A stretch of 64,000 bases of DNA from Methylophilaceae bacterium 11 (GCA_000525025.1 JCKJ01000001.1:62001-126000), one strand, 5' to 3'. Positions 1 to 64,000 are shown, counted from the stretch's first letter. Made by a program: numbers and translations. The notes: generated by a model from the sequence alone, not told the origin.

Positions 1-192
1 GATCCAATCGTATGCAGAAATATCGGCAATCACGTGTTCAAAGTCGCTGTAATTATCAAGGGGGGCAATTTCAATCAGCGGAAATGGAGTGACGTGACCA
101 CCCGCGGTTTCAATCAATTGTGTGAGTTTTTTGGCTTGATCGCTCGGTCGTGTGATGGCTATGCCGATGCCTGCGAGCGTTGGTTCCGACAT
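1..192 (-). CDS. hemD: Uroporphyrinogen-III synthase, N-terminal part (cut by window edge)
   Basis: HemD cyclises hydroxymethylbilane to uroporphyrinogen III in the cytoplasmic tetrapyrrole pathway. Only the first 64 codons are in the window; the gene continues beyond base 1. The translation starts MSEPTLAGIGIAITRP and continues with a GGHVTPFPLIEIAP segment, matching the weakly conserved HemD opening (an ITRP strand, then a GG turn and FPL.EI.P). The ATG lies one base after the hemC stop codon, so the two genes are surely co-transcribed and probably translationally coupled. The identification rests on the short N-terminal match plus the hemC neighbourhood, which together make it firm. Confidence 0.88.
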   Translation of the reverse strand, partial: MSEPTLAGIGIAITRPSDQAKKLTQLIETAGGHVTPFPLIEIAPLDNYSDFEHVIADISAYDWI

Positions 193-193
193 G

Positions 194-1132
194 TTATTTG
201 ATGTGATCTAGCGCTGATAATATTTTATTTGCGCCCAGACTGACCAATTTATCCGCCAAGGCTTTACCTACAGCCTCAGCATCCGTCAGGTTGCCGGTAA
301 TTTGCTGACGCAACATTTGTTGGCCATCCACGCTGGCCACAAACCCCGTCATATGGATCTGCTCGCCGACCCGCGTAGCATACGCACCTAAAGGCACCGT
401 GCAACTGCCAGCTAATGCACGGCTAAAGCCACGCTCTGCCTCTACACATAATTGCGTATCTAAATGATTGAGTGGCGCCAGAATTTCAATCAAATCGGTT
501 CTGTGCGCGTTAATTTCGATACCTAACGCGCCTTGCCCAACCGCTGGAATACTGTCTTCTGGCGCAATAAAACCGCGAATCCTATCGCCTAACCCTAATC
601 GAATCAGTCCGGCGGCGGCTAGGATAATGGCTGCGTATTGGCCTTCGTCTAATTTGCGTAAGCGCGTTTGCACGTTGCCACGCAGTGACTCTATTTTGAG
701 ATGCGGGAAGCGCGCTTGAATCTGGCTTTGACGACGTAAGCTAGAAGTACCAACTATGCTGCCATGGGGCAATGCGGCGAGTGAATCAAACTGGTTAGAT
801 ACAAAGGCATCGCGTGGATCTTCGCGTTCGCCGGTGGCTACTAAAGCAAAGCCCTCTGGCAAGTTCATCGGCACATCCTTCATGCTATGTACCGCTAAAT
901 CGGCACTGCCATTTTCTAGTGCAGTTTCTAACTCTTTCACAAACAAACCCTTACCACCAATCCGTGCTAGAGGTGAATCTAAAATCTGATCCCCTGTGGT
1001 GGTCATGCCCAATATCTGCACATCGCATTGTGGGTACAATGCTTGCAACTTGGCTTGAATATGTTTGGCTTGCCACATGGCAAGTGCGCTTTCACGCGAG
1101 GCGATGACGAGTTTTTGCGGTGCATTTTTCAT
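194..1132 (-). CDS. hemC: Porphobilinogen deaminase (hydroxymethylbilane synthase)
   Basis: HemC polymerises four porphobilinogens into hydroxymethylbilane, the substrate of the HemD enzyme encoded next. The protein has 312 residues, the usual family length. It begins with the conserved [13 protein letters not shown] segment, carries the HSMKDVP catalytic stretch (residues 82-88), the SSLRRQSQ substrate-binding arginines (130-137), and LAGSC with Cys244, the residue that carries the dipyrromethane cofactor. The order argH-algZ-algR-hemC-hemD resembles that of Pseudomonas, although here a channel-like gene on the other strand separates algR from hemC. Nothing is missing and the identification is secure. 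Confidence 0.97.
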
Positions 1133-1273
1133 AGCTTAAATTTTAGCACATGCGCTTATGAACCAACATTTGGATATGACTTTGCATTTGGAGTTAAGCT
1201 TATTTCTAAGTTATTATCCAGTGTCCTAGTGCTGAAAAGTGAAGTGTTGTATTACAAATTATAGGAGGTTACT

Positions 1274-1951
1274 ATGCAATATCAGGTCGATATTTTTCTC
1301 GCATCTCTCAATCAATTTTGGCTACAACTGGTAAATTTTGTGCCACGTTTGTTAGCGGTATTGGTGATTCTATTTTTTGGCTGGATTATTGCCAAGCTTG
1401 TAAGAAGCGGCGTAAAACGTTTGCTAGAGTTGATGCAGTTTGATCAATTTGCGCGTAAATCTGGCTTAGAAGCCTTTATGAATAGTGGCAATATGCACGT
1501 AACCTTGAGCGGCATCATTAGCCAAGTCGTCTACTGGTTAGTCATTCTACTGTTTGTGATTACAGGTGCAAATGCGCTGGAATTGAGCGCAGTAGCTGGT
1601 TTGTTACAACAGTTAGCGGTGTATCTGCCGCATATTATTGTGGCGATTCTGATACTGGTGTTTGGTACTTTACTAGCGCGCTTTATGAATCGTATTGTGT
1701 TTGCCTGGTTGCATAGCATTAAATTTCCTGAGGCTCTGGCGGTGAGCACTTCTACCGAGTATGGCATTCAAATTTTGGCGGTGTTTGTGGCGCTAGAGCA
1801 GTTGGGTATTGGCATGCAGCTCATTTACTCATTGTTTGTGATTGTATTTGGTGCTGTGTTCTTAGCGCTGGCGATTGCTTTTGGTCTGGGCGGTAGAGAT
1901 TGGGCCGCCAAAGTCATTGCGGACATGAGCGAAAGAAAAAACAAATATTGA
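1274..1951 (+). CDS. Small membrane protein with conserved TM-helix repeats, mechanosensitive-channel related
   Basis: The 225-residue protein is almost entirely hydrophobic helices: roughly residues 20-42, 78-100, 115-137, 165-185 and 186-206. The Arg/Lys-bearing turns after helices and the closing FGLGGRDWA motif are typical of the conserved TM-helix family (PF05552) found in CmpX-like and small mechanosensitive-channel relatives. No full MscS beta domain follows, so it is either a short member or an accessory subunit. Start choice is strong: AGGAGG sits six bases before the ATG. It stands alone, transcribed opposite to hemC and algR. A role in osmotic or envelope-tension response is inferred from the family. 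Confidence 0.75.
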   Translation: MQYQVDIFLASLNQFWLQLVNFVPRLLAVLVILFFGWIIAKLVRSGVKRLLELMQFDQFARKSGLEAFMNSGNMHVTLSGIISQVVYWLVILLFVITGANALELSAVAGLLQQLAVYLPHIIVAILILVFGTLLARFMNRIVFAWLHSIKFPEALAVSTSTEYGIQILAVFVALEQLGIGMQLIYSLFVIVFGAVFLALAIAFGLGGRDWAAKVIADMSERKNKY

Positions 1952-1963
1952 AGCGTGGCGTTG

Positions 1964-2710
1964 CTAGATTGTTTTGATAAGGTGTTGCTGACGCCGGCTC
2001 ACGGCTACTGTTTCCGGCACGCCTTTTAAAATGGCCACCCATTGTTGTTCCATTTGCGCATCATCGTTGACGATGGTGCGCTTTTCAAACCCTGCAATAA
2101 ACGGCTTGGCCACCAAGCAGTTACGGTGCAAGCGCAATAGCAGTTCACCAAACTCCACTTCTAGTTGTGTTAACGATTCCTCTACCAAATATTCGCGTAC
2201 GGCAGTGCGCACGGTGACGTATTTTTGCTCTGCGCGGAAATAAATAATCTCGTGAATCGGCACCAGTAGTACACGTCCGCGCTCATGAATACTTAAATGT
2301 GAGCGCGTAGGTTGTAGTGGCTTGATCGATGCCAGCTGTGCAGGTTGTAATGCACGTACTTTATTCAGCGCGGTTTCTAAGCGTTCTTGGCGGATGGGCT
2401 TCAGCAGATAATCAATGGCGTTCAACTCAAACGCCTTAATCGCATAAGCATCATAGGCGGTAGTGAAAATCAACTTGGGGACTTGGGCTAGCAATTGCAG
2501 ATGCTGCGCTGCTTCAATGCCATCCATCACCGGCATACGTATGTCTAACAATACAAGGTCTGGGCTATGCTCAGCCGCAAGTTCTATGGCCTCTTTTCCA
2601 TTTTGCGCTTCAGCCACAACGCTGACATTGGCGATGTCGCCAAGCAAATCACGCAGACGGTTGCGCGCAGGTGTTTCGTCGTCGGCAATGATGATACGGA
2701 GTGTGGTCAT
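1964..2710 (-). CDS. algR: LytTR-family response regulator, AlgR-like
   Basis: This is a two-domain transcription regulator of 248 residues. The N-terminal receiver domain has the acidic pair near residues 10-11 (ADDE), the phospho-acceptor Asp56 in LLDIRMP, and the conserved Thr and Lys further on (FTTAYDAYA, LLKPI). A linker leads to a C-terminal LytTR DNA-binding domain from about residue 145. It lies three bases after its sensor gene in the same operon. AlgR of Pseudomonas controls alginate and twitching motility genes; the targets here are unknown. Family assignment is certain, the AlgR name is by synteny (argH-algZ-algR-hemC). Confidence 0.88.
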   Translation of the reverse strand: MTTLRIIIADDETPARNRLRDLLGDIANVSVVAEAQNGKEAIELAAEHSPDLVLLDIRMPVMDGIEAAQHLQLLAQVPKLIFTTAYDAYAIKAFELNAIDYLLKPIRQERLETALNKVRALQPAQLASIKPLQPTRSHLSIHERGRVLLVPIHEIIYFRAEQKYVTVRTAVREYLVEESLTQLEVEFGELLLRLHRNCLVAKPFIAGFEKRTIVNDDAQMEQQWVAILKGVPETVAVSRRQQHLIKTI

Positions 2711-2713
2711 GGT

Positions 2714-3700
2714 TTATTGATGTGGCACGCGAATATGCACGGTATAGTATTGTCCGGCAATGTCTGTTTTGAGCGATGCTTCTAAATCAAAGTGTAATAG
2801 GAGCCGCTCTTTAATATTTTTGAGCGCCATTTTGTTACCCGTATGGTGATGTTTATCGGGATTAAAAGGGTTGCTGATGCTCATCAGCACTTCTTTATGT
2901 TTACACACAATCTGAATAGTGATTTCGCCGCCGTCTGCCAACGGCTCTATGCCATGGTACACCGCATTTTCTAACAAAGGCTGCAAGATCAGTGGAGGGA
3001 TCATTGCATCGGGCGGCATGTGCTCTATTTGCCAATTCACGTTTAGACGATCTTCCAAGCGTAATTTTTCCAATGCTAAGTATTGGCGGCTCAGCGCAAT
3101 CTCTTGTGCGAGCGGCACTAAATCACGATTGTCCGCCATTAACACGCGGAACAAATCTGCCATGTCTTCCAGCGCGGTTTCAGCACGTTTGGGTTGGCTT
3201 CTGATGAGTGAAAGTACGGCATTGATACTGTTAAATAAAAAGTGCGGGCGAATACGTGCTTGGAGTGCTTGCAAACGTGCTTCGGCAATGGCGGGCGAGT
3301 AGGCACGCTGTTGCAAGTTAAAGTAATACAACACAATGGCTGTCACGATGGTGGTGAGCAGGCATGCACGTGGAATGTCTGGAATGAGCTCCGGCGAAAA
3401 ATACGGGCTGACTAAAGAAAAAGCCAAATAGGTGATGCCAATTTCTAGCAATATGATGACGGGCACACTAGCGCGATAATCCAGTTTATTGAGCCATGGA
3501 TATAGGCCGTACAAACACAATAAGCTAATGATTAAGATGGGTTGAACCGCCGTAGAGAGCTCTGTAAACACATTAAAGAACTGCGATAACGGATGGCTTA
3601 GCAAAAGCGCCGCCAGCACTGCGAACAGGTTCACAATCAGCAAGATACGTAAATGAATGCCAAAATTATGTAAATTTGGAAGGCGGCTGTTTTTGCGCAC
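2714..3700 (-). CDS. algZ: LytS/AlgZ-type sensor histidine kinase
   Basis: The 328-residue inner-membrane kinase has four hydrophobic helices in its first 130 residues, then a His_kinase (PF06580) domain. The phospho-acceptor is His153 in the RPHFLFN motif. The ATP-binding N-box (LLENAVYHG, about residues 242-250) follows, and a NIKERLLLHF stretch near the C terminus. There is no recognisable periplasmic sensor domain, so the signal is probably read within the membrane, as for AlgZ/FimS. It is divergent from argH and precedes the response regulator gene by three bases. It should phosphorylate that regulator. Confidence 0.88.
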   Translation of the reverse strand: MRKNSRLPNLHNFGIHLRILLIVNLFAVLAALLLSHPLSQFFNVFTELSTAVQPILIISLLCLYGLYPWLNKLDYRASVPVIILLEIGITYLAFSLVSPYFSPELIPDIPRACLLTTIVTAIVLYYFNLQQRAYSPAIAEARLQALQARIRPHFLFNSINAVLSLIRSQPKRAETALEDMADLFRVLMADNRDLVPLAQEIALSRQYLALEKLRLEDRLNVNWQIEHMPPDAMIPPLILQPLLENAVYHGIEPLADGGEITIQIVCKHKEVLMSISNPFNPDKHHHTGNKMALKNIKERLLLHFDLEASLKTDIAGQYYTVHIRVPHQ

Positions 3701-3833
3701 GACATATAGTTAGTTATAATGATGCGATAAGTATATTATTATTAAAGAAAATTTTCATAAAAACTCTGCAGGCCGGAACATCATTGCCAGTAGAAAATGA
3801 AAAAGAACGACTACCAAAGTAAAAGGGATTGCA

Positions 3834-5249
3834 GTGCAAGCATCAGACGACAAAAAAACCTCATCACTTAACCATAAATCAGAAGCATGGTCTGGCCGCT
3901 TTGACGAGCCAGTGGCGGAGCTGGTGAAACGCTATACCGCCTCGGTCGATTTTGATAAACGGTTAGCGCGTGTTGATATTCAAGGCTCTATTGCCCATGC
4001 GCGTATGCTGGGTGCACAACAGATTATCAGTTTGCAAGATGTGGCCGCTATTGAACAAGGCTTGGGTGAGATTCTGCAAGAAATCGAAGCGGGTAGCTTT
4101 GAATGGCTGTTGGATTTGGAAGATGTGCACCTGAATATTGAAAAACGGTTGACCGATAAGATTGGCGATGCAGGTAAGCGCTTACATACTGGCAGAAGTA
4201 GAAACGATCAGGTGGCGACAGATGTGCGCTTGTGGTTACGTGCCACTGTAGACGATGTACTGAGTGGCATCAAAGCGCTGCAATTATCCATCATAGACCT
4301 AGCGGAACAGCACGCAGATACCATCATGCCCGGCTTTACGCATTTGCAAGTGGCGCAGCCGGTGACGTTTGGTCATCACCTTATGGCGTATTTTGAAATG
4401 CTCAAACGCGACGCTGAACGTTTTGCCGATGCGCGTAAACGCATCAATCGCTTACCGTTGGGCGCTGCGGCATTGGCTGGCACCAGCTATCCTATTGATC
4501 GTAACATGGTGGCCGCTTCACTTGGTTTTGATGGCGTGTGTGCCAATTCATTAGACGCAGTGTCTGACCGTGATTTTGCCATTGAATTTAGTGCAGCAGC
4601 TTCTGTGCTGATGATGCATTTGTCACGTTTCTCAGAAGAGTTGGTGTTATGGAGCTCACCACGCTTTGCCTTTATTGATATCGCAGACCGTTTTTGCACA
4701 GGTTCATCTATCATGCCGCAAAAGAAAAACCCTGATGTGCCGGAGTTAGTGCGCGGTAAAACTGGCCGTGTATTTGGACACTTGATGGGCTTGCTCACGC
4801 TGATGAAAGGCCAGCCATTGGCCTACAATAAAGACAACCAAGAAGACAAAGAGCCGCTATTTGATACAGCCGATACCATTGTCGTCACGCTGCAGATTTA
4901 TGCAGATATGATGCGCGGTATTCGTGTCAATGCAGACAATATGCGACAAGCCGCGCTAGAAGGCTTTGCTACAGCCACTGATTTAGCGGATTATCTAGTG
5001 AAAAAAGGCATGCCATTTAGAGATGCGCATGAAGTGGTGGCGCTGGCAGTAAAGCATGGGGTGAATACGCAGCAAGATTTGGCCGATATGGCGCTGACGG
5101 AGTTACAACAATTTAGCAAAATGATTACAGAAGATGTATATTCTGTTTTAACATTAGAAGGTTCGGTGGCAAGCCGTCATCATGTGGGGGGCACTGCACC
5201 CGCACAGGTCCGCAGTGCCATACAGCAAGCAAGGGCAGCACTCAAATAA
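3834..5249 (+). CDS. argH: Argininosuccinate lyase
   Basis: ArgH splits argininosuccinate into arginine and fumarate, the last step of arginine synthesis. The 471-residue protein has all the fumarase/aspartase superfamily blocks: [13 protein letters not shown] (residues 118-130), the TH of [10 protein letters not shown] (168-177), and the [12 protein letters not shown] signature (290-301) with the catalytic serine. The start is GTG; AGGG lies about eight bases upstream and no better in-frame ATG precedes the conserved part. It is divergent from algZ and followed after 11 bases by an unrelated membrane-protein gene. Confidence 0.97.
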
Positions 5250-5260
5250 AAAAGATAGGC

Positions 5261-6220
5261 TTGAGTTTAAAGGGAAACTGGGCATTACCTTGTGTAGTGT
5301 TGTGCCTACTTTGCCCTTTTGCTTTAGCGCAATCTGCAGATTTACCCATTGAAACCAAACTCGATACGCTAGCAGAATCAGCACTCAGCACTAGCGCAGC
5401 GGAGTCAACGTCTCCCCCCGAAGTACCTGAAAATATACCTGCGCAAACAGAAGACGGCCAATTGCTTTGGCCGATGATGCCACATGAGACTTTAGCGCAA
5501 TTGGCCAAGACGTTTTATCCGGATAGCCCGATTCTAGAGCAGCGATTTATCCAGAAGACCATTCGTTTAACTAAGGCGTTGGGGGTCGCGCTATTGCCAG
5601 ATACGCCATTTAAACGCGTGCAAGTGATTGCGATTCCGGATGAGAAAGAAGTGCGTGCGATGACGCACCGTATCAAAAAAATGGAAGAAATCACGCATGC
5701 ACAAAGTCAGCTTAAATTAAGTTATCAGCTGAAGTTAAGCGACCAACTCAAAAAAATTATTCCACCTGCACCCAAGCCAAGCAAAACCATTCCACACCAT
5801 CCACAAGCACAGGCTAAACCTGTTTTGATTAAGCCGACATTGCCTGCGCCGGATACGCCTTCGCATTGGGTGCGTATGTGGCAACAAACACAATCAACGG
5901 TGTCATCATGGGTAGTGACGGCCAAGACCTATTGGATGGTAGAAACCCCTAGCTGGATGCAACAATTGCATCATCCTCAATGGCGCAATGGCTTGTATCT
6001 CACGCTGTTGTTACTCATGGGGCTTGGGCTCTGGCGTTTACAAAAGCATTATATGTGTCGGCAGATTGCACTTTTGAATACCATCACGACAACTTTGGAA
6101 GATGCTGACTCAGATGCGCCATCGGAAACTGCGGCAGCAGAAGTACAGAATGCAGCAGTGTCCATGCTCACGCCATATCATCAGCACACACATGAAGAAG
6201 ATAGATCCGCGGCTGCTTAG
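5261..6220 (+). CDS. Unrecognised membrane protein with LysM-like segment and C-terminal TM helix
   Basis: I do not recognise this 319-residue protein. It has an N-terminal export signal (hydrophobic to about residue 24, cleavage near ALAQSA), a low-complexity Ser/Pro/Glu stretch, then a LysM-like segment at about 67-125 (DGQLLWPMMPHETLAQLA followed by a FYP turn). A short coiled region with the six-residue repeat QLKLSx (about 150-165) and a Pro/Lys-rich linker follow. A single transmembrane helix at about 244-260 leaves a short acidic cytoplasmic tail. The architecture resembles FimV or other wall-binding anchor proteins. The start is uncertain: TTG is the best codon, since no in-frame ATG exists before the signal peptide. 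It follows argH by 11 bases. Confidence 0.6.
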   Translation: MSLKGNWALPCVVLCLLCPFALAQSADLPIETKLDTLAESALSTSAAESTSPPEVPENIPAQTEDGQLLWPMMPHETLAQLAKTFYPDSPILEQRFIQKTIRLTKALGVALLPDTPFKRVQVIAIPDEKEVRAMTHRIKKMEEITHAQSQLKLSYQLKLSDQLKKIIPPAPKPSKTIPHHPQAQAKPVLIKPTLPAPDTPSHWVRMWQQTQSTVSSWVVTAKTYWMVETPSWMQQLHHPQWRNGLYLTLLLLMGLGLWRLQKHYMCRQIALLNTITTTLEDADSDAPSETAAAEVQNAAVSMLTPYHQHTHEEDRSAAA

Positions 6221-6256
6221 TGCCAATACTTAGCTTACTAATGCTTAGCTATCCGG

Positions 6257-7468
6257 CTAATCGTCCAGAAAAATTTCCAGTAAATTATTGAGAAAGCGGC
6301 GCCCTTTTAGCGTAGGTGCTATGCGTGATGATTGATGCGTGACTAGCCCTTGCTGAATAGCATCCGCGAGTGGTTTTTCAATGCTGATCAGTGGTAAGCC
6401 CGTGCGTTGTTGAAATAAGTCTGTGGCAAATCCATCATGTAGCCTCAGCGTGTTCATCATAAACTCAAACCCCAGTGCCTCTTGTTCAATCACCCATTCT
6501 TGGTCAACCGCTTTGCCCTGTGGCACAAATTCCATATAGCGTTTGGGGTGTTTGTGGCGCGCTTGGCGAATCAGCTTGTCATGAAAACTCAGCTTGGAAT
6601 GTGCGCCTGCGCCAATGCCTAAATAATCACCAAACGTCCAATAGTTTAGGTTGTGTTTGCACTGCATGCCAGGCTTAGAAAAAGCAGAGGTCTCGTAGTT
6701 AACATAGCCCTGTTGCGCCAAATACTGCTCAATCTCTTCTTGCATAGTGGCGCTGGTGTCATCGTCCGGCAGGCTAGGTGGGGTGCGGTGGAACGGGGTA
6801 TTGGGCTCTAAGGTTAAGTGATAAAACGATAGGTGTGCCGGGTTGAGTGCGCAGGCCATTTTTGCATCACTCAACGCGTCTTCCAGTGTTTGTTCTGGCA
6901 AGGCGTACATCACATCTAGGTTTACACGCTCAAACGTTTCTATGGCCAGAGCCGCGGCCGCTTGTGCTTGTGCCGTGTCGTGAATGCGCCCCAGCGCCTT
7001 CAGGTAGCGATCATCAAAACTTTGAATACCCAGTGAAACACGGTTGACCCCTGCATCTCTGTAGGCCTGAAAATGCGCAGTATCAACTGTGCCAGGGTTG
7101 GCCTCCAGTGTAATTTCTGCGCCGTACTCTAGCGGTGTGAGCATACGTACATGACTTAGAATTCTGTCGATGGACTCGCCCGAAAATAGGCTGGGCGTAC
7201 CACCACCAAAAAATACGCTGTGAATTTTTCGTCCCCAAATCAAAGGCGTGGCTTGCTCCAAATCTTGAATCAATGCATCCACATAGGCTGCTTCTGGAAT
7301 CTCTTGTTTGGCCTCGTGCGAATTAAAATCACAATACGGACATTTACGCACGCACCAAGGAATGTGGATATAGAGAGATAGCGGTGGCGGGTTGCTCAGG
7401 CCGCTTAACGTCACATTGCCTTGTAGCGGCGCAGCACTCAAACTATTGGCAGGGTAGATTGGAATCAT
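6257..7468 (-). CDS. hemW: Radical-SAM heme chaperone HemW (formerly called oxygen-independent coproporphyrinogen oxidase-like)
   Basis: The radical-SAM cluster motif CxxxCxxC is present as CVRKCPYC (Cys39, Cys43, Cys46), preceded by YIHIPW. GGGTPSLF follows at about 88-95, which binds SAM, and the HemN C-terminal domain is complete; 403 residues is slightly long because of a 30-residue N-terminal extension. The third position after the cluster motif (CDFNSH) lacks the extra cysteine of true HemN, which favours HemW, a protein that transfers heme to acceptor proteins. In many betaproteobacteria hemW lies near rdgB and rph, as here. Confidence 0.92.
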   Translation of the reverse strand: MIPIYPANSLSAAPLQGNVTLSGLSNPPPLSLYIHIPWCVRKCPYCDFNSHEAKQEIPEAAYVDALIQDLEQATPLIWGRKIHSVFFGGGTPSLFSGESIDRILSHVRMLTPLEYGAEITLEANPGTVDTAHFQAYRDAGVNRVSLGIQSFDDRYLKALGRIHDTAQAQAAAALAIETFERVNLDVMYALPEQTLEDALSDAKMACALNPAHLSFYHLTLEPNTPFHRTPPSLPDDDTSATMQEEIEQYLAQQGYVNYETSAFSKPGMQCKHNLNYWTFGDYLGIGAGAHSKLSFHDKLIRQARHKHPKRYMEFVPQGKAVDQEWVIEQEALGFEFMMNTLRLHDGFATDLFQQRTGLPLISIEKPLADAIQQGLVTHQSSRIAPTLKGRRFLNNLLEIFLDD

Positions 7469-7563
7469 GCGGGTATTTTAACGGAATGTGTTCACTATCA
7501 CGTGTCGTTTTTATTGGCTATTACGCAAAGATGGAATAAGTCGCCGCAACAAAAAATGTATTT

Positions 7564-9390
7564 TCAAGCCATTTCCTCTAGTACCTGCAAAAACGCATCT
7601 CCATATTTCTGCAGTTTCGCCTGACCTATCCCGCTAATTTGCCCCATTTCATTTAAGGCTTGGGGTTTGCGGTTATGAATTTCCAACAAGGTACTGTCGT
7701 GGAAAATCACATACGGTGGCACGCCTTGTTCTTTTGCCAGTTCTAACCGCTTGGCTTTGAGCGCTTGCCAAAGTGGGTCGTCGCTAGCGCCTGCAAATGC
7801 TTCTTTGGTGCGGGCGCTGCGTTCGGCTTTACTCATGCGTTTTTCTGGTTCGGCATCACGGCGTAGCCAGACTTCTTGTTCGCCTTTTAGCACTGGCCGT
7901 GCGGCTTCAGTCAGTTTTAAGCCGCCGTAGGCAACCATATCGGCTTCCAGCAATCCAGATGCAATCAATTGGCGATACACACCGCTCCATTGGGCTTGAT
8001 TGAGGGGTTTTCCTATGCCGAAGGTGCTCACTTTATCGTGATTAAAACGTTCGACTTGTGGTGTGACTTTCCCTGTAAGCACATCAATTAAATGGCCGAC
8101 GCCGAATCTTTGCCCGGTGCGGTACACACAGGAGAGTGCCATCTGTGCAACTTGTGTCGCTTGCCAGGTTTCTACCGGATGCAGGCAGTTATCGCATTGG
8201 TCGCAGGCGCCGGGGTGGCTTTCGCCAAAGTAGCGCAAAATGGTTTGGTGACGGCAAGCGGTGGATTCGCAATAGCCGAGCAAGGCATCTAGTTTTAAGC
8301 GTTCCAGCCGTTTACGTTCTTCAGAGGCTTCGCCGCTATCCAACATCTGCCGCATGGAGACGACATCACCCATGCCGTACACCATCCAAGCGTTTGCAGG
8401 CAAGCCATCACGGCCAGAGCGGCCCGTTTCCTGATAATAACCTTCCATACTTTTGGGCAGATCTAAATGCGCAACAAAGCGCACATTGGGTTTATCGATG
8501 CCCATACCAAATGCGATGGTCGCCACCATAATGATGCCTTCTTCACGCAGAAAGCGGCGCTGATTGTGCTCACGCATTGGTGCAGGCAGACCAGCGTGAT
8601 AGGGCAATGCAGACCAGCCTTTTTCGACCAAGAAGGCTGCTGTTTCTTCCACTTTTTTGCGTGATAAACAATAAATAATGCCAGCATCGTCAGGGTGTTC
8701 GCGCTCTAGGAATGCTTGCAATTGCTGGCGTGCATTGTGTTTGATACCAACATGGTAGCGAATATTCGGGCGGTCAAAACTGGAGACAAACTGGCGTGCG
8801 TTTTCGAGATTGAGCTGGCTGATAATCTCGGCGCGTGTCGGTGCATCCGCAGTCGCAGTCAATGCGATGCGTGGTACGTCGGGAAAGCGCTCATGCAATA
8901 CAGTGAGCTGACGATACTCCGGCCGGAAGTCATGCCCCCATTGCGATACGCAATGCGCTTCGTCAATGGCAAACAGCGCCAAGCCGACATGCTGGTGGAT
9001 TTCATCAAGCAGACTTAAAAAGCTGCCAAGCATCAAGCGCTCGGGGGCGACATACAATAGTTTAATTTCACCACTGACCACCTCGCGAGTAATGCGGGCA
9101 TTGTCTTCTGCGCTTAAACTGGAATTTAGAAAAGCAGCGTTGACACCAAGTTGCTGCAAAGCCTCAACTTGGTTTTGCATCAAAGCAATTAAGGGTGAGA
9201 CAACGATTGCTAGACCTTCACGGGCCAAGGCCGGAATCTGGTAGCAGAGCGATTTGCCGCCACCCGTAGGCATGAGTACCAGCGCATCGTATCCGACAAT
9301 TACATGCTCAACGATGGCTTGCTGCTGGTGGCGAAACTGGGTATAACCAAAAACTTGCTGAAGGATATGTTGCGGCGAGAGGTTTGCCAT
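7564..9390 (-). CDS. recQ: ATP-dependent DNA helicase RecQ
   Basis: RecQ unwinds DNA 3' to 5' in recombination repair and fork restart. The 608-residue protein has helicase motif 0 near residues 15-25, Walker [11 protein letters not shown] (41-50), Walker B DEAHC (143-147), the [10 protein letters not shown] motif VI, a four-cysteine zinc-binding site (CESTAC...CDQCDNC, around 370-400), a winged-helix RQC domain, and a C-terminal HRDC domain ending in [15 protein letters not shown]. Length and domain order match E. coli RecQ. It is on the same strand as the rdgB/rph genes but starts 26 bases after the small gene upstream. Confidence 0.97.
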
Positions 9391-9415
9391 GCTTTAGATG
9401 AACAGTCCGACCAGC

Positions 9416-9634
9416 CTAGATTTTGTTGTATGGGTTAATGAGGCTATCCACCAGCGCATGTAATGCTTCACGCATTTGTGCTTCGCTGACTTCCATCAAC
9501 AAGCCGTCTTCAAACGCATCTTGCGTGATTTGCTTAATTTCATCAAAATTTTCGGTCATGACTTTGACTTTTTCTGTGCATGAGACGACCGAGCTATCAT
9601 CACGCAGCCAAATGGGCCATGCTTTACTCATCAT
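9416..9634 (-). CDS. Small conserved cytoplasmic protein downstream of rdgB
   Basis: The product is a 72-residue soluble protein with no export signal or membrane helix. It has a WLRDDSSVVSCTEKVKVM core followed by predicted helices rich in Glu and Gln. I recall similar short proteins beside rdgB or hemW genes in other betaproteobacteria, but no function is known to me. Its start overlaps the end of rdgB by 11 bases, and AAAGG five bases upstream of the first of two adjacent ATG codons supports translation. It therefore belongs to the rph-rdgB operon. Confidence 0.72.
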   Translation of the reverse strand: MMSKAWPIWLRDDSSVVSCTEKVKVMTENFDEIKQITQDAFEDGLLMEVSEAQMREALHALVDSLINPYNKI

Positions 9635-10232
9635 TGAGCCTTTCTAACTTTTGTAACAACTTGGACATGGCGTGTCCGCGGTGGCTGATTCTGCTTTTAA
9701 TCTCTAAAGGTAGTTCAGCAACTGTTTTACCTGTTTTCGCATCCAAGAATAACGGGTCATAGCCAAAGCCATCATGACCACGATACTCTTTTAAAATTTC
9801 TCCAACCCATTGTCCTTCAGCAATCAAAGGTTCTGGATCTTGCGCATAGCGCACCAGCACCATCACACAATAAAAGTGGGCGTTACGGTGAGGTGTGTCA
9901 CCTAATACAGCGAGCAATTTTTGATTGTTCTTTTCGTCTGATTTGGGCTCGCCAGCATAGCGTGCGGAGAGCACGCCTGGCGCACCCTGCAAGCTATCCA
10001 CACACAAACCAGAGTCATCGGCCAATGCTGGCAAGCCAGTATGTTGACTGGCATGGCGCGCTTTGGCCAGCGCGTTTTCTATAAATGTGCAGTAAGGCTC
10101 ATCGCATTCAGGTACGTTGAGGGCAGACTGCGGAATGACCTCCAGCGCAAGTGGCGCCAGCAGGTGCTGGATTTCCCGCAGCTTGCCTGCGTTACCCGTG
10201 GCAATCACCAGCTCTTTAAATGGTAGGGCCAT
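9624..10232 (-). CDS. rdgB: dITP/XTP pyrophosphatase (RdgB/HAM1 family)
   Basis: The enzyme hydrolyses non-canonical purine triphosphates (dITP, XTP) to keep them out of nucleic acids. The 202-residue protein starts with the substrate-binding VIATGNAGKLREIQ (residues 9-22), has ALADDSGLCVDSL with the catalytic Asp pair (about 69-81), and GHDGFGYDPLF and SHRGHA nearer the C terminus. The ATG shares one base with the rph stop (TAATG), so the genes are translationally coupled. Confidence 0.97.
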   Translation of the reverse strand: MALPFKELVIATGNAGKLREIQHLLAPLALEVIPQSALNVPECDEPYCTFIENALAKARHASQHTGLPALADDSGLCVDSLQGAPGVLSARYAGEPKSDEKNNQKLLAVLGDTPHRNAHFYCVMVLVRYAQDPEPLIAEGQWVGEILKEYRGHDGFGYDPLFLDAKTGKTVAELPLEIKSRISHRGHAMSKLLQKLERLNDE

Positions 10233-10948
10233 TATGCGCTCAATGCTGCGTGCTGTTTCGCAGTCAATTGTTGAATACCTTCTGCCGCCAGATCTAACAT
10301 CGCATTCATGGTGTCGCGGCTGAATGGCTCACCTTCAGCCGTGCCTTGAATTTCCACAAAGCCGCCGCTACCGGTCATCACCACGTTCATGTCGGTATCG
10401 CAATCCGAGTCTTCAATATAGTCCAAATCTAGTACCGGTGTACCTTGATACACGCCGACTGAAATGGCGGCAACTGTATCGGTGAGTGGCGAGCTGGTAA
10501 TCAGCCCTTTTTCTAAGAGTTGATTAATGGCATCTTGCAAGGCGACAAATGCACCGGTAATACTGGCAGTGCGGGTGCCGCCATCAGCTTGAATCACATC
10601 ACAGTCAAAGTGGATGGTACGCTCACCGAGTTTCTCCAAGTCAATCACCGCGCGTAAGCTGCGGCCAATCAAGCGTTGAATCTCTTGTGTACGTCCAGAT
10701 TGCTTGCCTTTAGCAGCCTCTCTATCCATGCGGCTGCCGGTAGAGCGTGGCAACATGCCATATTCTGCGGTCACCCAGCCTTGGTTTTTCCCCTTTAAAA
10801 ATCCAGGGACTTTTTCTTCCACACTGGCGGTGCAGATTACGTGCGTATCGCCAAATTTGACGAGTACAGAGCCTTCGGCATGTTTGGTGTAATGACGGAT
10901 AATTTCTACGGTTCTTAAAGCGTTATTGGCGCGTTGGCTTGGTCTCAT
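10232..10948 (-). CDS. rph: Ribonuclease PH
   Basis: RNase PH is a phosphate-dependent 3' exonuclease that trims tRNA and rRNA ends. The 238-residue protein opens with [12 protein letters not shown] and contains the phosphate-binding and substrate-contacting segments [20 protein letters not shown] (the [16 protein letters not shown] region) and the catalytic [15 protein letters not shown] stretch. Length equals that of E. coli Rph, and unlike the frameshifted K-12 allele it is intact. rph and yicC are divergent neighbours in many proteobacteria; here a kinase/phosphatase pair lies between them. Confidence 0.97.
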
Positions 10949-10962
10949 GGCTTGCTCACAAC

Positions 10963-11883
10963 TTAAAAGGTTTTAGGTTTGGTTAGTGCTGCTTGAATCT
11001 CAGCAATGGTTTTTTCAATCTCATCATCGGTTAAATCGTCCGGCGGTGCGCCCGGTAATTTGGCTGGACGGGTAGTGGGGTTCATAATCGTGGTGGTTTG
11101 ATCCAGTGGCATGGTAATGGTGGAAACCGCTTGTGGATTCTGCTGACGGTCACCCCACTGTAAGCCAATCACACTCATGTTGTCACCGGTTTGGTCACTG
11201 TTCTTTTCTGCCATGTCTAACAAATGCACGACTGTTTCATCGATGACGCCGGAGATTAAAATGTTTTTGATTTCGCGGTCATCAATCTCGTTCCAAATAC
11301 CATCTGTACACAACATAATGATATCGCCATCCATCATCTCGTGGCGGTCGGCCAAATCAATTTGAGGGATGTTATCTCCCCCTAAGCAATTATAGATTTT
11401 GTTGCGGTAAGGATGCGTCGCCATTTCTTCTTTACTAATCAATCCTTTACGGTACATGGATTGCACAATCGAGTGGTCTTCTGTTCTGAATAATAAATGA
11501 CCGTCTCTAAAATGATACAAGCGTGAATCGCCCACGTGTGCGCAATACAAGGTATTGCGTTGAATAATCGCCGCCACGATCGTGGTGCGTGGCGATTCAA
11601 TCAAATCATCCATTTGCCGTTTGTTTTCGATCATGTCATGGACTTGCTGAATATGGTCGGTCAGAAATTTGGCCGGGCTAGGCAATGTTGGCAGGGCTAA
11701 GCGCTGAAATGCTTCGGTCAGTGTTTTGACCGCGAGTTGTGCCGCCACCTCACCATGGCGATGTCCACCCATGCCATCGGCCAATACCATCAACAGCGCG
11801 TCTTTACTGTAAGAGTACGCTAAGCGATCTTGATTGTAGGCGCGTGGGCCTTGTCGGCTGCTTTGATAGATGGTGAATTTCAT
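10963..11883 (-). CDS. PP2C-type serine/threonine phosphatase
   Basis: The 306-residue protein is a PPM/PP2C metal-dependent phosphatase, of the kind called PppA, Stp1 or PrpC. Metal-binding motifs are visible: YNQDR near the N terminus, [11 protein letters not shown] (about 37-47), [12 protein letters not shown] (about 113-124), CTDGIWNEI (about 194-202) and GDNMSVI (about 233-239). A Pro/Thr-rich low-complexity tail of about 65 residues follows the catalytic domain. Its start overlaps the kinase stop by four bases (ATGA), so kinase and phosphatase are made together and probably act on the same substrates. The substrates are unknown. Confidence 0.93.
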
Positions 11884-12824
11884 AATGGGGTATTCAGTAC
11901 TTTTTTAATCTTGTTAACAATACTATTTTTGGGGCCGTCTTGCGCCGGGCTCAAGGCCATGATTTTCTTTTGTAGTGAAAACACACTTTGTGGCCTTGCC
12001 AAAAAGTCCATCTTCAAGCATTCATCAATCAACTCCAAAAGCTCGGGTGAGTAAATATTGTTGCCTAGCGATTTAGCGGGTTCTAAATTGTCTTTGGTCG
12101 CCCGTAAATTAGATGCTTGCGGCGTGGCGCGATACAAACAAGCGTACATGCTAGCGCCAATACTATAAATATCACTCCACGGGCCTAAATTCTGACGGGT
12201 GTAATATTGTTCCGGCGGCGCGAATCCAGGGGTGTAACTCAATGGAATGTTCGACTTGCTCTCAGACAGGGTTTGTCTGGCCGAGCCAAAATCCAACAGC
12301 ACAGGCGAACCATCCAAACGAATATAAATGTTCGCAGGCTTAATATCCAAGTGCAGTAGCTTGTGCGTATGTACTTCTCGCAGGCCATTGAGCAACTCGG
12401 CAAACACACGGCGCACAAAGTTCTCAGAGATAGGCGCTTCATGCGCCAAAATGTATTCTTGCAACGATTTACCACGCTCATATTTCATGACCATGTACAC
12501 CGTATTGTTGGCTCTGAAAAAATTGAGTACGCGGACAATGTTTTTATGGTCAATTTTAGCGAGCGATAAGCCTTCCTCAAAAAAGCTTTTTAATCCTTGC
12601 TTAAACACTGCGGAGTCACCGTGGTCATCTAATTGTACCGTCGCACCTTTATCACGTAAGGCCAACCCAGTCGGCATGTACTCTTTAATAGCCACTACTT
12701 TTTTGTTAGGGTCGTGTGCTAAATATACAAAGCTAAACCCACCAGAGCTCAGCACTTTGGTAATGGTGTAATCGTGTAATTTAAAGCCTATGTCGAGCGC
12801 TTGGTTTTTGTTGGTGACAGCCAT
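11880..12824 (-). CDS. Hanks-type serine/threonine protein kinase
   Basis: A complete single-domain eukaryotic-like kinase of 314 residues: glycine loop SSGGFSFVYLA, catalytic lysine in VAIKEYM, catalytic loop HLDIKPANI (HxDxKxxN), DFG in LLDFGSAR and an APPEQY activation-segment end. No transmembrane helix or PASTA domain follows, so it is cytoplasmic; the tail of about 40 residues is basic. The start is not certain: an in-frame TTG at 12845 would add seven residues, but the ATG is the simpler choice and neither has a clear ribosome site. It is paired with the downstream PP2C gene and is divergent from yicC. Confidence 0.9.
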   Translation of the reverse strand: MAVTNKNQALDIGFKLHDYTITKVLSSGGFSFVYLAHDPNKKVVAIKEYMPTGLALRDKGATVQLDDHGDSAVFKQGLKSFFEEGLSLAKIDHKNIVRVLNFFRANNTVYMVMKYERGKSLQEYILAHEAPISENFVRRVFAELLNGLREVHTHKLLHLDIKPANIYIRLDGSPVLLDFGSARQTLSESKSNIPLSYTPGFAPPEQYYTRQNLGPWSDIYSIGASMYACLYRATPQASNLRATKDNLEPAKSLGNNIYSPELLELIDECLKMDFLARPQSVFSLQKKIMALSPAQDGPKNSIVNKIKKVLNTPL

Positions 12825-12927
12825 TAAAAATGATCTTTTACCCAAACGGTTGAAGGTGTGGCTTTATTTTCTCATATTAACAGGTGCATTTGATACAATT
12901 GTTGAAGATTAGACGAGAGTAACCCCT

Positions 12928-13791
12928 ATGATTTTAAGCATGACTGGCTATGCATCGCATGAGCTGAATACCCAATATGGTGTGTTGATGATCGAATTAA
13001 GGTCGGTCAATCACCGTTATTTAGAACTGCAATTAAAGCTAGATGACCACCTAAGAGTGTTTGAAACCAGTGTGCGTGAGCAGATGCAAGCCAAGCTGGG
13101 GCGCGGCAAAGTAGACTGTCGCATCCATTTAAAGCAGGAGAATCTCACCACACAATTTGCGGCCATTAACCATCAGGCGATTCAGCAAATTGCTGAAAGC
13201 TTGCAAGCCGCTTCACAATATTTTAGCGCGGTGCAACCGGTCGATGTGCTAGAGATTTTACGTATTCCTGGCGTGACGCAATCGGCCAAGGCTGACCATG
13301 ACGTATTAGAGACGACGATTAAATCGACGCTGAGTGACGTGTTGGATGCACTGATTCACGCGCGGCAGCGTGAGGGCGAAAAACTAAAAGACGTCATATT
13401 GGCACGCCTGTCAGAAATTAACGCCTTGGTGATTCAGGTGAAACCTATGCTGCCAGTCTTGATTCAAACCTATCAGGACAAGCTCACCCATAAACTTAAA
13501 GAAGCACTAGTGGGCGATGACGAACGTGTGCGACAAGAGATTGTATTGTATGCGCAGCGTATTGATGTGGATGAAGAGCTTTCTCGGTTGGATGCGCATA
13601 TCCATGAAGTGAGCCATATCCTTGCCAAAGGTGGCGCTGTGGGCAAAAAGTTGGATTTCTTGATGCAGGAAATGAACCGGGAAGCCAATACGCTGGGGGC
13701 AAAATCTGTTGCGATTGAAACCACGCAAATCTCAATGCAGCTTAAGGTGCTGATTGAGCAAATGCGTGAGCAAATTCAAAACATTGAGTAG
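12928..13791 (+). CDS. yicC: YicC-family endoribonuclease
   Basis: The 287-residue protein starts with the family signature MILSMTGYA and SVNHRYLE and ends with the DUF1732 domain (FLMQEMNREANTLGAKS). YicC of E. coli is an endoribonuclease that promotes decay of small RNA and mRNA targets. In many proteobacteria yicC is followed directly by gmk; here gmk is 8.4 kb downstream, which marks the intervening region as inserted or rearranged accessory sequence. Identification by sequence is firm. Confidence 0.94.
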   Translation: MILSMTGYASHELNTQYGVLMIELRSVNHRYLELQLKLDDHLRVFETSVREQMQAKLGRGKVDCRIHLKQENLTTQFAAINHQAIQQIAESLQAASQYFSAVQPVDVLEILRIPGVTQSAKADHDVLETTIKSTLSDVLDALIHARQREGEKLKDVILARLSEINALVIQVKPMLPVLIQTYQDKLTHKLKEALVGDDERVRQEIVLYAQRIDVDEELSRLDAHIHEVSHILAKGGAVGKKLDFLMQEMNREANTLGAKSVAIETTQISMQLKVLIEQMREQIQNIE

Positions 13792-13969
13792 ATGCCTACT
13801 TTCTGTGCGTGATGGCTTTGGTGGTTGAATCAAAAGCGCAAGGCTGCACTTTTTTAGTGCGTTCTCAAACAGTGTAGACTTTGCGTATTTGTAAGATGCT
13901 GATTTAATTGATTTTTTAAATTGGTATGCAGTTTGCTTTTAATCGTATTATTAACGAAAGAATAAAAGC

Positions 13970-15457
13970 ATGGCACACTCCGTCGAACAGTTTTTTGATG
14001 AAATGCAAGCCAATGTAGGTGATGTACGCAGTATTTACAAAGCCTATCAAAATTGGTTGAAAAATGTACCTACACAGCAATTGGCGGCTAAGCGAGCGGA
14101 AGCTGAGTTATTGTTTCGCCGTGTGGGCATCACCTTCAATGTGTATGGTGAGGCGGATGGCGCGGAGCGTTTGATCCCGTTTGATGTGATTCCACGCTTA
14201 ATTTCGAGCAAAGAATGGGCGCATTTGTCTGCCGGGGTCGTGCAGCGCGTGCGTGCGCTCAATATGTTCTTGCATGATATCTATCACAAGCAAGAAATCA
14301 TTCAAGCCGGCATCGTGCCGTATACCATTTTAAGTAATCCGCAATATCGTCCAGAGATGTTTGGTGTGGATGTGCCGAATCAGATTTACGCGCATATTGC
14401 TGGGGTGGATCTGGTGCGCACCAGTGAATCGCAATTTTACGTGTTAGAAGACAACTTGCGTACGCCTTCAGGTGTCTCGTATATGTTAGAAAACCGCAAA
14501 ATGATGATGCGGCTGTTCCCGGATTTATTCCGGCAATATTCTGTTGCGCCAGTTGAGCATTACCCCCAAGTCCTACTCAATAATCTACGCTCTGTTGCAC
14601 AATCTGGCGTGCAAGATCCAACCATTGTGTTGCTGTCTCCCGGTGCTTATAACAGCGCCTATTTTGAGCATGCGTTTTTAGCGCAGCAAATGGGGATCGA
14701 GCTGGTAGAAGGCCAAGATTTATTTGTGCGCAATAATGCGGTGTATATGCGCACCACGCAAGGCCCAAGGCGGGTAGATGTGATTTACCGTCGTATTGAT
14801 GATGATTTTATCGATCCGCTCGTATTTAAACCAGACTCTATGTTGGGTGTGCCGGGCTTGCTGTCGGTGTATCGTAATGGCGGCGTGACCTTGGCCAATG
14901 CCGTGGGGACAGGCGCGGCCGATGATAAAGCTACCTATATCTACGTGCCCGCCATGATTAAATTCTACTTGGGCGAAGAGCCGATTCTGCAAAATGTGCC
15001 CACTTACGAGCTAAGCAAAGAAGATGATTTGACGTATGTATTAGACCATTTGGACGAGCTGGTGGTGAAGGAAGTGCAAGGCTCTGGTGGTTATGGCATG
15101 TTGGTTGGCCCTGCAGCAACCAAGCAAGAGTTGGCTGAGTTCAAACTACGTATTCTATCCAAGCCTTCCAGCTATATTGCGCAGCCTACACTGGCGCTTT
15201 CTACCTGCCCAACGTTGGTAGAAAAAGGCATTGCGCCACGCCATGTAGATTTAAGGCCTTTTGTGCTATCCGGCAAAACCGTCAGTGTGGTGCCAGGTGG
15301 CTTATGCCGCGTGGCATTAAAAGAAGGCTCGCTGGTGGTCAATTCATCACAAGGTGGTGGCACCAAAGACACTTGGGTGTTAGAGCGTGACGACACGCAG
15401 CCTGAAAAAGTCGCGCAATCGAATAAACAAGTAATGAAAGAAGAAGTGGCATGTTAA
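13970..15457 (+). CDS. Circularly permuted ATP-grasp protein (type 2), Anbu-associated
   Basis: The 495-residue protein belongs to the circularly permuted ATP-grasp family (PF04174/PF14403). Recognisable are FGVDVPNQIYAHIAG-like substrate-side segments, EDNLRTPSGVSYMLENR (about 162-178), IYRRIDDDF, and VKEVQGSGGYGM, with PFVLSG near the C terminus. Such enzymes are predicted to ligate amino groups to carboxylates, possibly forming a peptide tag. Its start codon overlaps nothing upstream and the alpha-E gene starts seven bases before its stop. The genes commonly found with it are an alpha-E protein, a transglutaminase and the Anbu protease, all present nearby. Substrate unknown. Confidence 0.92.
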   Translation: MAHSVEQFFDEMQANVGDVRSIYKAYQNWLKNVPTQQLAAKRAEAELLFRRVGITFNVYGEADGAERLIPFDVIPRLISSKEWAHLSAGVVQRVRALNMFLHDIYHKQEIIQAGIVPYTILSNPQYRPEMFGVDVPNQIYAHIAGVDLVRTSESQFYVLEDNLRTPSGVSYMLENRKMMMRLFPDLFRQYSVAPVEHYPQVLLNNLRSVAQSGVQDPTIVLLSPGAYNSAYFEHAFLAQQMGIELVEGQDLFVRNNAVYMRTTQGPRRVDVIYRRIDDDFIDPLVFKPDSMLGVPGLLSVYRNGGVTLANAVGTGAADDKATYIYVPAMIKFYLGEEPILQNVPTYELSKEDDLTYVLDHLDELVVKEVQGSGGYGMLVGPAATKQELAEFKLRILSKPSSYIAQPTLALSTCPTLVEKGIAPRHVDLRPFVLSGKTVSVVPGGLCRVALKEGSLVVNSSQGGGTKDTWVLERDDTQPEKVAQSNKQVMKEEVAC

Positions 15458-16395
15458 GTCGCACAGCAGATCACCTTTATTGGATGGCGCGTTATATTGA
15501 GCGCGCAGAAAATACGGCGCGTGTATTGGATGTGACCTACAACATGTCGCTGGTGCCCACGGCGACCGGCGACGATGCAGATTTATGGCAAGCCGCGATT
15601 GAAATTTCTGGAAACACCGAAGCGTTTGAACGTGATTATGGTCAGGCCAATGCAAAAAATACGATTCAGTATTTGACGATGGACAGTAATAATCCTTCCA
15701 GTATTTACAATGCGTTGCGTAGTGCGCGCGAGAATGCACGTGCAGTACGTGTGACCATGACGACCGAAACTTGGGAAAATATCAATGCGCTGTGGCTGGA
15801 GTTTGATCAGTTTTTGCGCAAAGATTTAACCGTAGAAGGGTTAAGCGAGTTTTGTGACTGGGTAAAAGCCAGATCGCACCTATTTAGAGGTGTGTGCTTT
15901 GGCACCATGTTGCGTGACGAAGCCTTTAGCTTTGTGCGTTTGGGTACCTTTATTGAGCGTGCCGATAATACGGCGCGCTTGCTCAATATTAAGTACGATT
16001 TCCTCATGCCGGTGCAATACCAAATGGGCGGTGCGGTAGATTATTACGAATGGAGCGCAGTGCTGCGTTCGGTCTCTGCCTTCCAAGCCTATCAAAAAAT
16101 CTATAGTGATGCGATTGATCCGCTACGTGTGTCCGAGCTGCTGGTACTAAGGCACGATATGCCGCGCTCGCTACATGCTTGTTACGATGAGATTATGCCG
16201 ATTATCGAGCAGGTGGCGGCTAATCGCCAAGGTGAGACCAGACGCTTGGCAGGCGAGCTGCATGCCAAGTTACATTATGGCAAAATGCAGGACATCTTTA
16301 AGCATGGCTTGCATGAGTTTTTAGAGAGCTTTATTCATTCTAACCATGTATTGGGCGAAGAAATTCAACGTAGTTTCTTGAGCGCAACCGTTTAA
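15451..16395 (+). CDS. Alpha-E domain protein (DUF403), Anbu-associated
   Basis: The 314-residue, all-helical protein opens with the diagnostic MLSRTADHLYWMARYIERAE and repeats a similar FIERADNTARLLNI stretch in its middle, as alpha-E proteins do. Its function is unknown; it is nearly always encoded beside a circularly permuted ATP-grasp enzyme and is thought to form a complex with it. The ATG lies within the last codons of the ATP-grasp gene, so translation is coupled. The transglutaminase gene follows 22 bases later. Confidence 0.93.
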   Translation: MLSRTADHLYWMARYIERAENTARVLDVTYNMSLVPTATGDDADLWQAAIEISGNTEAFERDYGQANAKNTIQYLTMDSNNPSSIYNALRSARENARAVRVTMTTETWENINALWLEFDQFLRKDLTVEGLSEFCDWVKARSHLFRGVCFGTMLRDEAFSFVRLGTFIERADNTARLLNIKYDFLMPVQYQMGGAVDYYEWSAVLRSVSAFQAYQKIYSDAIDPLRVSELLVLRHDMPRSLHACYDEIMPIIEQVAANRQGETRRLAGELHAKLHYGKMQDIFKHGLHEFLESFIHSNHVLGEEIQRSFLSATV

Positions 16396-16417
16396 TAGGT
16401 GTAGAGTAGCAAGCATT

Positions 16418-17263
16418 ATGCGCCTTAATATTCAGCACCAAACACAATATGTGTACAGCGAAATGGTCACTTACACTATTCAACAATTACGTCTCACGCC
16501 ACAAAATGGCTTTGGTCAGCATGTGCGGCATTGGGATATCAAAGTCAATGGCCAGTTGCATGAGGTGCAAGATACCTTTGGCAATATCGCACACACATTA
16601 GTCATCGATAATCCGCATCACGAGTTGTACATTTCCGTATCGGGTGAAGTGGAAACTGGTGTGGGTGATGTAAGCCAGCATGAGGCATTGCCGATGCCTA
16701 TTTACCTGCGTGAAACAGAGCTCACAGCGCCCAGTGTAGGCATTACTGAATTTGCACACGCATTCAAAGCGAAGCCGCTTGAAGAAATGATGCATGCCTT
16801 GCGTGACAAAATGCAATATCTGAAAGGTGCCACACAGGTAGACACCACGGCAGCGCAAGCTTTTGCGCTAGGCCAAGGTGTATGCCAAGATCATGCCCAT
16901 GTATTTATTGCTTGCTGTCGTAGCTTAGGTTATCCGGCGCGCTATGTCAGTGGCTATTTGTTTACAGAAGACGGCAGTTTGATGCAAACCCATGCGTGGG
17001 CAGATGTGTGGTTGGATGATCGTTGGCAAAGCTTGGATGTCTCTAATGGTTGCGTTACCAATGAAACGCATATTCGGCTGGCCGTTGGATTGGATTATCG
17101 CGGCGCTAGCCCAGTAAGCGGCATGCGTATTGGTGGTGGAGAAGAGGGGATGGCCACCAGCGTTATCGTCAACCAGAATGGCGGACAGTTGCTGCAACAC
17201 CAAAAAGTCAGCACAGCCACCTTGTTACAGCAAGCACAACAAGCACAACAAGCACAGCAATAG
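16418..17263 (+). CDS. Transglutaminase-like cysteine protease, Anbu-associated
   Basis: The 281-residue protein has the bacterial transglutaminase-like N-terminal region (PF08379; MRLNIQHQTQYVYSE with RLTPQ) and a transglutaminase core. The catalytic Cys is in GQGVCQDHAHVF (near residue 155), His in THAWADVW (near 191) and Asp in SLDVSNG (near 207). No signal peptide is visible, so it is cytoplasmic, like Anbu. The protein ends in a Gln-Ala tail encoded by a 9-bp tandem repeat, which is not part of the fold. It is the last gene of the three-gene ATP-grasp operon. Confidence 0.92.
   Translation: MRLNIQHQTQYVYSEMVTYTIQQLRLTPQNGFGQHVRHWDIKVNGQLHEVQDTFGNIAHTLVIDNPHHELYISVSGEVETGVGDVSQHEALPMPIYLRETELTAPSVGITEFAHAFKAKPLEEMMHALRDKMQYLKGATQVDTTAAQAFALGQGVCQDHAHVFIACCRSLGYPARYVSGYLFTEDGSLMQTHAWADVWLDDRWQSLDVSNGCVTNETHIRLAVGLDYRGASPVSGMRIGGGEEGMATSVIVNQNGGQLLQHQKVSTATLLQQAQQAQQAQQ
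17231..17257 (+). repeat. 9-bp tandem repeat at the 3' end of the transglutaminase gene
   Basis: The unit CAAGCACAA occurs three times in a row (the last copy with one change), encoding Gln-Ala-Gln. Each copy adds three residues in frame, so copy-number change would only lengthen or shorten the tail. Confidence 0.85.
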
Positions 17264-17403
17264 CTTCCAAAACTAACTTTTCTTTAGCAGTTTCATGCTG
17301 CTTTCGGACTATATTTTTTCAAACCTCTGCCATATGCAAAGCGTAATTTGGCTGCGTTAGATTACTGTTCTAACCACTACATCGCCAAATTAAAGGAAAA
17401 ATC

Positions 17404-18105
17404 ATGCCCCAATCATCGTTTAAGTTAAAAGTACTTGCCGGCCTGCTGTTGGCCTTCGCAGGTAGCGCCTCTGCCACCACCTACACCAATGTGCCATCTG
17501 GCGCCAACGCCAATCTACCATTTGCTTACTTTGGTAATGCAGCTAACCCTAGCGGCGATTCGCCGATGGTAGGTCAAGTGTTTGCTCTGACGCTAGATAG
17601 CCTGTTGTCATCCTTCAACTTCTATGCAGTCGGTAACACGTCAGCAACTTTTCAGCTGAATGTTGCGCAGTGGAACCCTAGCACAAACGCACAGAACCAA
17701 GCAGTCAATACAGTAGGTAGCAACCTGTTGCCTAGTACCTTTACAGCTGTTGATACCTATAATTCGACTGGTAATTACACCACCATCTCGTTTGACAATC
17801 TAGGCTTGAACCTCAACGCCAACACTAAGTACATTGCCTATCTGACCAGTAGCGATTCAACCGTGACAGGTGTTCAACTGTCACGCACCCAGACCGCGCA
17901 AGATGTTTCTGGCTTTGGTCTTGGTCATGCCTACCTGAGCACCATTCCTGGTCAAGGCTGGCAGCTTCCATTTAACGGCAACGGCTTCCTTAGTCTGCAA
18001 TACACGGCAGTGACGGCTGTGGTGCCAGAGCCAGAAACCTATGCGATGTTATTTGCTGGTTTAGCGTTGGTTGGTGCAGCAGTTAAGCGCCGCAATGCTG
18101 CGTAA
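17404..18105 (+). CDS. PEP-CTERM sorted extracellular protein
   Basis: The 233-residue protein has an N-terminal signal peptide (cleavage near ASATTY) and a C-terminal PEP-CTERM sorting signal: VPEPETYAMLFAGLALVG followed by the basic end KRRNAA. This class is cut by exosortase and exported, usually in exopolysaccharide-producing bacteria. The middle is rich in Asn, Ser and Thr with predicted beta strands, and shows no catalytic motif. A good ribosome site (AAAGGAAA) precedes the ATG, and an intrinsic terminator follows, so it is a single-gene unit. No exosortase or polysaccharide gene is in the window. The biological role is unknown. Confidence 0.92.
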   Translation: MPQSSFKLKVLAGLLLAFAGSASATTYTNVPSGANANLPFAYFGNAANPSGDSPMVGQVFALTLDSLLSSFNFYAVGNTSATFQLNVAQWNPSTNAQNQAVNTVGSNLLPSTFTAVDTYNSTGNYTTISFDNLGLNLNANTKYIAYLTSSDSTVTGVQLSRTQTAQDVSGFGLGHAYLSTIPGQGWQLPFNGNGFLSLQYTAVTAVVPEPETYAMLFAGLALVGAAVKRRNAA

Positions 18106-18133
18106 CTTTAATCATCGCTTGATGTAAGAAACG

Positions 18134-18157
18134 ACGGGGGCTTATGTCCCCGTTTTT
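18134..18157 (+). terminator. Intrinsic terminator of the PEP-CTERM gene
   Basis: A 6-bp GC-rich stem (ACGGGG / CCCCGT) with an eight-base loop is followed by TTTTT. It lies 29 bases after the stop codon and separates this gene from the converging arsenic operon. Confidence 0.8.
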
Positions 18158-18221
18158 GTGTGAAATAGCCATCTTCACTAGCGTGTGGTTCTCTGTCTAA
18201 ATGCGGTAGATGGCGCTTTGC

Positions 18222-18551
18222 CTAACTGCGCACGGCTGTTGTAATGATGATGAACGCTGATGCAATGTCTTTTGGATTGATTTGTCTCACTAAACGCTTA
18301 AGCTCAATCCCATCTTTCATAAAAATCAACGTTGGCCAAAGTTTAACGGAGAATGTCCTGCCAAGTTTGCGACCCTTGCCGTCTTCAATCTTGATATGGT
18401 GAATGTCAGGGTGCAATTTAAGTGCAGATGCAATCATGCTTTGTGCTGCTTGGCAGTGCTCGCACCACTCAGCTCCAAATTCCAGCATCACAGCACCTGT
18501 GAATTGATGGATTTCTTCGCGTGTAAGCTCTGATGTATGTTGAATGCTCAT
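18222..18551 (-). CDS. Thioredoxin-family protein, last gene of the arsenic operon
   Basis: The 109-residue protein is a single thioredoxin fold with active site WCEHC (Cys34 region) after FGAE, and the cis-proline in LWPTLIF. The dipeptide between the cysteines is Glu-His, not the Gly-Pro of housekeeping thioredoxin, so its redox potential is probably different. There is no signal peptide. It lies 13 bases after arsH. Because the arsenate reductase here is of the thioredoxin-coupled type, it could be its dedicated reductant; this is inference from position. Confidence 0.85.
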   Translation of the reverse strand: MSIQHTSELTREEIHQFTGAVMLEFGAEWCEHCQAAQSMIASALKLHPDIHHIKIEDGKGRKLGRTFSVKLWPTLIFMKDGIELKRLVRQINPKDIASAFIIITTAVRS

Positions 18552-18564
18552 CTGCTTTATAGGC

Positions 18565-19284
18565 CTAAATAGACTGTTGATTCACACGTTTACTAAGCAA
18601 CTCAGCTGACTCTTTGCGTTCACTGTATCGGTCAACCAGCAAGCTAGAAATATCTCGTGTTAATAACGTAAATTTAACAAGCTCTTCCATCACATCAACC
18701 ACTCGGTCATAGTATGCAGATGGTTTCATTCTGCCATCTTCATTAAATTCTTGAAAAGCTTTGGCGATAGATGACTGGTTTGGGATGGTAATCATCCGCA
18801 TCCAACGCCCTAATATTCGCATTTGATTGACTGCGTTGAATGATTGAGAGCCGCCTGAAACCTCCATGACAGCAAGTGTCTTGCCCTGTGTTGGTCGAAT
18901 TGCCCCCATGGTTAAGGGTATCCAATCAATTTGCGCCTTCATGATGCCCGTCATTGCACCATGTCTTTCTGGTGAGGACCACACCATCCCTTCAGACCAT
19001 AGCGTTAGTTCTCGTAATTCCTGTACTTTAGGGTGGGTCTCTGGCGCATCATCAGGCAATGGCAAGCCATGCGGGTCAAATATCCTGACCTCACCACCTA
19101 ATGCTTCCAGCAATCTAGCAGCTTCAAGTATCAGTAATTTACTGTAAGCACGTTCTCGTAAAGAGCCGTACAACAATAAAAAACGAGGCGCATGCGTAGA
19201 TGTAACGTAATTGGTAAGGGTCGAAAGGTGCGTTCGGCTTAGTAGTGCACTGTCAAGGTTTGGCAAGCTGGCAACTGTTTCCAT
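18565..19284 (-). CDS. arsH: ArsH, NADPH-dependent FMN reductase
   Basis: ArsH oxidises trivalent organoarsenicals and is an FMN-dependent flavoprotein. The 239-residue sequence shows the flavodoxin-like FMN loop [16 protein letters not shown] (about residues 36-51), [25 protein letters not shown] and the DWIPL motif, all typical of ArsH. It directly abuts arsC (arsC stop codon is next to the arsH start) within the operon. Confidence 0.95.
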
Positions 19285-19758
19285 TTACCTAATCTCACCA
19301 ATTGCATTGAGTTGAGCTTGAATGGCATTTTTATCTTCAAATGCTGCTGCTGGTAATTTCGTAAATGCTTCAATACGTTTACGTAGTATTGAATAAGCCA
19401 ATTCAAATGCAGCATCAATTTCAGCATCGGTCCCTGTTGCTTTTGCAGGATCTTCAACACCCCAATGCGCTCTTATCACTTTGCCTAAATAAGCCGGGCA
19501 AGTTTCTCCCGCGGCATTACTACAAACAGTAATCACAATGTCGGGTGTTACTGGTAGATTATCCCAAGACTTACTAACATAGCCTGCGGTTGCAATGCCT
19601 TTGGACGCTAGCAAAGCAATGGAATTTGGATGCACATATCCAGCCGGCTGGCTACCTGCACTCATGGCTTTCATGCCACTAGGTGCTAATGCATTAAATG
19701 TCGCTTCGGCTATGATGGAACGGCAAGAGTTGCCCGTACATAAAAATAATATGTTCAT
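19285..19758 (-). CDS. arsC: Arsenate reductase, thioredoxin-coupled low-molecular-weight phosphatase type
   Basis: The 157-residue enzyme reduces arsenate to arsenite. It has the phosphatase-like loop CTGNSCRS (Cys7, Arg14 in the CX6R-like variant CTGNSCR) near the N terminus and further cysteines in VCSNAAGETCPAY (about 79-91), which form the disulfide relay of the thioredoxin-dependent class. The glutaredoxin-dependent E. coli type is excluded by the N-terminal P-loop. It lies between acr3 and arsH, 16 bases after acr3. Confidence 0.93.
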   Translation of the reverse strand: MNILFLCTGNSCRSIIAEATFNALAPSGMKAMSAGSQPAGYVHPNSIALLASKGIATAGYVSKSWDNLPVTPDIVITVCSNAAGETCPAYLGKVIRAHWGVEDPAKATGTDAEIDAAFELAYSILRKRIEAFTKLPAAAFEDKNAIQAQLNAIGEIR

Positions 19759-19774
19759 TCATTGCTCTCAAAAA

Positions 19775-20842
19775 TCAATTAGTTTCATACCAATGTTTAC
19801 TACGATTGACGATAGATACCACAGACAGCATTACAGGCACTTCGATCAGCACACCGACAACAGTGGCAAGCGCTGCACCTGAGTTAAATCCAAATAATGC
19901 AATTGCGGTGGCTACCGCTAGCTCAAAGAAATTTGAAGCACCTATTAATGCTGATGGTCCCGCTACGCAATGCGCTACTTTGAGTTGCTTATTTAACCAA
20001 TAAGCCAGCATTGAATTGAAGTACACCTGAATAGTGATTGGAATTGCTAGAAGTCCAATAATGATAGGCTGAGCCAATATTTGCTCACCTTGAAATGCAA
20101 ACAATAGAACTAATGTAATGAGCAATGCTGAGAGTGAGATTGGGTGTAAGTGTTTTAACAAGTTGTCCAATGTACTCGGACCTCTGGATAGTAACAACTT
20201 ACGTAATGCCTGACTCATTGCTACGGGCACAATAATATACAAAAATACGGATAAAAATAGCGTAGCCCAAGGCACTGTGATACTTGATAAGCCAAGCAGC
20301 AAGGCTACTAATGGAGCAAATGCAAACAACATGATGGCATCATTAATTGCCACTTGAGAGAGCGTAAATTTAGGTTCACCACCACATAGGCCGCTCCATA
20401 CAAACACCATCGCAGTACATGGTGCCGCGGCTAGTAGAATCAATCCTGCAACGTAACTGTCAATCTGTTCTACAGGTAACAAGCCAGCAAATAAATGGCG
20501 TATAAATATCCAAGCAAGTAATGCCATAGAGAATGGCTTCACCACCCAGTTGATAAACAGCGTTACTCCTATCCCTTTGCGATGTGTTAGGACTTCCTTC
20601 ATTGCACTAAAGTCAATGTTAAGTAGCATCGGAATAATCATCAGCCATATCAGCACTGCTACTGGAAAATTTACTTCTGCAAACTTTATGTTGCCTACTG
20701 ACTGGAAGAAACTTGGAAAGACTTTGCCTAATGCGATGCCCACTACAATACAGCCAAGCACCCACCAAGTAAGATTTCGTTCAAAAGTACCCATTGTTGG
20801 TGTGGTGATTTGCAATTCGCCTGACGCTATTACTTTATCCAT
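19775..20842 (-). CDS. arsB: ACR3-family arsenite efflux transporter
   Basis: The 355-residue protein has about ten transmembrane helices. Family signatures are LIWLMIIPMLLNIDF (about residues 54-68), the Cys in LLAAAPCTAMVFVWSGL, and the NDAIMLFAF segment. It exports arsenite as an ACR3 secondary transporter, not an ArsB-type protein, despite the symbol often used. The ATG chosen is preceded five bases earlier by AGGAAAG; an upstream in-frame start at 20908 would overlap arsR and adds a non-conserved leader, so it was set aside. Confidence 0.94.
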   Translation of the reverse strand: MDKVIASGELQITTPTMGTFERNLTWWVLGCIVVGIALGKVFPSFFQSVGNIKFAEVNFPVAVLIWLMIIPMLLNIDFSAMKEVLTHRKGIGVTLFINWVVKPFSMALLAWIFIRHLFAGLLPVEQIDSYVAGLILLAAAPCTAMVFVWSGLCGGEPKFTLSQVAINDAIMLFAFAPLVALLLGLSSITVPWATLFLSVFLYIIVPVAMSQALRKLLLSRGPSTLDNLLKHLHPISLSALLITLVLLFAFQGEQILAQPIIIGLLAIPITIQVYFNSMLAYWLNKQLKVAHCVAGPSALIGASNFFELAVATAIALFGFNSGAALATVVGVLIEVPVMLSVVSIVNRSKHWYETN

Positions 20843-20850
20843 AGTCTTTC

Positions 20851-21177
20851 CTACGCAGTTGGTTTGCATGTAGATAAAGGGGCGCATTCTTTTGTCCCCG
20901 CACAACAATTCTCAGTGAGATAAGCTAGCAAGCCATTCATAGCCTCATAGTTTGCTGAGTAATAAATGTAGCGACTTACTTGGCGTGAATGGATCAATCC
21001 GGCATGACTTAATTCTTTAAGATGGAATGAAAGCGTGCTGGCTGGGATTTGAAGTGTTTCGCCAATATTTCCAGCAGACAGGCCTTCTGGCCCTGCCTGA
21101 ACAAGTAGTCTGAATATCTCTAAACGCGCCTCTTGGGCGATGGATGAAAGTTGCATTACTGCTGATTTAATATTCAT
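20851..21177 (-). CDS. arsR: ArsR-family arsenite-responsive repressor
   Basis: The 108-residue winged-helix protein has the recognition helix PASTLSFHLKELSHAGL (about residues 45-61) and a beta wing (IHSRQVSRYIYYS). It lacks the N-terminal ELCVCD metal site of E. coli ArsR. It has instead Cys91, Cys92 and Cys98 (CC-x5-C) near the C terminus, the spacing used by the Acidithiobacillus ferrooxidans ArsR, so arsenite is likely bound there. It is the first gene of the operon and sits next to a perfect dyad that is its probable operator. Confidence 0.94.
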   Translation of the reverse strand: MNIKSAVMQLSSIAQEARLEIFRLLVQAGPEGLSAGNIGETLQIPASTLSFHLKELSHAGLIHSRQVSRYIYYSANYEAMNGLLAYLTENCCAGTKECAPLSTCKPTA

Positions 21178-21182
21178 ATAAT

Positions 21183-21210
21183 CTATATTTCCATAAATAT
21201 GGAAATATAG
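21183..21210. promoter_or_regulatory. Probable ArsR operator: perfect 12-bp inverted repeat
   Basis: The arms CTATATTTCCAT and ATGGAAATATAG are exact complements separated by four bases. The dyad ends six bases before the arsR start codon, and a TTGACT that could be a minus-strand -35 box overlaps its outer end. A repressor bound here would block transcription of the arsenic operon. That ArsR binds it is inferred from position and from the usual symmetry of such sites. Confidence 0.75.
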
Positions 21211-21438
21211 TCAAGTGATATATTGCATTACGCGAAAAAACGTTTGGCCGATTGCTGAAGCCTGAAAAGATAATTGGAACGTAGGGTTGCTCTCAAGGCA
21301 GGTCTCCACTTAAGACATATTACGGCTAGGCATAATGGTTGGTCCCGCATTCGTTAATTTTGGTGATGCAATACGCTTTTTTCTGCCGCAGCGCATGCCT
21401 AATGGTATGATTTCACCATTCATAAAATTGAGTTTTCC

Positions 21439-22173
21439 ATGACTTATTGTGTCGGATTATTATTAGAGCAGGGCTTGTTATTTGCCTCTGATACGCGCAC
21501 CAATGCGGGTGTAGACCAAGTAGCCATTGCGCCCAAAATGCATGTGTTTGAACAAGCCGGCAAGCGTGTAATTGTGCTGTTAACTGCTGGAAACTTAGCT
21601 ATTACCCAATCTGTGGTCAACCTGCTGACGGCACAACTTAAATCCAAAAGTAAATCGGCAAAGCACCTGTATAACGTAGACAGCATGTTTGATGTGGCGG
21701 GTTTAGTGGGCGATGCCATGCGTACCGTGCATGAGCGTGACGGTGACCATTTACAAAAGCATGGCATAGAGTTTAGTGCTAGCGTGTTGGTGGGTGGGCA
21801 AATTGAAGGGGAGCGTCCACGCTTATTTAATGTATACGCCGCCGGCAATTTTATTGAGACCTGTAGCGAAACGCCTTATTTCCAGATTGGTGAAACCAAG
21901 TACGGCAAGCCGATTATTGACCGCGTGGTGAAACATAACAGCGAGATGATGGACGCAGTGAAGTGTGTACTCATTTCGTTTGACTCTACCATCCGCAGTA
22001 ATATTTCCGTGAGCGCACCGATTGATTTAATGATTTATCGTACCGATAGCCTGCATGCCGATTGTAAAAAACGGATCACCGAGCAAGACCCTTATTACGC
22101 AACAGTACGCAAAGGTTGGGGCGAAGGGTTAAAATCCGTATTTTCTGCATTACCTAGTCCGGATTGGTGTTAA
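21439..22173 (+). CDS. Anbu, proteasome-type (HslV-like) protease
   Basis: Anbu is a bacterial relative of proteasome beta subunits and HslV that forms ring or helical assemblies. The 244-residue protein starts MTYCVGLLLEQGLLFASDTR. Counting the threonine after Met as residue 1, Asp17 and Lys32 fall at the exact positions of the proteasome catalytic triad, and the TAGNLA loop follows. The usual partner genes (ATP-grasp, alpha-E, transglutaminase) are 4 kb upstream on the same strand rather than adjacent. gmk follows three bases after its stop, so the two may be co-transcribed. The natural substrate is unknown. Confidence 0.94.
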   Translation: MTYCVGLLLEQGLLFASDTRTNAGVDQVAIAPKMHVFEQAGKRVIVLLTAGNLAITQSVVNLLTAQLKSKSKSAKHLYNVDSMFDVAGLVGDAMRTVHERDGDHLQKHGIEFSASVLVGGQIEGERPRLFNVYAAGNFIETCSETPYFQIGETKYGKPIIDRVVKHNSEMMDAVKCVLISFDSTIRSNISVSAPIDLMIYRTDSLHADCKKRITEQDPYYATVRKGWGEGLKSVFSALPSPDWC

Positions 22174-22176
22174 ACA

Positions 22177-22788
22177 ATGTCACAAGGCAATTTATTTATT
22201 ATTACCGCTGCTTCTGGCGCAGGCAAAACTAGCTTGGTGAAAGCCTTGCTGGCAAAAGATGCACAGATTAAGCTTTCCATCTCCCATACCACGCGTTTAC
22301 CTAGGCCGCTAGAGCAGCAAGGGATACATTATCATTTTGTAGAGGATGCTACTTTCTTGACCATGCTGGAGAATGGTGAGTTTCTGGAATCAGCGCATGT
22401 GCATGGCGCACGGTACGGCACTTCGCAAGCTGGTGTTGATGTGGCGCTGGCGTCTGGCCATGACGTGATTTTGGAAATTGACTGGCAAGGCGCTGCGCAA
22501 GTGCGTGAGATTTACCCAAGCGCCATCAGTATTTTTATACTGCCACCTTCAGTGGAAACCTTAGCAGAGCGTTTAAATAACCGCGGGCAAGACAGTGCGG
22601 AGGTAATTGCCAAGCGCGTGGTGGCGGCGCGTGAGGAGATGCGTCACTTAGTCGAGTTTGATTATGTTACAATCAACGATGATTTTGATGTGGCACTGCA
22701 CGACTTACTGGCGATAGTGCGCACGCAACGACTAAAAATGACAGCGCAAGTCACGCGCTATCAAGCATTAATTCAAAAACTCACCTAA
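22177..22788 (+). CDS. gmk: Guanylate kinase
   Basis: Gmk phosphorylates GMP to GDP. The 203-residue protein has the P-loop ASGAGKTSL (about residues 12-20), the SHTTRLPRPLEQQGIHYHF GMP-binding segment, and the GQDSAEVIAKR lid. It is followed by rpoZ and spoT in the conserved betaproteobacterial order, and linked by three bases to the Anbu gene, probably by rearrangement. Confidence 0.97.
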   Translation: MSQGNLFIITAASGAGKTSLVKALLAKDAQIKLSISHTTRLPRPLEQQGIHYHFVEDATFLTMLENGEFLESAHVHGARYGTSQAGVDVALASGHDVILEIDWQGAAQVREIYPSAISIFILPPSVETLAERLNNRGQDSAEVIAKRVVAAREEMRHLVEFDYVTINDDFDVALHDLLAIVRTQRLKMTAQVTRYQALIQKLT

Positions 22789-22838
22789 ACTTACCCTGAG
22801 TTTAGGGTGGCTAACGTACATTTCTAAGAGGTTACATT

Positions 22839-23051
22839 ATGGCGCGTATTACAGTAGATGATTGTTTAGATAAAATTCCAAACCGCTTTCAATTGACATT
22901 GGTGGCAGCTTACCGTGCACGCCAATTGGCCAATGGCTCTGATCCATTTGTGCATGGTTCTGCGCAAAAAGACAAGCCGACTGTATTGGCTTTGCGTGAA
23001 ATTGCAGCAGGTAAAGTGGGTGTGGAAATCTTAAATCGCGGTCATTCGTAA
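22839..23051 (+). CDS. rpoZ: RNA polymerase omega subunit
   Basis: The 70-residue protein has the omega signature [13 protein letters not shown] and the helix [19 protein letters not shown]. It assists folding of the beta-prime subunit and takes part in ppGpp binding, which fits its position directly upstream of spoT. AAGAGG lies about eight bases before the ATG. Confidence 0.97.
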
Positions 23052-23067
23052 TTTAAGCATGTAGCCT

Positions 23068-25305
23068 ATGGTCACCACCGCTAATTATCTTAAGGCGGAA
23101 TCTCCAAAACGCAAATCTGACACCCTATTAGACGTGCCGGATTTGCTTCCTGCAGACACCGAGCACTCCCCGCTTACCGTTCTGCTCAAGCAGTACCTGA
23201 CTCAAGACGAAATTGAACAAGTGTGGGCGGCATATCGCTATGCCGATAACGCACACCAAGGACAAACCCGTAAGACGGGTGAGCCTTATATTACGCACCC
23301 GGTTTCAGTCGCATGCATTCTTGCTAAATTACACTTAGATATCCCCACTTTGCTGGCGGCTTTGCTGCATGATGTCGTAGAAGATACGGGTGTAGTGAGT
23401 GCTGAAATTGGCGAAGTATTTGGCAAGCAAGTGGCGGATTTGGTAGATGGTTTAACCAAGCTCGATAAAGTCGAGCTACAAACCGCAACGCAGGCGCAGG
23501 CCGAAAACTTCCGTAAGATGTTGTTGGCCATGAGCCAAGACGTGCGTGTAATTTTGGTGAAACTGGCAGACCGTTTGCACAATATGCAGACGCTGGATGC
23601 AATGAAGCCTGAAAAGCAAAAGCGAATCGCGCGCGAAACCTTAGATATTTACGCGCCAATTGCTAACCGCTTAGGCTTGAATCCAATCTATCAAGAGCTG
23701 GAAGATCTAAGTTTTAAATACCTATACCCTACGCGATATCATGTGATTAACAAGGCTGTTAAGGCAGCGCGTGGTAATCGTAAAGAAGTCATCACCAAGA
23801 TTTTAAACGCGATTGAAGATCAGTTAAAAGAAGCAAAATTAGAATCGGATGTGATTGGCCGAGAAAAGCATATTTACAGTATTTATAAGAAGATGACGGG
23901 TAAAACCGTAAAATTGTCGCAAGTTAATGACATTTACGGATTTAGGATTATTGTAAAAGACACCGCCTCTTGTTATCTAGCATTGGGTGCTTTGCATGCG
24001 TTATATAAACCGATTCCCGGTAGATTCAAAGACTATATTGCACTTCCTAAGGTCAATGGTTACCAATCGCTACATACAACTTTGTTTGGGCCGTTTGGTA
24101 CACCGATTGAAGTGCAGATCCGCAGTGAAGAAATGCATAACATCGCCGATGCCGGTGTGGCGGCACATTGGCTATACAAAACAACCGATGCGCATTTGAC
24201 CAAACTGCAACAGCAAACACATCAATGGTTGCAGCGGTTGGTAGAGATTCAAACCGAGAGTGAAGACAGCTACGAGTTTTTGGAGCATTTTAAAGTCGAT
24301 CTGTTTCCAGATGAAGTCTATGTGTTCACACCTAAAGGCAAAATTTTGGCCTTGCCCAGAGGCTCCAGCGCGGTGGACTTTGCCTATGCTGTGCACTCCG
24401 ATGTCGGGAATAGCTGCGTTGCGGTAAAAATCAATAATGAGCTGGCGCCACTGAGGACCGAAATGCGCAATGGTGACAATGTGGAAATCATTACCGCGCC
24501 TTTAGCCAAACCTAACCCTGCTTGGTTGAACTATGTGGTGACAGGCAAAGCGCGTTCCCATATCCGCCATTATTTAAAGACGATTAAAGTGGAAGAGTCC
24601 GCGCATTTGGGCGAACGTATGCTCAATATAGCTTTGCGCGCACTGCATGTAGAGCCTAGTGAAGTGACCGATAAGCACTGGCAAAAAGTGATGCGTGACT
24701 ATGGTGTGCAAACCAAAGCGGCTATTTTGACGGACATTGGCTTGGGCAAGCGTGTTGGTTTGATGGTGGCGCACCAGTTGCTTTCCAACAATAGTGAAGG
24801 CGCCGATACAGAAAAAGAAAAAACCAGCAAACCATTAGACACGATTACCATTCGCGGCACCGAAGGTATGGCAGTGCAATTTGCGCAATGCTGCCGACCG
24901 ATTCCGGGTGACCCGATTTTAGGCTTTATCAATAAAGACAAGGGGCTGGTCATTCATACGCACGATTGTCCGGCTATCCGCAAATTCAAGTTGGATCCAG
25001 ACAAATGGCTGGATGTGGATTGGGATGCTGACAATAAAAAACTGTTCAAAGTGAACCTGCGCATTGCGGTAGCCAATCAGCGCGGTATGCTTGCAAAAAT
25101 CGCCACGACCATTGCCAATGCAGAATCCAATATTGATAACGTCAGCGTGGAAGAGTCAGATGGCAGTCAATATACCAATGTCAATTTCACTGTGCAGGTG
25201 CACAATCGTGTTCATTTAGCAGAATTAATCCGTAATTTGCGTAAGATTCCTGATGTGGTGCGTATTAATCGCGTTAAAGGAAATCACGCCGAGCAAAAAA
25301 TCTAG
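23068..25305 (+). CDS. spoT: Bifunctional (p)ppGpp synthetase/hydrolase, SpoT/Rsh type
   Basis: The 745-residue protein carries, in order, an HD hydrolase domain with the intact HDVVED motif (His101-Asp102 region), a synthetase domain with GREKHIYSIYKK (near 264) and GRFKDYIALPKVNGYQSLHT, a TGS domain (about 405-465), a helical region, and a C-terminal ACT domain. The RxKH-type synthetase motif and intact HD residues indicate a bifunctional SpoT-like enzyme, not a synthetase-only RelA. It controls the stringent response. recG follows nine bases later. Confidence 0.95.
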   Translation: MVTTANYLKAESPKRKSDTLLDVPDLLPADTEHSPLTVLLKQYLTQDEIEQVWAAYRYADNAHQGQTRKTGEPYITHPVSVACILAKLHLDIPTLLAALLHDVVEDTGVVSAEIGEVFGKQVADLVDGLTKLDKVELQTATQAQAENFRKMLLAMSQDVRVILVKLADRLHNMQTLDAMKPEKQKRIARETLDIYAPIANRLGLNPIYQELEDLSFKYLYPTRYHVINKAVKAARGNRKEVITKILNAIEDQLKEAKLESDVIGREKHIYSIYKKMTGKTVKLSQVNDIYGFRIIVKDTASCYLALGALHALYKPIPGRFKDYIALPKVNGYQSLHTTLFGPFGTPIEVQIRSEEMHNIADAGVAAHWLYKTTDAHLTKLQQQTHQWLQRLVEIQTESEDSYEFLEHFKVDLFPDEVYVFTPKGKILALPRGSSAVDFAYAVHSDVGNSCVAVKINNELAPLRTEMRNGDNVEIITAPLAKPNPAWLNYVVTGKARSHIRHYLKTIKVEESAHLGERMLNIALRALHVEPSEVTDKHWQKVMRDYGVQTKAAILTDIGLGKRVGLMVAHQLLSNNSEGADTEKEKTSKPLDTITIRGTEGMAVQFAQCCRPIPGDPILGFINKDKGLVIHTHDCPAIRKFKLDPDKWLDVDWDADNKKLFKVNLRIAVANQRGMLAKIATTIANAESNIDNVSVEESDGSQYTNVNFTVQVHNRVHLAELIRNLRKIPDVVRINRVKGNHAEQKI

Positions 25306-25314
25306 TGTATTCAG

Positions 25315-27372
25315 TTGTCTTCATTTTCAACACATCACTTATTAGCTGAGCAAAAAGGATTTACCCCTGCGTTGGTCAGCCATTTGGCCAAAATAGGTGT
25401 GCGTACCTTGCATGACCTGATTTTGCATTTGCCGTTGCGCTATATTGACGAAACCCGCATTACGGCAATACGTGATTTACGTTTGGGTGATGAGACGCAG
25501 GTACAGGGCGAGATTGTGCATGCAGAAGTCACGTACAAGCCACGCAAAGCATTGATTGCACGCTTGCAAGATGAAAGTGGGCAGCTCACGTTACGCTTTT
25601 TGCATTTTTATCCCAGCCAAATCACGCAGCTTAAAGAAGGTGCAAAACTGCGCATTTATGGCGAAGTGCGCCACGGATTTTTTGGTTACGAGATGGTGCA
25701 TCCGCAATGCAAAGCGTGGCGCGAGGATACACCCATCAATGCAGTATTAACGCCGGTTTACCCCACTACCGCAGGTTTATCGCAAGCGCATATTCGTAAA
25801 GCGGTAATGCTCGCTTTGCAGCGCGATCTTCTATTTGAAACGCTACCGGCGTCCATCTATGCCGAGCATCGCTTGCCTAGTTTTGCCGAAAGCATACGCA
25901 CCTTACATCAACCCAGTCCAGATATTTCACTGGAGGCATTACTGGCACGCCGCTTGCCTGCGTGGCGTCGATTGGCGTTTGATGAGTTGCTGGCGCAGCA
26001 ACTTTCCATGCGCAAACATCACGCAAAAAGACGTAGTTTGGATGCACCCAGTGTCGCTGCATCCGTGAAGTGGGTGCCAGCACTGCTCAAGCATTTGGCG
26101 TTTCAGCTTACTGCAGCACAACAAAAAGTCACTGCGGAAATCGCGCACGATTTAGCACAACCGTACCCTATGCAGCGATTGCTACAAGGCGATGTGGGTA
26201 GCGGCAAAACCATTGTGGCATGTATTGCGGCACTACAAGCCATTGAACATGATTGGCAAGTGGCCTTGATGGCGCCGACAGAAATTCTGGCGGAACAGCA
26301 CTATAAAAAATTTATGCAATGGCTAGTGCCGCTGCATATACACATTGCTTGGTTGACCGGCAGCCAAAGCAAAAAAGAGCGCGCACAAGCGCTGGATAGC
26401 ATCGCCAGTGGCCAAGCGCAGCTGGTGATTGGCACACATGCCTTGTTTCAAGAGGCCGTCGTATTTAAACGTCTGGGCCTGGCCATTATTGATGAGCAGC
26501 ACCGCTTTGGCGTGCAGCAGCGCTTGGCTTTGCGCCAAAAAGGGCAGCCTGAGCCACACCAGTTAATGATGTCAGCCACACCTATTCCGCGCACACTATC
26601 GATGAGCTACTACGCAGACTTAGATGTATCGGTGATTGATGAGTTGCCACCGGGCCGTACACCCATTGTCACTAAGCTAGTCTCTGATCAACGGCGAGAC
26701 GAAATCTTACAGCGCGTGCGTGACGCTTGCCAGACTGGGCATCAGGCGTATTGGGTGTGCCCGCTGATTGAAGAATCAGAAGCGCTACAATTGCAAACCG
26801 CTAACGATACCTATGCTTACATGCAGGCGCAATTTCCTGAACTGAACATAGGCTTGGTGCATGGCCGCATGAAATCCGCTGAAAAACAGGCGGTCATGGA
26901 AGCCTTTAGCCAACACCAAACCCAGCTATTGGTTGCAACGACGGTGATTGAGGTGGGCGTGGATGTACCCAACGCAAGCCTGATGGTGATAGAGCATGCA
27001 GAGCGTTTTGGGCTCAGTCAATTGCATCAGTTGCGCGGTCGGGTAGGGCGCGGCGCTGCCAAAAGTACCTGTATCTTGCTGTATCAGGCTAAGTTATCGG
27101 AGGCTGCGCGTGAACGTTTAAAAGTCATGTATGAGTATACGGATGGCTTTTTGATTGCACAGGCCGATTTACAATTGCGTGGGCCGGGTGAGTTTTTAGG
27201 TACGCGCCAAAGTGGTGTGCCCATGTTAAAAATCGCCGATATTAACCGTGATGAAGATTTATTGATGGCGGCTAAAGCAACTGCAGAGCAATTATTAGTA
27301 CAGGCGCCGCAAGCGGTAGACGCACATTTGGCGCGGTGGATGTACCAAGTTGATGAGCTGGTGAAAGTATGA
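25315..27372 (+). CDS. recG: ATP-dependent DNA helicase RecG
   Basis: RecG remodels stalled forks and Holliday junctions. The 685-residue protein has the N-terminal OB-fold wedge domain, Walker [12 protein letters not shown] (near 292), Walker [21 protein letters not shown] and the QLRGRVGRG motif VI. The start is TTG close to the spoT end; the next in-frame starts would cut conserved N-terminal residues. The order gmk-rpoZ-spoT-recG is conserved in proteobacteria. Confidence 0.96.
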
Positions 27373-27470
27373 CGGGCTGTGTATTAAACCATCACCACAA
27401 TACAATGTGATAAACGGCTATGCCATAATCTGCAGCTTGAATAAGCAGTCACTTTGAAAATAATCTTAAC

Positions 27471-28031
27471 TTGAAAATATACCCGCATACCGTGAATCAA
27501 AGGCAACGTTGGTTACATAAACCGTTTGCTTGCCGTCGGGATCATGCCTGGCTGATCAATCACGATTCGCTGACTGCGCGCTTACAACAACGCTATGTGC
27601 AGTTTTCCGTACAAACGCAGTCCATGCGTTTGGCGCGCGCCATGCAAGATGAAATTCAGTTGCTTGGGCTCAAGCCGCATCAATTGGCGACTGTGCGTGA
27701 GGTCAGATTAATCGGCAATCAGCAGGCAGTGGTGTTTGCACATAGCGTGATTCCGAGAAAAGCGTTGAGAGGGCAATGGCATCGACTTGCTCGCCTAGGT
27801 AATCAGCCTTTGGGCGCGCTATTGTTTGCCAATCCGCAAGTAAAACGCACGCCGTTACGTTATAAAAAGCTGACACAGCAACATCAGCTATACCAAAAAG
27901 CGGTGGCGCACCTTAATCATGCGCCCACTTACCTTTGGGCAAGGCGCTCTGTATTTTACTTAAATTGCGCTAGCATCCATCGTGCTAGTATCTTAGTCAC
28001 AGAGGTCTTTTTACCGCAACTTTATGAATAA
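27471..28031 (+). CDS. ubiC: Chorismate pyruvate-lyase
   Basis: UbiC removes pyruvate from chorismate to give 4-hydroxybenzoate, the first step of ubiquinone synthesis. In the 186-residue protein the conserved segments are TVREVRLIG (catalytic-site Arg), VVFAHSVIPRKALRG, LGNQPLGALLF, LWARRSVF and the closing TEVFLP with the catalytic Glu. The start is TTG and is only moderately supported; the first conserved residues begin later. ubiA starts eight bases before its stop, as expected for a ubiCA operon. Confidence 0.92.
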   Translation: MKIYPHTVNQRQRWLHKPFACRRDHAWLINHDSLTARLQQRYVQFSVQTQSMRLARAMQDEIQLLGLKPHQLATVREVRLIGNQQAVVFAHSVIPRKALRGQWHRLARLGNQPLGALLFANPQVKRTPLRYKKLTQQHQLYQKAVAHLNHAPTYLWARRSVFYLNCASIHRASILVTEVFLPQLYE

Positions 28032-28917
28032 ACAAACGCTGATGTTGAAGTTGGATGCTTATGAGCGCTTGATGCGCTTAGATAAGCCAATTGGTATTTT
28101 ATTGTTATTGTGGCCCACGTTATGGGCATTACTCATAGCGGGGCGTGGCTATCCAACTCTTTCTATCGTACTTATTTTTGTGACAGGGACTGTGCTGATG
28201 CGCAGTGCCGGCTGTGTTTTAAATGACATGGCTGATCGCCGCTACGATGGATTGGTGGAGCGTACCAAATTGCGTCCATTAGCCACGCAAGAGGTGAGTG
28301 TAAAAGAAGCGGCTTGGCTGGCACTAGGGCTGTGTCTAATCGCCTTTATACTCGTGTGTTTTCTAAATCGGCAAACCGTGTTGCTTTCTGTCGCCGCTTT
28401 ATTTTTAGCCGCTACCTATCCACTCACCAAGCGTTTTTTGGCGATTCCACAAGCGTACCTTGGCGTTGCTTTTGGCTTTGGTATTCCCATGGCGTTTGCA
28501 GCCATAAATGATTATGTGCCGCCACTGGCCTGGCAACTGCTGCTTGCTAATGTATTTTGGGCGATTGCCTACGATACAGCGTATGCCATGGTGGATCGTG
28601 AAGATGATCTAAAGATTGGCATTCGTTCTTCCGCGATATTTTTTGGGTGCTACGATGTGCTGGCGATCATGGTTTGCTTTGCGGCCATGCTAGGCATATT
28701 GATTTATGTCGGCATGTTTATGCGGTTCGGGCTGTTCTACTACGCAGGTTTGCTGCTGGCGTTATTACTGATGATGCATCAATACTGGCTCATTAAAAAA
28801 CGCCTTAAGGCAGATTGCTTTAAGGCGTTTTTGTGGAATGGCTGGATAGGTGGGGCAATTACGTTGGGCTTGTGGTTAGACTTGGTCTTCTACAAAGCCT
28901 CACACCTACTATTTTAG
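28024..28917 (+). CDS. ubiA: 4-hydroxybenzoate octaprenyltransferase
   Basis: UbiA attaches the polyprenyl tail to 4-hydroxybenzoate in the inner membrane. The 297-residue protein has about eight or nine transmembrane helices, the first Asp-rich Mg-binding motif NDMADRRYD (residues 67-75) and the second DTAYAMVDREDDLKIG (about 188-203). The coding sequence contains a strong hairpin with a run of T (see separate feature) that might affect transcription. Its stop overlaps the stop of the converging FimV-like gene by four bases. Confidence 0.95.
   Translation: MNKQTLMLKLDAYERLMRLDKPIGILLLLWPTLWALLIAGRGYPTLSIVLIFVTGTVLMRSAGCVLNDMADRRYDGLVERTKLRPLATQEVSVKEAAWLALGLCLIAFILVCFLNRQTVLLSVAALFLAATYPLTKRFLAIPQAYLGVAFGFGIPMAFAAINDYVPPLAWQLLLANVFWAIAYDTAYAMVDREDDLKIGIRSSAIFFGCYDVLAIMVCFAAMLGILIYVGMFMRFGLFYYAGLLLALLLMMHQYWLIKKRLKADCFKAFLWNGWIGGAITLGLWLDLVFYKASHLLF
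28796..28832 (+). terminator. Terminator-like hairpin inside the ubiA coding sequence
   Basis: A perfect 13-bp inverted repeat (AAAAACGCCTTAA and its complement TTAAGGCGTTTTT) with an 11-base loop sits about 85 bases before the ubiA stop codon. The second arm ends in five T residues, so it has the form of an intrinsic terminator in both directions. On the minus strand it could end transcripts of the converging FimV-like gene. Whether it acts in vivo cannot be told from sequence. Confidence 0.6.
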
Positions 28918-30779
28918 TTGCGTGCAAGATCCAATAATTCAAATTCGAAGTGCTCTTCGTTTGCAATTTCCACATTGTCTTTGCTTGTTTCTAGCGCAAG
29001 TTGTTTGAATGCTTCTGAGGTTTCGATTTCAGGTAAGTTAATGGTCATGGTTTTTTCCTTTTTCTGTCTACGTGATGTTTTTTCTTCATGCAGTGAAATA
29101 ACCTCTGCAAGTTTGACTTCTTCTTCTGCAATTTCGCGCAATAGCACAAGCTCTTCAAATACAGGTTTATCAAAGCCAGCACGTGGCTCTAAGCGTGTGT
29201 TGTAAATCAGTTCATCTAAGAACACCAAGGCTTTTTCTGTGCCCCAGAGTTTTTGCAACTCTTTAGAAATGCGCTCAAAAGACTCTAGGCTGTTACTGTC
29301 AGCAAGCGGTCTTGAAAAGTCTTCAAGCTGCACGTTAAAGTGTTTTTTGCATTCGGTAGCGGCAACTTCAAACTCTTTTTGCATACCTTCTTTGGCCAGT
29401 AAATCTAATAAGAATAACCAGGTGGAAGCTGAGTCTTTCGGTGTTTCGATTAAATGGTTTTGCAACAACTCAATAGCTAAATGGATGCGGCCGTGTGAAA
29501 TCAATAACTCGGCATCTTCGGTAATGTGCGTTTCTTCCTGAATGATTTCAGGCATGGCTTGGCTTGGATAAGTGCTATTAAAAAGCGGTGCATTACCCAT
29601 GTCAGATAGTTCTTCTTGCGGTTTGGCGGAAGCGACAGAAGTTTGTGGCTCAAATGATTCATCTAGGCCAAATGTAAGATTGCTTTCGGCGGCATGCTGC
29701 TCGGCTTGCAAGCTTACCCATAAGGCTTGTTCATTTTCTGCGCGCGCAACAGCATTTCTTCTTCTTAACCAGTCTACAAAAAAGTAGCCAGTGGCCAATA
29801 AGCCGCCGCCTAAACAAAAGGAAAGCATGCGCAATACATCATTTTGTTGTTTAAGTGTAGTGAGCTCAGCTTGTGTGTTGGTGTTGGCTTGTTTAAGGCT
29901 GGCGTTTTGTGCGTACAAGCTATTTAATTGCTTGTCTAAATGCGCCAAGCGGTTGTTCATCACGGTGACTTCATCGGCAAATTCTGCTTGTTCAGAATAT
30001 GCCTGTGGGTTGGTTTCACGGCTGGTGTTGATACGTTTATCAAATGCCAATTTCATAGGCACATTGGCAAGTTCCCTAAAGTTGACATCGCCACTGGAAA
30101 TAGACAATCTTGGTTTTGATTCCACAGGTGCAGCAACGCTGGATTTAGGGGTGTTGTAAACAACCTGTGCATTGTGTGCTGCGTTGTTGCTTGCGCCCGC
30201 AGCAACAGAATCCACGTTTGGTGCTTTTACTTGTTTTGTGGCTGAGGCTTGGCGTTTGCTTTTGCGTGCTGTTTTGACAGTGGCTGCGTTTGTACTCAAT
30301 GTACTTGCTGTTTCAGTTTCGGCCTCACTAAAGCTGCTTTGTACGCCGTTGTGGCTTATGGTCATTTCGCCATTAGTGTCGGTGTCTACATTAGAGATAG
30401 TGCTGGCCGGATCAATCAATAATTGATATTGGCGTGTAAATATAGCATCGCAGTGGCCTACCACAGTCAATGAAGCAATCGGTTCCAATACCGCTTTGTT
30501 AGAGGTCAAAGACAGAATGCCAGTTTCATCGGAGGTACGATTGAGCTTGAAATTGACGTTGCTGATGGCATTGGTGTCGTCGCTCGCAATTGAAAAGCAG
30601 CGCTCATCCATTTTTTTGTCTAGCCCGCTCACCTTAATATTAGCTAGTAAGGGCTGGCCTAAATAAGACTTCACTTGAATATCGCTCAGGCCAATCGCTT
30701 TAGAATGCAACGAGTAACCGGTGCCCATCAAGGCAATGGCGATAATGATTGCTTTTCTAAGTTTTAAATTGTTATCCAT
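28914..30779 (-). CDS. FimV-like inner-membrane protein (lacks a recognisable LysM domain)
   Basis: The 621-residue protein resembles the FimV/HubP family, which organises the cell pole and type IV pili. It has a signal peptide, then the FimV N-terminal domain (LSDIQVKSYLGQPLLANI, about residues 31-48; HCDAIFTRQYQLLIDP near 110). A Ser/Ala-rich linker, a coiled coil (about 275-315), one transmembrane helix (about 318-336) and an acidic cytoplasmic part with a TPR-like pair (ELLISHGRIHLAIELLQNHL) follow. The peptidoglycan-binding LysM domain expected after the N-terminal domain is not visible. ATG is preferred over the upstream GTG because AAGAGG lies five bases before it. Confidence 0.75.
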   Translation of the reverse strand: MDNNLKLRKAIIIAIALMGTGYSLHSKAIGLSDIQVKSYLGQPLLANIKVSGLDKKMDERCFSIASDDTNAISNVNFKLNRTSDETGILSLTSNKAVLEPIASLTVVGHCDAIFTRQYQLLIDPASTISNVDTDTNGEMTISHNGVQSSFSEAETETASTLSTNAATVKTARKSKRQASATKQVKAPNVDSVAAGASNNAAHNAQVVYNTPKSSVAAPVESKPRLSISSGDVNFRELANVPMKLAFDKRINTSRETNPQAYSEQAEFADEVTVMNNRLAHLDKQLNSLYAQNASLKQANTNTQAELTTLKQQNDVLRMLSFCLGGGLLATGYFFVDWLRRRNAVARAENEQALWVSLQAEQHAAESNLTFGLDESFEPQTSVASAKPQEELSDMGNAPLFNSTYPSQAMPEIIQEETHITEDAELLISHGRIHLAIELLQNHLIETPKDSASTWLFLLDLLAKEGMQKEFEVAATECKKHFNVQLEDFSRPLADSNSLESFERISKELQKLWGTEKALVFLDELIYNTRLEPRAGFDKPVFEELVLLREIAEEEVKLAEVISLHEEKTSRRQKKEKTMTINLPEIETSEAFKQLALETSKDNVEIANEEHFEFELLDLARN

Positions 30780-31005
30780 ATCCACCTCTTCATCACAATT
30801 GATGAAAACTTCGTCATCATTGTCTGTAGTATAATGTACTCAACCAAGTTGATAATTTTATTAAATATTAAAAATCAATAACTTACGTATTTCTCTGCGT
30901 CGTTGTTAACTGCTTTTGGTTATATATAAGCAATCGGCATGCCAATATGTGTAATGTGTGTGGTAGACGGCAAAAAAATACTTTCTTAAAATAAGCAACT
31001 CGGCG

Positions 31006-31035
31006 TTGACAAGCGTTAAGGCAAAAGCATATAAT
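31006..31035 (+). promoter_or_regulatory. Sigma-70 promoter of rplM-rpsI
   Basis: A perfect -35 TTGACA and a perfect -10 TATAAT are separated by 18 bases, followed by a CCGCCC discriminator typical of growth-rate-controlled promoters. It is 45 bases upstream of the rplM start. The remaining space between it and the FimV-like gene (30780-31005) is AT-rich and shows no other clear element. Confidence 0.85.
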
Positions 31036-31079
31036 CCGCCCTCTTGAATTTATAAGCTATGATTTGGTAGTTATAAAAA

Positions 31080-31508
31080 ATGAAAACATTTTCAGCAAAA
31101 ACACATGAAGTACAACGTGATTGGTTTGTCATCGACGGCACCGATTTAGTATTGGGTCGTTTGGCGAGTGCTATTGCACACCGTTTACGTGGTAAACATA
31201 AAACAATTTACACGCCGCACGTAGATACAGGTGACTACATTGTTGTCATCAATGCGGACAAAATCAAAGTGACTGGTGCAAAAGCGACTGATAAAGAATA
31301 TCATCGTCACTCTGGTTACCCAGGTGGTATCAGCACCACTACTTTCTCTAAAATGCAAGACCGTTTCCCAGGCCGCGCATTAGAAAAAGCAGTAAAAGGC
31401 ATGTTGCCAAAAGGCCCATTGGGTTATGCCATGATCAAAAAAATGAAAGTTTATGCTGGCGACAAGCATGAACATGCTGCGCAACAACCGCAAGCATTGA
31501 CTATCTAA
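31080..31508 (+). CDS. rplM: 50S ribosomal protein L13
   Basis: The 142-residue protein matches L13 throughout: [15 protein letters not shown] at the start, [24 protein letters not shown] and the [21 protein letters not shown] segment. It belongs to the large ribosomal subunit and is translated with S9 downstream (10-base gap), the conserved rplM-rpsI operon. Confidence 0.98.
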
Positions 31509-31518
31509 GGATTGCAAA

Positions 31519-31911
31519 ATGATTGGTAAATATAACTACGGTACAGGTCGTCGCAAAAGTTCAGTGGCACGTGTATTCTTAAAATCTGGCAAAGGCAATA
31601 TCATTGTGAATGATAAGCCTGTAGATGAATATTTCTCACGCGTGACTTCACGTATGATTTTGCGTCAACCATTAGAGTTGACGAACAACACAGCTAGCTT
31701 TGATATCATGGTGAATGTGGTTGGCGGCGGTGAGTCTGGTCAAGCCGGTGCAGTGCGTCATGGTATTACTCGCGCTTTGATCGATTACGATGCTGCATTG
31801 AAAAGCGCATTGTCACACGCAGGTTTCGTCACACGTGATGCACGTGAAGTAGAGCGTAAAAAAGTGGGCTTACGCAAAGCGCGTCGTCGTAAACAATTCT
31901 CTAAACGTTAA
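31519..31911 (+). CDS. rpsI: 30S ribosomal protein S9
   Basis: The 130-residue protein contains [20 protein letters not shown] near the N terminus and ends in the basic tail [15 protein letters not shown] whose last residues contact tRNA in the P site. AAGGA precedes the ATG. A terminator follows the gene. Confidence 0.98.
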
Positions 31912-31948
31912 TTGCTTACTACGCTTCATTGAGCGTCTAAGTACAAAA

Positions 31949-31972
31949 AAAGGTCGCGCTAGCGGCCTTTTT
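31949..31972 (+). terminator. Intrinsic terminator of rplM-rpsI
   Basis: A 9-bp stem (AAAGGTCGC / GCGGCCTTT, one G-U pair), four-base loop GCTA and a following T run lie 37 bases after the rpsI stop codon. Confidence 0.88.
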
Positions 31973-32008
31973 CATTTAAGGTTTCATTTTTAGGGCAAGC
32001 ACTTATTC

Positions 32009-33055
32009 ATGACACAACAAGTTAAAGTCGGCATTGTAGGTGGCACAGGGTATACCGGTGTGGAGCTTTTGCGTTTGCTAGCAGTGCATCCGCATGTTGA
32101 GCTCACGGTGATTACCTCACGTGGCGATGCAGGAACATTGGTAGCGGATATGTTTCCAAATCTGCGGGGATATGTAGATTTGGCGTTTAGCGATCCGGCT
32201 ACTGCCAATCTGGCTGCCTGTGATGTGGTGTTTTTTGCAACGCCACATGGTGTTGCTATGAGCCAAGCGCAAGCCTTGGTGGCTGCTGGTGTCAAAGTGA
32301 TTGATTTGGCGGCAGACTTTAGATTGCAAGACACTGCCGTGTTTGAGCGGTGGTACAAAATGCCGCATAGCTGTCCAGAGATTTTACATAATGCCGTCTA
32401 TGGCTTACCAGAGCTCTTCCGCACACAGATTAAGCAAGCGCAAGTCATCGGTAATCCAGGCTGTTATCCGACCACGGTATTGTTAGGCTTAGCGCCTTTG
32501 CTAGAAAAAGGACTGATTGATTTCTCAGCCCCCATCATTGCAGATGCTAAATCGGGCGTATCCGGTGCAGGCCGTAAGGCCGAAGTTGCAACGCTGTTCT
32601 CTGAGTCTAGTGACAATATGAAGGCGTATGGTGTTGCTGGACATCGCCATCACCCGGAAATCGAGGCGCAATTAACGCAGTTGGCACATCAGTCACTGCA
32701 ATTTATTTTTGTGCCACATTTGATTCCAATGATACGGGGCATGTTGTCGACGCTGTATGTCAAGCTGTCGGCAGCCGCGCAAGACGTGGATTTGCAAAGA
32801 TTGTATGAAACACGTTATGCGGATGAGTATTTTGTGGATGTGTTGCCAGCTGGGAAACTTCCGGAAACACGTTCGGTCAGAGGAGCAAACCATTTGCGCA
32901 TTGCCTTGCAGCGTCAGAGTGCAGACTATCTCACATTGGTAGTAGTACAAGATAACTTGGTGAAAGGCGCAGCCGGCCAAGCTGTGCAAAATATGAACAT
33001 TATGATGGGGTTGGATGAGAAAACAGGCTTACAGGTATTGCCCTTACTCCCCTAA
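32009..33055 (+). CDS. argC: N-acetyl-gamma-glutamyl-phosphate reductase
   Basis: ArgC reduces N-acetylglutamyl phosphate in arginine synthesis, using NADPH. The 348-residue type-1 enzyme has the nucleotide-binding [18 protein letters not shown] (residues 7-24), the active-site Cys152 in GNPGCYPT, and the AGHRHHPEI and HLIPMIRG segments of the catalytic domain. It starts a new unit after the rpsI terminator. Confidence 0.97.
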
Positions 33056-33064
33056 TACACTGGC

Positions 33065-33436
33065 ATGAAACCGATACGACGTAAATTTCGCAGTAACTTT
33101 GGCTTAACCGCTAAGCAAGTAGCAGTGCGTTCACGTCGTCCCTGGTATTTTCAGTGGCTGTCTGCGTTTATATTCATGTGTTTAGGGGTCGGTTTGGCAT
33201 TTTGGGCGCTGCACGATAGCGAAAGAGAAACGATTCGTGTACGTTTACAGCAAACAACACTTGAAAATAAAGACCTGCAGACCAAACTAATAGGGGCGCA
33301 GCGTGAGTTACAGGTGGAGCTTGCGACAAATAATAACCTTGCAAAAGAGCTAGCAACCGTTCAAGATGAGAACTTGAAGGTCAAAGAAGAGTTGGTGTTT
33401 TATAAAAACATGCTGAGTAGAAGAACTGGCAAATAA
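33065..33436 (+). CDS. Single-pass coiled-coil membrane protein (DUF6776-like), upstream of bactofilin
   Basis: The 123-residue protein has a strongly basic N-terminal cytoplasmic segment (KPIRRKFRSNFG, SRRPW), one transmembrane helix at about 33-50, and a periplasmic heptad-repeat coiled coil over most of residues 55-115. Such proteins (I recall the label DUF6776) often precede bactofilin genes in betaproteobacteria; its function is unknown. It follows argC by nine bases. Confidence 0.72.
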   Translation: MKPIRRKFRSNFGLTAKQVAVRSRRPWYFQWLSAFIFMCLGVGLAFWALHDSERETIRVRLQQTTLENKDLQTKLIGAQRELQVELATNNNLAKELATVQDENLKVKEELVFYKNMLSRRTGK

Positions 33437-33483
33437 CCAACGTCATGCAGTTTCAATACCGAAGCGTTTTGTAAGGATTGGCA

Positions 33484-33867
33484 ATGTTTTTCAAAAAAAG
33501 TAATAAGATTGATAGCAGAATCGATACATTAATCGGCGCGGATACGCGTGTAGAAGGCAATATTTATTTTAGCGGTGGCCTGCGTATTGATGGCGCAGTG
33601 TACGGCAATGTAGCAGAGCCAGTGGATTCGCCCAGCACCTTGATTTTAAGTGAACATGGGCGTGTAGAAGGCGCGGTTGCTGCAGCAAAAATTGTATTAA
33701 ATGGTAAGGTGGTCGGCCCGGTCAAAGCTGGACAATTTATAGAATTGCAGTCGAAGGCACGTATTACGGGTGATTTGCATTACAAATCACTGGAAATGCA
33801 TACCGGCGCAGTGATTGAAGGTCGCTTGATTTACATTGGTGAAGAGTCCGTAGACTCCGCGGTGTAG
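33484..33867 (+). CDS. Bactofilin
   Basis: Bactofilins form nucleotide-free cytoskeletal filaments of beta-helical subunits, often membrane-associated. The 127-residue protein has a basic N terminus followed by the DUF583 repeats (DTLIGADTRVEGNIYFSGG, LRIDGAVYGNV, GRVEGAVAAAKIVLNGKV). ATG is preferred over the in-frame TTG six bases earlier because AAGGA lies six bases before the ATG. Confidence 0.93.
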   Translation: MFFKKSNKIDSRIDTLIGADTRVEGNIYFSGGLRIDGAVYGNVAEPVDSPSTLILSEHGRVEGAVAAAKIVLNGKVVGPVKAGQFIELQSKARITGDLHYKSLEMHTGAVIEGRLIYIGEESVDSAV

Positions 33868-33974
33868 CTGGCGGCGCAAGAAATAAAATTTAAGTATTAA
33901 ATCGTCGAACGTTTGCATGGGGCGGTCGTCGAACACATTATTGTAAGCAACTCAGGCACGAAAAAGGAGCGCAC

Positions 33975-34355
33975 ATGAATACAGTTGCAGAATTATCTAC
34001 AGAGAGTTTGGCCAACATTGAGATGCCAGCACCATTGGTGTTTACCGACAATGCGGCAAAAAAAGTAAAAGAACTGATTGAAGAAGAAGGTACGCCAGAT
34101 TTGAAGCTGCGCGTATTTGTCAGTGGCGGTGGTTGCTCAGGCTTCCAGTACGGTTTCACTTTTGAAGAGGAAGTGAACGAAGATGATACGCAAGTGCAAA
34201 AAGACGCGGTCACCTTACTGATTGACCCAATGAGCTTACAGTATCTCATGGGTGCGGAAATTGATTACCAAGATAGTTTGCAAGGTTCACAGTTTGTGAT
34301 TCGTAACCCGAATGCACAAACGACCTGCGGCTGTGGGTCTTCATTTTCAGTGTAA
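33975..34355 (+). CDS. erpA: A-type iron-sulfur carrier ErpA
   Basis: ErpA delivers [Fe-S] clusters to target apoproteins. The 126-residue protein has the family core [17 protein letters not shown] with Cys54 and the closing [12 protein letters not shown] with Cys118 and Cys120, the three cluster ligands. The first 20 residues are an unconserved extension. A strong terminator follows. Confidence 0.95.
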
Positions 34356-34376
34356 GGTATGTAGTTGCACACAACT

Positions 34377-34405
34377 AAAGCCAAGCATATTGCTTGGCTT
34401 TTTTA
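34377..34405 (+). terminator. Intrinsic terminator of erpA
   Basis: An 11-bp perfect stem (AAAGCCAAGCA / TGCTTGGCTTT) with a three-base loop is followed by further T residues, 21 bases after the erpA stop codon. The next gene starts 28 bases downstream. Confidence 0.92.
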
Positions 34406-34432
34406 TTGGCTGTAGTAGATGGTAAAGAGCAT

Positions 34433-35059
34433 ATGAAAAAACTAGTGATGGTGATTTTTTTGGTCTTATTGGCCTGTGCGGAAAAGCATCCGCCGCAACC
34501 TGCAATAGCGCAGGGGGCAACGGTATTGATTCTGGGCGATAGCTTGAGCTATGGCACAGGGGCAAAGCCAGAAGAGGCTTATCCTGAACTATTGGAAAAA
34601 GCCACTGGCTGGCATATTGTGAATGCGGGTATTCCTGGCGATACCACCAGCGGCGGCTTACAACGTTTGCCTAACCTGCTGGAGGAGCATCAGCCTAAAC
34701 TGCTCTTGATTGAATTAGGGGGAAATGATTTATTGCGTCAGGTGCCGACTAAGCAAGTAGAGGAAAACTTGAAATCTATCATCGCACAGGCCAAAACACA
34801 GGGTGTGCAAATTGCGTTGGTGGCGATTCCCGAAATCAGTCCTTTGATGGCGGCGGTGGGCAATTTGTCAGACCATCCGCTCTATGCGCGTGTGGCGGAA
34901 GAAACCAAGGTGCCTTTAATCACGGACATCTTTTCAGATGTACTGTCCAGGCGTGATCTAAAGGCAGATCAGATACATCCGAATGCACAAGGCTATGTAG
35001 AGGTGGCTAAGACGATGCAAGAAGCATTAAAGGCGCTTGGGTTTGTCCGAGCGCCTTAA
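34433..35059 (+). CDS. tesA: SGNH-family esterase/lysophospholipase (TesA/arylesterase type)
   Basis: The 208-residue enzyme has the SGNH blocks: GDSLSYG with the catalytic Ser37 (block I), IPGDTTSGG with the oxyanion Gly, ELGGND with the block III Asn, and DQIHPNAQGY with the catalytic Asp/His. The N terminus (MKKLVMVIFLVLLAC) ends in a lipobox-like Cys15, so it is probably a lipoprotein or periplasmic enzyme. ATG is chosen over an upstream in-frame start because the lipoprotein signal begins there. The substrate, an ester or thioester, is not specified by sequence. Confidence 0.9.
   Translation: MKKLVMVIFLVLLACAEKHPPQPAIAQGATVLILGDSLSYGTGAKPEEAYPELLEKATGWHIVNAGIPGDTTSGGLQRLPNLLEEHQPKLLLIELGGNDLLRQVPTKQVEENLKSIIAQAKTQGVQIALVAIPEISPLMAAVGNLSDHPLYARVAEETKVPLITDIFSDVLSRRDLKADQIHPNAQGYVEVAKTMQEALKALGFVRAP
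35030..35057. terminator. Possible bidirectional hairpin at the tesA/gltA convergent ends
   Basis: An 8-bp inverted repeat (AAGGCGCT / AGCGCCTT) with a 12-base loop overlaps the tesA stop codon and lies 26 bases beyond the end of gltA. The T run is short in both directions, so termination here would be weak. Confidence 0.4.
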
Positions 35060-35083
35060 TTAAGTGAATAGGAAGTTGATTGG

Positions 35084-36382
35084 CTAGCGTTTGTTAATGG
35101 GCACAAACTCACGTCTGTGGTCGCCGGTATATAGCTGTCTTGGCCGACCGATTTTGTGTTCCGGGTCTGCGTTCATCTCGCTCCATTGCGCAATCCAGCC
35201 TGCGGTACGCGCTAAGGCAAAAATGGCGGTGAACATGCTATTGGGAATGCCCATTGCACGCATGACGATGCCGCTGTAAAAATCTACGTTTGGATACAGT
35301 TTGCGTGAAACGAAGTAATCATCCTCCAGCGCAATACGTTCCAACTCCATCGCCAGTTTAAACATTGGGTCATCATGCAGACCTAATTCGTTTAGCACCT
35401 CATGACAGGTTTTACGCATGATGGCTGCGCGCGGATCCATATTGCGATAGACGCGATGGCCAAAGCCCATGAGACGGAAGCTGTCGGTTTTATCTTTTGC
35501 ACGTTTGATAAACTCACCAATACGGCTAACATCACCCATCTCCTCTAGCATTTTAAGCGTGGCTTCGTTAGCGCCGCCGTGGGCTGGCCCCCACAGTGAT
35601 GCAATGCCTGCGGAGATGCTGGCAAACGGGTTGGCACCGCTAGAGCCTACCAAGCGCACTGTGCTGGTAGAAGCGTTTTGCTCGTGGTCGGCATGTAAGA
35701 TCAGGATTTTCTCAAATGCCTTAGCCAATACTGGGTTGGGCTCGTATTCTTCACACGGCGTTGCAAACATCATATGCATAAAGTTTTCTGCATAATTGAG
35801 TTTGTTTTTTGGGTACATAAACGGTTGACCCAAGTTGTACTTATAACTCCAAGCAGCAATGGTCGGTACCTTGGCCAATAAACGGTAGGCTGAAATTTCG
35901 CGATGCTGCGGGTTATATACATCCATTGCATCAAAATAGAACGCTGACATAGAACCGACCACGCCGATCATGACTGCCATAGGGTGTGCGTCGCGCCTGA
36001 ACCCGCGGAACACATTGCTCAGCTGGTCGTGCAGCATGGTGTGCGTGCCAATCAGTTTGGTGAACTCTTCCCTTTGTGCCGCATTGGGTAACTCACCATG
36101 CATCAGCAGATACGAGACTTCTAGAAAATCACAGTGCTCAGCCAATTGCTCAATCGGGTAACCGCGGTAGTAGAGCAGGCCTTGCTCGCCATCAATAAAC
36201 GTAATATTGGATTGGCAGGCTGCTGTAGACATAAAGCCAGGGTCGTAGGTAAATACGCCATGCTTGCCTAGCGAGCGAATATCAATGACGTCATTGCCCA
36301 AAGTGCCAGACAGCACGGGTAATTCAATCGGGCTGCTTTGGTTGTCAAATGTGATGGTTGCTTTGGTAGGTTTTGTTGCCAT
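35084..36382 (-). CDS. gltA: Citrate synthase (type II)
   Basis: GltA condenses acetyl-CoA and oxaloacetate to enter the TCA cycle. The 432-residue protein has the active-site histidines in [11 protein letters not shown] and [13 protein letters not shown] and the catalytic Asp in NVDFYSG, and the hexameric type-II N-terminal domain ([18 protein letters not shown]). The ATG is used instead of an earlier in-frame start because the conserved part begins with MATKPTKA. Confidence 0.97.
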
Positions 36383-36524
36383 AAGTGACTCTTTATTAAC
36401 GTTTATGATCAATTATACGCAATCGAAAGCTGAAATGTTGATAGAACCGGGCACAAATGCCATTGCATGGCAAAAACTGGCAAATTTATTGCACAATTAG
36501 AGTGCGCACTGTTGGTGCATAAGC

Positions 36525-37649
36525 TCAGGCTGGGTAAATTGCACCCAATACTCTCGGGCCTTTGGCGCCGGTCACGCTAGGCAAGTTACCGGGTTGACCA
36601 GTCATGGTTTGTTGCGCTAACCATGCAAAGGCGGCGGCTTCAACCCAATCTACGCCAACATGGAGTGTATCTGTTGTATGCACTGGTGTGTGTTTGAACA
36701 AGCCACGTAATGTGTCGACCAGCAAAGTGTTGCGTGCACCACCACCGCACAGATAAATTTCCTCGGTTTGGCTGCAGTGGTCTTGAATCGCTTGGTAAAT
36801 CGTATGTGCGGTGAACGCAAGCAGGGTGCGTGCAACGTCTTGAGGTGCGTACTGCTCATTGCCCAATTGCGTAGCTAGCCACGCATCGTTGAATAAATCG
36901 CGACCGGTGCTTTTTGGTGGCGGTGCTGCAAAGTAAGGGTCGTTCAATAAGGTAGACAGCAGGGCAGGAAGTACTGTCCCAGTTGCGGCCCAAGCACCAT
37001 CCGCATCATAATTTTTCTGTAGGTGCTGTTTAATCCAAGCATCCATCAGCATATTGCCTGGGCCAGAATCAAAGCCCAATATTTGGGAGTCTTTGGCATT
37101 TGCTTTGGGCAGATACGTAATATTGGCAATGCCCCCAATATTCACCAGTGCCCGATTGTAATCAGCTTGGCTAAAAATGGCTTGGTGGAACGCGGGCACC
37201 AATGGTGCACCTTGACCGCCCGCCGCAATGTCGCGGCTCCTAAAATCCGCAACCACTGTAATATGGGTGAGCTCCGCCAATAATGCGGCATTGCCGATTT
37301 GTAATGTAAATCCCATCTTGCCATCTATCACCGGGCGATGACGGATAGTTTGCCCATGACAGCCAATGGCAGCAATATGATTCGGCTGAAGTTGCTGCTC
37401 GGTCAGCAACGCATTCACTGCTTGGGCGTATAAAGTAGCCAAGTCATTGGCCACCATTTGGCTGTACTCTAGCTCGTTATGGCTTGGGGTATGTAATGTT
37501 AGTAATGCCGATTTGATCTGTTCTGGATAAGCCAAAAAATGCGTGGCTAAGACCTTGAATTGCTGCGGCCGTGTATCGACTAGACAGACATCTATGCCAT
37601 CTAGGCTAGTGCCAGACATAATGCCAATATATAGATTAGGTGCGTTCAT
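36525..37649 (-). CDS. anmK: Anhydro-N-acetylmuramic acid kinase
   Basis: AnmK phosphorylates anhydroMurNAc released from peptidoglycan turnover so that it can be recycled. The 374-residue protein has the ATPase phosphate-1 motif GIMSGTSLDGIDV near the N terminus, CHGQTIRHRP, GFDSGPGNMLMDAW and the LCGGGARNTLL segment. ATG is preferred to a TTG at 37658 that touches the stop of the upstream gene. It lies directly downstream of an M23 peptidase, an expected pairing for wall turnover. Confidence 0.95.
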   Translation of the reverse strand: MNAPNLYIGIMSGTSLDGIDVCLVDTRPQQFKVLATHFLAYPEQIKSALLTLHTPSHNELEYSQMVANDLATLYAQAVNALLTEQQLQPNHIAAIGCHGQTIRHRPVIDGKMGFTLQIGNAALLAELTHITVVADFRSRDIAAGGQGAPLVPAFHQAIFSQADYNRALVNIGGIANITYLPKANAKDSQILGFDSGPGNMLMDAWIKQHLQKNYDADGAWAATGTVLPALLSTLLNDPYFAAPPPKSTGRDLFNDAWLATQLGNEQYAPQDVARTLLAFTAHTIYQAIQDHCSQTEEIYLCGGGARNTLLVDTLRGLFKHTPVHTTDTLHVGVDWVEAAAFAWLAQQTMTGQPGNLPSVTGAKGPRVLGAIYPA

Positions 37650-37658
37650 AGGACTCAA

Positions 37659-38978
37659 TTAATGCGTTAGCTGGGGTGCAGGATAAGCTGCCAGTTGCGC
37701 GCGCTGTTTTAATAATGCCAGTTTGGCCATTAATTGTATGCTCTGTGCGTGAAATGCGGTTTTAAAATTTCCATCCATCGGCGCGCTGGTCGGCAAGGTA
37801 ATTTTCATCGGGTCGCGATGGCTGCCATTCACCAAAAACTCATAATGCAAATGTGGGCCAGTCGCCATACCTGTCATGCCTACGTAGCCAATAATATCAC
37901 CTTGATTCACAGTGTCCCCTTTGCGAATGGCATCTGAAAAGCGCGATAAATGGCCATATACTGTACTCACGCCATTGGGGTGGCTCAGAACCAATACATT
38001 GCCATAACCGCCTTTTCTACCCATAAAAGCCACTATGCCATCACCTGCTGCTTTAACGCGGGTGCCGGTTGGCGCGGCCATGTCAACGCCTTGGTGCGCG
38101 CGGATGCGTTGTAATATTGGATGGTAACGCCCTGCGCTGAACGAAGAGCTGATGCGCGTATATTCTAACGGGGAGCGTAAAAATGTTTTGTGCAGACTTT
38201 TGCCTTCCGGTGTGTAATAAGCGTATTTGCCGGAGGCGTCGCCGTAATGAATGGCTTGATACGTCTGGCCATTGTTGACAAACTCCACTGCCAACACGTT
38301 GCCGGTTTTCATCATTTCGCCGGCATTGTAAAACGCTTCGTAAATCACATGAAAGCGGTCACCCGGACGCAGGTCCTGATAAAAGTCGATTTCGGAAGAA
38401 AGAATGTCTGCAATTTGAATGGCAATCTGATCTGGAATACCTGCGTCGTCCGTCGCGCCAAATAAAGTGTCTCGAATCACCGCAGATTTTAATACTTGTT
38501 GGCTTTCCAGCAACAGTTTTTTAGTGGCAATCACATAGCCGGTGTTGGTCAGGCCAGCGACCAAGATATTTTCCTCATCTAATTCATACTCTAGATAGAG
38601 CAATTTCCCCAGTATGTTCGACTTGATTTCCACAATGTGCCCGGGTAGCAGTTGTGTATTCAACGCATGTGCATCTGGGCTGAGTAACAGAAATTTAATG
38701 GCCTCATCATCGCGGATATTCATGCGTCTCAGCAATGTTTGCAGCGTGTCATCTTGCCGCACTTGCTCTAATTGCCAGAACGACTCATTGGTATCCAGCG
38801 TTGGGCTGGGTAAAGGCAGGCTTACTTCTTCTGTAATGGTTTTGAGCGTAAGGGCTTGTGTTTCTGCCTGAGGGGCTGCATTGAAGGCCATACATAAAAC
38901 AATGGCTAACACTGCGCTGATTGCAATCAGCCATTGAAACTTGGTTTTGTGGCGTGAAAATTTGCGTTTAGAAAACAT
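37659..38978 (-). CDS. M23-family metallopeptidase (murein DD-endopeptidase MepM-like)
   Basis: The 439-residue protein has a basic N terminus and a single membrane anchor or signal helix (about 17-33), an OapA/LysM-like middle with the VRQDDTLQTLLRRMNI segment (about 74-89), and a C-terminal LytM peptidase domain. The zinc ligands are in AHQGVDMAAPTG and GPHLHYEF. It cuts peptide cross-links of peptidoglycan during growth or division. tyrS is divergent from it, and anmK follows directly. Confidence 0.93.
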   Translation of the reverse strand: MFSKRKFSRHKTKFQWLIAISAVLAIVLCMAFNAAPQAETQALTLKTITEEVSLPLPSPTLDTNESFWQLEQVRQDDTLQTLLRRMNIRDDEAIKFLLLSPDAHALNTQLLPGHIVEIKSNILGKLLYLEYELDEENILVAGLTNTGYVIATKKLLLESQQVLKSAVIRDTLFGATDDAGIPDQIAIQIADILSSEIDFYQDLRPGDRFHVIYEAFYNAGEMMKTGNVLAVEFVNNGQTYQAIHYGDASGKYAYYTPEGKSLHKTFLRSPLEYTRISSSFSAGRYHPILQRIRAHQGVDMAAPTGTRVKAAGDGIVAFMGRKGGYGNVLVLSHPNGVSTVYGHLSRFSDAIRKGDTVNQGDIIGYVGMTGMATGPHLHYEFLVNGSHRDPMKITLPTSAPMDGNFKTAFHAQSIQLMAKLALLKQRAQLAAYPAPQLTH

Positions 38979-39104
38979 AATGTTTGCGTTAAAATGTGGG
39001 CGATGCTTTGTGCAATATGCATTGAATCAACAGATAAACACGTCAAATGATTAGGCGTAGAAAAGCATACTAACAGAAAAAAATGATTATTAAAAAATCA
39101 AGGT

Positions 39105-40343
39105 ATGCAAGCTCACATCAACCTGAATATATCGGAATCCGCAGTGAATACAGACATAAACCAAACCTTAGCGATCATCAAACGTGGTGCTGATGAATTG
39201 CTGATTGAGCAAGAGCTGATCGAAAAGTTAAAGGCTGGTAAACCGCTCAGGGTAAAGGCTGGCTTTGATCCCACTGCACCGGATTTGCATTTGGGTCACA
39301 CGGTATTATTGAACAAACTCAGACAGTTTCAAGATCTAGGGCATCAGGTGTTGTTCCTGATTGGCGATTTTACCGGCATGATTGGTGACCCGACTGGCAA
39401 AAGTGCGACGCGTCCACCACTCACTAAAGAGCAGGTGGCGGAAAACGCACAATCTTATGCTGAGCAAGTATTCAAGATTTTAGATAAAGACAAAACAGAA
39501 ATCGTATTTAACTCGGCTTGGCTAAATGATCTGGGCGCGGCGGGTATGTTGAAGTTGGCAGCCAGTCTCACCGTCGCACGCATGCTAGAGCGTGATGATT
39601 TCAGTAAGCGTTTTAAAAGCAATCAGCCGATTGCTATCCATGAGTTTATGTATCCTTTATTGCAAGGCTACGATTCAGTCGCGCTTAAAGCGGATGTTGA
39701 ATTGGGTGGTACCGATCAGAAATTTAACTTGCTGATGGGGCGTGAGCTGCAGAAACAAGCAGGTTTTAGCCAGCAGTGTGTGTTGACCATGCCATTGTTA
39801 GAAGGCTTGGATGGCGTGAATAAGATGTCCAAGTCACTAGGTAACTATATTGGTGTGGCCGAGGCGCCTGAAATCATCTTTGCCAAACTCATGTCGGTTT
39901 CTGATGTCTTGATGTGGCGTTATATAGAATTGCTGTCGTTTGAATCGCTAGAGACAATTGCGCAATGGAAAGCGCAAGTGGCCGCTGGCGAAAATCCACG
40001 CAATATTAAAGTACGTTTTGCGCAGGAAATTGTCACGCGTTTTCATAGTCGAGCGGATGCTGAAAAAGCGTTGGAAGATTTTCAAACACGCGCAAAAGGA
40101 GGGGTTCCCGATGAAGTGCCGGAGGTGCGTGTTGATCTGGATGGTGCCAGCGTGGGGATTGCGCAATTGCTAAAAATGGCAGGGTTGGTAGAGAGTACCA
40201 GCGAGGCGATACGTGCGATTCAGCAGGGCGGTGTCAAATTGGATAGTGAGAAGGTCACAGATAAAAACTTGCAGATTCAAAAAAACACAACAGTCATTGC
40301 GCAGGTGGGTAAGCGTAAGTTTGCAAAAATCGAACTACGTTAA
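39105..40343 (+). CDS. tyrS: Tyrosyl-tRNA synthetase
   Basis: TyrS charges tRNA-Tyr. The class-I motifs are HLGH (residues 62-65, the HIGH signature) and NKMSKSLGN (the KMSKS loop, near 245). A C-terminal S4 RNA-binding domain ([26 protein letters not shown]) completes the 412-residue protein. The start is uncertain: the ATG has AAGG only one base away, whereas a GTG at 39144 with GGAA upstream would give 399 residues and a more typical N terminus. Confidence 0.95.
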
Positions 40344-40362
40344 TGTGTTAGCTTCATGTACA

Positions 40363-40385
40363 GTATGACTGGTCATCAGTCATAC
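40363..40385. repeat. Perfect inverted repeat between tyrS and tpiA
   Basis: GTATGACT and AGTCATAC are complements separated by seven bases. No T run follows, so it is not a classical terminator. It lies 47 bases before the tpiA start and could be an operator or weak RNA hairpin. Confidence 0.5.
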
Positions 40386-40431
40386 AATGTAATCAAACGA
40401 TAGGCATACAGTTTTGCTTTAAGGAAAAGAG

Positions 40432-41202
40432 ATGAGACGTAAAATCGTAGTGGCCAATCGCAAAATGAATGGCAGCTTACCGTCCAATCAAGCTTTTTTA
40501 GAAACACTGTTGACTGAAACGCATGACTTTCAACGCGCAGATTATGTGGTGTGTATGCCACATCCCTATTTATTCCAAGCACAGTCAATGCTTCAAGATA
40601 GCCATATCCAGTGGGGTGGCCAAAATATGAGCCGCTACTTATCTGGTGCCTACACCGGCTCAGTTTCACCCACCATGCTGACCGAATTCGGATGTACTTA
40701 TGTCATTATCGGACACTCGGAGCGCCGCCAACGTGGGCATGATACTGATTTATCTACAGGCGAACGTTTTGAAGCTGCGGTGCAGTGCGGCCTAACCCCT
40801 ATCTTTTGTATGGGTGAGACTTTAGAAGAGTACGAGGATGGCACTACGGACATTGTCACCATTCGCCAGCTCAATGCAGTCATTCATGAAATCGGTATCC
40901 AAGGGCTAGCTGGTGGTGTGTTGGCGTATGAACCGGTATGGGCCATCGGCACCGGGCGTGCAGCCACGCCGGAGCATGCGCAAAATGTATTGGGTTTCCT
41001 GCGCGGGCATATCGAAATTCTCAATCCGGAAATCGCGCAAAACATACGCATACTATATGGCGGTAGTGTGAACAGCACCAATGCCGCAAAATTATTCGCC
41101 ATGCCAGACATAGATGGCGCCTTGGTGGGCGGGGCTTCACTCAATACCGAAGAGTTTGTTGGCATTTGCCTAGCAGCCGATAGCGCATCCTCTGCTATCT
41201 AA
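40432..41202 (+). CDS. tpiA: Triosephosphate isomerase homologue
   Basis: Tpi interconverts dihydroxyacetone phosphate and glyceraldehyde 3-phosphate. The 256-residue barrel keeps the essential residues: Asn9 and Lys11 (NRKMNG), His95 and Glu97 (HSERR), Glu167 (YEPVWAIGTG) and the ILYGGSVN phosphate loop. It departs from the family in two normally invariant places: the Trp of the ANWKMNG motif is Arg10, and the Glu of the GAYTGE motif is Ser. Activity is therefore likely but not assured. It is not next to secG or nuoA, where the main betaproteobacterial tpiA usually lies, so it could be a second copy. Confidence 0.92.
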   Translation: MRRKIVVANRKMNGSLPSNQAFLETLLTETHDFQRADYVVCMPHPYLFQAQSMLQDSHIQWGGQNMSRYLSGAYTGSVSPTMLTEFGCTYVIIGHSERRQRGHDTDLSTGERFEAAVQCGLTPIFCMGETLEEYEDGTTDIVTIRQLNAVIHEIGIQGLAGGVLAYEPVWAIGTGRAATPEHAQNVLGFLRGHIEILNPEIAQNIRILYGGSVNSTNAAKLFAMPDIDGALVGGASLNTEEFVGICLAADSASSAI

Positions 41203-41322
41203 TATCTGTAAAGCATGTTCTTCATCTTGTTTACAGACGCACTAATTAGACCTCTATTAATTTAGATATCTGTCAGCTCTATATTCAATTTGTAATTAAA
41301 TTGTAAAAACTTCGATTAGTGC

Positions 41323-41350
41323 TTGACCAAAAATCTAGCCTCTGTAAAAT
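41323..41350 (+). promoter_or_regulatory. rRNA promoter P1
   Basis: TTGACC and TAAAAT are separated by 16 bases and followed by the GC-rich discriminator GCGCGCC. This is the most upstream of three promoters exactly 123 bp apart. The sequence 41203-41322 upstream shows no gene and nothing else that I can name. Confidence 0.75.
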
Positions 41351-41445
41351 GCGCGCCTTCGCTAGCAAAATACCGCAGTGAAGCGCAGCAGGTGGTTGGA
41401 AAATGTATCGTATTTATATTAATTTAAAAAAATTCAAAATTAGTA

Positions 41446-41473
41446 TTGACGATAATTAAAAGCCCTGTAGAAT
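41446..41473 (+). promoter_or_regulatory. rRNA promoter P2
   Basis: TTGACG and TAGAAT with a 16-base spacer, followed by GCGCGGC. An AT-rich stretch resembling an UP element lies directly before the -35. Confidence 0.82.
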
Positions 41474-41568
41474 GCGCGGCTCGTTAGCAAAACATCGCAG
41501 CGATAAGTAGTAAATTGTGTTGCAAGAAATACCGTTTATATTAATTTAAAATTGTTTGAAAATTAGTA

Positions 41569-41596
41569 TTGACGCCGCTGAAAAGCTCTGTATAAT
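41569..41596 (+). promoter_or_regulatory. rRNA promoter P3
   Basis: TTGACG and a consensus TATAAT with a 16-base spacer, followed by GCGCACC. The AT-rich stretch before it is nearly the same as that before P2. It is the closest promoter to 16S, about 270 bases upstream. Confidence 0.85.
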
Positions 41597-41643
41597 GCGC
41601 ACCTCGTTAACGCAAAGCGCTAACGAGAAGCTGAAAAGCAAAC

Positions 41644-41655
41644 TGTTCTTTAACA
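41644..41655 (+). promoter_or_regulatory. boxA antitermination site in the rRNA leader
   Basis: TGTTCTTTAACA matches the NusB-S10 binding boxA. The same 12 bases recur before 23S (43761). NusA, a partner in this antitermination, is encoded 6 kb downstream. Confidence 0.8.
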
Positions 41656-41658
41656 AAC

Positions 41659-43456
<1,798 letters not shown>

Positions 43457-43507
43457 ACAGTAGTACAACAAAGATTGGCCACAGGTAATATTAGAAACTA
43501 CCTTATT

Positions 43508-43584
43508 GGGTCTGTAGCTCAGCTGGTTAGAGCACCGTCTTGATAAGGCGGGGGTCGTTGGTTCGAGCCCAACCAGACCCACCA
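43508..43584 (+). tRNA. tRNA-Ile (anticodon GAT)
   Basis: A complete cloverleaf: GGGTCTG acceptor strand pairing with CAGACCC, anticodon GAT in loop TTGATAA (43542-43544), GTTCGAG T loop, and encoded CCA. It lies in the 16S-23S spacer, its normal place. Confidence 0.98.
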
Positions 43585-43603
43585 GATTCACCTCGTAATA
43601 TAT

Positions 43604-43679
43604 GGGGGATTAGCTCAGCTGGGAGAGCACCTGCTTTGCAAGCAGGGGGTCGTCGGTTCGATCCCGTCATCCTCCACCA
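43604..43679 (+). tRNA. tRNA-Ala (anticodon TGC)
   Basis: A complete cloverleaf: GGGGGAT acceptor strand pairing with ATCCTCC (one G-U pair), anticodon TGC (43637-43639), GTTCGAT T loop, encoded CCA. It is the second spacer tRNA of the rRNA operon. The next 380 bases to 23S hold no gene, only boxA and the 23S processing stem. Confidence 0.98.
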
Positions 43680-43763
43680 AGCTTTGTTGAGTAGAAATTA
43701 GAAGCAAGTATTGCTTAAGGATTGATTTAAACAATACTTGCTTCTGGTTTTTAACTAGACTGT

Positions 43764-47043
<3,280 letters not shown>

Positions 47044-47124
47044 CGCCTCATGAAAATGAGACGGCAACACAGCATTTCTGCTGATGAAAACTCGTAAGAG
47101 TCAAAACATCAGTGATACCAGTTA

Positions 47125-47240
47125 TGCTTGGCGGCCATAGCGGTTTGGAACCACCCCTTCCCATCTCGAACAGGGCCGTGAAACGAACCAGCGCCAATGA
47201 TAGTATGCTCTTCGCATGCGAAAGTAGGTCACCGCCAAGC
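47125..47240 (+). rRNA. rrf: 5S ribosomal RNA
   Basis: The 5' TGCTTGGCGG pairs with the 3' CCGCCAAGC. The AACCACCCCTTCCCATCTCG and CGAACAGGG segments and the loop CGAAAGTAGG are typical of 5S. It completes the rRNA operon. Confidence 0.96.
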
Positions 47241-47250
47241 TATTTATATT

Positions 47251-47284
47251 GAGTTGCTTAAGCTATATTAGCTTTAAGTAACTC
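47251..47284 (+). other. Hairpin directly after 5S rRNA
   Basis: GAGTTGCTTAA and TTAAGTAACTC pair over 11 bp (one G-U). It has no T run. It could be a 3' processing or stability element, or the first of two terminator hairpins. Confidence 0.55.
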
Positions 47285-47286
47285 TC

Positions 47287-47320
47287 AATAAAGCCCTCTT
47301 GTGAGGGCTTTATTCGTTTT
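47287..47320 (+). terminator. Intrinsic terminator of the rRNA operon
   Basis: A perfect 12-bp stem (AATAAAGCCCTC / GAGGGCTTTATT) with a four-base loop is followed by CGTTTT, 47 bases after 5S. Confidence 0.9.
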
Positions 47321-47370
47321 AGCTACCGTTAATACATGCGATGGAAAGCATTCCAATTGCTTGAATTAAT

Positions 47371-47379
47371 TGGTATAAT
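47371..47379 (+). promoter_or_regulatory. Extended -10 promoter of the rimP-nusA operon
   Basis: TGG immediately before a perfect TATAAT gives an extended -10 element; the -35 region (TTCCAA at 47351) is weak. Transcription would start at about 47386, some 80 bases before rimP. Confidence 0.6.
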
Positions 47380-47393
47380 ATGGCAATAATTTG

Positions 47394-47416
47394 AATGGGC
47401 TTTGTGCCCATTTTTT
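47394..47416 (+). other. Terminator-like hairpin in the rimP leader
   Basis: AATGGGC and GCCCATT form a 7-bp stem with a five-base loop followed by TTTT. If the promoter at 47371 is used, this hairpin lies within the first 30 bases of the mRNA. It may then be a 5' stability element; for readthrough from the rRNA operon it may be a second terminator. Confidence 0.6.
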
Positions 47417-47465
47417 GTTTCTGCTCGTTGCGTAGTAGTACAAATGACAGCTGGAGTAATGATTG

Positions 47466-47954
47466 ATGCAAGACTTGCAAACTTTGATTGAGAAAACAGT
47501 GAATCAACTTGGCTTTGAGTTGGTTGATTTGGAAATGTCAAACAGAGGTAAATTGCTGCGGGTGTTCATTGATAAGTTGAACCCAAAAGACAATAAAGAC
47601 AGCGTGAATATTGACGATTGTGTACTGGTCAGTAATCAGTTGGGCAATGTACTTACCGTTGAGCATGATATTGATTACGATAGGCTGGAAATTTCTTCTG
47701 CAGGACTAGACCGTGTGTTGAAGAAGTTAAACGATTTTGTACGATTTACAGGCGAGCGTGTGCAAATTAAGTTGCGCATGGGCGTCAAGGATATGGGGCC
47801 TAAAGCCACGGATACGACCTTGCCACGCAAAACATTTTTGGGCATTTTGCGTGGTACGGAAGATGAGTCTGTGCTGTTGGAGTTTGAGGGGCACGTTTAC
47901 AAGTTAGCTTTAAGTAATATTGATAAAGCCAGATTAAGTCCGGTGTTTGATTAA
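47466..47954 (+). CDS. rimP: Ribosome maturation factor RimP
   Basis: RimP assists 30S subunit maturation. The 162-residue protein has the family N-terminal LGFELVDLEMSNRGKLLRVF segment, EISSAGLDRVLKKLNDF and a C-terminal SH3-like domain (FLGILRGTEDESVLLEF). ATG is used; the in-frame TTG just before it is too close to the GGAG ribosome site. It heads the rimP-nusA-infB operon. Confidence 0.95.
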   Translation: MQDLQTLIEKTVNQLGFELVDLEMSNRGKLLRVFIDKLNPKDNKDSVNIDDCVLVSNQLGNVLTVEHDIDYDRLEISSAGLDRVLKKLNDFVRFTGERVQIKLRMGVKDMGPKATDTTLPRKTFLGILRGTEDESVLLEFEGHVYKLALSNIDKARLSPVFD

Positions 47955-48004
47955 GTAAGCTTTTGCTTTGAAGCATTTAAGTATAATTTGAGTTGGAGAT
48001 TGCA

Positions 48005-49471
48005 ATGAGTCGTGAAATTTTATTATTAGTAGACGCCTTAGCTCACGAGAAAAATGTGAGTAAAGAGGTGATTTTTACTGCTTTGGAACTCGCATTAGCC
48101 TCTGCAACGAAAAAAAATCACGAAGAGAACGCGGATATTTGTGTGACCATCGATCGTGAAACTGGCGATTATGAGACCTTTAGACGTTGGCAATATGTCG
48201 AGTACGACTTATTAGAGAATTCAGCCTATCAATTTGATGAGGAAGATGAGCGCGCAAAAGATCGCAATATTGGCGATTACGTGCAGGTGCCACTTGAGTC
48301 GATTTCATTTGGACGCATTGGCGCACAAGCCGCTAAGCAAGTGATTTTACAAAAAGTGCGTGAAGCCGAACGTGAGCAAATTCTGCAAGACTTCTTAGGC
48401 CGTGGCGAGAATCTAGTCACGGGCGTTATCAAACGTATGGAAAAAGGTAATGCCATTATCGAAGTAGGCCGTATTGAATGTTTGTTGCCACGTGAGTCGA
48501 TGATTCCAAAAGAGAATTTACGTGTGGGTGATCGTGTGAGAGCTTATTTGTCACGTGTTGATCGTGGTGGTCGTGGTCCACAACTGGTGTTGTCTCGCGT
48601 TGCGCCTGAGTTTTTAAAGCGTCTATTTGAATTGGAAGTGCCAGAGATTGAAGAAGGCTTGCTGGAAATTCGTTCAGCCGCGCGTGACCCTGGATTGCGT
48701 TCAAAAATTGCAGTAAAAACCAATGACCAACGTTTAGACCCTGTAGGTACTTGTGTTGGGATGCGTGGATCACGTGTGCAAGCGGTGACTTCTGAGTTGG
48801 CGGGTGAACGTGTAGACATCGTCCTGTGGAGTATGGATCCAGCACAGTTTGTCATCAACTCTTTGGCGCCAGCTGAAGTGTCCTCTATTGTGGTGGACGA
48901 AGATGTGCACAGTATGGATGTGGTGGTGGATGAAGAGCAATTAGCAGTTGCGATTGGCCGCAATGGTCAAAACGTGCGCTTGGCTTCTGAATTAACCGGC
49001 TGGACGTTGAATATTCTGACCGAAGAAGCTGCAGCTAAGAAAAATCAAGACGAATACGCCAGTGTCAGTACCTTGTTTATTGAAAAGCTGGATGTAGATG
49101 AAGAGGTGGCCGACATTTTAGTGCAAGAAGGTTTTAGCACGCTGGAAGAAATTGCTTATGTGCCATTGGCTGAGATGGCCGAAATTGATGCGTTTGATGA
49201 AGACACCATCAATGAATTGCGTTCACGTGCACGTGCAGCCTTATTGACAGAAGCAATTGCCAAAGAAGAAAAAGTGGAAGAAGCCGCCGAGGATTTATTG
49301 GCGATGGAAGGCATGGACGACAAAACGGCGCACTTGCTTGCCTCAAAAGGCGTAGCCACGATGGATGACTTAGCCGAACTCGCAGTGGATGAATTGGTTG
49401 AATTGACCGGTATGGAAGAAACCCGTGCAAAAGAACTCATCATGACAGCGCGTGCGCCTTGGTTTAAGTAA
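48005..49471 (+). CDS. nusA: Transcription termination/antitermination factor NusA
   Basis: NusA binds RNA polymerase and modulates pausing, termination and rRNA antitermination. The 488-residue protein has an N-terminal polymerase-binding domain, S1 domain ([15 protein letters not shown]), two KH domains ([33 protein letters not shown]) and two C-terminal acidic repeats. GGAG six bases before the chosen ATG excludes the earlier TTG start. Confidence 0.97.
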
Positions 49472-49554
49472 TCAGGTTTAAATAATCGGCATTGCAATCA
49501 AGCATTTGATCGAATAGTAAGTGAAAAAGAATAGTTAAGAGACTGGAGCAGTAA

Positions 49555-52230
49555 ATGGCACAATCAACCGTTGCACAATTCGCCGCAGAGTTAGGGCTGC
49601 CAACGACTCTATTATTGGAGCAGCTTAAAAGTGCGGGCGTGAATAAAACAACAGTAGAAGATCGCTTGGATGAGGCGGACAAAACTGCATTGTTGGAATA
49701 TTTGCGCAAAGAACACGGTGCTGCGCAGACGCCAAAAAGTAAAATCACGCTTACACGCAAACAAAATACAGAAATTAAAAAAACAGATAGCTCAGGCCGT
49801 GCGCGCACCATTCAGGTGGAAGTGCGTAAAAAACGCGTGTTAGAGCGCCGTGAAGACGAGGATGAATTGCCAGCGATGGAAGCTGAGCTGCAGACTGAAG
49901 TGGTCGAAGTGCCAGCAGAAATCACGCCAGTGGTCGAAGTGGTTGCAGAGCCCGAGGTCATTGCGCCTGCGGTGCAAGAGGCGCCTGTAGTAGAGCCTGT
50001 GGCTGTGGTGGTAGAGCCAGCACCAGTAAAAGTAGAGCCGGTTTCGACCACAATCAAAAAACAAGTGCTTTCTCCGGAGCAAATTGCAATCCGCGAGCAA
50101 GAGGCAAAACGTCACGCAACTTTACTCGCGTTGCAAGCCGAAGATACGCGTAAAAAACAAGAGTTGGTCCAGCGCCGCGCCGATGAAGAGGCGAAGCGAT
50201 TGGCCGAAGCTGAAGCAGCGAAAGCAAAAGCAGCCAAATTAAGCGAAGGTACGCTGCATAAACCAGTTGCAAAAGAAGGCGCTAAACCTGAAGCAAAAGA
50301 AGCTAAAAAAGGTAAGGGCGGCAACAACAAAGATTGGAATGATGCAGAGAGCAAGAAGCGTGGCTTGAAAACGCGTGGTGATGTGAGTGCGAATCAGGGT
50401 TGGCGTACACCTAAGAGCAAGCATAAATCACACAAAGATGATGATCAGCATGCATTTAATGCACCAACCGAGCCTATTATCCATGAAGTGTTAGTGCCAG
50501 AAACCATCTCGGTGGCAGATTTAGCGCACAAAATGGCAGTGAAAGCGGCTGAGGTAATTAAAGCCCTCATGAAGATGGGCATGATGGTCACGATTAATCA
50601 AGTGCTAGATCAAGAAACGGCCATTATCGTCGTCGAAGAAATGGGTCACAAAGCACAAGCAGCGGCCGCCAATGACCCGGAAACATTCTTAGAAGAGGAT
50701 GATTCAACTGAAGCTGTATTGGAAGAGCGTCCGCCAGTGGTCACTGTGATGGGTCACGTCGACCATGGTAAAACATCATTGCTGGATTATATTCGCCGTA
50801 GCCGTGTCGCTTCTGGCGAGGCCGGCGGGATTACCCAGCATATTGGCGCGTACCATGTGGAAACGCCACGTGGCATGGTCACTTTCTTGGATACGCCAGG
50901 CCATGAAGCCTTTACGGCAATGCGTGCTCGTGGTGCCAAAGCCACGGATATTGTGATTTTGGTGGTGTCTGCTGATGATGGCGTGATGCCGCAAACGATT
51001 GAAGCGATTCACCATGCCAAAGCCGGTAATGTGCCGATTGTAGTTGCCATTAATAAGGTGGATAAGCCGGAAGCACAGCCTGAGCGCGTGAAGATGGAAT
51101 TGGTCAATCACGAAGTTGTGCCAGAAGAGTTTGGTGGCGAAGTGATGTTCCGTGAAGTGTCTGCCAAAACAGGTAAGGGTATTGATGAATTGCTAGAAGC
51201 TGTGTTGCTACAGGCTGAGGTGTTGGAGCTAAAAGCATCCAAAAATACGCCAGCCAAAGGTTTGGTGATTGAAGGTCGCTTAGATAAAGGGCGTGGTTCT
51301 GTCACTACCGTATTGGTGCAATCAGGTATTTTACGCCGCGGCGATATGTTATTGGCTGGTAGTTCTTACGGCCGTGTACGTGCGATGTTAGACGAGACAG
51401 GTAACGAGATTAAAGAAGCAGGCCCATCGATTCCAGTCGAAATCCTAGGATTATCTGATGTGCCTAGCGCCGGCGAAGAGGTTATTGTATTGAACGATGA
51501 GCGTAAAGCACGCGAGATTGCGCTATTCCGTCAAGGTAAATTCCGCGATGTGAAATTGGCCAAACAGCAGGCGGCCAAGCTTGAAAATATGTTTGAGCAA
51601 ATGACCGAAGGTGAAGTACAAACGCTGAATATTATTATCAAATCGGATGTACAAGGTTCTTTCGAGGCCTTGTCTACTAGCTTGCAAAAACTCTCTACAA
51701 GCGAAGTGCGTGTGAATATCATTCACTCGGGCGTCGGTGCAATTAGCGAGTCCGATGTGAATTTGGCAGCTGCATCTAGTGCTGTATTGATTGGCTTTAA
51801 CGTCCGTGCCGATGCTGGCGCACGTAAGTTGGTCGAAAATCTTGGTGTGGACGTACGTTATTACAACATTATTTATGAAGCAGTCGATGAAGTGAAAGCT
51901 GCTTTAGGTGGTATGTTGGCGCCAGAGCAAAAAGAACAAATGATTGGTACGGTAGAGATTCGTGAGGTATTCCGCATTTCTAAAGTGGGTTCTATTGCTG
52001 GCTGTTATGTGCAAGATGGTCTGGTGAAACGTAATTCTAAAGTACGTGTATTGCGCAATAACGTGATTATTCATACTGGCGAACTGGACTCTCTCAAACG
52101 CTTTAAAGATGACGTTAAAGAAGTGAAAAATAACTTCGAGTGCGGTTTATCACTGAAAAATTTCAATGACATTGAAGTCGGCGATATCTTGGAAATTTAC
52201 GAAGTCGTTGAAGTGGCGCGTACACTTTAG
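49555..52230 (+). CDS. infB: Translation initiation factor IF-2
   Basis: IF-2 is the GTPase that places initiator tRNA on the 30S subunit. The 891-residue protein has the N-terminal IF2-N domain ([19 protein letters not shown]), a long charged Ala/Glu/Lys/Val-rich linker, then the G domain with [12 protein letters not shown] (near 400), DTPGHEAF and NKVDKP, and domains II-IV. The linker is typical of long IF2 forms in beta- and gammaproteobacteria. Confidence 0.97.
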
Positions 52231-52244
52231 GATACGAATCAACA

Positions 52245-52604
52245 ATGGCAAAAGAATTTTCAAGAGCTACCCGCGTTGCAGAACAAATGCAGCGCGAGTT
52301 GGCCGATTTGCTTCAATTTGAAGTGAAAGATCCGCGCGTTGGCATGGTGACAATCACGCAAGTGGAGGTCACTGGTGATATGGCCCATGCCAAGATTTTT
52401 TACAGTGCCGCAAAAGCGAGTGATAGTACTCAAAAAGGCCTTGAAAAATCAGCAGGGTTTCTACGTACGCAATTAGCCAAACGCATGCTGTTGCGCACAG
52501 TGCCACAATTACATTTTGTGTACGATGCCTCTATCGACAACGGCATGAAAATGGCACAGCTGATTAATGAAGCGATTGCTTCGGACAATAAATCCCACTC
52601 TTAG
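52245..52604 (+). CDS. rbfA: 30S ribosome-binding factor A
   Basis: RbfA is a cold-adaptation and 16S-processing factor with a KH-like fold. The 119-residue protein has RVAEQMQRELADLLQFEVKD and the HFVYDASIDNGMKMAQLI C-terminal segment. It follows infB by 14 bases and precedes truB by three. Confidence 0.96.
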   Translation: MAKEFSRATRVAEQMQRELADLLQFEVKDPRVGMVTITQVEVTGDMAHAKIFYSAAKASDSTQKGLEKSAGFLRTQLAKRMLLRTVPQLHFVYDASIDNGMKMAQLINEAIASDNKSHS

Positions 52605-52607
52605 CGC

Positions 52608-53564
52608 GTGCAAGTATCACCCTCTACACCTAAAAAAGCGCAAGTCAAACGCATCAAGCGCCTTGTGGATGGTGTGCTCTTATTGGATAAGCCCCTCGGC
52701 TTTTCTTCCAACCAAGCCTTACAAAAAGTGAAATGGCTGTTTCAAGCAGCAAAAGCCGGTCATACCGGCACGTTAGACCCATTGGCAACTGGCGTTTTGC
52801 CTATTTGCTTAGGTGAGGCGACAAAGTTTGCACAATACCTGACAGATGCCGATAAAACTTATGTTGCAAATGTGCAATTTGGTGCAACCACGACCACTGG
52901 CGATGCGGAAGGCGAAGTGCTATCCACACAGCCCGTCACCTTTAATCGTGCACAACTAGAGAATGCATTAAAGCAGTTTGAGGGCGAGGTTAGTCAAGTA
53001 CCTCCCATGTATTCCGCGTTAAAGCACGAAGGCAAAGCACTCTATGCCTATGCGCGCGAAGGCCTTGAAATCGAACGTCAGGCGCGCACCGTCTATATTC
53101 GTCAGATAACATTAAATAGCTATACAGAAGGCGGTAGCATTGCAGAGCTCAGCGTTACTTGTAGCAAGGGTACTTATATTCGTACCTTGGCAGAGGATAT
53201 AGGAAACGTATTGGGCTGTGGTGCACATTTAATCGGCTTACGTCGCACCGCAACAGCAAGTTATGATATCCACCAAACGATTAGTCTAGAGACGCTGGAA
53301 AGTATGACGCAAGTGCAACGCGATCAGCTGCTATTGCCAGTGGATTCTGCCATTGAAAGCATTCCTAAAGTTGTGCTGAATGCAGAGGCTGCATACTACC
53401 TATTGCAAGGTCAACCGATTTGGCAATCTGGCAAAATTCCAGATGGTGATTTACGTTTGTATGATGCGCAACATCATTTTTTGGGTTTGGGTTTTTTGCA
53501 GAGTGACGGCAAGATTGCGCCCAAGCGGCTGTTACAAACCAAGCAGGTACTTGCCAGTCAATAA
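52608..53564 (+). CDS. truB: tRNA pseudouridine(55) synthase TruB
   Basis: TruB makes pseudouridine 55 in the T loop of tRNAs. The 318-residue protein has the catalytic Asp in HTGTLDPLATGVLP, YVANVQFGATTTTGDAEG, the VPPMYSALKHEGKALYAYAR segment and CSKGTYIRTLAEDIG. The start is GTG, three bases after the rbfA stop; no ATG precedes the conserved region. The first 17 residues are basic and not conserved. Confidence 0.95.
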   Translation: MQVSPSTPKKAQVKRIKRLVDGVLLLDKPLGFSSNQALQKVKWLFQAAKAGHTGTLDPLATGVLPICLGEATKFAQYLTDADKTYVANVQFGATTTTGDAEGEVLSTQPVTFNRAQLENALKQFEGEVSQVPPMYSALKHEGKALYAYAREGLEIERQARTVYIRQITLNSYTEGGSIAELSVTCSKGTYIRTLAEDIGNVLGCGAHLIGLRRTATASYDIHQTISLETLESMTQVQRDQLLLPVDSAIESIPKVVLNAEAAYYLLQGQPIWQSGKIPDGDLRLYDAQHHFLGLGFLQSDGKIAPKRLLQTKQVLASQ

Positions 53565-53599
53565 CACCAATAAAAACAGACATTTAATTCAATAATTGC

Positions 53600-53628
53600 T
53601 TGTGAAGCTAGGCAAATACATATAAAAT
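53600..53628 (+). promoter_or_regulatory. Probable promoter of rpsO
   Basis: TTGTGA and TAAAAT are separated by 17 bases and followed by the GC-rich GCGCGG, which resembles the rRNA and rplM promoters in this window. It is 86 bases upstream of rpsO. Confidence 0.6.
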
Positions 53629-53713
53629 GCGCGGTTCATCGTAAATGAATGCTTTCGCGGGGCGATGATTGAAAAAACCTGCTTCTGCATTGACGCTAAC
53701 TAAAGGAAAAAAG

Positions 53714-53983
53714 ATGGCAATTACAGCACAAGATACAGCAAAAATCGTTAAAGAATATCAACGCGCACCAAACGATACAGCAAGCCCAGAAGTACAAGTG
53801 GCTTTGTTAACAAGCCGCATTACATATTTAACAGAACATTTTAAATCTAACAAAAAAGACAATCACTCACGTCGTGGTTTGTTGGCATTGGTAAGCCAAC
53901 GTCGTCGCCTGTTAGACTACTTAAAAAGCAGAGATGTAAGCCGCTATCAAACATTGATTGAGCGCTTAAGCCTCCGTAAGTAA
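53714..53983 (+). CDS. rpsO: 30S ribosomal protein S15
   Basis: The 89-residue protein, the standard length for S15, has [16 protein letters not shown] and the [19 protein letters not shown] segment that contacts 16S. An ATG with AAAGGAAA upstream is chosen; longer in-frame extensions start in the leader. It lies between truB and pnp as in E. coli. Confidence 0.98.
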
Positions 53984-54035
53984 TTGTTATAGAAGTGCCT
54001 ATTATTTTAAATTTTGGTTCACTTTTATAATTGAT

Positions 54036-54073
54036 AAAAGCCGATTGCATTGTGATATGCATCGGCTTTTTTT
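54036..54073 (+). terminator. Intrinsic terminator of rpsO
   Basis: AAAAGCCGAT...GCAT pairs with ATGC...ATCGGCTTTT (one bulged T) and is followed by TTT, 52 bases after the rpsO stop. It separates rpsO from pnp, which must have its own promoter or rely on readthrough. Confidence 0.88.
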
Positions 54074-54203
54074 ATGGCAAACGTTCCTATCGTGTATGCC
54101 ATGGGTAAAAATATCACAAAGAGTAATAACATAAAACGTAATAAAAAGTAGTGCTTGCTATTGGGTAGTGAATAGTAAGTTATTGAGATGAAAAGGAAAA
54201 ATA

Positions 54204-56324
54204 ATGTTTAATATTGTGAAAAAAAGTATTCAATACGGTGCGCATACGCTCACCCTTGAAACAGGTGAAATCTCACGTCAAGCCGATGCGGCTGTGTTGG
54301 TGAGCTATGGTGATACCGTAGTATTGGTAGCAGTAACAAGTAAGCGTGAAGTAAAAGAAGGTCAAGATTTTTTCCCATTGACTGTAGATTACATGGAAAA
54401 AACCTATGCCGCAGGCAAAATCCCAGGTGGCTTTTTCAAGCGTGAAGGCCGTCCTTCAGAAAAAGAAACACTGACGAGCCGTTTAATCGATCGTCCATTG
54501 CGTCCCTTGTTTCCAGAAGCGTTCTATAACGAAGTGCAAGTCGTGGCAACAGTGTTGTCATCTGATCCAGAAATTGATGCAGATATTCCAGCCATTATCG
54601 GTGCGTCTGCTGCCATGTCTATTTCTGGCATTCCATTCTTTGGTCCTTTAGGTGCTGCACGCGTTGGTTATATTAATGATGCCTACGTGCTTAACCCAAC
54701 TGCTGCGCAGTTGAAAGAAACTAAATTAGATTTAGTTGTCGCTGCAACTGAAACGGCTGTAATGATGGTGGAATCTGAAGCGCAAGAGTTATCAGAAGAA
54801 GTGATGTTGGGAGCAGTGGTCTATGGTCACGAGCAAATGCAAGCTGTAATCAAAGTGATTAACGAGCTGACTGCAGAAGCGGGTAAAGATGCTTGGGACT
54901 GGGTTGCACCAGAGCCAGATACTGCCTTGATTGAAAAAGTTGCGCAATTGGCTGCTGCTGATGTGAACGCTGCGTTCCAAATCAAAGCAAAAGGTGAGCG
55001 CTCTGCTAAATTAGACGAAATTAAAAACCGTGTAATGGCTGAGTTAATTACTGAAAACACATCGACGACTGAAGCCAATAAAATTAAAGGCGAGTTCTTT
55101 AATCTAGAAGCCAAAACAGTACGTAGCCAAATTTTAAATGGCGAGCCACGTATTGATGGCCGTGATACACGTACTGTGCGTCCAATCAGTATTCGTACTG
55201 GCGTATTGCCACGTACACACGGTTCAGCATTGTTTACCCGTGGTGAAACGCAAGCATTGGTGGTGGCGACATTGGGTACAGGCCGCGATGAGCAAGTAAT
55301 TGACGCGTTGCAAGGTGAGTACACAGACCGCTTTATGTTGCACTACAACATGCCTCCGTATGCTACTGGTGAGACAGGTCGCGTTGGTACACCAAAACGT
55401 CGTGAAATCGGCCATGGCCGCTTAGCTAAACGTGCATTGATTGCTGCGTTGCCAGCCAAAGAAGATTTTGATTACACCATGCGTGTGGTGTCTGAGATTA
55501 CAGAATCTAACGGTTCTAGCTCTATGGCGTCAGTATGTGGCGGCTGTTTGGCATTAATGGACGCTGGTGTGCCGATGAAAGCGCACGTGGCAGGTATTGC
55601 GATGGGCTTAATTAAAGAAGGCAATCGCGTTGCTGTGTTGACTGATATTTTGGGTGATGAAGATCACTTAGGCGATATGGACTTTAAAGTGGCGGGTACC
55701 GAAAATGGTGTCACGGCATTGCAAATGGACATCAAAATCACCGGCATTACTGCACAAATTATGCAAGTGGCTTTAGCGCAAGCGAAAGAAGGTCGTGCGC
55801 ATATTCTAGGTTTAATGAAACAAGCTGTGTCTGGTGCAAACACTGAGATGTCTGCATTTGCGCCACGTATTATTACCATGAAAATCAATCCGGACAAAAT
55901 CCGTGACGTGATTGGTAAAGGCGGTTCAGTCATTCAAGCGCTGACTAAAGAAACCGGCACCAGCATTGATATTGAAGAAGATGGCACAATCAAGATTGCT
56001 TGTACAAGTGCTGAGCAAGGCGAAGAAGCACAACGCCGTATTGCACAAATCACTGCTGAGGTAGAAGTGGGTCAAATCTATGAAGGTCCTGTGGTCAAAA
56101 TCTTAGATTTTGGTGCAGTGGTGTCGCTATTGCCAGGTAAAGATGGCTTGGTGCATATCTCACAAATCGCGCATGAACGTGTAAAAGCGGTAGGTGATTT
56201 TGTGAAAGAGGGCGATGTCGTTAAAGTGAAAGTGGTGGAAATCGATGACAAAGGTAAAGTGCGTTTAAGCATGAAAGCCTTGATTGATGCGCCAGCAAAA
56301 GAAGAAGCACCTGCTCAAGAGTAA
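54204..56324 (+). CDS. pnp: Polynucleotide phosphorylase
   Basis: PNPase is the phosphorolytic 3' to 5' exoribonuclease of the degradosome. The 706-residue protein has two RNase PH domains ([37 protein letters not shown] in the second), a KH domain ([17 protein letters not shown], from about 558) and an S1 domain (from about 622). It is followed by a strong terminator. Confidence 0.98.
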
Positions 56325-56334
56325 TCTTGAATAT

Positions 56335-56363
56335 AAAAAAGCCCGCGCAAGCGGGCTTTTTTT
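56335..56363 (+). terminator. Intrinsic terminator of pnp
   Basis: AAAAAAGCCCGC pairs with GCGGGCTTTTTT around a GCAA tetraloop, 10 bases after the pnp stop. The sequence 56364-56563 up to dksA shows no further gene. Confidence 0.95.
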
Positions 56364-56563
56364 ATTAGGGTTACTTTGACTTCTGACTTATATCGTTACA
56401 CGACTTAGCCCTTGTAGACAACAAGTTGTAAATAGTGTGCTTTTAGTGCCAACATAACCTGAAGCTTAGTCTTTGCCGAAAAAAGTAGCGATTTGCTTAG
56501 GTTATTTTTAGCTACAACATAACATGCTGCGCATGTTGGTCTTCACTGAAAGCAAGTTGCCAA

Positions 56564-56986
56564 TTACTTGGCTACTTGCTTTTCACGCATTTCGTCTAGG
56601 GTTTTGCAATCAATGCACAATGTTGCAGTTGGGCGTGCTTCTAAGCGTTTTAAGCCAATCTCTACACCGCAACCTTCGCAGTAACCATATTCATCCGCAT
56701 CAATATTGCGCAGGGTCTCATCAATTTTTTTGATTAGTTTGCGCTCACGATCACGGTTACGTAACTCTAATGCCATGTCCGATTCTTGGCTTGCGCGATC
56801 ATTCGGATCTGCAAACATGGTGACTTCATCTTGCATCGTATGCACAGTTTTGTCGATATCATGGCTGAGTTCAGATTTCCAACCGTTTAAGATTTTACGG
56901 AAGTGATCTTGTTGCTTTTTGTTCATGTACTCCTCACCAGGAGCTACTTGATAAGGGGTAAAGGTTTTGTTGAGTGTTTCTGCCAT
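56564..56986 (-). CDS. dksA: RNA polymerase-binding transcription factor DksA
   Basis: DksA works with ppGpp on RNA polymerase to lower rRNA promoter activity. The 140-residue protein has the coiled coil (DPNDRASQESDMALELRNRD with the two Asp at the tip region) and the four-Cys zinc finger (CEGCG...CIDCK). With spoT and rpoZ in the same window it completes the machinery that regulates the adjacent rRNA operon. Confidence 0.96.
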   Translation of the reverse strand: MAETLNKTFTPYQVAPGEEYMNKKQQDHFRKILNGWKSELSHDIDKTVHTMQDEVTMFADPNDRASQESDMALELRNRDRERKLIKKIDETLRNIDADEYGYCEGCGVEIGLKRLEARPTATLCIDCKTLDEMREKQVAK

Positions 56987-57131
56987 GTTGTTTCCAGCGA
57001 CTATATTGTCGTTAAATCACAGTTAATAAGAAAAGAGAATTGCCAGCCAAATCTATAACAAAAACAAAAAATTTAATCGCGCGAGTTTACACCGAATGAC
57101 ACAGATATGCAAAAATCATTTGCATGGTCAT

Positions 57132-58007
57132 TTACGCACGAATATCTTGCTCGCTTTGCTCTCGTAATTCTAATCCTAACAGCGTGTTTTCCATTAGGGT
57201 TGCAACCGTCATTGGGCCCACACCACCTGGTACCGGCGTAATATAGCCGGCACGAGTTTTGGCGGCATTAAAGTCCACATCACCACAAATCGTGCCATCC
57301 GCGAGCCGGTTAATACCAATATCAATCACAATCGCTCCCGGCTTAATCCAGTCCCCTTGAATTAAGCCCGCTTTACCCGCGGCAGCAACCACAATATCTG
57401 CTTGCATCACGTGCTTGGCAAGGTCTTTGGTGTGGCGATGACAACTGGTGATGGTGCAGCCAGCAAGTAGTAGTTCTAATGCCATTGGGCGGCCAACGTG
57501 ATTGGATACACCCACAATCACAGCGTCTAATCCCATCAGCTCAATATTGCTCGCTTGCAGCATTTTAATCACACCAAACGGCGTGCATGAGCGTAACGTA
57601 GGCTGGCGCACAGCCAAACGACCAATGTTGTAAGGGTGAAAGCCATCCACATCTTTAAATGTGCTGATGCGCTCAATCAATAAATCTTCATTAATATGCT
57701 CTGGCAAAGGCGATTGCACCAAAATGCCATCTACATTAGGGTCAGTGTTAAGAGCATCCACCAGTGCCAAAAGCTCGGCTTGACTAGTCGTGCTAGGTAG
57801 CTGATGGGCAATCGATTGTATGCCCACCTTTTCGCAAGCAAGGCGCTTATTACGCACGTAAATGGCGGATGCGGGGTCTCCGCCGACCAGAATCACTGCT
57901 AGGCATGGTGCGCGCTTACCGGCATCTATGCGTTGCTGTACCCTGATTTTGAGGTTGTCGAGTAATGCTTCGGCAATTGCCTTGCCGTTAATAATCTGCG
58001 CTGTCAT
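57132..58007 (-). CDS. folD: Bifunctional methylenetetrahydrofolate dehydrogenase/cyclohydrolase
   Basis: FolD interconverts methylene-, methenyl- and formyl-tetrahydrofolate. The 291-residue protein has [29 protein letters not shown] with the catalytic region Lys nearby, [19 protein letters not shown] and the closing [13 protein letters not shown]. In methylotrophs this enzyme also serves C1 assimilation, but a housekeeping role alone would explain it here. Confidence 0.97.
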
Positions 58008-58060
58008 GCTTATTTTTTGAATAATTATTAAAAATAAAACGCAATTTTAACATATTAGAA

Positions 58061-58089
58061 TTGACCGACAGGCAGTATTGCGCTATATT
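58061..58089 (+). promoter_or_regulatory. Promoter of the tRNA-Pro/Arg/His cluster
   Basis: TTGACC and TATATT are separated by exactly 17 bases, 11 bases before the first tRNA. It is divergent from folD. Confidence 0.8.
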
Positions 58090-58099
58090 TCTGCCTCTT

Positions 58100-58176
58100 C
58101 GGCGTGTAGCGTAGTCTGGTAGCGCGCCTGCTTTGGGAGCAGGATGTCGGGAGTTCGAATCTCTCCACGCCGACCA
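58100..58176 (+). tRNA. tRNA-Pro (anticodon TGG)
   Basis: Acceptor CGGCGTG pairs with CACGCCG; anticodon TGG in loop TTTGGGA; GTTCGAA T loop; CCA encoded. First gene of a three-tRNA cluster. Confidence 0.98.
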
Positions 58177-58218
58177 AATATCTTTGGTTTACCCGTTAGT
58201 GTCAACATGTAACTAAAT

Positions 58219-58295
58219 CTGCCCGTAGCTCAACCGGATAGAGCACCAGCCTTCTAAGCTGGGGGTTACAGGTTCGATTCCTGTCGGGCAGGCCA
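58219..58295 (+). tRNA. tRNA-Arg (anticodon TCT)
   Basis: Acceptor CTGCCCG pairs with CGGGCAG; discriminator G; anticodon TCT (58253-58255) in loop CTTCTAA; CCA encoded. It reads AGA/AGG codons. Confidence 0.97.
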
Positions 58296-58309
58296 ATTTG
58301 CGCTCAATG

Positions 58310-58385
58310 GTGGCTGTAGCTCAGCTGGTAGAGCCCTGGATTGTGATTCCAGTTGTCGTGGGTTCGAGCCCCATCAGCCACCCCA
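58310..58385 (+). tRNA. tRNA-His (anticodon GTG)
   Basis: Acceptor GTGGCTG pairs with CAGCCAC; anticodon GTG (58343-58345); discriminator C and CCA encoded. A G lies at position -1 (58309), the extra base needed for histidine identity. Confidence 0.98.
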
Positions 58386-59017
58386 TTTATTTCCCTATTA
58401 AACTCCATTTGACGCAACACTTGCGCCAGTTTTGTATGCTCGCCCTTCATCTTTCGAATGAGGCTTGGCAACGTCTCGTAAGCATCCCAGCTAATGAACA
58501 TTAATTTAATCAGCATTACTTAAATCTTATATATAAGATATCTGTAGGCTTGAAATGTATAAGTTAACTTGTTCCTCGCTAGTTGACTTCTCCTGCCCGT
58601 TGTTGCTCTAAAGCAGAGTTGCTACAGAAGTATCTACAAGAAGTTTATTTACAGAGCGGTGCTATCACTAGACTTTTTCGCGTTTGCTTTAAGAGTTACG
58701 TTAACAAGTGCCTATGTATTTGTGATGAAGCTTGAAGAGTGATTGGTATACACATTAAGTAAATACAACTTATGGCCTCTTGCACGGTAAATATATCAAG
58801 TTTAACAAAGTAAAAAATCAATAATAATTATACACATGTATAATTATGGTGTATATTATACATGTGTATAAGGCGGGCCATCGCCAGCAATCACACAAGG
58901 TGCTTATGTAGAGAGTGTTAAAGCATCAGCTACATGGTGAATGTGCGGCTTGCTGTTGAGGAAAGCCTCATCCAAAAGTTGCAAAAAATCAATTAATTAA
59001 TAAAAGAGGAGTTTTGT
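58386..59017. other. AT-rich region without a gene, upstream of the pilus locus
   Basis: No credible gene is visible in these 632 bases. A weak hairpin with a short T run just after tRNA-His (about 58411-58434) may end the tRNA transcript. The main element is the 17-bp inverted repeat at 58828-58871. A ribosome site AGAGGA precedes the pilin gene. The base composition is clearly more AT-rich than the neighbouring genes. Confidence 0.6.
58828..58871. promoter_or_regulatory. Perfect 17-bp inverted repeat upstream of the pilus locus
   Basis: TTATACACATGTATAAT and its exact complement ATTATACATGTGTATAA are separated by 10 bases. Each arm is itself near-symmetric around ACATGT, so this could be two adjacent dimer sites, about 27 bp centre to centre. 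It lies about 147 bases before the first pilin-like gene. It is probably a binding site for a regulator, or a cruciform. Confidence 0.65.
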
Positions 59018-59275
59018 ATGAAGATAACACGTCATCAGCGTGGTCAAGGCATGACTGAGTATATTGTGATTGTTGCATTGGTAGCTATTGCGGCAATTGC
59101 AACGTATCAATTTTTTGGTCAAACAATCCGTAATCAAACTGCATCCATTGCGCAAGAAATTGCAGGTAATGCAAACACAGCACAAGCACAAGCAATTACA
59201 AACTCGACTGCAGCTGCTACGGCAGCAAACGTGCATGAAACATTAGATAGTTATGATGGCAATGTGGGTAAATAA
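59018..59275 (+). CDS. Flp/Tad-type pilin-like protein
   Basis: The 85-residue protein has a short basic leader (MKITRHQRG) followed by the prepilin cleavage motif G/QGMTEY, with the conserved Glu at mature residue 5, then a hydrophobic helix (about 15-30). The rest is Ala/Thr/Asn-rich. This matches small pilin-like proteins of Tad/Flp systems, processed by a prepilin peptidase at the inner membrane. A strong ribosome site (AGAGGA) and a following terminator suggest high, separate expression as the major subunit. The exact subtype (Flp or TadE-like) is not certain. Confidence 0.78.
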   Translation: MKITRHQRGQGMTEYIVIVALVAIAAIATYQFFGQTIRNQTASIAQEIAGNANTAQAQAITNSTAAATAANVHETLDSYDGNVGK

Positions 59276-59294
59276 AGCATCTATATAGATGGCT

Positions 59295-59321
59295 AAGCCG
59301 CCACTAATTGTGGCGGCTTTT
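59295..59321 (+). terminator. Terminator hairpin between the pilin gene and the TadG-like gene
   Basis: AAGCCGCCAC and GTGGCGGCTT form a perfect 10-bp stem around TAATT, followed by TTTT. The next ATG is two bases after it, and the only Shine-Dalgarno-like sequence (GGCGG) for that gene lies inside the stem. Confidence 0.85.
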
Positions 59322-59323
59322 CT

Positions 59324-60658
59324 ATGATGATAAACAAATATCTTTTTCAGCGTGGTCAAGCTTTGCCGCTTGCGCTCGTATTGTTAGCGGCAATAGCGGC
59401 TACCGTTTTCTATATGTTTAATACCGGCCAATTGGTGCAAGAGAAAATAGGGCTTACTAACACGGCTGACGCCGTCGCTTATAGTGCAGGGGTGTATGAA
59501 GCGCGCGTGCTCAATTATGACGCATATACCAATCGCGCCATGATTGCCAACGAAATTGCAATCGGCCAAGCAGTGGGCTTGGCATCGTGGGCCAAATATG
59601 CAGGCACATCTGCAAATAATATAAGCCAGTGGGCAAAATATATACCTTACGTGGGCCCCTATATTGAGGCAACACTTAAGGCGGTTGAAAAGGCAATGGA
59701 TGCCATTTTAAAGCCACTTGGTATTGCTGTTGGTTTGCATGATGGTGCCATTCAGGTGCTGAAAGCTTCACAATTTGCAGTGCATGGGCCAGGCAATTCA
59801 ATCGCTTTGTTTAATCGCAAAGTGGTAATGGATGAAGTGGCCAAGCAAAATGATCCTGATGTAAGTGTGGATATTCTACCAATCAGTGACAACTTTGCTG
59901 GGTTTACCAAGCGTTACGCGCAAGGTGAGCGTACCCGAATGCGTGATGTCGTAGAGCGGAATCGTCAACAAGAGAATTTTTTAAAAACGAGACGATGGGA
60001 TTTTAAATTTGGTATATGCGTCAGGCCTTTTGGCGGATTTCGGATTGATTTTAAAAAGCGCGGTGGCACTGCTTTAATCGGGCTAGATGGCTGGAAGTCG
60101 ATAGATACATTGTCAGCACATACGAGGTCTGGTAGCAAATGTAAACGAAGAGAAAGGCCGATTGGCTATGGGTCAAGCTTTTCTGCAGATGGTCTGCCTG
60201 ATAACTACGATGCATACAATCAATCACGTAGTACCAATCCACGCGCGACGTCACGTGCGCTTTCAGAAGGTGTGGCATGGAATAGTGCACCAGCAAGTGT
60301 AACTGGCGGTGCAATTCCAGAGTTTTACGATTTGTCGGAAGATGCGTTAAAGCAGAAAGACCCACGCACACAAATCACGATCAGAGTGACTAAGCCCAAT
60401 AATAGACAGCGTTATTCAGGTGGAACTAGCATAGTGAAGCCTAGCGGAAGTTTGGATTTGTATGGTGGAGAGCATCAAGGTGAAGTAACTGCAAGTATTG
60501 CACGTGCTGAAGTGTATTTTGAGCGGCCAGATGGCGCCAATAAACTATATAACAAAGCCGAATTGGGAAGTTTGTTTAACCCATATTGGCAAGTGCATTT
60601 AGTGCCAGTATCTATTGCTGAACGTGCTCAAGCTGCATTACTACAAGGATTTAAATGA
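59324..60658 (+). CDS. TadG-like putative Flp pilus-assembly protein
   Basis: The 444-residue protein has an N-terminal prepilin-like segment (QRGQALPLALVLLAAIAA) matching the TadE/TadG-like family (PF13400), and one hydrophobic helix. The large periplasmic part includes NTADAVAYSAGVYEARVLNYDAYTN, typical of that family in pilus loci. The rest (about 200-440) is not recognised and is hydrophilic. Its stop overlaps the next start (ATGA). Initiation is unusual because its ribosome site is inside a terminator hairpin. Confidence 0.72.
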   Translation: MMINKYLFQRGQALPLALVLLAAIAATVFYMFNTGQLVQEKIGLTNTADAVAYSAGVYEARVLNYDAYTNRAMIANEIAIGQAVGLASWAKYAGTSANNISQWAKYIPYVGPYIEATLKAVEKAMDAILKPLGIAVGLHDGAIQVLKASQFAVHGPGNSIALFNRKVVMDEVAKQNDPDVSVDILPISDNFAGFTKRYAQGERTRMRDVVERNRQQENFLKTRRWDFKFGICVRPFGGFRIDFKKRGGTALIGLDGWKSIDTLSAHTRSGSKCKRRERPIGYGSSFSADGLPDNYDAYNQSRSTNPRATSRALSEGVAWNSAPASVTGGAIPEFYDLSEDALKQKDPRTQITIRVTKPNNRQRYSGGTSIVKPSGSLDLYGGEHQGEVTASIARAEVYFERPDGANKLYNKAELGSLFNPYWQVHLVPVSIAERAQAALLQGFK

Positions 60659-61650
60659 TTAAAGCATTAAAAAAATGGTTGATGCGAAGTGTGTGGCTGA
60701 TAAGTTTGATTGTATTCATCCAGCCAATATTGGGGCATACGCAGTCGATGGTGCATTTGCATTACACGGGAAGTATTAAATTAAATTTTGGTGGAATGAC
60801 TGCACATGAGTTTTATAAAAAGACTTGTGATGATTTAAATAAAATAGAGGCCCCATTGGGTAAAGTGACGCCGTTTAAAGTGAGCGGAAGCCTGAAAGAC
60901 TTAGAAACCTATACGGAGGATGTATATATTTCTACAGAAAACGGCTATCACGCAACTTATAAGCAGGGGTATGCACTAGAGCAAAAAAGACCTGCTTGCG
61001 ATTACAAAGTGATCCCACGCCAAGAAATCACAATTGTGTATTACAAGCAGCGTAGTACATATGCGTTTGATTCGTCGCGTCCACAGGGTGAGCAATGGGT
61101 GAGAAGTGAATTGCCAAGCTCGGCAGTTAGCAAAATGACAGGCAATGCGGTTGCTGGTTTATGGGGTTTTAACGTGCGGCCTACAGGTAAGAAAGATAGG
61201 GTTGCTAACTTATTTTGTGATGTTGCTGAAATTCGTCTAGGAAAGACGAATGAGCTGGCGGGCACCATGTGCGCTTGGCACTCTGATCCAAAAGATCATC
61301 TGGTATTTCTTGGCCACCCACTTGAGCTAGATTTAAGTAGTCAAATGCAAATGGGTAAAGGGGCAACTAGTCAGCATGTTGCTAATAAAGTTAACCTTAG
61401 GGAGGCATTTGACGCGAGCGTTTTTCAAGTGCCTAGTGCCGTAAAAAATATGCCGTTTTATGCAGATGAACCCAACTACACCAATCCAGAAAAAGATGAC
61501 ACTGACCTAGACTGCAAAGCCGAAAAGAAGAGAACAGGGATTAACCCATGCGCAAGTCCTGCAGAGCTAGCTAAATGGTGTAAAGCAGAAATGGATAAAA
61601 CTGGTGAAGATCGCTGCAATAACGATGATATGGACGACAGCAGTGAGTAA
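60655..61650 (+). CDS. Unrecognised exported protein in the pilus locus
   Basis: I do not recognise this 331-residue protein. A basic start and hydrophobic segment to about residue 27 form a signal peptide. The body contains two pairs of cysteines, and the C-terminal 50 residues are acidic with four more cysteines (DCKAEKK, NPCASP, KWCKAE, DRCNND), so disulfide bonds are likely. It overlaps the TadG-like gene by four bases and precedes the TadE-like gene, so it probably acts at the cell surface with the pilus. Confidence 0.62.
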   Translation: MIKALKKWLMRSVWLISLIVFIQPILGHTQSMVHLHYTGSIKLNFGGMTAHEFYKKTCDDLNKIEAPLGKVTPFKVSGSLKDLETYTEDVYISTENGYHATYKQGYALEQKRPACDYKVIPRQEITIVYYKQRSTYAFDSSRPQGEQWVRSELPSSAVSKMTGNAVAGLWGFNVRPTGKKDRVANLFCDVAEIRLGKTNELAGTMCAWHSDPKDHLVFLGHPLELDLSSQMQMGKGATSQHVANKVNLREAFDASVFQVPSAVKNMPFYADEPNYTNPEKDDTDLDCKAEKKRTGINPCASPAELAKWCKAEMDKTGEDRCNNDDMDDSSE

Positions 61651-62413
61651 CTATTCATCTCAAACTGGGCAATCAACGCTTGAGTTCATTGTTGTTTCAT
61701 TGGTATTAGTCCCTTTGTTTTTGATTGTGCCACTCTTGGGTAAATATTTAGATTTAGCGCAAACCACACAAGTCGCCAGTCGCTATGTGGCTTTTGAAGG
61801 TGCAGTGCATCACTCTTCTAGCGCTGCAGGATGGAAAACAGATGCAGAATTGGCAGCCGAGGTGCGCAGACGTTTTTATAGTCGAAATGATTTATCGATC
61901 AAAACTGGCGACGTGGTAAGTGAGATTGACAGTGAAAGAAACCCACTTTGGGTTGATCATCGTGCCGATGCAATATTGCCAGATTTTAATCAAGTCAGTG
62001 TACAAACCACAAAAACATCCATAGCCAGTGTGTTTAATGGCGTTACTAATGTGCTTGATTTTAGTGATGATTTTAATTTGCCGCAGGATAACTTATATAG
62101 CGGTAGTGTCAGTGTGCAGCTTGCAAATGTGGCTGGGCTGGCACCGTTTGATGCGATTGATTTATCCATGGTGAGAAAGACTGTTGTGTTGGTGGATCCA
62201 TGGGCTGCAAAAGGGCCGGCTGATATCAGCAGCAAAGTAAAAAATTCTGGTATCAAGACGTTTCCCTACCAAGTGTTACAAGTCCCAGCCAGTATTTTAG
62301 AGCCCGTCATTTCAGTATTTGAGGATGGCTTAGGTGGTGCCTCTCCACCAAAAATTGGTAGGGTAGATGCAGATGTTGTGCCTAAAGACCGCGTACTGCA
62401 GCCTTATCAATGA
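61643..62413 (+). CDS. TadE-like pseudopilin
   Basis: The 256-residue protein has a short leader then TGQSTLEFIVVSLVLVPLFL, the prepilin G/QSTLEF motif with Glu at mature residue 5, followed by QTTQVASRYVAFEGAVH, which fits the TadE/TadF pseudopilin family. The start is uncertain: GTG at 61643 is used because it gives a short prepilin leader, but GTG at 61604 or ATG at 61625 would add a few residues. It overlaps the previous gene end by eight bases and the next start by ATGA. Confidence 0.7.
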   Translation: MSNYSSQTGQSTLEFIVVSLVLVPLFLIVPLLGKYLDLAQTTQVASRYVAFEGAVHHSSSAAGWKTDAELAAEVRRRFYSRNDLSIKTGDVVSEIDSERNPLWVDHRADAILPDFNQVSVQTTKTSIASVFNGVTNVLDFSDDFNLPQDNLYSGSVSVQLANVAGLAPFDAIDLSMVRKTVVLVDPWAAKGPADISSKVKNSGIKTFPYQVLQVPASILEPVISVFEDGLGGASPPKIGRVDADVVPKDRVLQPYQ

Positions 62414-63072
62414 AAAAAATTATTTTGAGTATCGTATTAAGTTGCGTGGCAACTTGCAGTTGGGCTGACTGGCCTAGCTTGCCTTATCCCAATCATGCCA
62501 AAGTAGAAGCGATTGGCGAGCAGGTGCGCTTGAATGGGGTGCCAATGCGCATGCATCGCATACTCAGCGAACAAAGCGCGGAAAGTATGCTGGTATTTTA
62601 CAAAAAAGCATTGGGCACAAGGCATGCACAGGCCGAGTTTTATGGCACACACATCTTGTCGCAAGAGCGTGGCGATTACTTTATTACGGTGAGGATTAGT
62701 AAGCTTAGCCCAAGCTTAACCGAAACATTGTTATCTATCAGTGATGGTCGTGCATCGCAACGGATTGACAGCATGCCTTTAGGATTTTCTCTGCCAGCAG
62801 ATAGTGAGTTGTTGTCAGATATGGAGTCGACTGATGCAGGTAAAAGTTCACGCCAACTTATCTTTAATAACGGCCATTCTATGCAGACTAACGCAAATTT
62901 CATTACAAAGGTTTTACAAGATAAAGGCTATGCATTACAGCCTAAGTTGACAGTTAAACATACCAATAGTCTTAGCTTGATGTTTGAAGGAAACAAACGC
63001 GAAGCTAGGCTGGTGGTAACGCAGGGTGAAGGTGAAACAAGCGCGGTACTCACAACGATATTAAGCCAATGA
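62410..63072 (+). CDS. Unrecognised periplasmic protein in the pilus locus
   Basis: The 220-residue protein has a clear signal peptide (MKKIILSIVLSCVATCSWAD, cleavage after SWA) and no other membrane segment. The remaining sequence is soluble and shows no motif that I can name. It is coupled on both sides by ATGA overlaps, so it must be part of the same translation unit as the TadE-like gene and the short pilin. Confidence 0.6.
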   Translation: MKKIILSIVLSCVATCSWADWPSLPYPNHAKVEAIGEQVRLNGVPMRMHRILSEQSAESMLVFYKKALGTRHAQAEFYGTHILSQERGDYFITVRISKLSPSLTETLLSISDGRASQRIDSMPLGFSLPADSELLSDMESTDAGKSSRQLIFNNGHSMQTNANFITKVLQDKGYALQPKLTVKHTNSLSLMFEGNKREARLVVTQGEGETSAVLTTILSQ

Positions 63073-63245
63073 AGCATATTAAAAAACAGCTCGGTCAGTC
63101 TGCAACAGAATACATCATCACTTTAATTGTTGTGATGATGATATTGGGGGTTGGTTTTGCGAACGAAGGCTCGGTGATTACCATTTTCTTGGATGCGGTA
63201 AGAGAAGGGTTTGAACGGTACAGTAGTTTCTTGTCGCTACCGTAA
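63069..63245 (+). CDS. Second, very short Flp/Tad-type pilin-like protein
   Basis: This 58-residue ORF is easy to miss. It reads MKHIKKQLG, then QSATEYIITLIVVMMILG, then a short tail ending SLP. The leader, the G/QSATEY cleavage site with Glu5, and the hydrophobic helix are those of a class III prepilin. ATG overlaps the previous stop (ATGA). It may be a minor pilin or a regulator of assembly. cpaB follows 61 bases later. Confidence 0.72.
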   Translation: MKHIKKQLGQSATEYIITLIVVMMILGVGFANEGSVITIFLDAVREGFERYSSFLSLP

Positions 63246-63306
63246 TAGCAAGGCTGAAACATTGGGATATGAAAGTTAATTATTTAAAGGAAGTAGCAGG
63301 AACGCG

Positions 63307-64000
63307 ATGATGCCAAAAATAAATAAAAATTGGTTAATTTTAATAGTGGCACTGTTGGTGGGTGCTTTTGCTGCGTTCAGCACAAAAAATTATATTAAAA
63401 GCAAAGTAGAAGACATTGAAGCGCAGAATAAAAACAAGGCGATGGTCAAAGTCGTGGTAGCAAAGCAAGCATTAGAAAAAGGGGAGTTGTTGTCTGCGGC
63501 TAATATGGCGACACGTGAAGTGCCGCAAGAGTGGGCACATTCAGGCGCAATCACACCGGACCAATTTAGTCGCGCAGAGGGCGCTGTATTGGCGTATGCA
63601 GCCAATGCAGGTGAGCCCGTGATTTGGGCTCAATTGGAAGGTCAAAAATTAGCCACATTCTCTGCCAAGCTAGATGCCGGTCGGCGAGCGGTGACGGTGC
63701 CGGTGGATGAGATTAGCTCAATTTCAGGCATGGTAGAGCCGGATGATTTGATTGATATTGTGGTTTCTATGCAAAAAGATACGCACAACTTTACCTTTAC
63801 ACTGTTGCAGAGTGTGCGTGTGCTTGCCACAGGTACCAAAGTATCGCAAAGCAGTAAAGACGATGCAGGTAGACCGGTGACTTACACAACAGTGACATTG
63901 GATACCAGCCCGGAGGATGCAAAGCGACTGATAGCAGCACGTGAAGTAGGGCGTGTAACTGCGTTGCTGAGGGCGCCAGGCGATATCACGGATGTCTCTG
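63307..64000 (+). CDS. cpaB: CpaB/RcpC-type Flp pilus assembly protein (cut by window edge)
   Basis: CpaB is an inner-membrane-anchored periplasmic protein of the Tad secretion system. The visible 231 residues begin MMPKINKNWLILIVALLVGA with a signal anchor, followed by an SAF domain (VVVAKQALEKGELLSAANM and REVPQEW) and the RcpC/CpaB segment (AVTVPVDEISSISGMVEPDD). The gene continues past the right edge. In related loci cpaC, cpaE, cpaF, tadB and tadC follow, so the rest of the pilus machinery is probably just outside the window. Confidence 0.9.
   Translation, partial: MMPKINKNWLILIVALLVGAFAAFSTKNYIKSKVEDIEAQNKNKAMVKVVVAKQALEKGELLSAANMATREVPQEWAHSGAITPDQFSRAEGAVLAYAANAGEPVIWAQLEGQKLATFSAKLDAGRRAVTVPVDEISSISGMVEPDDLIDIVVSMQKDTHNFTFTLLQSVRVLATGTKVSQSSKDDAGRPVTYTTVTLDTSPEDAKRLIAAREVGRVTALLRAPGDITDVS

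Follow-up and report, generated by a model that had tools for sequence, protein, structure and literature searches.

An unnamed exported protein encoded between tadE and cpaB is a conserved part of Tad pilus loci with an FHA-fused CpaF

Here, we show that a 64,000-nucleotide stretch of DNA (the window; C1:62001-126000 of G000, a 2.79 Mb genome in a single contig) ends with the 5′ half of a Tad (type IVc) pilus locus that is complete in the genome and belongs to the FHA-CpaF subtype (CpaF "class III"), and that the exported protein encoded in it between tadE and cpaB, denoted Y, is a conserved, unnamed part of nearly every FHA-type locus and of none of the standard Tad loci examined. An architecture class with FHA-CpaF (class III) has been described before, mostly from betaproteobacteria (PMC12019362). 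Our literature search turned up nothing on Y, on the link to DUF192 or on the exclusion of TadZ, an absence that is no proof. The architecture is read directly from the DNA, and it is from the sequences that we infer functions for Y and for a second exported protein, X. On balance, we lean towards a reading in which Y would act in the periplasm as a core factor in assembly of the pilus tip or conduit, and X would be a variable accessory, of a complete FHA-CpaF Tad locus.

The genes of the locus within the window all lie on the plus strand, those named in the initial annotation at the positions given there. The conserved first gene of the locus, flp (59018..59275), encodes the putative major pilin, of 85 amino acids, with the mature start G|QGMTEYI (Pfam Flp_Fap, 3.6e-4, below the curated cut-off). 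It is followed by a gene for a tadG-like minor pilin of 444 amino acids without E5 (59324..60658; Pfam Tad, PF13400, 4.5e-5, above cut-off); by X (60655..61650), an exported protein of 331 amino acids; and by a tadE-like minor pilin gene (61643..62413), assigned by the E5 motif in G|QSTLEF and by synteny, with a Pfam TadE match of 0.26 only. The tadE-like ORF is open from GTG 61604 (61604-62413), and GTG 61643 is its likely start. Next come Y (62410..63072), an exported, two-domain protein of 220 amino acids; flp2 (63069..63245), a Flp-like pilin gene encoding 58 amino acids and a candidate tip adapter; and the start of cpaB (63307..64000, running on to position 5722 of the adjoining sequence; TIGR03177, 4.5e-47). 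Thus, the pilin-like, TadG-like, TadE-like and cpaB genes recognised earlier are all present, with Flp and TadE below the profile cut-offs. The chain from tadG through X, tadE and Y to flp2 is joined by an ATGA overlap at 60655-60658, by GTGAGTAA at 61643-61650 (if GTG 61643 is the start), and by ATGA again at 62410-62413 and at 63069-63072. These are the four ATGA or short overlaps on which the initial annotation had remarked, the last of them belonging to flp2, a gene that it had missed. In close pairs with dS <1.5, the dN/dS values of 0.07-0.33 for X, Y and the 58-amino-acid gene indicate purifying selection on all three.

Between flp and tadG lies a GC-rich hairpin followed by a short T-run (59289..59320, plus strand), a possible attenuator, with a z of -4.8 for the 50-nt fold. 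There is one terminator-like site here, at 59297, the total count of such sites being not above chance; hairpins of similar shape and unrelated sequence are found in L009, L011, L012, L013 and L015. The hairpin may lower readthrough, such that the minor pilins would be made in smaller amounts than Flp.

The DNA to the right of the window (C1:120500-138000, designated L002; window coordinate = L002 + 58499), to which the initial annotation had pointed for cpaC/F and tadB/C, completes the locus: all of these genes are found past the window edge. Downstream of cpaB, the order is secretin gene cpaC, FHA-fused cpaF, tadB, a yccF/ybjQ-like insertion, tadC, DUF192, hipA on the other strand, and TadE-OmpA, the last of the five pilin-like proteins of the locus (with Flp, Flp2, TadG-like and TadE-like). 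CpaB/RcpC, a secretin, a single CpaF ATPase, TadB and TadC all within the locus, together with the Flp pilin motif G|xxxxEY in both Flp and Flp2, identify a Tad/Flp (type IVc) system, and the N-terminal FHA domain of CpaF (PF00498, 2.3e-11, residues 24-87) places it in class III (PMC12019362), a class that also has a disordered stretch separating FHA from the ATPase core. TadZ/CpaE is absent, so that the locus is not of the canonical TadZ type, and it also lacks TadD and a prepilin peptidase TadV of its own. The earlier suggestion of a divergent pilus or secretion subtype accordingly holds, in the form of FHA-CpaF, DUF192, TadE-OmpA, a short second Flp and the unnamed Y, without TadZ, TadV or TadD. 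The class III Tad pili of the literature share the N-terminal FHA on a single CpaF ATPase and the betaproteobacterial setting, but the class, in the text accessible to us, is defined by the ATPase alone (PMC12019362); the associated set of Y, Flp2, DUF192 and TadE-OmpA, like the absence of TadZ, is read from the present sequences.

Two insertions are absent from most relatives: the YccF and YbjQ-like genes between tadB and tadC (L002 9950-10823), and the HipA-like gene on the other strand between DUF192 and TadE-OmpA (L002 12174-13433). Directly 3′ of tadB are ten perfect copies of the 7-bp unit GCAGTTG (L002 9986-10055; C1 about 130485-130554). Given that this array lies within the 5′ portion of the yccF ORF, the start assigned to yccF at 9950 may be wrong.

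At about C1:518.6-528.8 kb, the same genome contains a second Tad locus, of the canonical kind, which encodes TadV, TadE, CpaB, CpaC, TadZ, an FHA-less CpaF, TadB, TadC, a TPR-like TadD and TadG (TadZ, TadD, TadV and TadG assigned by sequence and gene order, TadV additionally by PF01478). The two loci have in common Flp, CpaB, the secretin, CpaF, TadB, TadC and proteins of the TadE and TadG types, whereas the second possesses TadV, TadZ, TadD and a CpaF without FHA and has no X, Y or DUF192, the focal locus being the reverse. Matches to PF01478 in the genome are confined to C1:2169536, presumably PilD, and C1:528479, inside the second locus. Because these are the only two prepilin peptidases found and neither is at the focal locus, the focal prepilins would be processed in trans, by PilD or by TadV of the other Tad locus.

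A first run of the Y profile over 399 genomes of the order detected Y in 23 of them, between tadE and cpaB in every locus examined and always between tadE and flp2/cpaB. Since choosing loci by Y is circular, loci were then chosen by CpaB, yielding 19 with FHA (L101-L103, L105-L118, L120 and L130) and 21 without (L119, L121, L127-L129 and L131-L146). Y is present in 17 of the 19 FHA-CpaF loci vs none of the 21 others at E <= 0.001; for DUF192, the split is all 19 vs none. The two exceptions are L113, which has no Y and little room for one, and L116, with a match at E 0.01 only; L130, included as a presumed control, proved to carry FHA along with Y (3e-9) and DUF192 (3e-33). With leave-one-out profiles, used because a self-inclusive Y profile inflated E-values, 11 distant members of Y were regained (E 5e-13 to 7e-43). 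TadZ, queried with the genome's own copy, is the mirror image, occurring in 0 of 51 FHA+ loci (Y-selected and some contig-truncated ones among them) vs 21 of 21 FHA- loci; both the TadZ and the TadD queries are single sequences, with which distant copies can be missed. The loci are related by descent, so that the counts describe an architecture rather than independent events. The survey of homologues called for in the initial annotation thus finds Y near-universal in the subtype, and X patchy.

The FHA-CpaF/Y architecture recurs across the order; the whole block is present also in five genomes from other orders of the class (selected by Y), and related loci come from records labelled betaproteobacteria. 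At the other end of the scale, a single-sequence search detected Y in 3 of 22 genomes of the genus (G000-G021), namely, that of the window, G001 and G016, which makes the locus patchy within the genus. A tblastn search of plasmids with Y gave no match. A Moraxella bovis plasmid (L126; NZ_CP087831.1) has a similar gene order, with the genes in the Y and flp2 positions annotated as hypothetical proteins; flp2 is confirmed by profile (4e-10), and the match of the Y-position gene is weak (E 0.004). In this plasmid, an RHS-repeat gene lies directly 3′ of the TadE-OmpA-like gene (L126 14868-19418). Weak phylum-wide matches to Y in G752, G669 and G458 were set aside, as they fall outside recognisable Tad loci and cover mainly one domain; they are possible distant superfamily members. 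Another class has a Tad-like locus encoding two CpaF-like ATPases, in which a Y-like ORF of 350 amino acids is located just 5′ of cpaB (L173 7798-8850).

A wider generalization, which we put forward tentatively and with some doubt, is that there are two mutually exclusive types of Tad control, one by TadZ and the other by FHA-regulated CpaF together with a set of its own (Y, Flp2, DUF192 and TadE-OmpA), Y being a core periplasmic component not recognised before and phosphothreonine signalling replacing TadZ in positioning and assembly. Tad pili are drivers of adhesion, of biofilm formation and of contact-dependent killing, and the catalogue of their non-pilin envelope components is still being compiled. 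With its consistent and different parts list, the present subtype gives clear candidates for the assembly of Tad machines without TadZ and TadD, and Y between tadE and cpaB provides a usable annotation marker.

Both exported proteins had been reported to match no known family, and this stands: there is no Pfam or NCBIfam match for Y, including 26 Y homologues scanned, or for X, including 12 X homologues. Against PDB sequences, the best matches of Y have E 0.03 or worse, none convincing, and with the empty family searches this led us to set aside a known family for Y; for X, none is convincing either. The AlphaFold model of Y, built from seven sequences, has a pLDDT of 87.6 and displays, after the signal peptide, two similar alpha/beta units (31-112 and 133-219), each of them beta-beta-alpha and then further strands. 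By profile, the units align in register, weakly (probability 35%, without a reversed control). Foldseek returned nothing for the Y model at E <= 0.001, and the VIA matches, with a best Z of 7.0 (MTC28, PsbP, LppA, EagT6 and START folds), were taken as generic resemblance to solved folds.

The initial annotation had noted that the locus would be an ordinary one if both proteins were known Tad components such as TadF or RcpB, and Tad minor components indeed evolve fast, so that X and Y could be such proteins diverged past profile detection. TadF, however, has a prepilin leader with E5, and the N-termini of both X and Y, read by eye, are signal-peptide-like and devoid of the G|xxxxE prepilin motif; no family match emerged among the 26 Y and 12 X homologues, and Y occurs in FHA-type loci, not beside TadZ. 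We therefore consider an ordinary locus with disguised components highly improbable.

Of greater weight is the alternative that Y serves specifically in secretin assembly, as a pilotin or alignment protein for CpaC/CpaB, in place of TadD and with no relation to the minor pilins. Y is encoded just upstream of cpaB and cpaC; a single-sequence search found no TadD in the 51 FHA+ loci; and in P. aeruginosa RcpA needs TadD for secretin assembly, the pilotin fold not being conserved between systems (PMC10499894). We nevertheless regard this alternative as rather unlikely: most Y members are not lipoproteins, Y is flanked by two pilin genes, and TadD was found in only 6 of the 21 canonical loci too, so that its absence says little. 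Y is not TadD itself, an all-helical TPR fold, the confident Y model being strand-rich alpha/beta. The CpaC C-terminus was considered as a pilotin-binding tail, and no conserved tail was seen there.

The reading of Y as an assembly factor for the tip or conduit draws on the Kil pilus, in which TadE/F/G-type minor pilins form the tip and the short Flp proteins KilK and KilO (59 amino acids) couple it to the shaft (PMC12075869). By analogy, the TadG-like, TadE-like and TadE-OmpA proteins would form the pilus tip, and the 58-residue Flp2, in the manner of KilK and KilO, would join this tip to the Flp shaft. Y would be a soluble periplasmic factor that handles the tip module or attaches it to the conduit of CpaB and secretin, canonical factors such as TadD being absent from this subtype, and X, encoded between TadG and TadE, an optional LolA-like protein that binds tip pilins or rides on the pilus. 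Y and X are placed in the tip module because TadG, X, TadE, Y and Flp2 are grouped 5′ of the conduit and motor genes and because of the Kil precedent, operon position alone being no proof that either interacts with it.

Flp2 (MKHIKKQLG|QSATEYIITL...FERYSSFLSLP) bears the Flp signature E5, Y6 in its G|QSATEY motif and resembles the newly described tip adapters. Profile searches place a counterpart of it between Y and cpaB in most loci: nearly all of the first 31 have one, and among the more distant CpaB-chosen loci it is clear in about half. At the flp2 position of L170 (7871-8944) and L171 (8396-9427), the ORF is 343-357 amino acids long, against the usual 60 or so, and may represent a fusion or an enlarged adapter pilin.

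The likeness to Kil of Myxococcus xanthus, drawn from published descriptions, extends to the FHA-fused ATPase, the Tad core, the short Flp adapters (KilO 59 vs Flp2 58 amino acids) and the tip minor pilins (PMC8460266, PMC12075869), and raises the question of whether the focal locus is itself a Kil-like contact-dependent killing apparatus. KilF is likewise FHA-fused, Kil has no TadG, RcpB or TadD (PMC8460266) and uses short Flp adapters (PMC12075869), and the similar Moraxella bovis plasmid locus is followed by the RHS gene. However, Kil comes with a dedicated prepilin peptidase, KilA, with several tip clusters and with a link to a needleless T3SS; of these, none was recognised at the focal locus, and neither was an effector; we give this possibility hardly any credence.

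X differs from Y in its evolution: identity to the window copy in five relatives is 24-28% for X, 46-49% for Y and 65-70% for CpaB, and a minority of loci contain X (by profile, 7 of 399 genomes, in one of them away from the Tad locus), which points to a patchy, fast-evolving protein. These traits, and the encoding of both X and Y among minor-pilin genes, would suit passengers, that is, non-pilin proteins exported through the pilus or shown on its tip, for which PilY1 and TcpF/CofJ are analogues. Yet almost every locus of the subtype has Y, and it is better conserved than X, a pattern to be expected of machinery and not of cargo, so that a passenger role for both is improbable.

X contains cysteines at 58, 115, 188, 206, 287, 299, 309 and 321, of which 188 and 206 are invariant in 12 members. 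The last four make up the four-cysteine tail noted initially, resolved here into two C-x11-C units, CKAEKKRTGINPC and CKAEMDKTGEDRC; relatives with such a tail have one unit. The model of X is poor (pLDDT 58.9), and Foldseek gave nothing at E <= 0.001. The VIA matches of this low-confidence model, EPDR1 (Z 7.8), VioE (7.3), DUF1849 (6.5), LolA (6.4), LolB (5.9) and RseB (5.9), align over 111-166 residues at an rmsd of 4-6 A. Judging from this model, the fold of X is probably LolA-like: the LolA-like superfamily (LolA, LolB, RseB, LprG and DUF1849) leads this structural second look (Z 4.5-7.8), but there is no sequence-level match, and X has extra helices and the C-x11-C tail. DUF4412 was discarded as a source of X, one member in 60 genomes being too few for comparison. 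Two X-like genes stand in tandem within one Tad locus (L042 9580-11279), a duplication of X, and in G252 an X-like gene (L122 8076-8885), with one stop inside the match in a wider search, lies about 28 kb from the Tad locus.
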